Positions 1 through 43,023 of a stretch of 43,023 bases of DNA are shown piece after piece. Source of the stretch: Thermofilaceae archaeon (GTDB taxonomy: Archaea > Thermoproteota > Thermoprotei > Thermofilales > Thermofilaceae); NCBI GenBank assembly GCA_027027675.1, contig JALVKT010000024.1:1-43023 (forward strand), given 5' to 3'. Under the pieces are notes generated by a model, which saw only the letters and a list, made by a program, of their open reading frames with translations, was not told the origin of the DNA and ran no database searches. The position numbers were made by a program, and so were the translations under genes. Within the stretch, counting starts at the first letter, position 1; each line of letters opens with the position of its first letter.

Positions 1-73
1 CGAGGCGCTGGGGGGTTATTTTGTGCCCGTGTTTTTTTAGTTGTTCGACAGCCTTCTGCACCCAGTTGTTCAT
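1..73 (-). CDS. Fur-family transcriptional regulator, N-terminus only (truncated by window start)
   Basis: Minus-strand reading from ATG at 73: MNNWVQKAVEQLKKHGHKITPQRL..., matching the Fur/PerR N-terminal 'L+xxGxKiTpQRl' pattern; continues off the window. Confidence 0.75.
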   Translation of the reverse strand, partial: MNNWVQKAVEQLKKHGHKITPQRL

Positions 74-172
74 AGGTTGTAAATGACGGGGGCATTGAAA
101 TTGCTTCCCCCTTCTCTATAGAAGTTTCTTCGTTTTAGAAATTCTTATTAACTAGAATGTGCTACTATACAT

Positions 173-727
173 GTGCCGGAACAGAACCGTGCCCTCATAG
201 AGAGGGCTGGTGTAGACGTCGACAAGCTCCTGGAGATGCTGGTCAAGGCTGCGGCTGCGGAGTTTACGACCTACTATTACTACACTATTCTTAGGATGCA
301 CACTGTGGGGCTTGAGGGCGAGGCTATAAAGGAGATAGTCGAGGACGCTAGGATCGAGGATAGGAACCACTTTGAGGCTCTCGTGCCCAGGATTTACGAG
401 CTGGGCGGCGAGCTGCCGCGTGACATTAGGGATTTTGCTGGCGTGGCGGCGTGTATGGACGCGAGGCTTCCCGAGGGGGCTGATGTGAAGTCTATATTGA
501 AGGTTCTCTTGGAGGCTGAGAGGTGCGCCGTGAGGGTGTATACTGAGATCTGCGAGTACACGCATGGTAGGGATCCGCGTACCTATGACTTGGCGCTTGC
601 GATACTGCATGAGGAGATTGAGCATGAGGCCTGGTTTGAGGAGCTCCTCTACGGTAGGCCTGGGGGCCACTTTAGGCGTGGCCGTCCCGGGGAGAGTCCG
701 TACGTGTCGAAGTTCCTTAAGAGCTAG
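173..727 (+). CDS. Ferritin-like Dps-like protein (DPSL-type)
   Basis: Four-helix ferritin-like pattern with [42 protein letters not shown] and [17 protein letters not shown] start. Confidence 0.8.
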
Positions 728-735
728 GGGCTAGG

Positions 736-888
736 TTATTTTCTCTTTTTCTTGCTTCTCCAGTTTGGCTTCCATTTTCCGATGAATTGGCCGCGTCGGT
801 GTTTGGTTCCGCTTCTTTGGGCGTGGCGGATTGCTCTTCCAGAGGGGGTTATGGTTCTAATTCTTCTTTTTCGGGGTGTGTGGGGCAC
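736..888 (-). CDS. Small, highly basic protein (50 aa), possibly a ribosomal or nucleic-acid-binding protein
   Basis: Not in the supplied ORF track (below length cutoff). GTG start at 888: MPHTPRKRRIRTITPSGRAIRHAQRSGTKHRRGQFIGKWKPNWRSKKKRK*. AT-rich TATA-like sequence (tttatattta) just upstream of the start suggests leaderless transcription. Confidence 0.55.
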   Translation of the reverse strand: MPHTPRKRRIRTITPSGRAIRHAQRSGTKHRRGQFIGKWKPNWRSKKKRK

Positions 889-936
889 CCGTATTTTAGT
901 TCATAAATATAAATTAAAGTGTTATTGTGAGGCCCG

Positions 937-1428
937 CTAATAATGGCTTAGCAGGATTTGCTGGAGTGGTAGGAGCTCTCTGTATAATATGGCGACAGTA
1001 AAGAGTAGGGGGCCTATTCTAGCGAAAAAGTTGTTGAGTTTGGGGTTGTCCGCCCGGTAGAGGCCAAGGCCGAACTTTTTGCCTGATAGGGGCCAGAGGG
1101 GCCTGAACTTTGTGTATGTGAGTAGGTCTCCTAGCATGTGGCCTAGAGTTCCGAGGAAACCGCCGAGGAAGCCTATCGGCGCATAGGCCTGGTCGAGCAT
1201 TCCTTCTAGGAGTGCTGTGAGCAAGCCGAAAGTGAGGGCGCCTGCGAGGGTGTGGGTGAAGCCTCGGTGTTTTGTTTCGAAGCGGAGATCTATGTCCGGC
1301 CAGGTTGAGGCTGCTATAAACGTGGCGATGAACAGCCAGAGCTGCATGTCGTAGAGCTTGCCCGGGTATAGCGCTACTAGGGGTGCGGTGAGGGCCATGT
1401 TGAGGCCTGCGTGCCCTTTTGGTAGCAT
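937..1428 (-). CDS. Membrane-bound metal-dependent hydrolase-like protein (YdjM/DUF457 family)
   Basis: Hydrophobic, with DIDLRFETKHRGFTHTLAGAL and LGHMLGDLLT motifs. Confidence 0.75.
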   Translation of the reverse strand: MLPKGHAGLNMALTAPLVALYPGKLYDMQLWLFIATFIAASTWPDIDLRFETKHRGFTHTLAGALTFGLLTALLEGMLDQAYAPIGFLGGFLGTLGHMLGDLLTYTKFRPLWPLSGKKFGLGLYRADNPKLNNFFARIGPLLFTVAILYRELLPLQQILLSHY

Positions 1429-1458
1429 GGTGGGCGCCTTGCAGGTTGCCTGGTTTGT

Positions 1459-2784
1459 CTATGTGTCAGGTGGCGGGTATATCCATTTTTCTACGAGGAT
1501 GGGTAGTGGTGTGAGGCCGCGTATTTCTGGTGGGCGTGTGAGGTGGCGGTAGGCGCGTGGGCTTTGGGTGTAGAGGCCGGGGTCTAGGGGGCGGGGGACC
1601 GTCTTTATGGTGGGCTTTGCGTTTGGGTCTTTGTAGCCGCATTTGGGGCATTTGTAGCCTTTTCCTCTTCCGGCGGACTTCATTGTGTGGCCGCATCGGG
1701 GGCAGCGGGGTGGGATGCGTATGTGGAGTGGGGCTGGCCGCCAGAGGAGGATTTGTTCGGCGTTGAGTGTGAGGCCGTGGCGGGGTTGGAGGCCGCCTGC
1801 GACTTCTACTGTGTCGCCTGGTGCGAGTAGTTTTGCGAGGCGGTTTAGGCGTCCTGTTTCCTTGTAGACCATGACTTGTAGTGTGCCTGTGTGGTCTGTT
1901 AGGGTGAGTTTTACGTGGCCTCGTGGGAGTGTTTGTGGGGGCTTGGCTATTGTTCCTTTGACTCGGGCTGAGTCGTAGGGGTGTAGCTGTGCGATGGTTT
2001 TTGTTGTTGTGAGGTGGGCGTCTGTGGCCTGGTTTGTCTTGTATATTATCATTTTTGGGTCTGGGAGGGTGTGGGCGAGGTGGGAGGCTATTTCCTCGAG
2101 TATTCTGGGGTCTAGGCTTCGAAGCCCTAGGAGGACGGGGTCGGGGCCGTGGGGGACTGCTAGTGGGCGGTTCTCGGCGTAGTCGTATGTTGCGAAGAGG
2201 AGTGGCCTGTAGCGCCTGTCGAGTTGTTTGAGGAGTGTGGCCGGGATTTTTCTGGGGGTTTTGTCTCGGGGGTCTCGGTAGGCTAGTAGCTCGTAGGTGT
2301 AGTCTTTGAGCGGGTAGGCGCCTAGGGCTGCGAGGGCTCCTACGAGCCCCCTGTTGTGGGGTGTGGGTAGGACGTTTACGGGGCCTAGCCTGCCTGTGTG
2401 GAGGAGTTGTTCTAGGTAGGCTCTGGGTACGAGTTCTCGTAGGGCTCTCGAGTAGAGGATGCGTAGCTGTGGTGTGGGCTTGCCTTTGAGGACTGCTAGT
2501 GCCGGGGATGTTTTTCCGTGGTGTTCCGCGTTTTCACGTAGTGTCTCGGCGGCTAGTTCGACTATTTTCTGGGCGTTGTGGGGGGTTGTTTGTAGGTGGA
2601 GGGCGGTGGCGGCGTTGCCTCGTGTCTTGAAGGGTATGTTGGGGTTTAGGCGTATGAGGTGGGGGTAGTCTAGGAAGGTTGCTAGGCGTTTTGAGAGGAT
2701 TTCGCGGGCTACGAGGTATGTGATGTAGGTTGTGCACTGGCCTAGGGGGGAGTCTGCGTCGTCGAATGCTATGTGTAGCTCCAC
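1459..2784 (-). CDS. tiaS: tRNA(Ile2) 2-agmatinylcytidine synthetase TiaS
   Basis: N-terminal MELHIAFDDADSPLGQCTTY, central OB-fold region and C-terminal zinc ribbon CPRCGHTMKSAGRGKGYKCPKCG. Confidence 0.9.
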   Translation of the reverse strand: MELHIAFDDADSPLGQCTTYITYLVAREILSKRLATFLDYPHLIRLNPNIPFKTRGNAATALHLQTTPHNAQKIVELAAETLRENAEHHGKTSPALAVLKGKPTPQLRILYSRALRELVPRAYLEQLLHTGRLGPVNVLPTPHNRGLVGALAALGAYPLKDYTYELLAYRDPRDKTPRKIPATLLKQLDRRYRPLLFATYDYAENRPLAVPHGPDPVLLGLRSLDPRILEEIASHLAHTLPDPKMIIYKTNQATDAHLTTTKTIAQLHPYDSARVKGTIAKPPQTLPRGHVKLTLTDHTGTLQVMVYKETGRLNRLAKLLAPGDTVEVAGGLQPRHGLTLNAEQILLWRPAPLHIRIPPRCPRCGHTMKSAGRGKGYKCPKCGYKDPNAKPTIKTVPRPLDPGLYTQSPRAYRHLTRPPEIRGLTPLPILVEKWIYPPPDT

Positions 2785-2791
2785 GGCTTGG

Positions 2792-3373
2792 CTACTCCTT
2801 CATGTGTTCCCGCGCGTATAGGTATATTCCGTCGAGGATTCCGGGGCCGCTGCCTTCGCGTCCGTGGGGGCTCATCTTTCTCTTGCCTGTGAGCTTTGCG
2901 GCTCGGTGGATGTTTGCCGCTGTCTGGCCTACGGCTTCCTTGTCTATCCCCTCGATTATGACGTCGTCTTTCTGCACCTTTACTTTTACGCCGGGGAGCA
3001 GCTTGGCCTCGCGTGTCCCGCGTTCGCCGAGGTAGTTCTCTATTATTATCTTGTCTCCCTGGACTTTGAGGTTCATGGGGAAGTGGGCGTAGACTATTTT
3101 CATCTTGTATCTGAAGCCCTTTGTGACGCCGATTATCATGTTTTGTATGTGGCTGGCTACTGTGCGCACGGCCGCGTACTCGCGCTTTGTGGCGTGGTAG
3201 GTTTCTACGCGTATTTTTCCGTCCTCCTTTGTGATGAATATCTTCTTTAGGTGGGAGAAGTCCTTCTCAACCTTTCCCAGGGGGCCCTCCACGGCTACGC
3301 GGCGGCCCTGGACGGTGACGTTGACTCCCTCGGGTATTTCGACTTCGTGCGCAACGTAGTACTCCTTCACCAT
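2792..3373 (-). CDS. rpl6: Large-subunit ribosomal protein L6 (uL6)
   Basis: EIPEGVNVTVQGRRVAVEGPLGKVEKDF... and C-terminal QTAANIHRAAKLTGKRKMSPHGREGSGPGILDGIYLY. Confidence 0.95.
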   Translation of the reverse strand: MVKEYYVAHEVEIPEGVNVTVQGRRVAVEGPLGKVEKDFSHLKKIFITKEDGKIRVETYHATKREYAAVRTVASHIQNMIIGVTKGFRYKMKIVYAHFPMNLKVQGDKIIIENYLGERGTREAKLLPGVKVKVQKDDVIIEGIDKEAVGQTAANIHRAAKLTGKRKMSPHGREGSGPGILDGIYLYAREHMKE

Positions 3374-3497
3374 GAGTAACGCCCAGCTACCTAGGAGGTG
3401 TTATAGATATAAGCTCTATGCTCCGCCTAGGGGTAAGGGTTTATGGACGGCGGCGATGTTTTTTCTTGGCCCCGGGCGTGGGCGTGGTGGCGCGTGG

Positions 3498-4511
3498 ATG
3501 GAGTATGTGAGGCTTGGGCCCAGCGGGGTTAAGGTTTCCAGGCTTTGCCTTGGTACGTGGCACTTGCCGCGTATGGGGGAGCTGGACGAGTACGGCGTGC
3601 CCCGGGTGGACGTGGAGGAGTTTAGGCGTGTGTTGAAGAGGGCCGTGGACGCGGGGATAAACTTTATCGACACTGCTAACCGATACCATGGGGCTCAGAC
3701 TCCCGTGGACCTTAGGCATGTGGGTAACGCGGAGAGGCTTCTGGGGAGGCTTCTGAAAGAGTATGACCGGGAGATGTTCGTTATTTCGACGAAGGTTAGG
3801 GGGCGCATGGCCGCTTGGCCTAACGGGGAGGGGCTGTCTAGGAAGCACATTATGTGGCAGATAAGGGAGAGCCTGCGAAGGCTGGACATGGAGTATGTGG
3901 ACGTCTACCTTACGCACTGGCCCGACCCTGACACGCCGAAGCTTGAGACTCTTAGGGCTTTGAATACTCTCGTGGAGAGGGGGTGGGTGCACTACATAGG
4001 CTCGTCGAACGAGCCTCCCGAGGGCATTGTTGAGAGCATGGAGCTTGCGGCCCGCTACGGCCTCTACGGGTACGTTACTATTCAGGACCGCTACAACCTC
4101 TTTGCCAGGGAGATTGAGAAGGCGAAGATCCCGGTGGCGCGGCGGTACGGGCTGGCGTTGATGGCGTACTCTCCCCTGGCTCAGGGCTTTCTCACGCCCA
4201 AGTACTTGGGCGGGGTGCCCGCGCTGTCCCGTGCAACGTACTCTGAGAGTGTGAGGCGGCGTCTCACAAGGGAGAACCTGGAGGTTGTGAGGGAGCTCAA
4301 CGGCATTGCAGGGGAGCTTGGCGTGACGCTGCCCCAGCTTGCGATCGCGTGGCTCATACACAAGGAGAGGGAGCTTGGTGTAACGATAATCCCCGTTATA
4401 GGTGTTTCAAGCGTGGAGCAGCTCGAGGAAAACCTTGGTGCGCTCGAGGTGAAGCTGGACGGCGACACGGTGAAGCGCCTAGAGGAGGTGGCTTCCCGGT
4501 TCAAATGGTAA
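3498..4511 (+). CDS. Aldo/keto reductase
   Basis: MEYVRLGPSGVKVSRLCLGTWHLP..., GINFIDTANRYH, VYLTHWPDPDTP. Internal ATG at 3498 preferred over the ORF-track start at 3372, which overlaps the rpl6 start. Confidence 0.88.
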   Translation: MEYVRLGPSGVKVSRLCLGTWHLPRMGELDEYGVPRVDVEEFRRVLKRAVDAGINFIDTANRYHGAQTPVDLRHVGNAERLLGRLLKEYDREMFVISTKVRGRMAAWPNGEGLSRKHIMWQIRESLRRLDMEYVDVYLTHWPDPDTPKLETLRALNTLVERGWVHYIGSSNEPPEGIVESMELAARYGLYGYVTIQDRYNLFAREIEKAKIPVARRYGLALMAYSPLAQGFLTPKYLGGVPALSRATYSESVRRRLTRENLEVVRELNGIAGELGVTLPQLAIAWLIHKERELGVTIIPVIGVSSVEQLEENLGALEVKLDGDTVKRLEEVASRFKW

Positions 4512-4546
4512 CCCCCTCTTTTTCTCGGGTTTTGCGGCAAAAGATT

Positions 4547-4651
4547 TGGTGCGGGGGCCGGGATTCGAACCCGGGCAGGCCTTTGCCAGCGGAGCTCTTA
4601 CCCGCGTGGGCCCTAAGTCCGCCCCCTTTGTCCTAGCTCGGGCACCCCCGC
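4547..4651 (-). tRNA. tRNA-Leu (anticodon TAG) with 17-nt canonical intron, CCA encoded
   Basis: GCGGGGG/CCCCCGC acceptor, CCGGGTTCGAATCCCGG T-arm, class II variable arm. Canonical BHB: helix CTTA/TAAG, bulges GGG and AGC, intron helix CCC/GGG; spliced loop CTTAGGC. Confidence 0.92.
4595..4611 (-). other. tRNA-Leu(TAG) intron, position 37/38
   Basis: GCCCACGCGGGTAAGAG between exons ...GCGGACTTAGG and CTCCGC... Confidence 0.85.
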
Positions 4652-4694
4652 GCGCCAAGGTAAAAATGTGTCTCCTTTTTTATCTTCTTTGTTG

Positions 4695-5078
4695 TTAGCG
4701 GAGGGCCGCTATAACGCTTACTTCGAGGCGCGCGCCCTTGGGTATCTCCGCTTTCACTGTGACGCGTGCGGGCCTGGCTTGCCCGAGGTATTGCTCGTAG
4801 ACCTCGTTGAAGGCTTTGTAGTCGTTGAGGTCTGCCAGGTAGGCTGTGGCGTAGACTACGTTGTCCATGGATGTGCCGGCCGCCTCGAGTATGGCTTTGA
4901 TGTTCTCCATGACTCGGCGTGTCTGCGCCTTTATGTCTCCCTCTACGAGCTGGCCCGTGGCGGGGTCTATGGGTATCTGGCCTGCGACGAAGACGAAGCC
5001 GTTGGACACTACTGCCTGGCTGTAGGGGCCCACCGGCTTGGGGGCCTTGTCGGTGTATATTTTTTCGGGCATGTCCAT
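4695..5078 (-). CDS. ridA: RidA family enamine/imine deaminase
   Basis: IYTDKAPKPVGPYSQAVVSNGFVFVAGQIPIDPATGQLV..., typical RidA/YjgF. Confidence 0.93.
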   Translation of the reverse strand: MDMPEKIYTDKAPKPVGPYSQAVVSNGFVFVAGQIPIDPATGQLVEGDIKAQTRRVMENIKAILEAAGTSMDNVVYATAYLADLNDYKAFNEVYEQYLGQARPARVTVKAEIPKGARLEVSVIAALR

Positions 5079-6317
5079 TCACCACTCTACTATTTTGAAG
5101 TCGAGGCCCTTAGCCTTTAGCCTTGTGAGGAGGACTGTCACGCTGTTTTTGTCTGGTACCTCGAGGCCAAGCGTCACCTGGGCAGTGCCTGGGGAGACGA
5201 GCGGGTTTACGCGTTCATGCTCAATCGATATTATGTTGAGCCCTAGCTCGGCGACCGTGTCTATCACCTTTTTAAGCTGGCCGGGCTTGTCGGGGAGCAC
5301 GCCCGTTATTTTTACCTGGCGGCCCTCCATGTAGAGCGCCTGGTTTATTATGCGTGAGAGCAGGGAGGGGTCTATGTTTCCGCCGCTTATCACCGCTACC
5401 GCTTTCTTCTCGCTTACCGGTATTTTTCCTGAGAGCATGGCTGCGAGGGGGAGGGCGCCGGCAGGCTCCGCGACGACCTTTGCCCTCTCGAGGAGTAGGA
5501 AGACGGCCCTGGCGGTTTCCTCGTCGTCTACGAGCACTATGTCGTCTACGAGGCGCCTGATTATGGCTAGGGTTTTGTCTCCCGGCTTTTTGACTATGAC
5601 TCCGTCGGCTATGCTGTAGGGATGCGGCGTCTCTACTGGGCGGCCTTCGCGGTAGGAGAGGAACATTGAGGGGGCACCTGCGGGCTGGACGCCCACCACT
5701 TTTATGTCGGGGTTTATCTTTTTGAGGGCCACCGCTATCCCCGAAATTAGGCCTCCCCCGCCTATGGGGACTGCTACGAGGTCGACGTCTTCGAGGTCCT
5801 CGTATATCTCGACTCCGATGGTGCCTTGGCCGGCGATAATGTCGGTGTCGTTGAACGGGTGTATGAGCGGCGCCCCTGTCTCCCTGCTGATTTGGAGGGC
5901 TTTCTGGTAGGCGTCGTCGTATGTTTCTCCGTAGAGTATGACGTCTGCCCCGTAGTTGCGGGTGGCCTCCACCTTGAAGAAGGGCGTGTAGCGCGGCATC
6001 ACGATGGTCGACTTTATCCCTAGTAGGGAGGCGCTGTAGGCGACGCCTTGCGCGTGGTTTCCCGAGCTGGCAGCCACGACCCTTTTTACGCCTTCACGGG
6101 CGAGCTTGGATATCTTGTAGTAGGCGCCCCGTATCTTGAAGGCGCCTGTTTTCTGGAGGTTTTCCAGCTTGAGGTATACCTCTCCCCCCGTCATGCGGCT
6201 GAAGGTGCGGCTGTGGTTCAGGGGGGTGCGGTGGGCAACGCCTTGGAGGACGCGGCGCGCCTCCTTAATCTTAATGTTTACCTCCTCTATCAGCTTGTCA
6301 GCTTCGCGCTCCATCAA
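5079..6317 (-). CDS. ilvA: Threonine ammonia-lyase (threonine dehydratase) with C-terminal ACT domain
   Basis: TFSRMTGGEVYLKLENLQKTGAFKIRGA (PLP lysine), ASSGNHAQGVAY, PIGGGGLISG. Confidence 0.93.
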   Translation of the reverse strand: MMEREADKLIEEVNIKIKEARRVLQGVAHRTPLNHSRTFSRMTGGEVYLKLENLQKTGAFKIRGAYYKISKLAREGVKRVVAASSGNHAQGVAYSASLLGIKSTIVMPRYTPFFKVEATRNYGADVILYGETYDDAYQKALQISRETGAPLIHPFNDTDIIAGQGTIGVEIYEDLEDVDLVAVPIGGGGLISGIAVALKKINPDIKVVGVQPAGAPSMFLSYREGRPVETPHPYSIADGVIVKKPGDKTLAIIRRLVDDIVLVDDEETARAVFLLLERAKVVAEPAGALPLAAMLSGKIPVSEKKAVAVISGGNIDPSLLSRIINQALYMEGRQVKITGVLPDKPGQLKKVIDTVAELGLNIISIEHERVNPLVSPGTAQVTLGLEVPDKNSVTVLLTRLKAKGLDFKIVEW

Positions 6318-6376
6318 GTAGTATGTCGGGGCCGAGTATATACGTTAACACGCCGAGAAGTGTGCCCGGGAAAAAA

Positions 6377-7297
6377 CTATTTGGGAGGCATTTCCTCCTC
6401 CACTATTTTTTCCAGGACGGCCTCTACGCGGCCCCTGAGCTCCCACCTGCTTTTGAGGCCCTCTATTCCGGGCTTCTCTATAAGGTAGGACGCGGCCGCG
6501 GAGGCATACGCGCCGGCCTCCTTGATGTCCCCGTTGCGCTGGTACTCTACGGCGAAGACCGTGGTGAACACGTCTCCGGCCCCGGTCCTGTCCACTACGG
6601 GGCCCGAGGGGGCCGGGGGGATGTAGTATCCCTTCTGGCTGGTCGCGATGTATGCTCCCTCGGGGCCCATCGTGACGACTCCTATGCCGGCGCCGTCCTT
6701 TACGAAGTTCCATGCAAGCTCCTTGGGTGGGAGTTCGCCGTAGAGAACCTTTGCCTCGACGGCCTCCCCGTGCACTATGTCGGAGACGGAGATCACGGCC
6801 CTGGCCTCGGGCGTGGCTGTGAAGTACACCTTTCTGTCGCGGGACACTTTTCTGATGTATCCCTGTATGTCGCTGACCGTTAGCGCGGCCTTCTCCGAGA
6901 CTGCTTGTACAACGTTTGGAGGCACCTCCCCTATAATGCTTCCGATGACAGCCACGTTGCCCTTTATCTCGTCGAGGGGGACGTCGCCGAGGAGTATGTC
7001 CTCGCAGCGGGCTTGGAGGTAGAGTACTCGGCCGTGGTCTTCGTAGACCAGCTTGAAGCGGGTGGTGGGCCTGTTCCTTGAAACCTTTACGTGTGATATG
7101 TCTATCCCGTCTCTCGAGAGCTGTATGAGGTACTCGTCTGGGAAGTCGAGGCCTATCTTTGACACTATGTGGGGCTTTGCCTGGTGCCTCAGCGCGGCGT
7201 ACGCGCCGAAGGAGACTGTGCCCCCGAGGCTCTTCCTCGATCTCCCATGGTGGGAGACGGAGTCTACAACCATGTGTCCCAGTAGAAACACATCCAT
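6377..7297 (-). CDS. PfkB-family carbohydrate/nucleoside kinase
   Basis: N-terminal GHMVVDSV...GGTVSFGAYAA and C-terminal DRTGAGDVFTTVF signature. Confidence 0.88.
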   Translation of the reverse strand: MDVFLLGHMVVDSVSHHGRSRKSLGGTVSFGAYAALRHQAKPHIVSKIGLDFPDEYLIQLSRDGIDISHVKVSRNRPTTRFKLVYEDHGRVLYLQARCEDILLGDVPLDEIKGNVAVIGSIIGEVPPNVVQAVSEKAALTVSDIQGYIRKVSRDRKVYFTATPEARAVISVSDIVHGEAVEAKVLYGELPPKELAWNFVKDGAGIGVVTMGPEGAYIATSQKGYYIPPAPSGPVVDRTGAGDVFTTVFAVEYQRNGDIKEAGAYASAAASYLIEKPGIEGLKSRWELRGRVEAVLEKIVEEEMPPK

Positions 7298-7364
7298 ATT
7301 CTCTCACCCTTATACGTGGACGCTTCAATAACTTCGATTGACTATAATAATGCTCCCCTATGGA

Positions 7365-7438
7365 GGGGCCTCGGCCCCTAAAGGGGGAACCCTCTTCACT
7401 GGTCGGCTGACTCTCTTCCAGTCATCGGCCCCGCAACA
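7365..7438 (+). ncRNA. Candidate structured RNA (H/ACA-like arrangement); function unproven
   Basis: GGGGCC (7365-7370) pairs with GGCCCC (7427-7432), followed after 3 nt by ACA; internal hairpins ACTGG/CCAGT or TGACT-CTCTTCC-AGTCA. Fold not computed. Confidence 0.25.
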
Positions 7439-7509
7439 ATATGCAGGGCGCGCTATATTGTGGTTGCCCTTTGGGTGAGCGTTAATTAGATGCTGTTGGC
7501 GAATAGGCT

Positions 7510-8544
7510 TTGGTGAAAGAGAAAGTGGGCAGCGTTGTAGGGCTGCTGGCCGAGACGGGAAGGAGGATAGACCCCGTGATGGAGAAGTACCTTTCGCGCA
7601 ATGTTGCGCCGGAGTTCAGGGACGCGGTGCTCTACCAGATCCGGATCGGTGGTAAACGGATTAGGCCTGCGTTAACAATGGTTTCCGCCACCGCAGCTGG
7701 CGGCAAGGAGGAGGACGCGTACCCGGCCGCTGCAGCTGTGGAGATCATACACAACTATTCCCTGGTCCTAGACGACATTATAGACCATAGTGAGCTTCGG
7801 CGGGGGCACCCCACTGTGTGGAAGAAGTACGGTATAAGCACGGCTATACTCGTGGCGGTCCACTACAGGGAGAGCGCGGCTGAGGCTCTAAACGACACTC
7901 CGGACCCCGTCGCGTTTAACGAGATAATGGCGTGGACTGTCAAGGAGCTTATTGAGGGTGAGAGGCTCGACATTTTAATGGAGCAGGCTGGGAGGGAGGA
8001 CGAGCCATACGTGGTGGCGAACCGGATCAGTGAAATGAGGCTTGAAGACTATTTGAGGATGGTTGAGAAGAAGACGGCGAGGCTTATAGAGACCTCGTGC
8101 AGGTTTGGCGGGATGTCCGTGGGCGCGCCTAAGCGTGTAGTAGAGGCTCTCTCCAGGTATGGGTACAACGTCGGCTTGGCGTTTCAGGTGGGGGATGACA
8201 TTATAGACCTGTTTGGGAAGCAGGAGAAGACGGGTAAAAGAGTTGGCCAGGACATTAAGGAGCACAAGCTTGGAAACGTTGTCGTGCTTCTGGCTCTCGA
8301 AGAGCTGAGGGGCACCCCTGAGGGGGAGGAGCTGGAGAGTATAATCAAGAAGCCCGTGATAAGCTGGGAGGAAGTGGGACGCGCGATGAAGATAATATCC
8401 TCTACCCATGCACGCGAGAAGGCTGAGGAGCTGCGCGACCGGTATGTGAGTGAGGCTTTGAAGGCTTTGGAGGAGCTTGGCGAGAGCGAGGCTAGGCGCC
8501 TGCTGGAGGGGCTCGCGGTGTTTATAAGAGAGAGGGAGTTCTAG
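7510..8544 (+). CDS. Geranylgeranyl diphosphate synthase (polyprenyl synthetase)
   Basis: GGKRIRPALT, DDIIDHSELRRGHPT (FARM) and GDDIIDLFG (SARM) motifs; TTG start. Confidence 0.93.
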   Translation: MVKEKVGSVVGLLAETGRRIDPVMEKYLSRNVAPEFRDAVLYQIRIGGKRIRPALTMVSATAAGGKEEDAYPAAAAVEIIHNYSLVLDDIIDHSELRRGHPTVWKKYGISTAILVAVHYRESAAEALNDTPDPVAFNEIMAWTVKELIEGERLDILMEQAGREDEPYVVANRISEMRLEDYLRMVEKKTARLIETSCRFGGMSVGAPKRVVEALSRYGYNVGLAFQVGDDIIDLFGKQEKTGKRVGQDIKEHKLGNVVVLLALEELRGTPEGEELESIIKKPVISWEEVGRAMKIISSTHAREKAEELRDRYVSEALKALEELGESEARRLLEGLAVFIREREF

Positions 8545-8563
8545 CCTCCCTCCCGTTTTTGAG

Positions 8564-9346
8564 GTGTGCCGGGTGGGCCTCGCCGTATTGAAAATCGGTG
8601 GCTCCGTCATAACCGTGAAGTCGAGAAACTTCAGGGTGAACCGGCGGAACATGGATAGGATAGCCCGCTCTCTTTCCAGGCTTTACAGGGCTGGGTGGAA
8701 GTTTGTGATTGTTCATGGCGGCGGCTCTTTCGGCCACCCGGTCGCAGCCGCGTATGGGCTTTCAAAGGGTGGATTAGAGGGTAGGAAGCTTATCGGTTTT
8801 GCTGAGACCCGGTATTGGATGAGTGTTTTGAACCTAAAGTTTACGAGGCGCCTCTTGGATGCCGGTGTGCCAGCGTCTCCCCTGCAGACCTCTGCTGTAG
8901 CGTATAATAGGGATGGTGGTCTGTGCTGGGTTAACTCCAGCCTCGTGGCGGAGTATGTTACTCGGGGCGTCGTGCCCGTGCTTTACGGCGACGTGGTGCT
9001 CGACGTGCAGAGGGGTGCGTCAATTCTCTCCGGCGACGATCTCTCGGCGATGCTGGCTGTGAGGCTTAACGCCGAATCGCTTGTGTACGTTATGGGGGCC
9101 GGGGGAATATATGATAGGCCTCCCGGCTCGCCTGGGGCTAGGCTTATGGAGACCGTGGATCCTAGGAGTAAGCTTGTCCTCGGAGGCACTAGGGGGATAG
9201 ATGTTACGCAGGGTGTTAGGCGTAAACTGGATGCCGCGTTTTGGGCGGCGAGTAGGGGTGTGAGGGTTGCGGTGGGCGGCGTCGGCGTGGTTGAAGAGAT
9301 GGTTAGGGGTGAGGAGGGCGAGTATACACGTGTGGTGTGGCGTTAA
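8564..9346 (+). CDS. Isopentenyl phosphate kinase
   Basis: Amino-acid-kinase fold: LKIGGSVITVK, IVHGGGSFGHPVAA, LYGDVVLD, LSGDDLSAMLA; adjacent to GGPP synthase. Confidence 0.9.
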   Translation: MCRVGLAVLKIGGSVITVKSRNFRVNRRNMDRIARSLSRLYRAGWKFVIVHGGGSFGHPVAAAYGLSKGGLEGRKLIGFAETRYWMSVLNLKFTRRLLDAGVPASPLQTSAVAYNRDGGLCWVNSSLVAEYVTRGVVPVLYGDVVLDVQRGASILSGDDLSAMLAVRLNAESLVYVMGAGGIYDRPPGSPGARLMETVDPRSKLVLGGTRGIDVTQGVRRKLDAAFWAASRGVRVAVGGVGVVEEMVRGEEGEYTRVVWR

Positions 9347-9387
9347 CGTTATCGCCTTGAACAGCGGTATTTGGGTGGTGGGAGAGA

Positions 9388-9801
9388 GTGAAGGTGTATT
9401 TTAAGGAGCTCACCTTTTCGACCGATAAGCGTTACCAGCTTGTAGACATAACCTACGAGGTAGAGAAGGCTGTTAGGGAAAGCGGCGTAAAGGACGGTCT
9501 CTGCCTTGTCTTCGCGCCCCACGCCACGGCAGCCATAGTGGCGAACGAGCATGAGGGCGGCCTCATGCAGGACATATTGAGGAAGATTCAGGAAGAGTTT
9601 CCCAGGGATGGGGGCTGGCTGCACAACAGGATAGATGATAACGCTGCCGCTCATCTCGGCTCAGCGTTTATCGGCGCGGACAGGGTGTTCCCCGTTAGAG
9701 GGGGCAGGCTTATACGTGGCACTTGGCAGAACATCTTTCTCGTCGAGATGGACGGGCCCCGATATAGGAGACGCGTGGTAATAGAGGTTATGGGCGAGTA
9801 G
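9388..9801 (+). CDS. YjbQ/UPF0047 family protein (secondary thiamine-phosphate synthase-like)
   Basis: CLVFAPHATAAIVANEHEGGLMQDIL ... HNRIDDNAAAHLGSAFIG and GTWQNIFLVEMDGPRYRR. Confidence 0.9.
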   Translation: MKVYFKELTFSTDKRYQLVDITYEVEKAVRESGVKDGLCLVFAPHATAAIVANEHEGGLMQDILRKIQEEFPRDGGWLHNRIDDNAAAHLGSAFIGADRVFPVRGGRLIRGTWQNIFLVEMDGPRYRRRVVIEVMGE

Positions 9802-9802
9802 C

Positions 9803-10108
9803 GTGCCTGCGGGCTCACGGAGAGACGTGTGGGTGAGGGAAGAGGGGGAGGTGCTCAAAGTAGGCGTCACCCGCGCGCTCGTGGAGAGCTACAAGGAGTT
9901 CCTCTATGTGGAGTTTTTGAAAAAGCCGGGTGAGAGGTTCGCGGAGGGCGAGCCGCTCGTCGCCTTGGAGAGCCTGAAGAGCGTCTACGAAGTCGCCCTA
10001 CCCTTTGGAGGCGAGGTCGTAGCCGTAAACGAGGATGTCGAGAGGGATCCCTCGCTTATAAATGAGAATCCCGAGGAGACGTGGCTCCTCGCCGTGAAAA
10101 AGGCCTAG
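9803..10108 (+). CDS. Short GcvH-like lipoyl-carrier protein
   Basis: [71 protein letters not shown] corresponds to the lipoylated lysine motif of GcvH. Confidence 0.78.
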
Positions 10109-12240
10109 TCCTTCTTTAAAACGATCTTTACATCGACCGCTAGTCCTCCCTTGCCCTTCTCGTATACGAAGAACGGGTTTATGTCGACGTCCTCTATTTC
10201 TGGCAGATCCATCATGAGCTGGGATACCTTGAGTAGCGTGTATATGACCGACTCGAGGTCTCCCGGCGGTTCTCCCCTGTAACCCTTGATGATCTTGTAG
10301 GCCTTAGTTTCCTCCACCATGTCATAGGCGTCTTCGAGGCTTAGAGGCGCCACGCGGAAACTGACGTCCCTGATGAGCTCCACGAGGATTCCTCCCGAGC
10401 CGAACATCACGAGGGGGCCGAAGATGGGGTCGCGGTGTGCGCCGATTATCATCTCACGTCCCTCCTCGGCCATGCGCCTCACCACTATTCCCTTTATCCT
10501 GGCGTTGGGCGCCTTCGCCTTCACGGAGTCCATTATTCTCGCGTAGGCGTCCCTGACCTCCTCGTCACTTCTAATGTTTATTATGATGCCTCCAACGTCG
10601 CTCTTGTGGAGTATGTCTGGAGACTCGACCTCGAGTACCACGGGGTAGCCCAGTTTTTTGGCGGCTTCCACGGCCTCTTCTGGCGTGTGCGTTAATACCC
10701 GCTTGAGGACCGGTATGCCGTAGTACTCGGCGAGCTGGGCTGCCTCGCTGGGCGTGAGCACGTGTCTATCCTCCTCTAGGACGCTTTGTATGAGGGCGCG
10801 CGCCGCCTGGACGTCGCGCTTTACGTCTATCATCGTTCTCTTGTCGAGCTTTTCACGCATCTTCACGTACCTATACAGTATGCCGAGGGCCGCCATGGCC
10901 TTTTCCGGCGACTCGTAGCATGGAACCCCGTTTTCTGTCAGCTTGGAGCATGCGCTGAGAACCTCTTCGCCCCCTATGAATGAAGCTATCACTGTCTTAC
11001 GGGAGCCGGTCTCCTTTATCGCCTCTAAGACCGCGTTTGCTATCTCCATAGGGTCTGTTATGGCCGTGTGGCAGTACAAGACGACTATTGCGTGAACCCT
11101 TTTGTCGAGAAGTAAGTCCTTCATTGCGCCGAGGTATCCGTCGTAGTCAGCCATCCCCGTCAGGTCTACGGGGTTGAAGACGCTCCCAAAGGGAGGCATG
11201 TGGCGTCGAAGCTTCTTAGCGAGATCCTCTGGGATGTCTATTAGCTTGACACCCCACTCCTCGGCTGCGTCCGTAGCCATTATTCCCGCTCCGCCCCCGT
11301 TTGTGAGTATCACGACGTTTTCTCCTTCGGGTAGGTGCGCCTTAGCGAAGGCTGTGGCCCAGTCGAATAGGTCTATAAACGTGGGGGCTCTAACGACGCC
11401 TGTCTGCTTGAAGGCCGCGTTATATGCGGCGTCGCTTCCCGCGAGGGTGCCGGTGTGGGACTTTATTGCTCCGAGGGTCCGCTTCGCCTTGCCGGCCTTT
11501 AGTATTATAATCGGCTTTTTACGCGAGACCGCGCGTGCCACTTGGAGGAAGCGGCGGCCATCCTCTATTCCTTCGAGGTATGCCGTTATGACTCGGGTAT
11601 ACGGGTCTCTCCCGAAAAACTCTATCAGGTCCACCTCGTTTATGTCCGCCTTGTTCCCTATGCTGACGAGGTCTGAGAGACCTATACCCTTGATCTTTGT
11701 CCATCCCACAAGGGCTATCCCGAGCGCCCCGCTCTGGGTTATGAAGGCTATTTCGCCGGGATTCGGCAGCGCCTGGCAGAAGCTCGCGTTTACTCCCTTC
11801 ACCGTGTCGCATATCCCCACTATGTTTGGGCCCAGTATGCGCATCCCATACTTTCTGGCTATTTCGACGAGCCTACGCTCAGCCTCGACATTCCCTATTT
11901 CCTTGAAACCGCTGGTTATGATCGCAGCGGCCTTTACGCCTTTCTTGCCGGCCTCTTCTAGTACGCGTGGAACTATAGGCGCGGGGACGACGATAACCGC
12001 TAGATCCACGGGTTCGGGGACGTCGAGTATTGTGGGGTATGCCTTTAGCCCGAGTATTTCTTTTGCACGCGGGTTTACGGGGAAAATCTTGTCTCGTGGG
12101 AAGCCTGAGTCGAGGAGGTTTTTTACCACCTGGTATCCTATCTTTTCCGGGTGGCGAGATGCGCCTATGACTGCGACGCTTTCAGGCCTGAGGAGTTTAA
12201 GTATGTGGTCTACCTGAACCAAATATTCCACCCAGGACAA
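10105..12240 (-). CDS. ADP-forming acetate/acyl-CoA ligase, fused alpha and beta domains
   Basis: CoA-binding [46 protein letters not shown]-grasp region [22 protein letters not shown]. Confidence 0.93.
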
Positions 12241-12319
12241 AGAGTGCGTGTGGATATATCATTTTTAGCCGGCAAAAAACGCGCTTAATAATAATCAATA
12301 ATTTGGGTAATCTCGACGT

Positions 12320-13372
12320 TTATTTGCAGAGCCTCTTTTCCAGCTTGCCTTCTTTTGTCCTGCAGAACTTCGCCCTTATCGTGAGTAGGGGCCTCTCTGG
12401 GATTATGCCTTCCGGCCTGTACATCAGCACTAGGAGGAGTATTACGCCGAAGAAGAGCATTGCAGCGTAGTTTATGTCGAAGGGTAGTATGATGTAGTGC
12501 TTTAGCAGCGCCAGCGTCCTGTCCAGGAAGATGTACACTGCCACGCCGACCAGCGTGCCGTAGGGGTTTCCGCTGCCGCCCAGCACGACCATGAGCACAA
12601 CGAGGAAGGTCTTTAGCGGGTTAAAGTCGTCGGCGAGCACGGATCCCATGTAGTAGGCGTAGATTACGCCGGCCACTGCCGCCATGGCTGAGCCTAAGGC
12701 CAGGACTTTCATCCTGTACTTGACGATGTCTTTTCCTAGCGTGGCCGCTGCTAGTTCCTCGTCACGTATAGCTCTTAGCGCGCGGCCGAAAGGTGAGGTG
12801 GAGAGCCTGTATAGTATGAGCCACGAGGCTGCGGCGAATGAGAGGGAAAGTGCGATGTAGCCCGCCTCCTTTGTGCCCGGCGGCATCCAGGCGAGTATGT
12901 CTGGCACTCCGACGCCCATTGTGCCGCCTATAAAGGGGTCATAGTTTCTCCCGAATATGCGGAAGAGCTCGCCAGCAGCTATCAGCGTGATTGCCAGGTA
13001 GTCCTCTCTCAGCCTGATGGCTGGGTAGGAGGCAACTATGCCCAGTATTGCGCCGAAAACCGCGGCCACAACGAGGGTTACGGCGAAGACTAGGAGTGCC
13101 TGTAGAGGATGAGTGGCGAAGTAGTTGCTTACGGCTGTGCTGTAGAGTATGCTCTTCGTCTTGAATTCTCCCTGCCACTGTATCCCTGCAAGCCAGGTGC
13201 CCAAGCGGACGGCGAGCGCGCCGACGGCGAAGGCCCCCGCCGCGAAGAACATAACCTTTCCGAAGTTCGGTATGCCTAGCTCGCCGTACTCTAGCTCCAT
13301 GCTGGCGGAGAGTATGAGGAACACTCCATACATCGTCCCTATATCGACTAGGAGGAGGAACAGGTTTATCAT
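12320..13372 (-). CDS. livM: Branched-chain amino acid-type ABC transporter permease (LivM-like)
   Basis: Multi-TM protein with RLREDYLAITLIAAGELFRIF and SPFGRALRAIRDEELAAATLGKDIVKYR. Confidence 0.88.
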   Translation of the reverse strand: MINLFLLLVDIGTMYGVFLILSASMELEYGELGIPNFGKVMFFAAGAFAVGALAVRLGTWLAGIQWQGEFKTKSILYSTAVSNYFATHPLQALLVFAVTLVVAAVFGAILGIVASYPAIRLREDYLAITLIAAGELFRIFGRNYDPFIGGTMGVGVPDILAWMPPGTKEAGYIALSLSFAAASWLILYRLSTSPFGRALRAIRDEELAAATLGKDIVKYRMKVLALGSAMAAVAGVIYAYYMGSVLADDFNPLKTFLVVLMVVLGGSGNPYGTLVGVAVYIFLDRTLALLKHYIILPFDINYAAMLFFGVILLLVLMYRPEGIIPERPLLTIRAKFCRTKEGKLEKRLCK

Positions 13373-13374
13373 AC

Positions 13375-14286
13375 CTAATCACCTCGGGACCAGAGGCTTG
13401 CAATTCCCTGCGGGAGCAGGAGGAGGGTTATGATTAGGATCGTGAAGGGTATCGCCGGCCTGTAGGCCGTGCTGAGGTTTATGGGTGGCTGTGAGAGGAG
13501 GTATGTGCCCAGTATCTCGGAGAAGCCTACGATGTAGCCCCCCACGACGGCCCCCGAGAGGCTGTTTATGCCTCCAAGTATGGACGCGGCGAATATGGGG
13601 AGCAGTATTATGAACCCTAGGTCTGGGGACGTTGGTATCCTGAAGGGGAGGAAGAAGCCTGCGATGCCTGCGAAGCCGCCGGCTAGGAACCAGCTTGTGG
13701 CGTATACTTTTTCAACGTTTATGCCTAGGACTTCCGCGAGGGCCGGGTTCTCTATCGCCGCTCTCATGGCTACTCCGAACTTCGTCTTCATGAGTAGGAT
13801 GTAGAGGAGCGCTAGCAGGGCTATGACTGAGAGGGAGGACACGAGTACTAGGCCCCTCACCTGTACGCCTAATATGTTGGCTGTGAAGTCGTTGAATATG
13901 AACGCCCTGGAGTATACCTTGAAGTTGAACTTTAGGAGGTCGGCGTATATCTGCAGGAGGGCCCTTGTGGCTATGTCGATTGCCATCGAGGCTATCATAA
14001 GCATGACGAAGTTTGCGCCGCGTCTCCTGAGGGGGCTGTAGATTAAGAGGTAGCACAGCACGGCGTAGATCCCGCCGAAGAGGAATGCTAGGGGCATTGT
14101 GAGGTATGTGGCTAGCCCCGCTATTACGATGAAGGTGTATGCGCCGTAGACCCCTATTATCGCTAGGTCGCCGTGCGCGAAGTTCGCCACCTTGAGGGTC
14201 ATTATCGTCAGTGTTAAGCTGAGCGAGAGCAAGGCTAGCATGTTGCTGTAAACCAGCGCGTCCAACAGGATGTTCGGGTCTATCAT
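13375..14286 (-). CDS. livH: Branched-chain amino acid-type ABC transporter permease (LivH-like)
   Basis: LSLSLTLTIMTLKVANFAHGDLAIIGVYGAY, TKFGVAMRAAIENPALAEVLGINV. Confidence 0.9.
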   Translation of the reverse strand: MIDPNILLDALVYSNMLALLSLSLTLTIMTLKVANFAHGDLAIIGVYGAYTFIVIAGLATYLTMPLAFLFGGIYAVLCYLLIYSPLRRRGANFVMLMIASMAIDIATRALLQIYADLLKFNFKVYSRAFIFNDFTANILGVQVRGLVLVSSLSVIALLALLYILLMKTKFGVAMRAAIENPALAEVLGINVEKVYATSWFLAGGFAGIAGFFLPFRIPTSPDLGFIILLPIFAASILGGINSLSGAVVGGYIVGFSEILGTYLLSQPPINLSTAYRPAIPFTILIITLLLLPQGIASLWSRGD

Positions 14287-14288
14287 GG

Positions 14289-15005
14289 CTAGTCACGCAG
14301 GCCTAGATACATTGAGGCGAGATCCTCGTGGGTTAGGAGCTCGTCCGCGGGGCCGAGGAACTTCACGGTTCCCGTGACAAGCAGCATTGCCCTGTCGCCT
14401 AGCTCCAGCGCCTTCTTCGCGTTTTGCTCCACGAGAACCACTGTGAGCCCGTACTCCGTCTTCAGCTTCACTATCCTGTCAAATATGAGGTCGGCCATCT
14501 TGGGTGAAAGTGCGGCGGTGGGCTCGTCAAACATCACTGTGTTAGGCTCCTTAATCATATTCATCGCGAAAGCCACCATTTGCCTCTCACCCCCACTCAG
14601 GGTTCGAACCTTCCTATCCATAAACCCCCTAATCTCGGGTAGAAACTCGAGGACTTTCTCAAGCCTTCTCTCAAGCTCGTCCCTGTCGAGGAAATAACCT
14701 GCCAGGAGGATGTTTTCCCTAACACTAAGGTTTTCAAACGTGTTATTTAGCTGCGGATGATACGCCAAGCCCTTCTTCGACCTTTCATGGGGCGGCAGCT
14801 TCGTAACGTCTTCCCCGTTAAACAGTATCTTGCCGCCCATAATCGTGGCGAGGCCGAAAAGGCCCTTTAGCAGAGTGCTCTTCCCGCTACCGTTAGGCCC
14901 AACTATTACGAAAAGCTCGTTCTTCTCAACCTTGAATGTTACGCCGTGGAGTATTTCCAGCTTCCCATAGCCCACCTTCAAGTTTTCAACGTCGAACACC
15001 GCCAT
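14289..15005 (-). CDS. livF: ABC transporter ATP-binding protein (LivF-like)
   Basis: Walker A GPNGSGKST, signature LSGGERQMVAFAMNM. Start placed at ATG 15005 (MAVFDVENLKVGYGKL) rather than 15032, which overlaps the upstream gene. Confidence 0.9.
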   Translation of the reverse strand: MAVFDVENLKVGYGKLEILHGVTFKVEKNELFVIVGPNGSGKSTLLKGLFGLATIMGGKILFNGEDVTKLPPHERSKKGLAYHPQLNNTFENLSVRENILLAGYFLDRDELERRLEKVLEFLPEIRGFMDRKVRTLSGGERQMVAFAMNMIKEPNTVMFDEPTAALSPKMADLIFDRIVKLKTEYGLTVVLVEQNAKKALELGDRAMLLVTGTVKFLGPADELLTHEDLASMYLGLRD

Positions 15006-15006
15006 C

Positions 15007-15771
15007 TCAATCACCGAGATATGCCTCCACAACCTTGGGGTCGCTCATGACCTCCTCGGGCGTACCATGAGAGATCACCCTGCCCTGGTGCATCGCGTAA
15101 ACCCTGTCCACGTATTGCAGCGTTATGTCAAGCCTGTGCTCCACTATGAGAAAGGTGAGGCCTATTTCGTCCCTGAGCTTCACGATGTGCGACATGATGT
15201 CGTGCGCCAGCGTCGGGTTTACACCGGCCACGGGCTCGTCTAAGAGAAGTAGGCTTGGCTCGCTCATCAGCGCCCTCCCCATTTCGAGAAGCTTCATCTG
15301 CCCCCCGCTAAGCTGGTCGGCGCGCGTATCCCATAGATGATCTATGTTTAACAGTTCAAGGATACGGAAAGCCTTCTCTATTAGCTCTTCTTCTTTTTTA
15401 GCCCAGTCCGTGGAGAGAAGTATCTTAGCAGCGCTCGTGTCAAGGCCGGCTCTTGAGGCTACGAGAAGGTTTTCGAGAACGCTTAGAGAGCGAAAAGGCT
15501 TTGGAACCTGGAAGGTCCTAACGATCCCCCTTCTGTACCGTTCGTGGGGGGGAAGATACGTGATGTCCTCATCCCTATATAGAACCTTCCCACCGTCAGG
15601 CCTGAGGGCGCCGCCAACCACGTTTATCAAGGTTGTCTTGCCGCTCCCGTTAGGCCCTATCAGCATTGTGACCTTTGCAGGCTCTACTTCTATGGAAACG
15701 CCGTCGAGGGCCTTAACGCCCCCAAAGTGCTTCTCTAGGTCTACTGTCCTGAGTAGGGGGTCATCCACCAT
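15007..15771 (-). CDS. livG: ABC transporter ATP-binding protein (LivG-like)
   Basis: Walker A GPNGSGKTT, LSGGQMKLLEMGRALM, LLLDEPVAGVNPTLA. Confidence 0.9.
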   Translation of the reverse strand: MVDDPLLRTVDLEKHFGGVKALDGVSIEVEPAKVTMLIGPNGSGKTTLINVVGGALRPDGGKVLYRDEDITYLPPHERYRRGIVRTFQVPKPFRSLSVLENLLVASRAGLDTSAAKILLSTDWAKKEEELIEKAFRILELLNIDHLWDTRADQLSGGQMKLLEMGRALMSEPSLLLLDEPVAGVNPTLAHDIMSHIVKLRDEIGLTFLIVEHRLDITLQYVDRVYAMHQGRVISHGTPEEVMSDPKVVEAYLGD

Positions 15772-15828
15772 GCTTAGACACCGAAATAAATAAGAGACTT
15801 AAATTTATCCCAGTAAAAAATGTAGTTT

Positions 15829-17106
15829 TTACGCTTTTCCAAAGAAGGTCACTGAATCGCTGAGCGCGCTGTAGCTGCCCACGAGCTTCCACTCGAACCC
15901 TTTATCGGTCTTTACTATCTGCCATATGGCGTAGTCGCCGCCAGCCCTGTCGCCGTTCTCGTCGAGCATAGTGTTGCCGCTGACTCCGAAGTAGTGCGCC
16001 GCCACTGTTGGAAGTATCTTGGCTATAGTAGCGCCATCATCGGTTCCAGCAGTCATCACTGAGAGCGCCGCCAGCCAGACAGCGTCGTATGCGTTCATGC
16101 TGTAAGCGTCGGGCATCTCGCCGGTCTGAGCCTTGAACTCCTGGATGAACTTCTCCTGGAGCGGGTTCTTGGCTGGCTGGAAGATCGTGGAGAGTATGCC
16201 TCCCAGCTTTACAGCCTCCGCGCCTACCTGGTCTTTAATCTTGGATGAAAGCGCTGTGCCGTCGGTGCCGAACCAGAGGGTGCTGGAGAGGGTTGCGTCC
16301 TGAGCGGCCAGCTTGATGATCTGTATACCGTCGTCCTCGAAGGATATCATGAGCACAGCTGTACCGCTACCCATGCTCTTAACGATTGATGAGAGCTTAG
16401 CTACTTCTCCGCTTAGGTCTTTAGCGTTGGGGTCGTACTTGACGCCCTGAACCTGGCCTCCCATGGCGGTGAATCTTTCCTTGAAAGCCTCGAAGAGGCC
16501 TACTCCCCACGCGTCTCCCCTGTATATAGCGGCCACTTTCTTGAAGCCCTTGGTTGCGATGAGCTTCGCTAGGGCCTTGGACTGGAAGTTGTCTGTTGGC
16601 ACAACCCTGAACACGAAGTCGTTTGGTATGGCGAGGGAGGGGGCGGTGGAGGACTGGCTAATGATAACTATCTTGTTGCTGTCGGCGAAGTTCTTTATGC
16701 CGGAGAGGACGCCGCTGGCCATGGGCCCAATTACTATTTTGACGTTCTGGGCTGCGAGAGACTGGAGCCTTGACAGGGCGACCTGCTTGTCGAGCTGGTC
16801 GTCCTCTATGAGAGCTTTAAACCGGAACTTTGAGCCGCTTTTTGCGGCGAACTCGTTGACGTCCTTTATGGCCATCTTGATCGCTATTTCGTTTTTCTTG
16901 GCGAAGGATGAGAGGGGCCCGGTGAGGGGGAGGAGGGCTCCGATTGGGATCTCTATGGTTTTCTGTCCTCCTGCCTGCTGGGCGGTCTGCGCGGGCATTG
17001 TGGTGAGGGCGGCCGCGTAGCCGCCAATGGCGCCGATAATTATGCCGATAATTAGTAGGGCTAAAGCTTCTTTAGTTATAGCCGGCATACGGCTAAGCTC
17101 ATTCAA
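15829..17106 (-). CDS. ABC transporter substrate-binding protein (LivJ/K-like) with N-terminal membrane anchor
   Basis: N-terminal TM, then IPIGALLPLTGPLSSFAKKNEIAIKMAIKDVNEF..., periplasmic-binding type I fold. Confidence 0.88.
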   Translation of the reverse strand: MNELSRMPAITKEALALLIIGIIIGAIGGYAAALTTMPAQTAQQAGGQKTIEIPIGALLPLTGPLSSFAKKNEIAIKMAIKDVNEFAAKSGSKFRFKALIEDDQLDKQVALSRLQSLAAQNVKIVIGPMASGVLSGIKNFADSNKIVIISQSSTAPSLAIPNDFVFRVVPTDNFQSKALAKLIATKGFKKVAAIYRGDAWGVGLFEAFKERFTAMGGQVQGVKYDPNAKDLSGEVAKLSSIVKSMGSGTAVLMISFEDDGIQIIKLAAQDATLSSTLWFGTDGTALSSKIKDQVGAEAVKLGGILSTIFQPAKNPLQEKFIQEFKAQTGEMPDAYSMNAYDAVWLAALSVMTAGTDDGATIAKILPTVAAHYFGVSGNTMLDENGDRAGGDYAIWQIVKTDKGFEWKLVGSYSALSDSVTFFGKA

Positions 17107-17298
17107 TTTATTCTATATAAAAATTGTCTGAAAATCGAGGTTTTTGAATGTTAGAATAAGAGTTTCACATATATATGTAGTGCGCAACTATTAAATATAA
17201 ATAGTTTGCCCCGAACTTGTTATATCATAATATCGATATTCATAGTTCCCAATAACGTTATATTGACCTCTTAACAATAAAATAGAATTGGTGTCTTC

Positions 17299-18345
17299 GT
17301 GGCTCTAATAGACCGTTACGGCCGCCCACTCACACACCTCCGAATCTCTGTGACCAGCGGCTGCAACTATAGGTGCATCTTCTGCCACCGGGAGGGCGAA
17401 CTAGGAACCCCTGACATGCTAGACCCAGCCAAGATAGGACTCGTAGCGGAGGCAGCCTCAAGGATAGGCATCAGGTATTACAAGATAACCGGCGGCGAGC
17501 CTCTTTCAAGGCGGGATATAGACAGCATTGTCGCCTCTGCCAAGCTCTATGGTCGCGGCGAGGTTTCCCTAACAACTAACGGCTACTTCTTAGTTGACAG
17601 GCTCCCCGCCCTGACTGACGCTGGACTGGATAGGATAAACGTGAGCTTGCACTCCCTTAATGGAGAACGGTACAGAGCATTAACAGGCGTTAATGGTCTA
17701 GACCGGGTGTTAGAGGGGCTTTCTCTGGCTAGAGACCTTGGCGTGCCCGTGAAGCTGAACTATGTGCTTACACGACTTAACCGTGACGACCTCTGGGATG
17801 TCCTGGACTACGCGTCCCAAATGGGGTTTAACATAAACGTGATAGAGCTTATACCTGTAGGTGAGGGTGGGAAAAGGTTTTCTGACCTGTACGTGAGCAT
17901 CACGTCTATAGTAAAAGAGCTTCTAGAGAGGGCGGAGAAAATAGAGGTGAGAGACCTCCAATCGAGACCCCGCATAGTACTTCCCTCAGGGATTTACGTT
18001 GAACTCATAGCGAGCTACTGTAACCCCTACTTCTGCATGGGCTGTACGAAGATTAGGCTCACACATGATGGCATGCTAAAACCCTGTATAAACAGGAACG
18101 ACAACCTGGTAAACCTGAACCCAATATTCGCCGCAGATATATCACGTGAAGAGAAGGTGGAAAAGATTGTTGAAGCCTTTTCACGAGCAAATGCTTTGAG
18201 GGAGCCCTTCTTCAGGATAAAAAACGGCGTTTGCGTGAGCTACAACAAAGCCATAAAAGGCAGTCCTAGGTTCCCGTTAGAGATTCAGCAAGCCCTTCTA
18301 CGGCATGCCAGAAGCGAGGAGCATTCTCCAAGCCAGCCCCTTTGA
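17299..18345 (+). CDS. moaA: GTP 3',8-cyclase MoaA (radical SAM)
   Basis: CNYRCIFCHREG radical SAM CxxxCxxC, KITGGEPLSRRDI, second cluster CNPYFCMGCTKIRLTHDGMLKPCI. Confidence 0.9.
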   Translation: MALIDRYGRPLTHLRISVTSGCNYRCIFCHREGELGTPDMLDPAKIGLVAEAASRIGIRYYKITGGEPLSRRDIDSIVASAKLYGRGEVSLTTNGYFLVDRLPALTDAGLDRINVSLHSLNGERYRALTGVNGLDRVLEGLSLARDLGVPVKLNYVLTRLNRDDLWDVLDYASQMGFNINVIELIPVGEGGKRFSDLYVSITSIVKELLERAEKIEVRDLQSRPRIVLPSGIYVELIASYCNPYFCMGCTKIRLTHDGMLKPCINRNDNLVNLNPIFAADISREEKVEKIVEAFSRANALREPFFRIKNGVCVSYNKAIKGSPRFPLEIQQALLRHARSEEHSPSQPL

Positions 18346-19039
18346 GGAGGACCTCCTCCAGCGTCTCGTCAAAGGGTATTTTAGCTAGAACCCGCAGGTT
18401 TTCTGTCTCAGCATATTTCTCTAGGAGTTGTGATCCTGGATGGGGAGCTCCGCCTGGCAGTGTGGCCATATTTTCAACTATTCCAGCTATCCTTATTTTC
18501 TCGTCACGTAGGAGAGATACTAGTCTTTTAACGACTGAAAGGGCGATGATCGATGGCGTAGCTACTACGAGGAATCTATGTGTGTGGCGACGGAAAATTC
18601 TAGTAGATAAGAGCATTTCGTCGCCCGTGCCTGGCGGTAAGTCTACCACTAGGTAGTCTAGGCTGCCCCAGTCCGTGTTGGAAATTATGTCCTCGACAAC
18701 CTCCGTCTTCGCGGCCCCCTTTAGGGGGAGGGGGTTGTCTCCCACGAGAAACGCGAGGGACATGACCTTCATTCCTCTGTGAGGCACGGGTTCTAGCCCC
18801 CGCCTGCTCCCGGTGAGCCTGACGTTTTTGATCCCGAGTATGGCTGGTATGGAGGGGCCGTGCACGTCTAAGTCGAAGAGCCCCACCTTGTACCCCTTCT
18901 TGGCAAGGGCCAGCGCTAAAGCCGCGGATACAACGCTTTTCCCTACACCACCCTTTCCGCTTCCCACGAGTAAAGTCTCGCCGATCTCTGAGAGCCTTTT
19001 CTCGGCGAGCACCTCCCAAGGCTCTACCTGGAGACTCAT
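18266..19039 (-). CDS. hypB: Mrp/MinD-type P-loop ATPase; by context the archaeal ATPase-type HypB
   Basis: VGSGKGGVGKSVVSAALALALAKKGYKVGLFDLDVHGPSIP; overlaps hypA by 4 nt in the same operon. Confidence 0.75.
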   Translation of the reverse strand: MSLQVEPWEVLAEKRLSEIGETLLVGSGKGGVGKSVVSAALALALAKKGYKVGLFDLDVHGPSIPAILGIKNVRLTGSRRGLEPVPHRGMKVMSLAFLVGDNPLPLKGAAKTEVVEDIISNTDWGSLDYLVVDLPPGTGDEMLLSTRIFRRHTHRFLVVATPSIIALSVVKRLVSLLRDEKIRIAGIVENMATLPGGAPHPGSQLLEKYAETENLRVLAKIPFDETLEEVLLKGAGLENAPRFWHAVEGLAESLTGT

Positions 19040-19482
19040 TCCCTCTCACCCTCAACGCTCTTTATCCTAACGCTGAACGGGTTTTCCAGCTCGAAATCTC
19101 GGCTACCGCATTTGGGGCATTTTAGGAAGGAGTATACGAGCATGGGGAGGTAGTGTAGTGGCGGGTCACTGGTTCCTTCTTCATCGACTATGCTGTGCCC
19201 GCTCGTAGCCTCCTGTATGTAGCGTAGCGCCTCCTTCAGATCCCATCGGTACCCACAGTTCTTACAGACAAAGTGAACTGGCGATTTCAGGATTATGAGC
19301 TCGGCGTTCTGCGCGGGGGTTCCCTGGGCGAGTATTCTGAACGCCTCCTCCATGATGTCCGTCTCGAGCTGTGAGAGCTCGTTTACCTCTATCTCTACGC
19401 GCGTTATCCTCTTTAGCCCCTTTTCTTCGGCGAACCGTGTGACAGCCTCAACTATTGATTGGGTCACGCTCCATTCGTGCAT
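19036..19482 (-). CDS. hypA: Hydrogenase nickel incorporation protein HypA
   Basis: MHEWSVTQSIVEAV N-terminus, two CxxC (CKNC, CPKC) with the long archaeal insertion between them. Confidence 0.93.
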   Translation of the reverse strand: MHEWSVTQSIVEAVTRFAEEKGLKRITRVEIEVNELSQLETDIMEEAFRILAQGTPAQNAELIILKSPVHFVCKNCGYRWDLKEALRYIQEATSGHSIVDEEGTSDPPLHYLPMLVYSFLKCPKCGSRDFELENPFSVRIKSVEGERE

Positions 19483-19539
19483 GGCTGCGATAAAGTATTA
19501 TGACATGAAACTAATAATGGGTTTCTGGGTTACAAAGCT

Positions 19540-20712
19540 GTGCAGAAGCTGGAGCTAGACGCTCTTCGGTATAACCGCGAGGCCGCGGAAAAAGTTAGGA
19601 GGATTATTTGGAAGCTAGCGGGTAGGCTTGGTGGCCGGACTGTAAAGTTGATGAATTTCTGCGGTACGCATGAGTGGACAACAGTTCATTTCGGCTTACG
19701 CAGCCTAATGCCCCCCAACGTTAAACTCGTAGCAGGGCCTGGCTGCCCAGTATGTGTGACCCCCTCCCACTACATCGAAGAATCCATAAGACTTGCAATG
19801 GACGGCGTAAAGGTTTACAGTTTTGGGGACGCATTTAAGCTCCCAGCGCTGCGCAGGGTGAAGGGCGCTAGGAACCTCGAAGAGGCTAAAGCACTGGGCG
19901 GCTCCGTAGAGGTAGTGTACAGCTTCCTAGACGCCGTCAAGAAGGCCCGCGCCGACGACGGTGAAGGAGTCTTTCTAGGGATAGGGTTTGAAACTACGAC
20001 GCCTAGCTACTCGATACCTTTACGTTCTAGGCAGATACCTGACAATCTCTTCTTTCTAAGCGTGTTGAGGCTTACGCCTCCAGCGGCGGACTTCGCTATT
20101 AAAGCGGCGCTTGACAGGGGTCTTACCCCGGTTCAAGGCATAATAGCCCCGGGCCACGTGTCGACGATTATAGGCGCCAAGCCTTGGAAGGAGCTAGCCG
20201 AGAAGTACGGTATTCCCGCGGTTGTATCGGGGTTTGAGCCCTTAGACCTTCTAGTGTCCATCGCGATGCTGTTGAAGATGATAGTTGAGGGTAGAAACAC
20301 CGTGGAGATAGAGTATAAGAGGCTTGTAACCTGGGAGGGCAACATATATGTTCAGAGAGTCAACTCCGAGGTTTTCCAGGTGGAGGATGCCGCGTGGAGG
20401 GGGCTGGGCTTCATACCAGAGAGCGGCCTTGAACTTAAGGGTGAATACAGGAGATACGATGCCGCCAGAGAGTTCGGCATAGAGCCCTTGACTAGGGAGA
20501 AGTGGAGGTACGACCTGCCCGCGGCCTGTAAATGCGCTGATATAACTCTCGGCCTCGCGGAGCCCACGGACTGCCCCATGTTTAAGAAGGCCTGTACGCC
20601 TGAGAGGCCTATAGGGCCGTGCATGGTGTCCCTTGAGGGGACGTGCGCCGTGTGGGCTCGTTTCGGCGGTGGAGGACTGGCCGAGGAGATAGCCCGTGAG
20701 GTGGGTGTCTGA
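19540..20712 (+). CDS. hypD: Hydrogenase formation protein HypD
   Basis: MNFCGTHEWT, GPGCPVCVTP, GFETTTPS, CKCADITLGLAEPTDCPMF. Confidence 0.96.
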   Translation: MQKLELDALRYNREAAEKVRRIIWKLAGRLGGRTVKLMNFCGTHEWTTVHFGLRSLMPPNVKLVAGPGCPVCVTPSHYIEESIRLAMDGVKVYSFGDAFKLPALRRVKGARNLEEAKALGGSVEVVYSFLDAVKKARADDGEGVFLGIGFETTTPSYSIPLRSRQIPDNLFFLSVLRLTPPAADFAIKAALDRGLTPVQGIIAPGHVSTIIGAKPWKELAEKYGIPAVVSGFEPLDLLVSIAMLLKMIVEGRNTVEIEYKRLVTWEGNIYVQRVNSEVFQVEDAAWRGLGFIPESGLELKGEYRRYDAAREFGIEPLTREKWRYDLPAACKCADITLGLAEPTDCPMFKKACTPERPIGPCMVSLEGTCAVWARFGGGGLAEEIAREVGV

Positions 20713-20714
20713 CC

Positions 20715-21017
20715 ATGTGTTGGGGTGTACCTGCTCGCGTGATAAAAATAGGGGAGTATACTGCGCTAGTTGATTTTGGCGGCGGAAGCACGAGGGAAGT
20801 TGTGCTTGCCGCGAAGGATGTGAAGGAGGGAGACCTTGTAATGGTGCACGCTGGCGCCATTATAGGTAGGATTAGCGAAGAGGAACTGCTGAGCTCGTTA
20901 GAGCTGTACAAGGAGATGGCTGTTTCTCTCGCAGATGGGGAGGAGCGGAGGGAGATTGAGGAGTACATTGAGAGGTATAAGCAGTTGCTGGGGGTGAAGA
21001 GTGGTGGTGAAAGCTAG
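20715..21017 (+). CDS. hypC: Hydrogenase assembly chaperone HypC/HupF
   Basis: MCWGVPARVIKIGEYTALVDFGG...; MC start typical of HypC. Confidence 0.93.
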   Translation: MCWGVPARVIKIGEYTALVDFGGGSTREVVLAAKDVKEGDLVMVHAGAIIGRISEEELLSSLELYKEMAVSLADGEERREIEEYIERYKQLLGVKSGGES

Positions 21018-22044
21018 GTTTTTAACTTTGGCTCACGGGGCCGGCGGCGTTGAGACGGGAGAGATCCTGGAAGAACTTGTTCTCTCAAAGTTTCCTCCTG
21101 AGCTTAAGAAGGCCCTAGAGGGTTACGGAACAGACGTACTTGATGATGGTGCGACGCTAAAGATAGGGGGCCTCCACGTAGTCCTCTCCATAGACGCGTA
21201 CACTGTGAACCCGCCGTTTTTCCCTGGTGGAAACATCGGCGTACTGGCTGCCTCTGGCTCGATAAACGACGTTTTAATGATGGGTGGGCGGCCGGTGGCT
21301 ATGATGGACTCCATAGTTGCCCAAGAAGGTTTTCCAGTCGACAAGTTGGACGTGATAATGGAGTCTTTCGCCAAGGTCCTTAGGGAAAACGGTGTCGCCC
21401 TCATCGGAGGAGACCTCAAGGTTTTACCGAAAGACGACCTTAGCGGCGTGGTCATAACAACTGTGGGGGTAGGCCTTGCGCGAAAAGTTATAGTTGATAG
21501 AGACCTCAGGCCGGGAGACAAGATAGTTGTGAGCGGCCCTCTCGGCGAGCATGGGGCCACGATACTTGCGCTCCAGTACGGCGTAGACTTGGGGGAAACC
21601 CAGCTTAGAAGTGATGTCCGCCCGCTCACCGACTTGATGCTTCCCCTGCTTGAGAAGTACGGCGATCACATACATGCGGCTAGAGACCCTACGCGGGGAG
21701 GTCTAGCCATGACTTTGAACGACTGGGCCCGGGAGAGCGGAACCGTCATAGTGGTGGAGGAAGACAGGATTCCCCTGAGAGAACCTGTGGTCTCTTATGC
21801 CGAGATGCTGGGTATAGAGCCTTTAGCCCTTGCCTCTGAGGGCGTGGCCGTACTGGGCGTCGCGGCTGACGTGGCGGAAGAAATAGTTGGCGAGATGCGT
21901 AGGCTCGGCTACAGCGAGGCTTCTGTGATAGGGGAGGCTAGGAGGAGCGAGAAGTATAGCGGATACGTGCTCTATAAGAGCAGTGTCGGCGGAGTAAGGA
22001 TACTTGAGCCTCCTCGCGGAGAACTTGTGCCTAGGATATGTTAA
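21001..22044 (+). CDS. hypE: Hydrogenase expression/formation protein HypE
   Basis: AHGAGGVETGEILEELV, RDPTRGGLAMTLNDWA, C-terminal PRIC thiocyanate-carrier cysteine. Confidence 0.96.
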   Translation: MVVKARFLTLAHGAGGVETGEILEELVLSKFPPELKKALEGYGTDVLDDGATLKIGGLHVVLSIDAYTVNPPFFPGGNIGVLAASGSINDVLMMGGRPVAMMDSIVAQEGFPVDKLDVIMESFAKVLRENGVALIGGDLKVLPKDDLSGVVITTVGVGLARKVIVDRDLRPGDKIVVSGPLGEHGATILALQYGVDLGETQLRSDVRPLTDLMLPLLEKYGDHIHAARDPTRGGLAMTLNDWARESGTVIVVEEDRIPLREPVVSYAEMLGIEPLALASEGVAVLGVAADVAEEIVGEMRRLGYSEASVIGEARRSEKYSGYVLYKSSVGGVRILEPPRGELVPRIC

Positions 22045-22048
22045 AAAA

Positions 22049-23410
22049 TTAGGCCTTTTCGATTTTATCTGCTAGAACCTCTACGATGTTTTTAACCGCC
22101 ACGTCTAGGCCGTATACCCTCGCGTTCATCCTTATCGTGTGTATGCATCCTACGCAGGCCGTGGCCACGACGTCGGCTCCTGACTCCTTTATCTCGTCTA
22201 TCTTTGCCTTGCCGGCTATGTGCATGTCGTGCTCCAGGTTTTTGAGGAACTCCATCTCCTCCTTTGAAATCTTCATGTTCATGCCTGTGAGCTTGCCTAG
22301 GAAGTTTAGTGTGGGAAGCACCACGCAGGCTATGGCGTTTCCTCCTCCACAGCACTTGTTGAAGAGGCCATGGCTTGCAAGTTTCCTAAAGTTGCTGGAA
22401 GCCATTGAGAGAACCTCCGCTGGCTCCTCGATGAGCCCGGCGAAGCGCCCCATCTTGCAGGGGCTGTGCCACGTGACCTTCTCGTCCCCCTTCTTGAACT
22501 TTATTTCTCCGCGCTTTGCGGCTTCAAGCACTAGCTCGACAAAGTGTATCACCTTGAAGGGAGGCTTTTCTCCAACGATTTTTGGCAGGTCGAACCTGAA
22601 GGACGTGTAGGGGTAGCCTCCGTCGCTTAGAACCACGTATTCCGGGCCTATCTCCTTTATGTAGTTGTAGATCCTCTTTATGGTCTCGGCTGCCGCTTCG
22701 CCGTCTCCCGCGAGCGCGCCCACCGGCGCCCTTATGGAGAGCGGGTCGCTGGGCATTGTCCAGTCTACTCCCATTGTTGAGAGTATCTTTACGGCGGAGA
22801 CTATCGCTTCGGGCGAGATCATCGCCTCGGCGAGCGATGTTATGTAGAGGTACTTTGCGCCTTTCTTGTCGAGGGGTAGCTCTCCCCCAGCCGCCTCCTT
22901 AGCTTTTTCCAGTACCTCGCTCCACAGCTTCTTGAACCCCTCAACCTGGTTGTAGGCGGTGCTCACTTCGAGGTCTATCATAGCCTTGAGCGCCGTGGGT
23001 ACGCGTCCGGTCTTTGTAAGGAATCCTCTGACGAGCTTTATCATCTCTCCGCTATGTATGCCGAAGGGGCATGTGACGTAGCAGAGGCCACAGTTTGTGC
23101 AGCGGTAAGCCATCTCGGCCCACTTGTTGAGTTCCTCGGCGCTTCTCGGGACGCCGGCGTGGAAAAGCCAGGGGAAGATCTTCGGCAGTATTGACAGCTG
23201 GCTTCTAGTGAGCTTTCTCAGATTCTCCGCCTTGTTTACTGGTCCATACTCCTCTCCAACAGCGTAGTAGGGGCACGCTGTCTCGCAGGCAGCGCATGAA
23301 ACACAGTTTTCTATGAAGTGCACCATTACCGGGTCCATGTGGCTAGCTATGCTCTCGGCGGCCGCCTTAACCCTTCCCGGATCATATGAGACCCAGTCTA
23401 CCTCTACCAT
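22049..23410 (-). CDS. Isp2/HdrD-like iron-sulfur protein (two 4Fe-4S motifs and cysteine-rich CCG-type domains), hydrogenase electron-transfer partner
   Basis: CVSCAACETACPYYAVG, CTNCGLCYVTCPFG, CCGGGNA, ACVGCIHT; directly downstream of the membrane subunit and hydrogenase genes. Confidence 0.85.
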   Translation of the reverse strand: MVEVDWVSYDPGRVKAAAESIASHMDPVMVHFIENCVSCAACETACPYYAVGEEYGPVNKAENLRKLTRSQLSILPKIFPWLFHAGVPRSAEELNKWAEMAYRCTNCGLCYVTCPFGIHSGEMIKLVRGFLTKTGRVPTALKAMIDLEVSTAYNQVEGFKKLWSEVLEKAKEAAGGELPLDKKGAKYLYITSLAEAMISPEAIVSAVKILSTMGVDWTMPSDPLSIRAPVGALAGDGEAAAETIKRIYNYIKEIGPEYVVLSDGGYPYTSFRFDLPKIVGEKPPFKVIHFVELVLEAAKRGEIKFKKGDEKVTWHSPCKMGRFAGLIEEPAEVLSMASSNFRKLASHGLFNKCCGGGNAIACVVLPTLNFLGKLTGMNMKISKEEMEFLKNLEHDMHIAGKAKIDEIKESGADVVATACVGCIHTIRMNARVYGLDVAVKNIVEVLADKIEKA

Positions 23411-23412
23411 TT

Positions 23413-24201
23413 TTAGACACCCCTCGTGTATTTCAGGTCATACCACTCGTGGAGCTTGCCAAACCAGAAGCTGAAGACGAAGTGCCAGAACTTCGTGAAT
23501 GGTAGCAGTGCCACGAGGGCCTCAGCCAGTATTATGTGGATGCCAAGCATGAGCCTGTAAGTTACGATGTCGCCGCTGGGAAGGTGGTGTGCCGCGAGAA
23601 AGCCGAAGACAAGTATTAGCAGCAACAGTGTGAGGTCGAAGAAGTCGCCGAGCCTTACATGGTGAAGGCCCTGGGCCCTCCTGACAATCTTGTCTCCAAG
23701 CTTGTAGGATACGCCGAGGATCGCCAGTATCGCTAGGACGTCGCCGTTCAATATGATCGTCAAGGGGCCCCATATCGTGTTTACAAAGCCCCACTGCATC
23801 TCAGAAACAGGCTTTATCGGCGAGACCGCAGAGAGCGCCCCAGTGGTCGCCGAGAGGGGTATGGCGAAGGGTTCTAGGAGGGCGTAGGGCGGGAACCAGT
23901 ATGCAAAGAATGCTATGTGCTGGCTAAGCAGAAAGATGAGGGGTATAACGCCGAGGATGTGGAGCATTACGAGGCCTGTTATAAAGTCGTGGGGCTTCCT
24001 CTTGATGCTCTGGATTATGGGGTCTAAAAAAGTCATTACAAGCTCCTTGGCCAGGTGGCCGGCCCCCCTCTTGCGGCGTTCCGGCCTCGGCGCTCTCTTC
24101 CAGAAGAGCAGGTACTTGAGAAGCCTGTACGTCGCTCCGAAGGCGAAGATGCCTACCACGTAGGGGGGAGCGACATAGATTGCGAAGTCTAGGAGATCCA
24201 T
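23413..24201 (-). CDS. Isp1-like membrane subunit (NarI/HdrE/DsrM-like b-type cytochrome)
   Basis: Several TM segments with conserved-looking histidines; located between the hydrogenase large subunit and the HdrD-like gene. Confidence 0.75.
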   Translation of the reverse strand: MDLLDFAIYVAPPYVVGIFAFGATYRLLKYLLFWKRAPRPERRKRGAGHLAKELVMTFLDPIIQSIKRKPHDFITGLVMLHILGVIPLIFLLSQHIAFFAYWFPPYALLEPFAIPLSATTGALSAVSPIKPVSEMQWGFVNTIWGPLTIILNGDVLAILAILGVSYKLGDKIVRRAQGLHHVRLGDFFDLTLLLLILVFGFLAAHHLPSGDIVTYRLMLGIHIILAEALVALLPFTKFWHFVFSFWFGKLHEWYDLKYTRGV

Positions 24202-24207
24202 GCCGCT

Positions 24208-25986
24208 CTACCTCGTTATCATCTTCTTTATTGTCTTGATGCTTCCAACCTGGAGGTGCACGGCGCACGCTATGCAGGGGTCGAAGCTCCTGATCGCCCT
24301 GACGAAGTCGAGGCCCTGCCACTGCTCCGGCGGCACCTCCTCTGTGACAACTGTGTTGTAGACGCTCTGCTCGAAGGGCGACATGCCCCACTTGTCCTTG
24401 GGGGACACGTTGCCCGTGGTAGGCGCATGTATCTGGTAGTTCACTATGCGGCCGCCCTCCTGTACTATCCAGTGCCTAACGGTGCCCCTCGGCGCCTCTG
24501 TGAAGCCGACGCCGAAGGTTCTCCTGCTGGGCGGGCTCCAAGGCCTTGACGTCTTTATGTGGCCGTTCCTCACCATTTCTACGGCTTTAAGAACGTTCTT
24601 CCACGCGATGGCAGCGTCTATTACGAGGTTGAAGGCCCTGGCCAGGTCCCTCTGGAGCGTCGTGGAGTACGGGGGAGCCTTCCATTCGAGCTCCATCTCC
24701 TCCACAACGGCCGGAGGCAGGTCGTCTGCGCCACCGCTCCTAGGCAGCGTGACCTTTAACACCCCGTTGCCGCTGCCGTAATCGTTGGGCTGGTACGCCG
24801 TAACGACGAGCCTCGCTATCGGCCCCACCTCGAACGGCGTGACCGTGCCGTCCTTCCACACGAAGCGTACATGCGCCGCCCAGGTGTACTTGCCATTCCA
24901 GTCTATAGCGCCGGGCTTAGGTATCGTTGTCTTGTTCCAGGGGTGGAAGTGCACGTCCTGCTTGCCCCAGAGCAGCTTGTTGCCCTCCGGGTCGGTCTCG
25001 GTGAACACTGAGTCCCAGTTCTTGTAGAACGCCCTGTCTACGTGCTCCATTATGCTCAGGTTTATCTCCTTGTAGCTCTTCGTCACAAGTTCGCCGTTCA
25101 CGAAGGCGCCCGGCTTAATGTCCCTCTTTATGGCCGCCTCGTCTATGTTCTTGTAGAACTCCTCGGGTGACCCGTTAAGCGCCGAGTACGCCTCGGGGTC
25201 GTCGAACACTCCGCCGCTCACCATGTTGTGCCTATCATACGTCTTGCCCTGATCCTTGTAGCCCTCGTGCTCCTCGTAGAACCATACGAGATCCTGCCAC
25301 ACTGTGTAGACAAACTTCACCCAGGCGGTAAGCTTGGTGAGCCTGTACGTATAGCCTATGAGGAGATACTCGGCGTTCGTGAGGTCCGTGGATATGCCGC
25401 CCGGGATTATCGTGGATGGGTGGCTGTGCCTGCCATATATCATCACGCCGCCCTCCCTGGCGATCCTCTGATACTTGACGGCGAGCTGCCATATCTTCCC
25501 TGAGATGGGGTTGAGACCCCTCATAATGTCAGCTATCTTGGCGAAGCCGTGGATATCCCTGTGAGGAGCATCTATCTTCTGTGCGTCGGCCCATACCCGG
25601 GGAGTCAGCTTCTTCACCATTAGCTCGCTGTAGTCGGGGCCGCCCAGCATGTTGAGGATTATAGAGTGGTCATATAGCGGATCCGTCATGGCGAATGCCA
25701 GGTTCCGGAGCACCACGCCGAAGGGCTCGGGAGCCACCCCGTAGACCATGTCGTTGGCGTGCATGGACGCGTTGGCGTGGCTCGCGCCGCAGACACCGCA
25801 TATCCTCGACGTAATGTGTATCGCGTCCTCGGGGGGTCTGCCCCTGAGGAATACCTCGAAGCCCCTGAACATTGTCGCGAAGACCCAGACATCCTTGGGC
25901 TTCTTAGTGGTTTCATCGACGAGAGCCCTGAGGGCTAGGTGCCCCTCTATCCTCGTTATAGGGTCTATAAACACCTCCCTAACCAT
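24208..25986 (-). CDS. [NiFe] hydrogenase large subunit, group 1 type
   Basis: L1 RICGVCGASHANASMHANDM, L2 SFDPCIACAVH followed by C-terminal peptide LQVGSIKTIKKMITR to be cleaved. Confidence 0.96.
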   Translation of the reverse strand: MVREVFIDPITRIEGHLALRALVDETTKKPKDVWVFATMFRGFEVFLRGRPPEDAIHITSRICGVCGASHANASMHANDMVYGVAPEPFGVVLRNLAFAMTDPLYDHSIILNMLGGPDYSELMVKKLTPRVWADAQKIDAPHRDIHGFAKIADIMRGLNPISGKIWQLAVKYQRIAREGGVMIYGRHSHPSTIIPGGISTDLTNAEYLLIGYTYRLTKLTAWVKFVYTVWQDLVWFYEEHEGYKDQGKTYDRHNMVSGGVFDDPEAYSALNGSPEEFYKNIDEAAIKRDIKPGAFVNGELVTKSYKEINLSIMEHVDRAFYKNWDSVFTETDPEGNKLLWGKQDVHFHPWNKTTIPKPGAIDWNGKYTWAAHVRFVWKDGTVTPFEVGPIARLVVTAYQPNDYGSGNGVLKVTLPRSGGADDLPPAVVEEMELEWKAPPYSTTLQRDLARAFNLVIDAAIAWKNVLKAVEMVRNGHIKTSRPWSPPSRRTFGVGFTEAPRGTVRHWIVQEGGRIVNYQIHAPTTGNVSPKDKWGMSPFEQSVYNTVVTEEVPPEQWQGLDFVRAIRSFDPCIACAVHLQVGSIKTIKKMITR

Positions 25987-25988
25987 GC

Positions 25989-27278
25989 CTACTCACCCTC
26001 CTCCGAAAGCATCTTATCCATAGCCTCCTTCACGTGCTCGGAGACCTTCGCCTTCTTACCCTCGACGCTCTTAGAGATCCCATAGGCGACGCCGGCGCCC
26101 ACGAGGAGAGCCCCTATAGCCGCCGCCCCCTCCAGGCCCGTGGGAACCCTGGGCGCGTTAAGCGGCTTGTAGAACGGCTCATAGGAATCCGTGAAGCCGG
26201 GCATTGTGCAGCCTATACATACACCGCCTGTGCGCGTGGGTCCTCCAATCCCGTTTACCCAGCCAACCTTGTTCCACGGACAGTTCGAAATGGGACCCTT
26301 GCACCCGACGGCGTAGAGGCATGCCGCGGTGTTCTCGCCGGGGTACTGCCTGAAGTCTCCCGCAGCATAGCTGCCAGCCCTTGGGCACTGCTCATGAACT
26401 GTACGCCCGAAAATCCACTTTGGCCTCCAGTAGGCGTCGAGCTCCGGGAGAGGCAAAAGCCCCTTCGCCCAGAGCACCAGGTTCGCTAGAACTCTTAGCT
26501 GGCCGTTACCATTTGCGGGGCATCCCGGCACCGCCACCGCCGGCCTGCAGTTGGGGTCGCCGGGCTTCGAGGGGACACATTCTCCATCGACAAAGCGTCT
26601 GAAAGGCTCAGCTTCGGGTAGCCTATGTACGAGGCCCTTTATACCCCTTATCGGGTCATCGAAGAAGCCTACAGCCCCTGTGGGGCTTGGAGACCAGCTT
26701 GACTTTGGCAAGCCGGGCACGGGCTCCAAGACCTTGTTGGCCACGAGGCCGCCGTAGGAGGCACAGTTGCCCACGGCAACGACAGCTACTGCTCTTTTGA
26801 GCAGGCGGCGCATCCACTCGGTACACGATATGGGCTTGCCGTTCTCGTCACCCACGAAACAGTAGTAGTCGCTGCCGGGCGGCCCCCCAGCCTTCTCGTC
26901 CTGGGGGAAGGAGCCTTCAAGGACGAGGACGTAAGGGTCATACTTGCCTTCCACGGCGCCCCTCGCTATGTCGAGGGCCGCCTCTCCCCATTCAGGCATT
27001 ACCGTCTCGTGGAACACGAGCTTTACGTTGCCGGGCCCCACAACGTGGCTGTTTCCGGCGAGAACGTCTATGAGGTCCGGCTCGGTGGCCTGGATAAGTG
27101 CCGTCGTGTTTCCGGCGCAGTCCTGTGCTTCGAACCAGACGATGTTTATTGTCCCACTGGCGGCGGCCGCCGCAGCGTCCCGTATAAGCTCGTCCCAGTT
27201 GAGGGATGCGAGAAGCGCTGTGGTGCCGGCCAGTTTTAGAAAGTCTCTTCTACTTAGCTTAACGCTGGTTGAGGCCAT
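25989..27278 (-). CDS. [NiFe] hydrogenase small subunit with Tat signal and C-terminal TM anchor
   Basis: Tat signal [19 protein letters not shown], cysteine motifs ([21 protein letters not shown]), C-terminal hydrophobic segment. Confidence 0.95.
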
Positions 27279-27305
27279 TTTCTGGCGCCTCCAAATAATT
27301 AATGA

Positions 27306-27320
27306 ACATATTTAATATGT
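27306..27320. promoter_or_regulatory. 15-bp dyad upstream of the hydrogenase small-subunit gene, candidate promoter/operator
   Basis: ACATATT-T-AATATGT perfect 7-bp arms, 28 bp upstream of the start codon. Confidence 0.35.
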
Positions 27321-27437
27321 GTTATGTATACAATTATTAATCTCTAGAGGCTGGTAATACTTTTAATAAAAAAGAATAATATGGTCCAATAATTACATAG
27401 AGCAACCTTAATTTTTAGCGTCCAACCACCTTTCTTT

Positions 27438-28109
27438 GTGAGCATTAAAGAATTCATTCGATTTTCAAAAGAACTGGCTGCTATATATGAAGAGCTAAAA
27501 TCCTCTCTTATAGGGCCGTTGCCCAGCGTCTCAGACCAGCTGGCAGAACTGCTCTATAAAATGCCTCCCGCCAAGGAAGAAGACATCAATAAACTTTCAA
27601 GCGAGCTTGAAAAAGCAGGCCACGGCGACCTCGTAAAAAAGCTCCTGGACAAGCCGCCAAGAGTACTCGTAGGGGTGCTCTACTCCTATGGTACATGCGG
27701 CGAAGCCGCCTATAACGCATATAAGAGCCTCCTAAGCAATCCGCCCAGCGGAAACGTCGTTATAGAGGATTTTTCAACTGACGCGCTTACCGTGGCAGAC
27801 ACTATAAGGGACAGCGGGGCGGACAAGGTAGTTATCTTAACGATAAAGAGGCGGGGCCGTGAACCCGGGGTTTACGTGAGACACGTGACTCTTAAACAGC
27901 CTTCAGCTATAGAGGCCGTAGAGGAGATTAGGCCTAGCCTTGAGGGACTACTAGACGTAGATGCCCTGCTTAGGGGACTTAACGTATTCCTAGGAGAAGG
28001 GGACATTGAGGTACACGAGTGTGAGCCGGAAAGTGAGAGCTGCGAGGAATGCACTAAGCTGCTAATAGATTCCCTTATGGAGACACTGGGTATGCGGGAT
28101 GGCGTGTGA
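27438..28109 (+). CDS. Degenerate hydrogenase-maturation-protease-like protein with N-terminal extension
   Basis: RVLVGVLYSYGTCGEAAYNAYKSLL...DKVVILTIKRRGREPGVYVRHVTL...DIEVHECEPESESCEECTKLLIDSLMETL tracks the HybD-type fold of the following gene but lacks its apparent metal-binding residues. Confidence 0.55.
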   Translation: MSIKEFIRFSKELAAIYEELKSSLIGPLPSVSDQLAELLYKMPPAKEEDINKLSSELEKAGHGDLVKKLLDKPPRVLVGVLYSYGTCGEAAYNAYKSLLSNPPSGNVVIEDFSTDALTVADTIRDSGADKVVILTIKRRGREPGVYVRHVTLKQPSAIEAVEEIRPSLEGLLDVDALLRGLNVFLGEGDIEVHECEPESESCEECTKLLIDSLMETLGMRDGV

Positions 28110-28617
28110 CCGCGTACTAGTGGTTGGTGTCGGGAACAGAATGTACGGCGACGACGCCTTCGGCCCCGCTATGATAGACGCGCTTAGACGGTGCGGGTTT
28201 CCCTGCGACACTGCTGACAGCGATGGCGGGCTTTTCTTCCTAGCTTCACTCCTCGAGGATAAAGAACTCGTAGTCTTCATTGATATTCTAGATGAAGAGT
28301 ACGGTTCACCGGGCGACGTTGTAACGTTGACCCTTAATCCTTCCAGGCTTAGCGGCGAAGACTACGCGCGCCTCTTCTCAATGGAGACCTCGCCTCACAC
28401 GGTTACGCCGGCGCATATAGTGGCCGTAGCGTACTCGGGGGGCATTTTCCGCGGAAAAGCGGTGGTTGTCGGCGTGGTGAGCACTGCTACGGGTTTTGCG
28501 CAGCCGCTCTCCGACACCGTGAAGAAAAGAGTTGTTGATGTGTGCGAGAAAGTTTCCGAGATACTTAAGGTAAGGTTTGACTGCTCCTGCGTAGGAAAAA
28601 TACTTGGTGTAACTTAG
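28099..28617 (+). CDS. Hydrogenase maturation protease (HybD/HycI family)
   Basis: VLVVGVGNRMYGDDAFGPAMIDAL, LVVFIDILDEEYGSPGDVVTLTL, SPHTVTPAHI. Confidence 0.88.
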   Translation: MACDRVLVVGVGNRMYGDDAFGPAMIDALRRCGFPCDTADSDGGLFFLASLLEDKELVVFIDILDEEYGSPGDVVTLTLNPSRLSGEDYARLFSMETSPHTVTPAHIVAVAYSGGIFRGKAVVVGVVSTATGFAQPLSDTVKKRVVDVCEKVSEILKVRFDCSCVGKILGVT

Positions 28618-28628
28618 AGGCGTGGAGG

Positions 28629-29363
28629 CTAAGCGTTCAGGCTCCGGCCTATGTTTTCCTTTAGTTTCTCGTAGAGAAACTTGTAGTAGAGTATCAGGAT
28701 TCCCGTGAGGATGACCGCCACGGCTACTGTGAGAAAGCGTGGAAGATCCCCCAGCCCCACCTCTAGAGTCGAGATGAGGGACATAAGTAGAGCCGAGATA
28801 AGAGATGCCCTAAATATGCCGTTGATGGCGTACCCGCGCTCTCTCGGCGAGAGGGAGGGGGCCATTATGAGGTACGAGAAGGCTGGCAGGGTGATTATGT
28901 AGGGGTATTTCTCCATTAAGGTGTAGCGGAACTTGTACATCAAAAGCAGTGTCCCCACTACGACACCGTTAGACACGACAAGCGATAAAACGGTGGGGTC
29001 GCTGCTAAGGGCGACCAGCAGTGAATACCCGTAGACTATGATGGCTGCGGCCGCGATCATCAAGTCGAGGAGCCCGGCGGGTACTCTCTCCACCCGTGTC
29101 TCTGATGGAGAGAGTCCCTGGACGAGCTCCACGAGTAGCCGGCCAGCCTCGGTTAGCTCGTAGCGCCCGTCAACCCTCTTTCGGACGACGCTTTTCATCA
29201 TGCCGAGGTGAAAGGCGAGTTCGCCGCTGGACCGGAACCCGCATAGCCTGGCTATCTCGGAGAAGCTTCTCGGCGACTCATAGAGGAGGAAGGCTATTTT
29301 CAGGCGCTTAGCATTTGCCAGCGCCTTCAGAGTGTTCGCCTTGCTCTCCAGGCCGGCCTCCAA
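28629..29363 (-). CDS. Membrane-anchored winged-helix (ArsR-like) transcriptional regulator
   Basis: N-terminal HTH ALANAKRLKIAFLLYESPRSFSEIARLCGFRSSGELAFHLGMM, then about five hydrophobic segments. Confidence 0.75.
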   Translation of the reverse strand: MEAGLESKANTLKALANAKRLKIAFLLYESPRSFSEIARLCGFRSSGELAFHLGMMKSVVRKRVDGRYELTEAGRLLVELVQGLSPSETRVERVPAGLLDLMIAAAAIIVYGYSLLVALSSDPTVLSLVVSNGVVVGTLLLMYKFRYTLMEKYPYIITLPAFSYLIMAPSLSPRERGYAINGIFRASLISALLMSLISTLEVGLGDLPRFLTVAVAVILTGILILYYKFLYEKLKENIGRSLNA

Positions 29364-29445
29364 CGTTCACCCCTCTCTCTACTGGGCACGGTAAATATAA
29401 ACCCCGGCTGCGCCAGCATAATTGAGTATTCAGGTGGCATGAAAG

Positions 29446-29814
29446 ATGAGCGTCGACAAGGAGGAGGTGAAAAAGAAGGTTATAGAGGCGCTAAAGAAGA
29501 CCTACGACCCCGAGATACCTGTCAACGTCTACGACCTAGGACTAATCTATGATATACGGGTAAAAGACGACAAGACCGTTGAGATAGACATGACCATGAC
29601 CGCCGTCGGCTGCCCCGTGGCAAGCATGGTTGTAATGATGACCGAAGCGATGGTGCAGGAAGAACTGGGCGACGAGTACAAGGTTAAGGTAAACCTCGTG
29701 TGGGATCCCCCATGGACCCCCGACAGGGTAACCCCTGAGGGGCGTAAACAGTTGAAGGAAATATTCGGCTACGACATTGTGGAGGAGTGGAAGAAGAGGT
29801 ACCAGCAGCAATGA
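29446..29814 (+). CDS. MIP18/DUF59 (SufT-like) iron-sulfur assembly protein
   Basis: ALKKTYDPEIPVNVYDLGLIYDI...MTMTAVGCPVASMVVMMTEAM...WDPPWTPDRVTPEGRKQL. Confidence 0.9.
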   Translation: MSVDKEEVKKKVIEALKKTYDPEIPVNVYDLGLIYDIRVKDDKTVEIDMTMTAVGCPVASMVVMMTEAMVQEELGDEYKVKVNLVWDPPWTPDRVTPEGRKQLKEIFGYDIVEEWKKRYQQQ

Positions 29815-30683
29815 TCGCCGCAGTAACCGGCGGCAAAGGCGGCACCGGGAAGAGCTTCGTAGCAACAAACCTTGCAGTACTCCTTGCACGTAGCCACAGC
29901 CTGGTGCTAGCCGACCTCGACGTTGAGGCGCCAAACGACCACATACTGCTCAGCGCAGAGCTTGAAGGAGAGGAGGCTGTCAAAATAATGTTCCCCTTCA
30001 TACGCTACGAGAAATGTATACGATGCAGAGCATGCGTCAACGTCTGCGACACCGGCGCCATGCTGGCATCCAAGGAGGGGCTGCCCTACGTTATACCCAG
30101 GCTCTGCAGCGGCTGCAAGTCCTGCCTCTTCGCGTGCCCAACGGAGGCCATAGTCGCCGGCGAGAGAGTTATAGGCCGCACCTACGTTACCCCCGTCTCA
30201 GTGAACGGCTCCAGCTTCACGCTGGTCACAGGCGTCCTGAAGGAGGGAGAGGAACACACACCCCCTGTGGTGCTCGCAGCCCGCAGAAGAGCCTTGTCGC
30301 TTGACGCCGAGCTTCACCTGGTAGACACCGCGGCCGGCACGAGCAACACCGTGTCCACGGCGATGTACGGCGCGAAGGCCGCTGTCGCCGTGACGGAGCC
30401 CACACCCCTCGGCCTCCACGACCTCAAGCTCATACTCCACGTCCTGAAAGAGTTGGAGGTTCCGAGGAGGTACGTGGTGATAAACCGGGCCGGTATAGGG
30501 CCGGCAGAGAAACACTACAGGGTGGCCGAGGAAATGGGCGCGAAAGTCGTGGTTGAGATACCGTATTCGCGGGAAGTTGTGGAGAGCTATGTGAAGGGCA
30601 TCCCCATCGTCGCGTCGAACCCTGCCTCCGAGGCATCGGAGGCGCTTAGAACCGTGGCGGAGGCCCTGGAGGAGGCGATGTAA
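29811..30683 (+). CDS. MinD-superfamily ATPase with inserted ferredoxin domain, copy 1
   Basis: TGGKGGTGKSFVATNLAVLL; CIRCRACVNVCDTGAM and CSGCKSCLFACPTEAI. Start set to ATG 29811, overlapping the upstream stop (ATGA). Confidence 0.92.
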   Translation: MIAAVTGGKGGTGKSFVATNLAVLLARSHSLVLADLDVEAPNDHILLSAELEGEEAVKIMFPFIRYEKCIRCRACVNVCDTGAMLASKEGLPYVIPRLCSGCKSCLFACPTEAIVAGERVIGRTYVTPVSVNGSSFTLVTGVLKEGEEHTPPVVLAARRRALSLDAELHLVDTAAGTSNTVSTAMYGAKAAVAVTEPTPLGLHDLKLILHVLKELEVPRRYVVINRAGIGPAEKHYRVAEEMGAKVVVEIPYSREVVESYVKGIPIVASNPASEASEALRTVAEALEEAM

Positions 30684-30684
30684 C

Positions 30685-31653
30685 ATGCTCGAGGTCGCTG
30701 TTGCCAGTGGTAAGGGAGGTGTGGGTAAGAGCACTGTTTCCTCGACACTCGCCATAATGCTTTCCAAGACGCGGCATGTGATAGCGGTGGACGCGGACGC
30801 CGACGCGCCGAACCTGCACCTCATCTTCGGCGTCGAGGACTGGGAGAAAGAGGAGCCCTTCGGGGAAGTATACGTGGCCCAGATACACGACGAAAAATGT
30901 ATACGCTGCGGCCGCTGCCGCGATGAGTGCCCCTACGGCGCCATAGACGTAATCGATGGAAAGTACGTGGTAAGCCCCGTGCTATGCGAGGGCTGCCTCA
31001 CGTGCACGCTTGTGTGCCCGGTGAAGGGGGCGATTACGAGGTACAAGCGCACCGCAGGCTATATTCGCGAAGCCACGACCAGGTACGGGTTCCCCCTGAT
31101 ATCGGCTAGGATGGAGCCCGGCAGGCCTAACACGGGCAAAATCGTGAGTGAGGAGAAGGAGCGGGCACGCAGCCGCGCAGACGCGGACACCGTGATAGTT
31201 ATAGACTCTGCGGCGGGGATAGGGTGCCAGGTTGTATCCAGCCTCGCAGGCTCCCACCTAGCCGTCCTAGTGGCAGAGCCCACCCCGGCCAGTCTAAGCG
31301 ACCTTAGGCGCGTCTACATGCTCACGAGGCACTTCATGCAGCCGGCGGTTCTAGTGATAAACAAGTATGACATGAACCCCGAGTTCCTACCTAAAATAGA
31401 GGAGTTCGCCGAGGAAAACGGCATCGAAATAGTCGGGCGCATCCCCTACGACGATAATCTGCCGTTAAGCATGGCTGCGATGAAGCCCATGATTGAGGCT
31501 TACCCTGAGAGCCCAGCTTCTCAAGCGCTACTCCGAGTAGCCGAGAACGTTGAGAAGATAGTCTCAGACTGGCGCTCCTGGTTCATAAAGCATAGGCCCA
31601 AGAAGCCGCTTCCCTACAGGCCGGAAATAATCAAGCCGGAAGGCTTCGACTAA
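30685..31653 (+). CDS. MinD-superfamily ATPase with inserted ferredoxin domain, copy 2
   Basis: ASGKGGVGKSTVSSTLAIML; CIRCGRCRDECPYGAI and CEGCLTCTLVCPVKGAI. Confidence 0.92.
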   Translation: MLEVAVASGKGGVGKSTVSSTLAIMLSKTRHVIAVDADADAPNLHLIFGVEDWEKEEPFGEVYVAQIHDEKCIRCGRCRDECPYGAIDVIDGKYVVSPVLCEGCLTCTLVCPVKGAITRYKRTAGYIREATTRYGFPLISARMEPGRPNTGKIVSEEKERARSRADADTVIVIDSAAGIGCQVVSSLAGSHLAVLVAEPTPASLSDLRRVYMLTRHFMQPAVLVINKYDMNPEFLPKIEEFAEENGIEIVGRIPYDDNLPLSMAAMKPMIEAYPESPASQALLRVAENVEKIVSDWRSWFIKHRPKKPLPYRPEIIKPEGFD

Positions 31654-31765
31654 AACCCGGCGGCCCGGGGCACCAGACCAGAAAAACACATTTTTGGGCA
31701 TTAAAACGCCCCGAAACACCAGAGAGACCACCGGCTTACAACCTGTTTTTGAGGAAAACTTTTGG

Positions 31766-31874
31766 TGGTGCCGGGGCCGGGCTTCGAACCCGGGATGACC
31801 GGATTATGAGTTTCGCCTCCCCTCTTCCAGGCTATCGGGGCCCGGCGCCCTCGGCCAGGCTAGGCGACCCCGGC
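31766..31874 (-). tRNA. tRNA-Met (CAT, elongator-like) with 30-nt non-canonical intron, CCA encoded
   Basis: GCCGGGG/CCCCGGC acceptor, CCGGGTTCGAAGCCCGG T-arm; after removing the intron the anticodon arm is CCGGA-CTCATAA-TCCGG. Confidence 0.88.
31812..31841 (-). other. tRNA-Met intron at position 30/31
   Basis: GCCCCGATAGCCTGGAAGAGGGGAGGCGAA; BHB helix CGCC/GGCG with 3-nt bulges GGG and AAA. Confidence 0.75.
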
Positions 31875-31924
31875 TCTCCTGATAGATGATTTAGGATGGG
31901 TTTTTGTGGTTTTCGGTTGCCGGC

Positions 31925-32263
31925 TCAATACTGAGACGCGTTCTTAACTATTTCCTCAAGCGCCTCCCTGATGGGCAGGCCGTGGAGCGGGAAGTACTTT
32001 ATCTTTACCTCTTCGAGGGCGGCCGTGGCGTTTGGGCCGAAGGCCCCGGCAACGACCATTGACACGCCGTTGTCTATGAGTGCCTGCACAGCCTTTATAG
32101 CCGCCCCGCCGCTCGCCTTTGCGCCGGGATTTTCAATCGTCTCCACGCCCTTTATCTCGTTGTTTTCGATCTCCACTAGGACGAAATAGGGTGCCCTGCC
32201 GAAACGGTGGCTTATCACGGAGTCGAGCCCCTTATCCTCTTCCACAGCGAAAGCCACTTTCAT
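31925..32263 (-). CDS. Dinitrogenase iron-molybdenum cofactor biosynthesis-like (NifX/NifB C-terminal-like) protein
   Basis: MKVAFAVEEDKGLDSVISHRFGRAPYFVLVEIENNEIKGVETIENPGAKASGGAAIKAVQALIDNGVSMVVAGAFGPNA. Confidence 0.9.
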   Translation of the reverse strand: MKVAFAVEEDKGLDSVISHRFGRAPYFVLVEIENNEIKGVETIENPGAKASGGAAIKAVQALIDNGVSMVVAGAFGPNATAALEEVKIKYFPLHGLPIREALEEIVKNASQY

Positions 32264-32323
32264 AGCTTCACACCATGCATGCTAGCGCAGCCTTGGATTT
32301 ATATCGATACCCCTCCGCGACGC

Positions 32324-33442
32324 CTACCAAAGCCCCACCAGCAGCACCTCCAGGGCTATGGTTGCCACCAGCGCCGCCAAAAACAGCTTTACCGCGTACC
32401 TGTGAAACTCTCCAACAGAGACCCCTGAAAGCCTCACTCCTATAAAGTTCGCCAGCGAGCCCACTACGGTGCCTATTCCACCCAGGTTTACCCCTATAGC
32501 CAGGGGAAGCCACTCCCGGGAACTCCTGGCAAGCACTATCGTCGCCGGCACGTTGCTTATGACCTGGCTGAGCCCGGCCCCGGCGAGAATCAACAGTAGA
32601 GGCGAGGAAATCGGGGGTATAGCCACCATACATGCCACTTCGTTAAACACTATGAACATCAAGGCTAGCGTCGCTATAAGCGCGTAGTCCACGCCGGCGA
32701 GAACGTCGCTCCCCAAGAGACGCTTCGAAACCAGCGCTGCCGCCAGTGAGACCGCGAGAGCCACAAGCCACAGCCCCTCTTCCACGAGGACTATGTCCGC
32801 GAGGAGCACCGCAACACCCGTGGCCGCCATCTTTTTGTTGACCAGCACCCGCGGTGGAGCACCGAGTTGCGCCTCCACGCTGGGCGTTGTAACAGCTATG
32901 TAGACGGCCAATATGGCCATCCATAGCGCCACAAAGGGGGCCATACCAGCCATGAACGCTAGAAACGTGGGCCTCCACCTCATCCATATGTAAATGTTCT
33001 GCGGGTTACCTATCGGCGTCAGCGACGAGCCTATGTTAGCCGCCATTGACACGGCCACTACGGCCTTGGACCTGTCAATGCCGGCCGCCCTTGCCAGCGC
33101 GACGGCCATGGGTACGACGAAAAACATTGATGCGTCATTCATTATAACCGCGGCCAGCGTAGCCGCGGCGAGCACGAGCAGCACGAGCGACAGCCTCGGC
33201 GAATTACCCGAGTAAGAAAATAGGCGGTTAATCATTTCGGCAAAAACGCCGGAATCCTCGAGAATCCTGGAAGCCACGAGGAAACAGAATATCGCAGCCA
33301 GCGTAGGCACACTCGCATACGCTATGATGCGTGTAAGCATTGTGTGGTCGAGTAGGGCGAGGACGGCTAGCGCTACAAGCAGCAGTGAGAGTAGAGGCTC
33401 CCCTCTAATACGCCTAGTAATTACGGTCCACGCGGCAGTCAT
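32324..33442 (-). CDS. ArsB/NhaD-type (ion transporter superfamily) permease
   Basis: Multi-TM with AANIGSSLTPIGNPQNIYIW and GVNLGGIGTVVGSLANFIGVRL repeats. Confidence 0.87.
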   Translation of the reverse strand: MTAAWTVITRRIRGEPLLSLLLVALAVLALLDHTMLTRIIAYASVPTLAAIFCFLVASRILEDSGVFAEMINRLFSYSGNSPRLSLVLLVLAAATLAAVIMNDASMFFVVPMAVALARAAGIDRSKAVVAVSMAANIGSSLTPIGNPQNIYIWMRWRPTFLAFMAGMAPFVALWMAILAVYIAVTTPSVEAQLGAPPRVLVNKKMAATGVAVLLADIVLVEEGLWLVALAVSLAAALVSKRLLGSDVLAGVDYALIATLALMFIVFNEVACMVAIPPISSPLLLILAGAGLSQVISNVPATIVLARSSREWLPLAIGVNLGGIGTVVGSLANFIGVRLSGVSVGEFHRYAVKLFLAALVATIALEVLLVGLW

Positions 33443-33879
33443 GTGACACGCCGTCTAAGCTCCTCCGTTAAGGGATAGTCGGGCACAACCTCCCAGGTAA
33501 AGTCGCGTATCTTCACGTGCGCCACTATAAGCGCGCGCCACGCGAGCGGCACCGCCCACGACTCTTCAGGCTCCCTATACTCCGCGGCGTCTATAACTCG
33601 CAGCTCAGCCACAACGCTTTCCATAGCCTTCGTGATGGCGCCCGGCTCCGGCGCCTCCCCGTAGATGTGGATGGGGAGACCCTTGGGAAGCGGCGACATG
33701 GCCTTAGGGTTAAAATGCACCCTGTCCACGGCGAAGCCGTTGTAGAGTAGGGGCACGTCTATCCTCAGCAGACCCTCAGGCGTGCGATGAACGAGCGGGG
33801 GGCCTGCAACTATGAAGCGGAGCGCCGCTCTAGCGGCCTCTATAGCTCTCTGCGACCGTGAAACTATGTCCGAACTCAT
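33439..33879 (-). CDS. Conserved-looking protein of unknown function
   Basis: Intact 146-aa ORF sharing 4-nt overlaps (ATGA) with neighbours on both sides. Confidence 0.7.
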   Translation of the reverse strand: MSSDIVSRSQRAIEAARAALRFIVAGPPLVHRTPEGLLRIDVPLLYNGFAVDRVHFNPKAMSPLPKGLPIHIYGEAPEPGAITKAMESVVAELRVIDAAEYREPEESWAVPLAWRALIVAHVKIRDFTWEVVPDYPLTEELRRRVT

Positions 33880-34202
33880 ACGTCTTCACCGCTACTGCAC
33901 GTGCTCTTCAGGTGGAGCTGGCGGAAAAAACCCCTTGACACACAGATTTCAAAGTTGGCCGTCCTGTAAAGCCTTACCAGCCGCCCCTTCTCCTCGTCTA
34001 TAACGAGCCTTGACTCCAGAAGACCTGCCTTCAAAAGCTTCCTTATATGGGCCAGGAGTAGAGGCTTCGATACGCCAAGCTTTTCCCTCAGCTCGCGGGT
34101 GCTAACTTCCCTCTCCGCACAAAGGGCAAGTATTTTCAGCCTTATGGGGTTCGAGAAAGCCTTGAAAAGAGACGCCATTTCTTCCAAGCCCTCACAGCTC
34201 AC
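33876..34202 (-). CDS. ArsR-family HTH transcriptional regulator
   Basis: LFKAFSNPIRLKILALCAEREVSTRELREKLGVSKPLLLAHIRKLLKAGLLESR. Confidence 0.88.
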   Translation of the reverse strand: MSCEGLEEMASLFKAFSNPIRLKILALCAEREVSTRELREKLGVSKPLLLAHIRKLLKAGLLESRLVIDEEKGRLVRLYRTANFEICVSRGFFRQLHLKSTCSSGEDV

Positions 34203-34477
34203 TCCTCCAGCTCCCTCCTCAGCTTTTCTATATCTTCCCTCAGTTTCCTTATCTCATCTAATAGCTCCCGCGACACGTCGTCTCCACAGCTGGTAGTAGA
34301 TGCCCTCTTGTTGCGAGAAGAGAGCATGTCAATGATTTCAATTATTATCACGAACAAGAATATCAGCCCTAGGAGGAAGGCGACAAACCATACGTTGTCA
34401 GGCGGTAATGGTGGGGGAGGGTCTACCAGTTGTAGCCACCCACGAATCGGGACAAGGGTAAACATTTTTTTACCCAA
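34199..34477 (-). CDS. Small single-TM protein with C-terminal coiled coil
   Basis: VWFVAFLLGLIFLFVIIIEIIDML TM, then ELLDEIRKLREDIEKLRRELEE; 4-nt overlap with the ArsR gene. Confidence 0.65.
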   Translation of the reverse strand: MGKKMFTLVPIRGWLQLVDPPPPLPPDNVWFVAFLLGLIFLFVIIIEIIDMLSSRNKRASTTSCGDDVSRELLDEIRKLREDIEKLRRELEE

Positions 34478-34593
34478 GTTATAATACCATTACCACTATA
34501 AGAATCTTCTCATCACCACACAACACTCACGTCCTTAACATATTCCCACTAAAAGCTAACCCTATAATTCAACTAAGACACAAATAATGAATT

Positions 34594-34995
34594 ATGACCC
34601 CCACCAGCCTCGACGAAAACATTGTCCGCTACATAATATCTAAACTCCAGTGCACACACCCCTTCTACATCTCGCGCATACTCTTCATAGCTGAAAGCAA
34701 AGCCTTAGACACAACCGGAAAAAGGCTCACAAGCCTCACCTACAAGGGGGCAAGCTTCGGCTTCTACATCGAAGAACTGCCCAGCCTCATAGAAGAACTG
34801 GAAAAAAGAGGCTGCATCGAGAGACACGAGGAGAAAGGCTGCATAAAGTACACCTGCGAGGAACCCGATATACCACAGGAAATCAAGCGCGTCCTCGACG
34901 AAGCCATAGAGTCCACAGCCACCCTCTCCCCCAGAGAGCTTAACAGGTTAACGGTGAACAATCCGCACTACAAGGAACTTGTGGAAAAGGCTTAG
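34594..34995 (+). CDS. Hypothetical protein, possibly a winged-helix/Panacea (SocA-like) domain
   Basis: HPFYISRILFIAESKALDTTGKRLTSLTY...GFYIEELPSLIEELEKRGCIERHEEKGCIKY; weak resemblance only. Confidence 0.5.
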   Translation: MTPTSLDENIVRYIISKLQCTHPFYISRILFIAESKALDTTGKRLTSLTYKGASFGFYIEELPSLIEELEKRGCIERHEEKGCIKYTCEEPDIPQEIKRVLDEAIESTATLSPRELNRLTVNNPHYKELVEKA

Positions 34996-35037
34996 CGCCA
35001 CTCCAGCGTTTTTGAACGCTGCTACCAATAATCGCTT

Positions 35038-35724
35038 TCACGAGAACCTACGTCCTATCAGCGGAGGCGCCACCACGTCGGTGGCAAGGAGAGCGTTAAA
35101 TACCATATACATCAGCGCGTTGTTAGAGAAGGGAGGCGCGTACGAGTTCACCGCTGAAAGAAATGATGCCAAGGCGAACGACAACGCTAGGTGCCGCGCC
35201 GCCTCCTCCCTTGTACTCCAGAGAAACGATAGAACGGTTATCCCAAGTAAGGCCAGCGACGCCACAGCATTGAGTAGAACCCATAATCTAAGCCTGCCAT
35301 CGCCCAGGCTAAATGCCAGAGCCGGAAAAAAGGATGAAGCACATAAAGGCCCCGCAATACTTCTTTTATCCTCCACACTCCCCCTTACCAGCAGGTAACC
35401 CATATATGCCGCTAGCACTGCGAAACCAACGCTTATTAAATAGGAGGAAGAGGGCGGCGGCGACAGTGAAAGCAGAGCTATGAGAAAGCCTGCTGAAACA
35501 ATGTTCGCATACCCGACGCTTCTTATACGTTCTCTAGTTACCACGGGTATAGCCAACAGCATAAGCAGGGTGGCAACGGCCAACGGCAAAAACAGTGCCT
35601 GACCCTGAAAGGCCTGGGACGCCACTATCATGTTGAGCAAGTAAACGAAGAAGATGTCTGTATAGGTGAAGAACAACGCCCTAGCCATAGCTGCCTTCTC
35701 TACCCTTATATTAGCGCCCAACAT
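35038..35724 (-). CDS. Polytopic membrane protein of unknown function
   Basis: 228-aa ORF with about seven hydrophobic segments. Confidence 0.6.
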   Translation of the reverse strand: MLGANIRVEKAAMARALFFTYTDIFFVYLLNMIVASQAFQGQALFLPLAVATLLMLLAIPVVTRERIRSVGYANIVSAGFLIALLSLSPPPSSSYLISVGFAVLAAYMGYLLVRGSVEDKRSIAGPLCASSFFPALAFSLGDGRLRLWVLLNAVASLALLGITVLSFLWSTREEAARHLALSFALASFLSAVNSYAPPFSNNALMYMVFNALLATDVVAPPLIGRRFS

Positions 35725-35844
35725 TATTCGCCCTTACATCCAGAACTGGTGGGAAATCCTTGACATGAGAAACTCTCAGAAAATAGCCTGTCTTCAACGC
35801 GTTTTCACTAATATTATTTACATGGTAGTCTCGATATAACAGTT

Positions 35845-35859
35845 TAGGTGTAACACCTA
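35845..35859. promoter_or_regulatory. 15-bp perfect dyad, candidate operator
   Basis: TAGGTGT-A-ACACCTA in a 225-bp intergenic region. Confidence 0.3.
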
Positions 35860-35948
35860 GCCCCGGGCAAAAACATAGCCGCACGCGGGACGACGCTACA
35901 CCACGGGGAATAAATTGATATAAACTTCCCCCTGCCCAAAAATATTGG

Positions 35949-36056
35949 GCGGCCGTGGTCTAGTCCGGTAGGATGGTGGCCCCCCATCGGGGGCTGTGCG
36001 CGCCGGCCCTGGAGGAAAGCCACTGATCCCGGGTTCAAATCCCGGCGGCCGCACCA
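35949..36056 (+). tRNA. tRNA-Gly (CCC) with 31-nt intron, CCA encoded
   Basis: GCGGCCG/CGGCCGC acceptor, CCGGGTTCAAATCCCGG T-arm, GTGGC/GCCAC anticodon stem; BHB bulges CAT and AAA, intron helix CGGGG/CCCTG. Confidence 0.82.
35987..36017 (+). other. tRNA-Gly(CCC) intron, position 37/38
   Basis: TCGGGGGCTGTGCGCGCCGGCCCTGGAGGAA; splicing gives loop CCCCCAA. Confidence 0.7.
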
Positions 36057-36072
36057 CCTCCTATTTAAGCTG

Positions 36073-36969
36073 CTAAAAGGAGACCCTGCTTGCCACTATC
36101 CTCCGCTCCACCTCGTCGACGAATATCTCCACGCCCTTTATCTGCGGTAGCTTCGTCACCACGTCTCTCTCCGAGAACATGCCTATGGGGCGTCCCTCCT
36201 CGACAACCACCAGGCTCCCGATGCCGTGCCGGCGCATGAGGGAGATCGCGTCCCCCACGTCCACGTCGGGCTCCACCGTTATGACCGGGTGGCTCGCGAT
36301 GTACGATAGGGGCGTAGAGTGCACCTTCTCCTCCTCCCCCCTCTCGAGGAGGGACAGCGTGCCGGGCTCCGCATAGTACTTCACAACGTCCTTCACCGTG
36401 ACGATGCCCTTGAGCGCAGTCCCGGTCACCAGGGGTATCCTCCTGATCCTGTGCCGCGTCATTTCCCGCTGGCCCTCGATGATCGGCGCCTCCGGCGGGA
36501 GGGAGATGAGAGGCGTGTTCATGAGCTCCTTAACCTTCACGTAGGTCTTAGTGTCCGCGAAAAGCGCGACTATGTGCCTCTCCGAGACAACGCCCTTAAG
36601 CCTCATGTCCCCGTCAACCACTGCGAGCGCGCCCACCCGGCGCTCAAGCATTGTCTCGATGACCTCCGCGAAGTCGTCGTCCAGCCTCACAAAGGGTGGC
36701 TTATAGCTTATCTCCTTGGCCTCAACGCTCCTGAGAGCGTCGAAGAGGCCGTTCGTGGACGCGTACTTCTCGTAGAGAGGACCTCCCCCCAGGAAGTTCA
36801 CGATGTCACGTATGGACACCATGCCTACAAGCCTCTCCGACGAGTCTATGAGCGGGCAGTGGCGCACCCACTTCTCGGCCATGCCCTTTACAACGTCCAG
36901 CACAGGCCTCTCCTGCTCCAAGTAGAGGGCGGGCGGATACCTCCCCACACGGATCTCGGATACTTTCAT
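36073..36969 (-). CDS. Protein with four CBS domains
   Basis: Repeated CBS units: CPLIDSSERLVGMVSIRDIV, ALAVVDGDMRLKGVVSERHIV, RIPLVTGTALKGIVTVKDVV, SLVVVEEGRPIGMFSERDVV. Start at ATG 36969 (MKVSEIRV). Confidence 0.9.
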   Translation of the reverse strand: MKVSEIRVGRYPPALYLEQERPVLDVVKGMAEKWVRHCPLIDSSERLVGMVSIRDIVNFLGGGPLYEKYASTNGLFDALRSVEAKEISYKPPFVRLDDDFAEVIETMLERRVGALAVVDGDMRLKGVVSERHIVALFADTKTYVKVKELMNTPLISLPPEAPIIEGQREMTRHRIRRIPLVTGTALKGIVTVKDVVKYYAEPGTLSLLERGEEEKVHSTPLSYIASHPVITVEPDVDVGDAISLMRRHGIGSLVVVEEGRPIGMFSERDVVTKLPQIKGVEIFVDEVERRIVASRVSF

Positions 36970-37131
36970 CACTGATACTCCGTTGCGGCTCACTAAAATT
37001 AATAGCCTAACTTTATGTCGACAAAAGGCTAAACAGACAGGCGCCGCCACACACTACAGGCTACACAGGAGAAGAAACAAAACAGGAGAAAAGCGGAGGA
37101 GCGCCGTGTGAGAGGAGGACATGCGCCTGCG

Positions 37132-40222
<3,091 letters not shown>

Positions 40223-40342
40223 ACGCAGTCTGCGCTCCTCCTCTCACACGGCGCTCACAGTGGCCCCCAACACCCGCTGGGGGCCCTCACGCCCTTCGTC
40301 CGGGAGCCTGAGGCTCCGGGACTGCATCTATCAGCGTAAAGC

Positions 40343-40373
40343 GAGGTTTGCGCGCCGGGAGAAGACAGCCTGC
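40343..40373 (-). repeat. 3' arm of 16S processing stem
   Basis: GAGGTTTGCGCGCCGGGAGAAGACAGCCTGC on + strand; exact reverse complement of 41946-41976. Confidence 0.92.
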
Positions 40374-40384
40374 CCCCAACCGGA

Positions 40385-41896
<1,512 letters not shown>

Positions 41897-41945
41897 CTGG
41901 CCGCGGGCGGGGGAACGGGTTGGGGTTTACGGGCTGAATAAGCGT

Positions 41946-41976
41946 GCAGGCTGTCTTCTCCCGGCGCGCAAACCTC
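41946..41976 (-). repeat. 5' arm of 16S processing stem
   Basis: GCAGGCTGTCTTCTCCCGGCGCGCAAACCTC on + strand; exact reverse complement of 40343-40373. Confidence 0.92.
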
Positions 41977-42136
41977 TCTTATCTCCGAACCTCCGGGTAC
42001 GCCCCGGTTTGTTCGGAGACGCACGTTGTCGCCGCGGATGGAGGCCGCCATTTCATTGGGGGGAGTCACTTCTCCCCCCGTGATCCAGGCGAGCCGCCGG
42101 TTATCCGCGGCGGCATTTAGTTGTTGTAAGTTTGGT

Positions 42137-42146
42137 GTATTTAAAT
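42137..42146 (-). promoter_or_regulatory. Probable TATA box of the rRNA operon
   Basis: ATTTAAATAC on minus strand, in an AT-rich tract upstream of the GC-rich rRNA leader. Confidence 0.55.
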
Positions 42147-42298
42147 TTTTCTTGTTTAATTTTTTGTTAATGAGGGTATATTAGGAACTAATAATATGTT
42201 ATATGGTGATTTTTGTTTATTTTAGCTTATTTAATTTATTAAAACCAAGAACAAAGGGATCGGCACCTTGAAATCCGTTCGACGCGAGGATACTCGGG

Positions 42299-42889
42299 AT
42301 GGGGCTTAAGGAGCGGGTTGCAAGGAGATTTCTGAGGGGGCTTAGGAGGGCTGGTGTGAAGCGGGACGATGTCATAGTAGTCCCCGTTGATGACCGTGTG
42401 CAGTCGTACGCTGCTCTCATCCTTTTACGCGAGTTGGAGGAGGGCTATGATACCGTCCTTCGGGCCATGGTTCTAGGAGAGGTCCCGGAGTGTTTTAGTG
42501 GGGCGCTGGAGGGGTATGAGGTGCGTCGCTTGGATTTTTCTCCGCGTTCCTACTCCGAGTTTAAGGAAGCCGTGCTTGGCGTCTCGGGGGAGGGGGAGTT
42601 TGTTGTTCTCCCGTTTGTTGCAGAGGACCTGGCTGTGGCCTTGTTGAGCGAGGTTGCAGTGTCTGTGTGGCGGCAGTTTAGGCTTGACGTGGCTCGCCGG
42701 GTTTCGTATCCGTTGGGTGGGACGCTGCTGGGGGAGGTTGAGGCGTTGTATGGTGGCTGTGGTGGAGCTGGGTTTTATGGCGGGGAGAGTGCTGTGGAGC
42801 TGTTGGAGGGCCTTAGGGGGAGGGTTGTGGCGACCGCGTTGTCTAAGGTTTACTTGAGGCTTGCCGGGGGCTTGAGGGGGGTTGGATGA
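42299..42889 (+). CDS. Hypothetical archaeal protein, possibly degenerate PP-loop/alpha-hydrolase-like
   Basis: Intact 196-aa ORF: DDVIVVPVDDRVQSYAALILLRELEEGYDTVLRAMVLGE resembles a PP-loop N-terminus without an intact SGGxDS. Confidence 0.55.
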   Translation: MGLKERVARRFLRGLRRAGVKRDDVIVVPVDDRVQSYAALILLRELEEGYDTVLRAMVLGEVPECFSGALEGYEVRRLDFSPRSYSEFKEAVLGVSGEGEFVVLPFVAEDLAVALLSEVAVSVWRQFRLDVARRVSYPLGGTLLGEVEALYGGCGGAGFYGGESAVELLEGLRGRVVATALSKVYLRLAGGLRGVG

Positions 42890-43023
42890 AGAGGATCGTG
42901 TTTGTGATTGACGGGTGTGGCGGGGAGGAGGTTCTTGGTGCTGTGGAGCGGCTGTTTGGTGAGCGGAGTTTGTACCTTGAGGGGCTGGGGGAGTGGGTGG
43001 ATGCGGTTGTTGAGGGTTGGGGG
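42886..43023 (+). CDS. Hypothetical protein, N-terminus only (truncated by window end)
   Basis: ATG at 42886 overlaps the upstream stop (ATGA): MKRIVFVIDGCGGEEVLGAVERLFGERSLYLEGLGEWVDAVVEGWG... Confidence 0.6.
   Translation, partial: MKRIVFVIDGCGGEEVLGAVERLFGERSLYLEGLGEWVDAVVEGWG

Follow-up and report, generated by a model that had tools for sequence, protein, structure and literature searches.

The window, that is, the whole stretch of 43,023 nucleotides analyzed here, contains a group-1 [NiFe]-hydrogenase cluster with hynS, hynL, isp1 and isp2 at positions 22049–27278 of the minus strand. hynS (25989–27278) encodes the small subunit with a Tat signal, hynL (24208–25986) the large subunit, isp1 (23413–24201; naming after PMC5461723 and PMC3189178) a membrane cytochrome subunit, and isp2 (22049–23410) an iron-sulfur/CCG subunit. 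The gene for the cofactor maturation factor HypE is at 21001–22044 on the plus strand. The C-terminus of HynL is DPCIACAVH followed by a 15-residue extension, whose removal calls for a protease.

Two plus-strand genes, hypZ and hycI, are divergent from these structural genes. hycI (hoxM; 28099–28617 including the stop, codons to 28614) encodes an active-type maturation protease with Asp19, Asp62 and His100 all present. It matches TIGR00072 at 3e-18 and is the sole maturation protease found in the source assembly, which is 76% complete. hypZ is at 27438–28109 including the stop (codons to 28106), and the two genes overlap by 11 nt (28099–28109). Both the overlap and the divergent arrangement had been described in an earlier sequence-only reading and are correct.

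HypZ has 223 aa and is predicted to be a catalytically dead protein of the HycI/HybD fold. A helical N-terminal extension of about 73 residues (residues 1–73, 27438–27656; residues 25–45 are modeled at low confidence) is followed by the HycI-fold core. Codons 88–89 (Gly-Glu, 27699–27704) take the position of the first acidic metal ligand, and Gly88 corresponds to Asp19 of the active protease. Codons 135–144 (TIKRRGREPG, 27840–27869) place Thr135 at the position of Asp62 and continue into the family's own motif R-G-R-x-P-G. Codons 165–170 (RPSLEG, 27930–27947) place Gly170 at the position of the catalytic-site His100, and codons 194–197 (ECEP, 28017–28028) are the counterpart of the end of the GC(E/Q)P strand of proteases. 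The N-terminal extension, previously put at about 75 residues, is real, but it is restricted to the window's family (the window and seven other loci); HypZ homologues outside this family have about 143–170 aa.

The gene at 28629–29363, convergent with hycI, encodes a membrane protein whose N-terminus is a winged helix (DUF7347). It adjoins hycI in the sister genome too and is a possible regulator. Also beside the hydrogenase, 29446–32263 contains a MIP18/DUF59-like gene, two P-loop ATPases with ferredoxin inserts and a NifX-like gene. This set keeps its position in the sister genome (L029) and may form a module for the assembly of Fe-S clusters or cofactors.

Homology and fold of HypZ

BLASTP of the window HypZ against the adjacent HycI gives a non-significant E-value of 9.3, so the alignment of the two proteins by eye is insufficient alone. 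Sequence searches of Pfam, NCBIfam and PDB with the window HypZ alone returned nothing useful. A single-protein search finds HypZ relatives in 26 of 400 Thermoproteota genomes, with identities from 57% in the sister genome down to about 30%. When the alignment of 22 HypZ family members is compared with that of 17 adjacent active proteases, the profile-profile E-value is 3.4e-5 over 122 columns. The register is the one originally proposed by eye, with ILTIK under FIDIL and GTCGE under YGDDA, and the resemblance of the 223-aa ORF to its neighbor is confirmed. A wider HypZ family alignment matches the active proteases at 1.1e-7. TIGR00072 is matched by 11 of the 22 members (best 1.9e-9), and the family profile matches PDB 5ttx (1.8e-8) and E. 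coli HybD, 1cfz (1.1e-4). HypZ is therefore homologous over the whole core to the superfamily TIGR00072/PF01750 with the HybD fold, through the family and not through the window protein alone.

The AlphaFold2 model of the window HypZ has a pLDDT of 88.5. In Foldseek, all seven of its PDB matches with E ≤ 0.001 are hydrogenase maturation proteases. The TM-scores are modest (0.35–0.41 by query length), a result due in part to the additional N-terminal residues. A short HypZ homologue is modeled with a pLDDT of 95.3, and its best PDB match is E. coli HybD 1cfz (3.5e-10, TM 0.64). The predicted structures thus have the alpha-beta-alpha fold of HybD, and the expectation of a fold related to HybD/HycI is upheld. 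Chance similarity of HypZ to maturation proteases is rejected.

The former metal site

The metal ligands are Glu/Asp16, Asp62 and His93 in E. coli HybD, which correspond to Asp19, Asp62 and His100 in the window HycI. These positions were compared in 102 archaeal and bacterial sequences, 47 HypZ-type and 55 active-type, with the class set by profile scores, not by ligands, and two rows adjusted by hand: L042:18402, a spurious match, was excluded, and L134:2017 (22.1 vs 21.9 bits, all ligands present) was reassigned to the active class. All three ligands are retained in 55 of 55 active-type proteins. Asp62 and His100 are retained in none of the 47 HypZ-type proteins, and an acidic residue is seen at position 19 in only one; all three ligands are thus lost in 46 members and two of the three in the remaining one. 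The two classes are split by a single branch with support of 100/99.

The window HypZ, with Gly88, Thr135 and Gly170 at the three places, does not have the ligand set of an active endopeptidase. Replacement of the acidic metal-binding positions, noticed in the sequence-only reading, extends over the family, and conserved ligands in homologues, which would have spoken for a second active protease, are not seen. The same reading held that SPHTVTP of HycI has no counterpart in HypZ, which is incorrect: the counterpart is SLEGLLD, in which His is replaced by Gly170 (Gly in 83% of the family). Across the family, the first ligand is replaced by G, C, Y or L, the second by G, A or T, and the His by G or Y; position 19 may be C, G, L, M, S, Y, H, F or E. 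No replacement ligand set is common to HypZ, which makes a different metal site unlikely. Conservation specific to the family is seen at R139-G140-R141, G170, E194, C195 and C205, around the former cleft. E194, in the ECEP motif, replaces the Gly of proteases in 87% of HypZ members.

The term "degenerate", applied earlier to this ORF, is appropriate for the catalytic site but not for the gene, which is conserved, intact and under purifying selection. Between close pairs, dN/dS is 0.07–0.28 for hypZ and 0.05–0.20 for hycI. These values and the intact frames across two phyla exclude decay. In one draft genome (G353; L140:5956–7014), the HypZ frame is part of a 352-aa ORF that has an HTH-like protein at its end, probably as the result of a frameshift.

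The same fold, with three metal ligands that are invariant in the active proteases and are lost consistently over the 47 members, agrees with the earlier pseudoprotease reading. Alignments and models together strongly support HypZ as a catalytically dead paralogue of the maturation protease.

Distribution in archaea and bacteria

Among the 400 Thermoproteota genomes, strong HypZ matches are seen in 30 of the 33 with this hydrogenase (large-subunit match at E ≤ 1e-140) and in 0 of the 367 others (p = 3.8e-42), a count that is optimistic because the genomes are treated as independent despite their relatedness. The co-occurrence suggested as a check on the original proposal is thus found. The three exceptions are G178, with a divergent HypZ beside the protease, G075, whose divergent HypZ is encoded apart from the hydrogenase, and G080, which has hynL and no detectable hypZ. 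In G075, the very divergent HypZ-like ORF (L110:4848–5366) has no ligands, and no hydrogenase gene or active protease lies within the 10 kb read. G178 belongs to the window's family, and its locus (L109) combines a large subunit and HycI of the Pyrodictiaceae-like type with a very diverged HypZ encoded convergently to HycI. Its hydrogenase, its protease and probably its HypZ, the last placed on a long branch, group with those of Pyrodictiaceae-like genomes, which suggests that the set was transferred as a whole. This and the other lineage labels used here, such as Ignicoccus-like, are our reading, including gene order and sequence, not a computed assignment.

Exactly one HypZ and one active protease are seen in 33 Thermoproteota loci. 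A ligand-less member together with an active one is also present in SUL2-like clusters of Sulfolobales, recognized by the isp1/isp2 layout of PMC11018855, and in a lineage represented by L112 and L116. Assignment of L112 and L116 to group 2e is unsupported by the PDB and tree results, and they are left unclassified. Hydrogenases with a cleavable extension are accompanied by the active protease alone in L122, L138 and L139. A match in L028 from the protein scan of genome contigs is false and corresponds to an unrelated actinobacterial protein. A tblastn search of plasmids with a bridging HypZ member found no match.

A family search among 199 Actinomycetota genomes finds ten ligand-less members. 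In nine of the ten cases the gene comes directly after that of the large subunit, and in eight an active paralogue is encoded on the same stretch. The carriers are left unclassified, as their assignment to group 1h or 2a is unsupported by the PDB and tree results. Actinobacterial clusters with HofG-like large subunits (L158, L163 and L166), which also have a cleavable extension, contain only the active protease in the stretches read; the large subunit of L158 matches PDB 5aa5 at 1091 bits. Five members without the three-ligand site (L149:8503–8979, L154:6928–7449, L156:7157–7675, L162:6801–7292 and L112:4375–4968) score 49.5–59.1 bits against TIGR00072, above its curated cut-off of 47.45 bits. 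Automatic annotation would therefore name them maturation proteases, an annotation error that is flagged here.

Possible roles of HypZ

Pairs of an active and an inactive protein are found repeatedly in archaea and bacteria, alongside several hydrogenase types. This points to the inactive copy as a helper in assembly, not a gene in decay. As a dead paralogue, HypZ probably binds the precursor of the large subunit and cooperates with the active protease. In this reading, HypZ is an ancient paralogue of the maturation protease in which the HybD fold has persisted and the catalytic site that senses metal or nickel has been lost. The former catalytic cleft, with the loops RGRxPG and RPSLEG, could then be a binding site, by which HypZ would hold the HynL precursor without cutting until loading is complete. 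Active HydD and HyaD form stable complexes with the unprocessed large subunit, for which cofactor synthesis is required and the extension is dispensable (PMC5299533). By analogy with these complexes, and given the gene linkage and co-inheritance, the chaperone or adaptor role in large-subunit processing proposed for the window gene would fit. The role is not universal, as several extension-bearing hydrogenases have the active protease alone.

The gene order bears on the partner of HypZ. In 16 loci, hypZ and hycI lie on one strand and abut or overlap, and this strong linkage, the tightest in archaea, makes a role as a subunit of the protease the main rival: HypZ could be a regulatory or specificity subunit in a HypZ-HycI heterodimer, contacting HynL only via HycI. 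In Pyrodictiaceae-like and Ignicoccus-like genomes (L036, L047, L127 and L137), hynL is far from hypZ and hycI, which remain paired, in the Pyrodictiaceae-like ones together with hynS-isp1-isp2. This separation from hynL, like the lack of a detectable hypZ in G080, counts against the main explanation. Tree distances of HypZ also correlate best with those of HycI (0.76–0.77; r = 0.76 over 33 loci, reached in 0 of 5000 shuffles), although the correlations with HynS (0.69) and HynL (0.63) are high too and the HypZ/HycI value partly reflects common species history. Against the heterodimer, hypZ and hycI are apart in Thermoproteaceae-like genomes and Actinomycetota, where hypZ is by hynS or directly after hynL. 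Besides, solved HybD/HycI proteases act as monomers. The heterodimer is considered rather unlikely.

A role in assembly or quality control of the small subunit or of the Isp1/Isp2 module is less likely still. hypZ adjoins hynS, not hynL, in the window's family (divergently) and in Pyrodictiaceae-like and Thermoproteaceae-like genomes, and most carriers have Tat-exported enzymes of the Isp1/Isp2 type. However, HypZ is also present in L112 and L116, where Isp1/Isp2 are absent and the small subunits have no Tat signal. hypZ directly follows hynL in these two archaeal loci, as in the nine actinobacterial ones.

Different chemistry, such as metal or cofactor handling by Cys195, Cys205 and the RGR loop, is very improbable. 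The C-terminal Cys pair pointed out earlier (Cys202 and Cys205) is present in the window and the sister genome, but the commonest cysteines of the family are Cys195 (66%) and Cys205 (62%). In favor of such chemistry, position 205 is usually Ala in proteases, and the conserved HypZ motifs cluster around the former active site. Yet the Acidianus-type branch has neither Cys195 nor Cys205, several other members lack one of them, active proteases often have a GC(E/Q)P strand as well, and no replacement ligand is shared by HypZ members.

That HypZ is a second active protease, as the Thermoproteus tenax homologue TTX_0029, named hypZ, is annotated (PMC3189178) and as the TIGR00072 scores of several bacterial members would imply, or a decaying pseudogene, is rejected by the near-complete loss of the ligands and by the low dN/dS with intact frames.

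HypZ as a dead partner of the active protease would alter the description of hydrogenase maturation, which at present comprises HypA-F and one specific protease. In the review literature, each hydrogenase has one protease, whose cleft contains two acidic residues and a His (PMC12134894). The chances are about even that HypZ represents a pan-prokaryotic pseudoprotease family, which split off before its archaeal and bacterial spread and is an obligate maturation partner of several [NiFe]-hydrogenase lineages. If so, maturation there would be a two-paralogue process with an inactive holder and an active cutter, which is absent from the current Hyp/HycI scheme. If some hydrogenase lineages require a dead paralogue, this would explain the "hypothetical" gene of archaeal clusters, supply a concrete missing part for heterologous expression, and provide a naturally inactive protease with which to trap the precursor complex.

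The window gene is a small-protein gene beside hoxM/hycI in an Isp-type cluster, as is hypZ of group 1g clusters. From gene order, length and lineage, we infer that it belongs to the published hypZ family (CAC86894/TTX_0029). In the Acidianus ambivalens cluster, hypZ adjoins hoxM and is listed as unknown (PMC5461723). The published HypZ of A. ambivalens and A. copahuensis (CAC86894 and EZQ01603) have 142–143 aa and are encoded beside hoxM; L048, L114, L124 and L125, with hypE, a 144-aa HypZ and hoxM, agree with this and group with the window family. The T. tenax gene is near hynS, which is the layout of Thermoproteaceae-like loci. The family is uncharacterized though already known as HypZ. No description of an inactive maturation-protease paralogue was found in the open-licence literature; the papers found list HypZ as unknown, hypothetical or a protease, and they mention neither the dead site nor a common family nor bacterial members.

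HypZ shares with the HybD/HyaD/HycI endopeptidases (TIGR00072, PF01750; PDB 1cfz, 5ija, 2e85 and 5ttx) the fold, the order of strands and helices, the GC(E/Q)P strand, and the genomic linkage to the large subunit and hyp genes. It differs from them in the absence of metal ligands and in its own motifs RGRxPG, RPSLEG and ECEP. PAC2-type proteasome assembly chaperones (5un0 and 3mnf) show weak fold likeness to the window model (Foldseek E = 1.9e-3 to 3.6e-3). With no sequence relation and no common partner, they are only an analogy for an assembly factor on a hydrolase-like fold. A further parallel is offered by the HydD and HyaD complexes: there the large subunit is bound by active proteases, whereas in the case of HypZ a permanently inactive paralogue would bind it.
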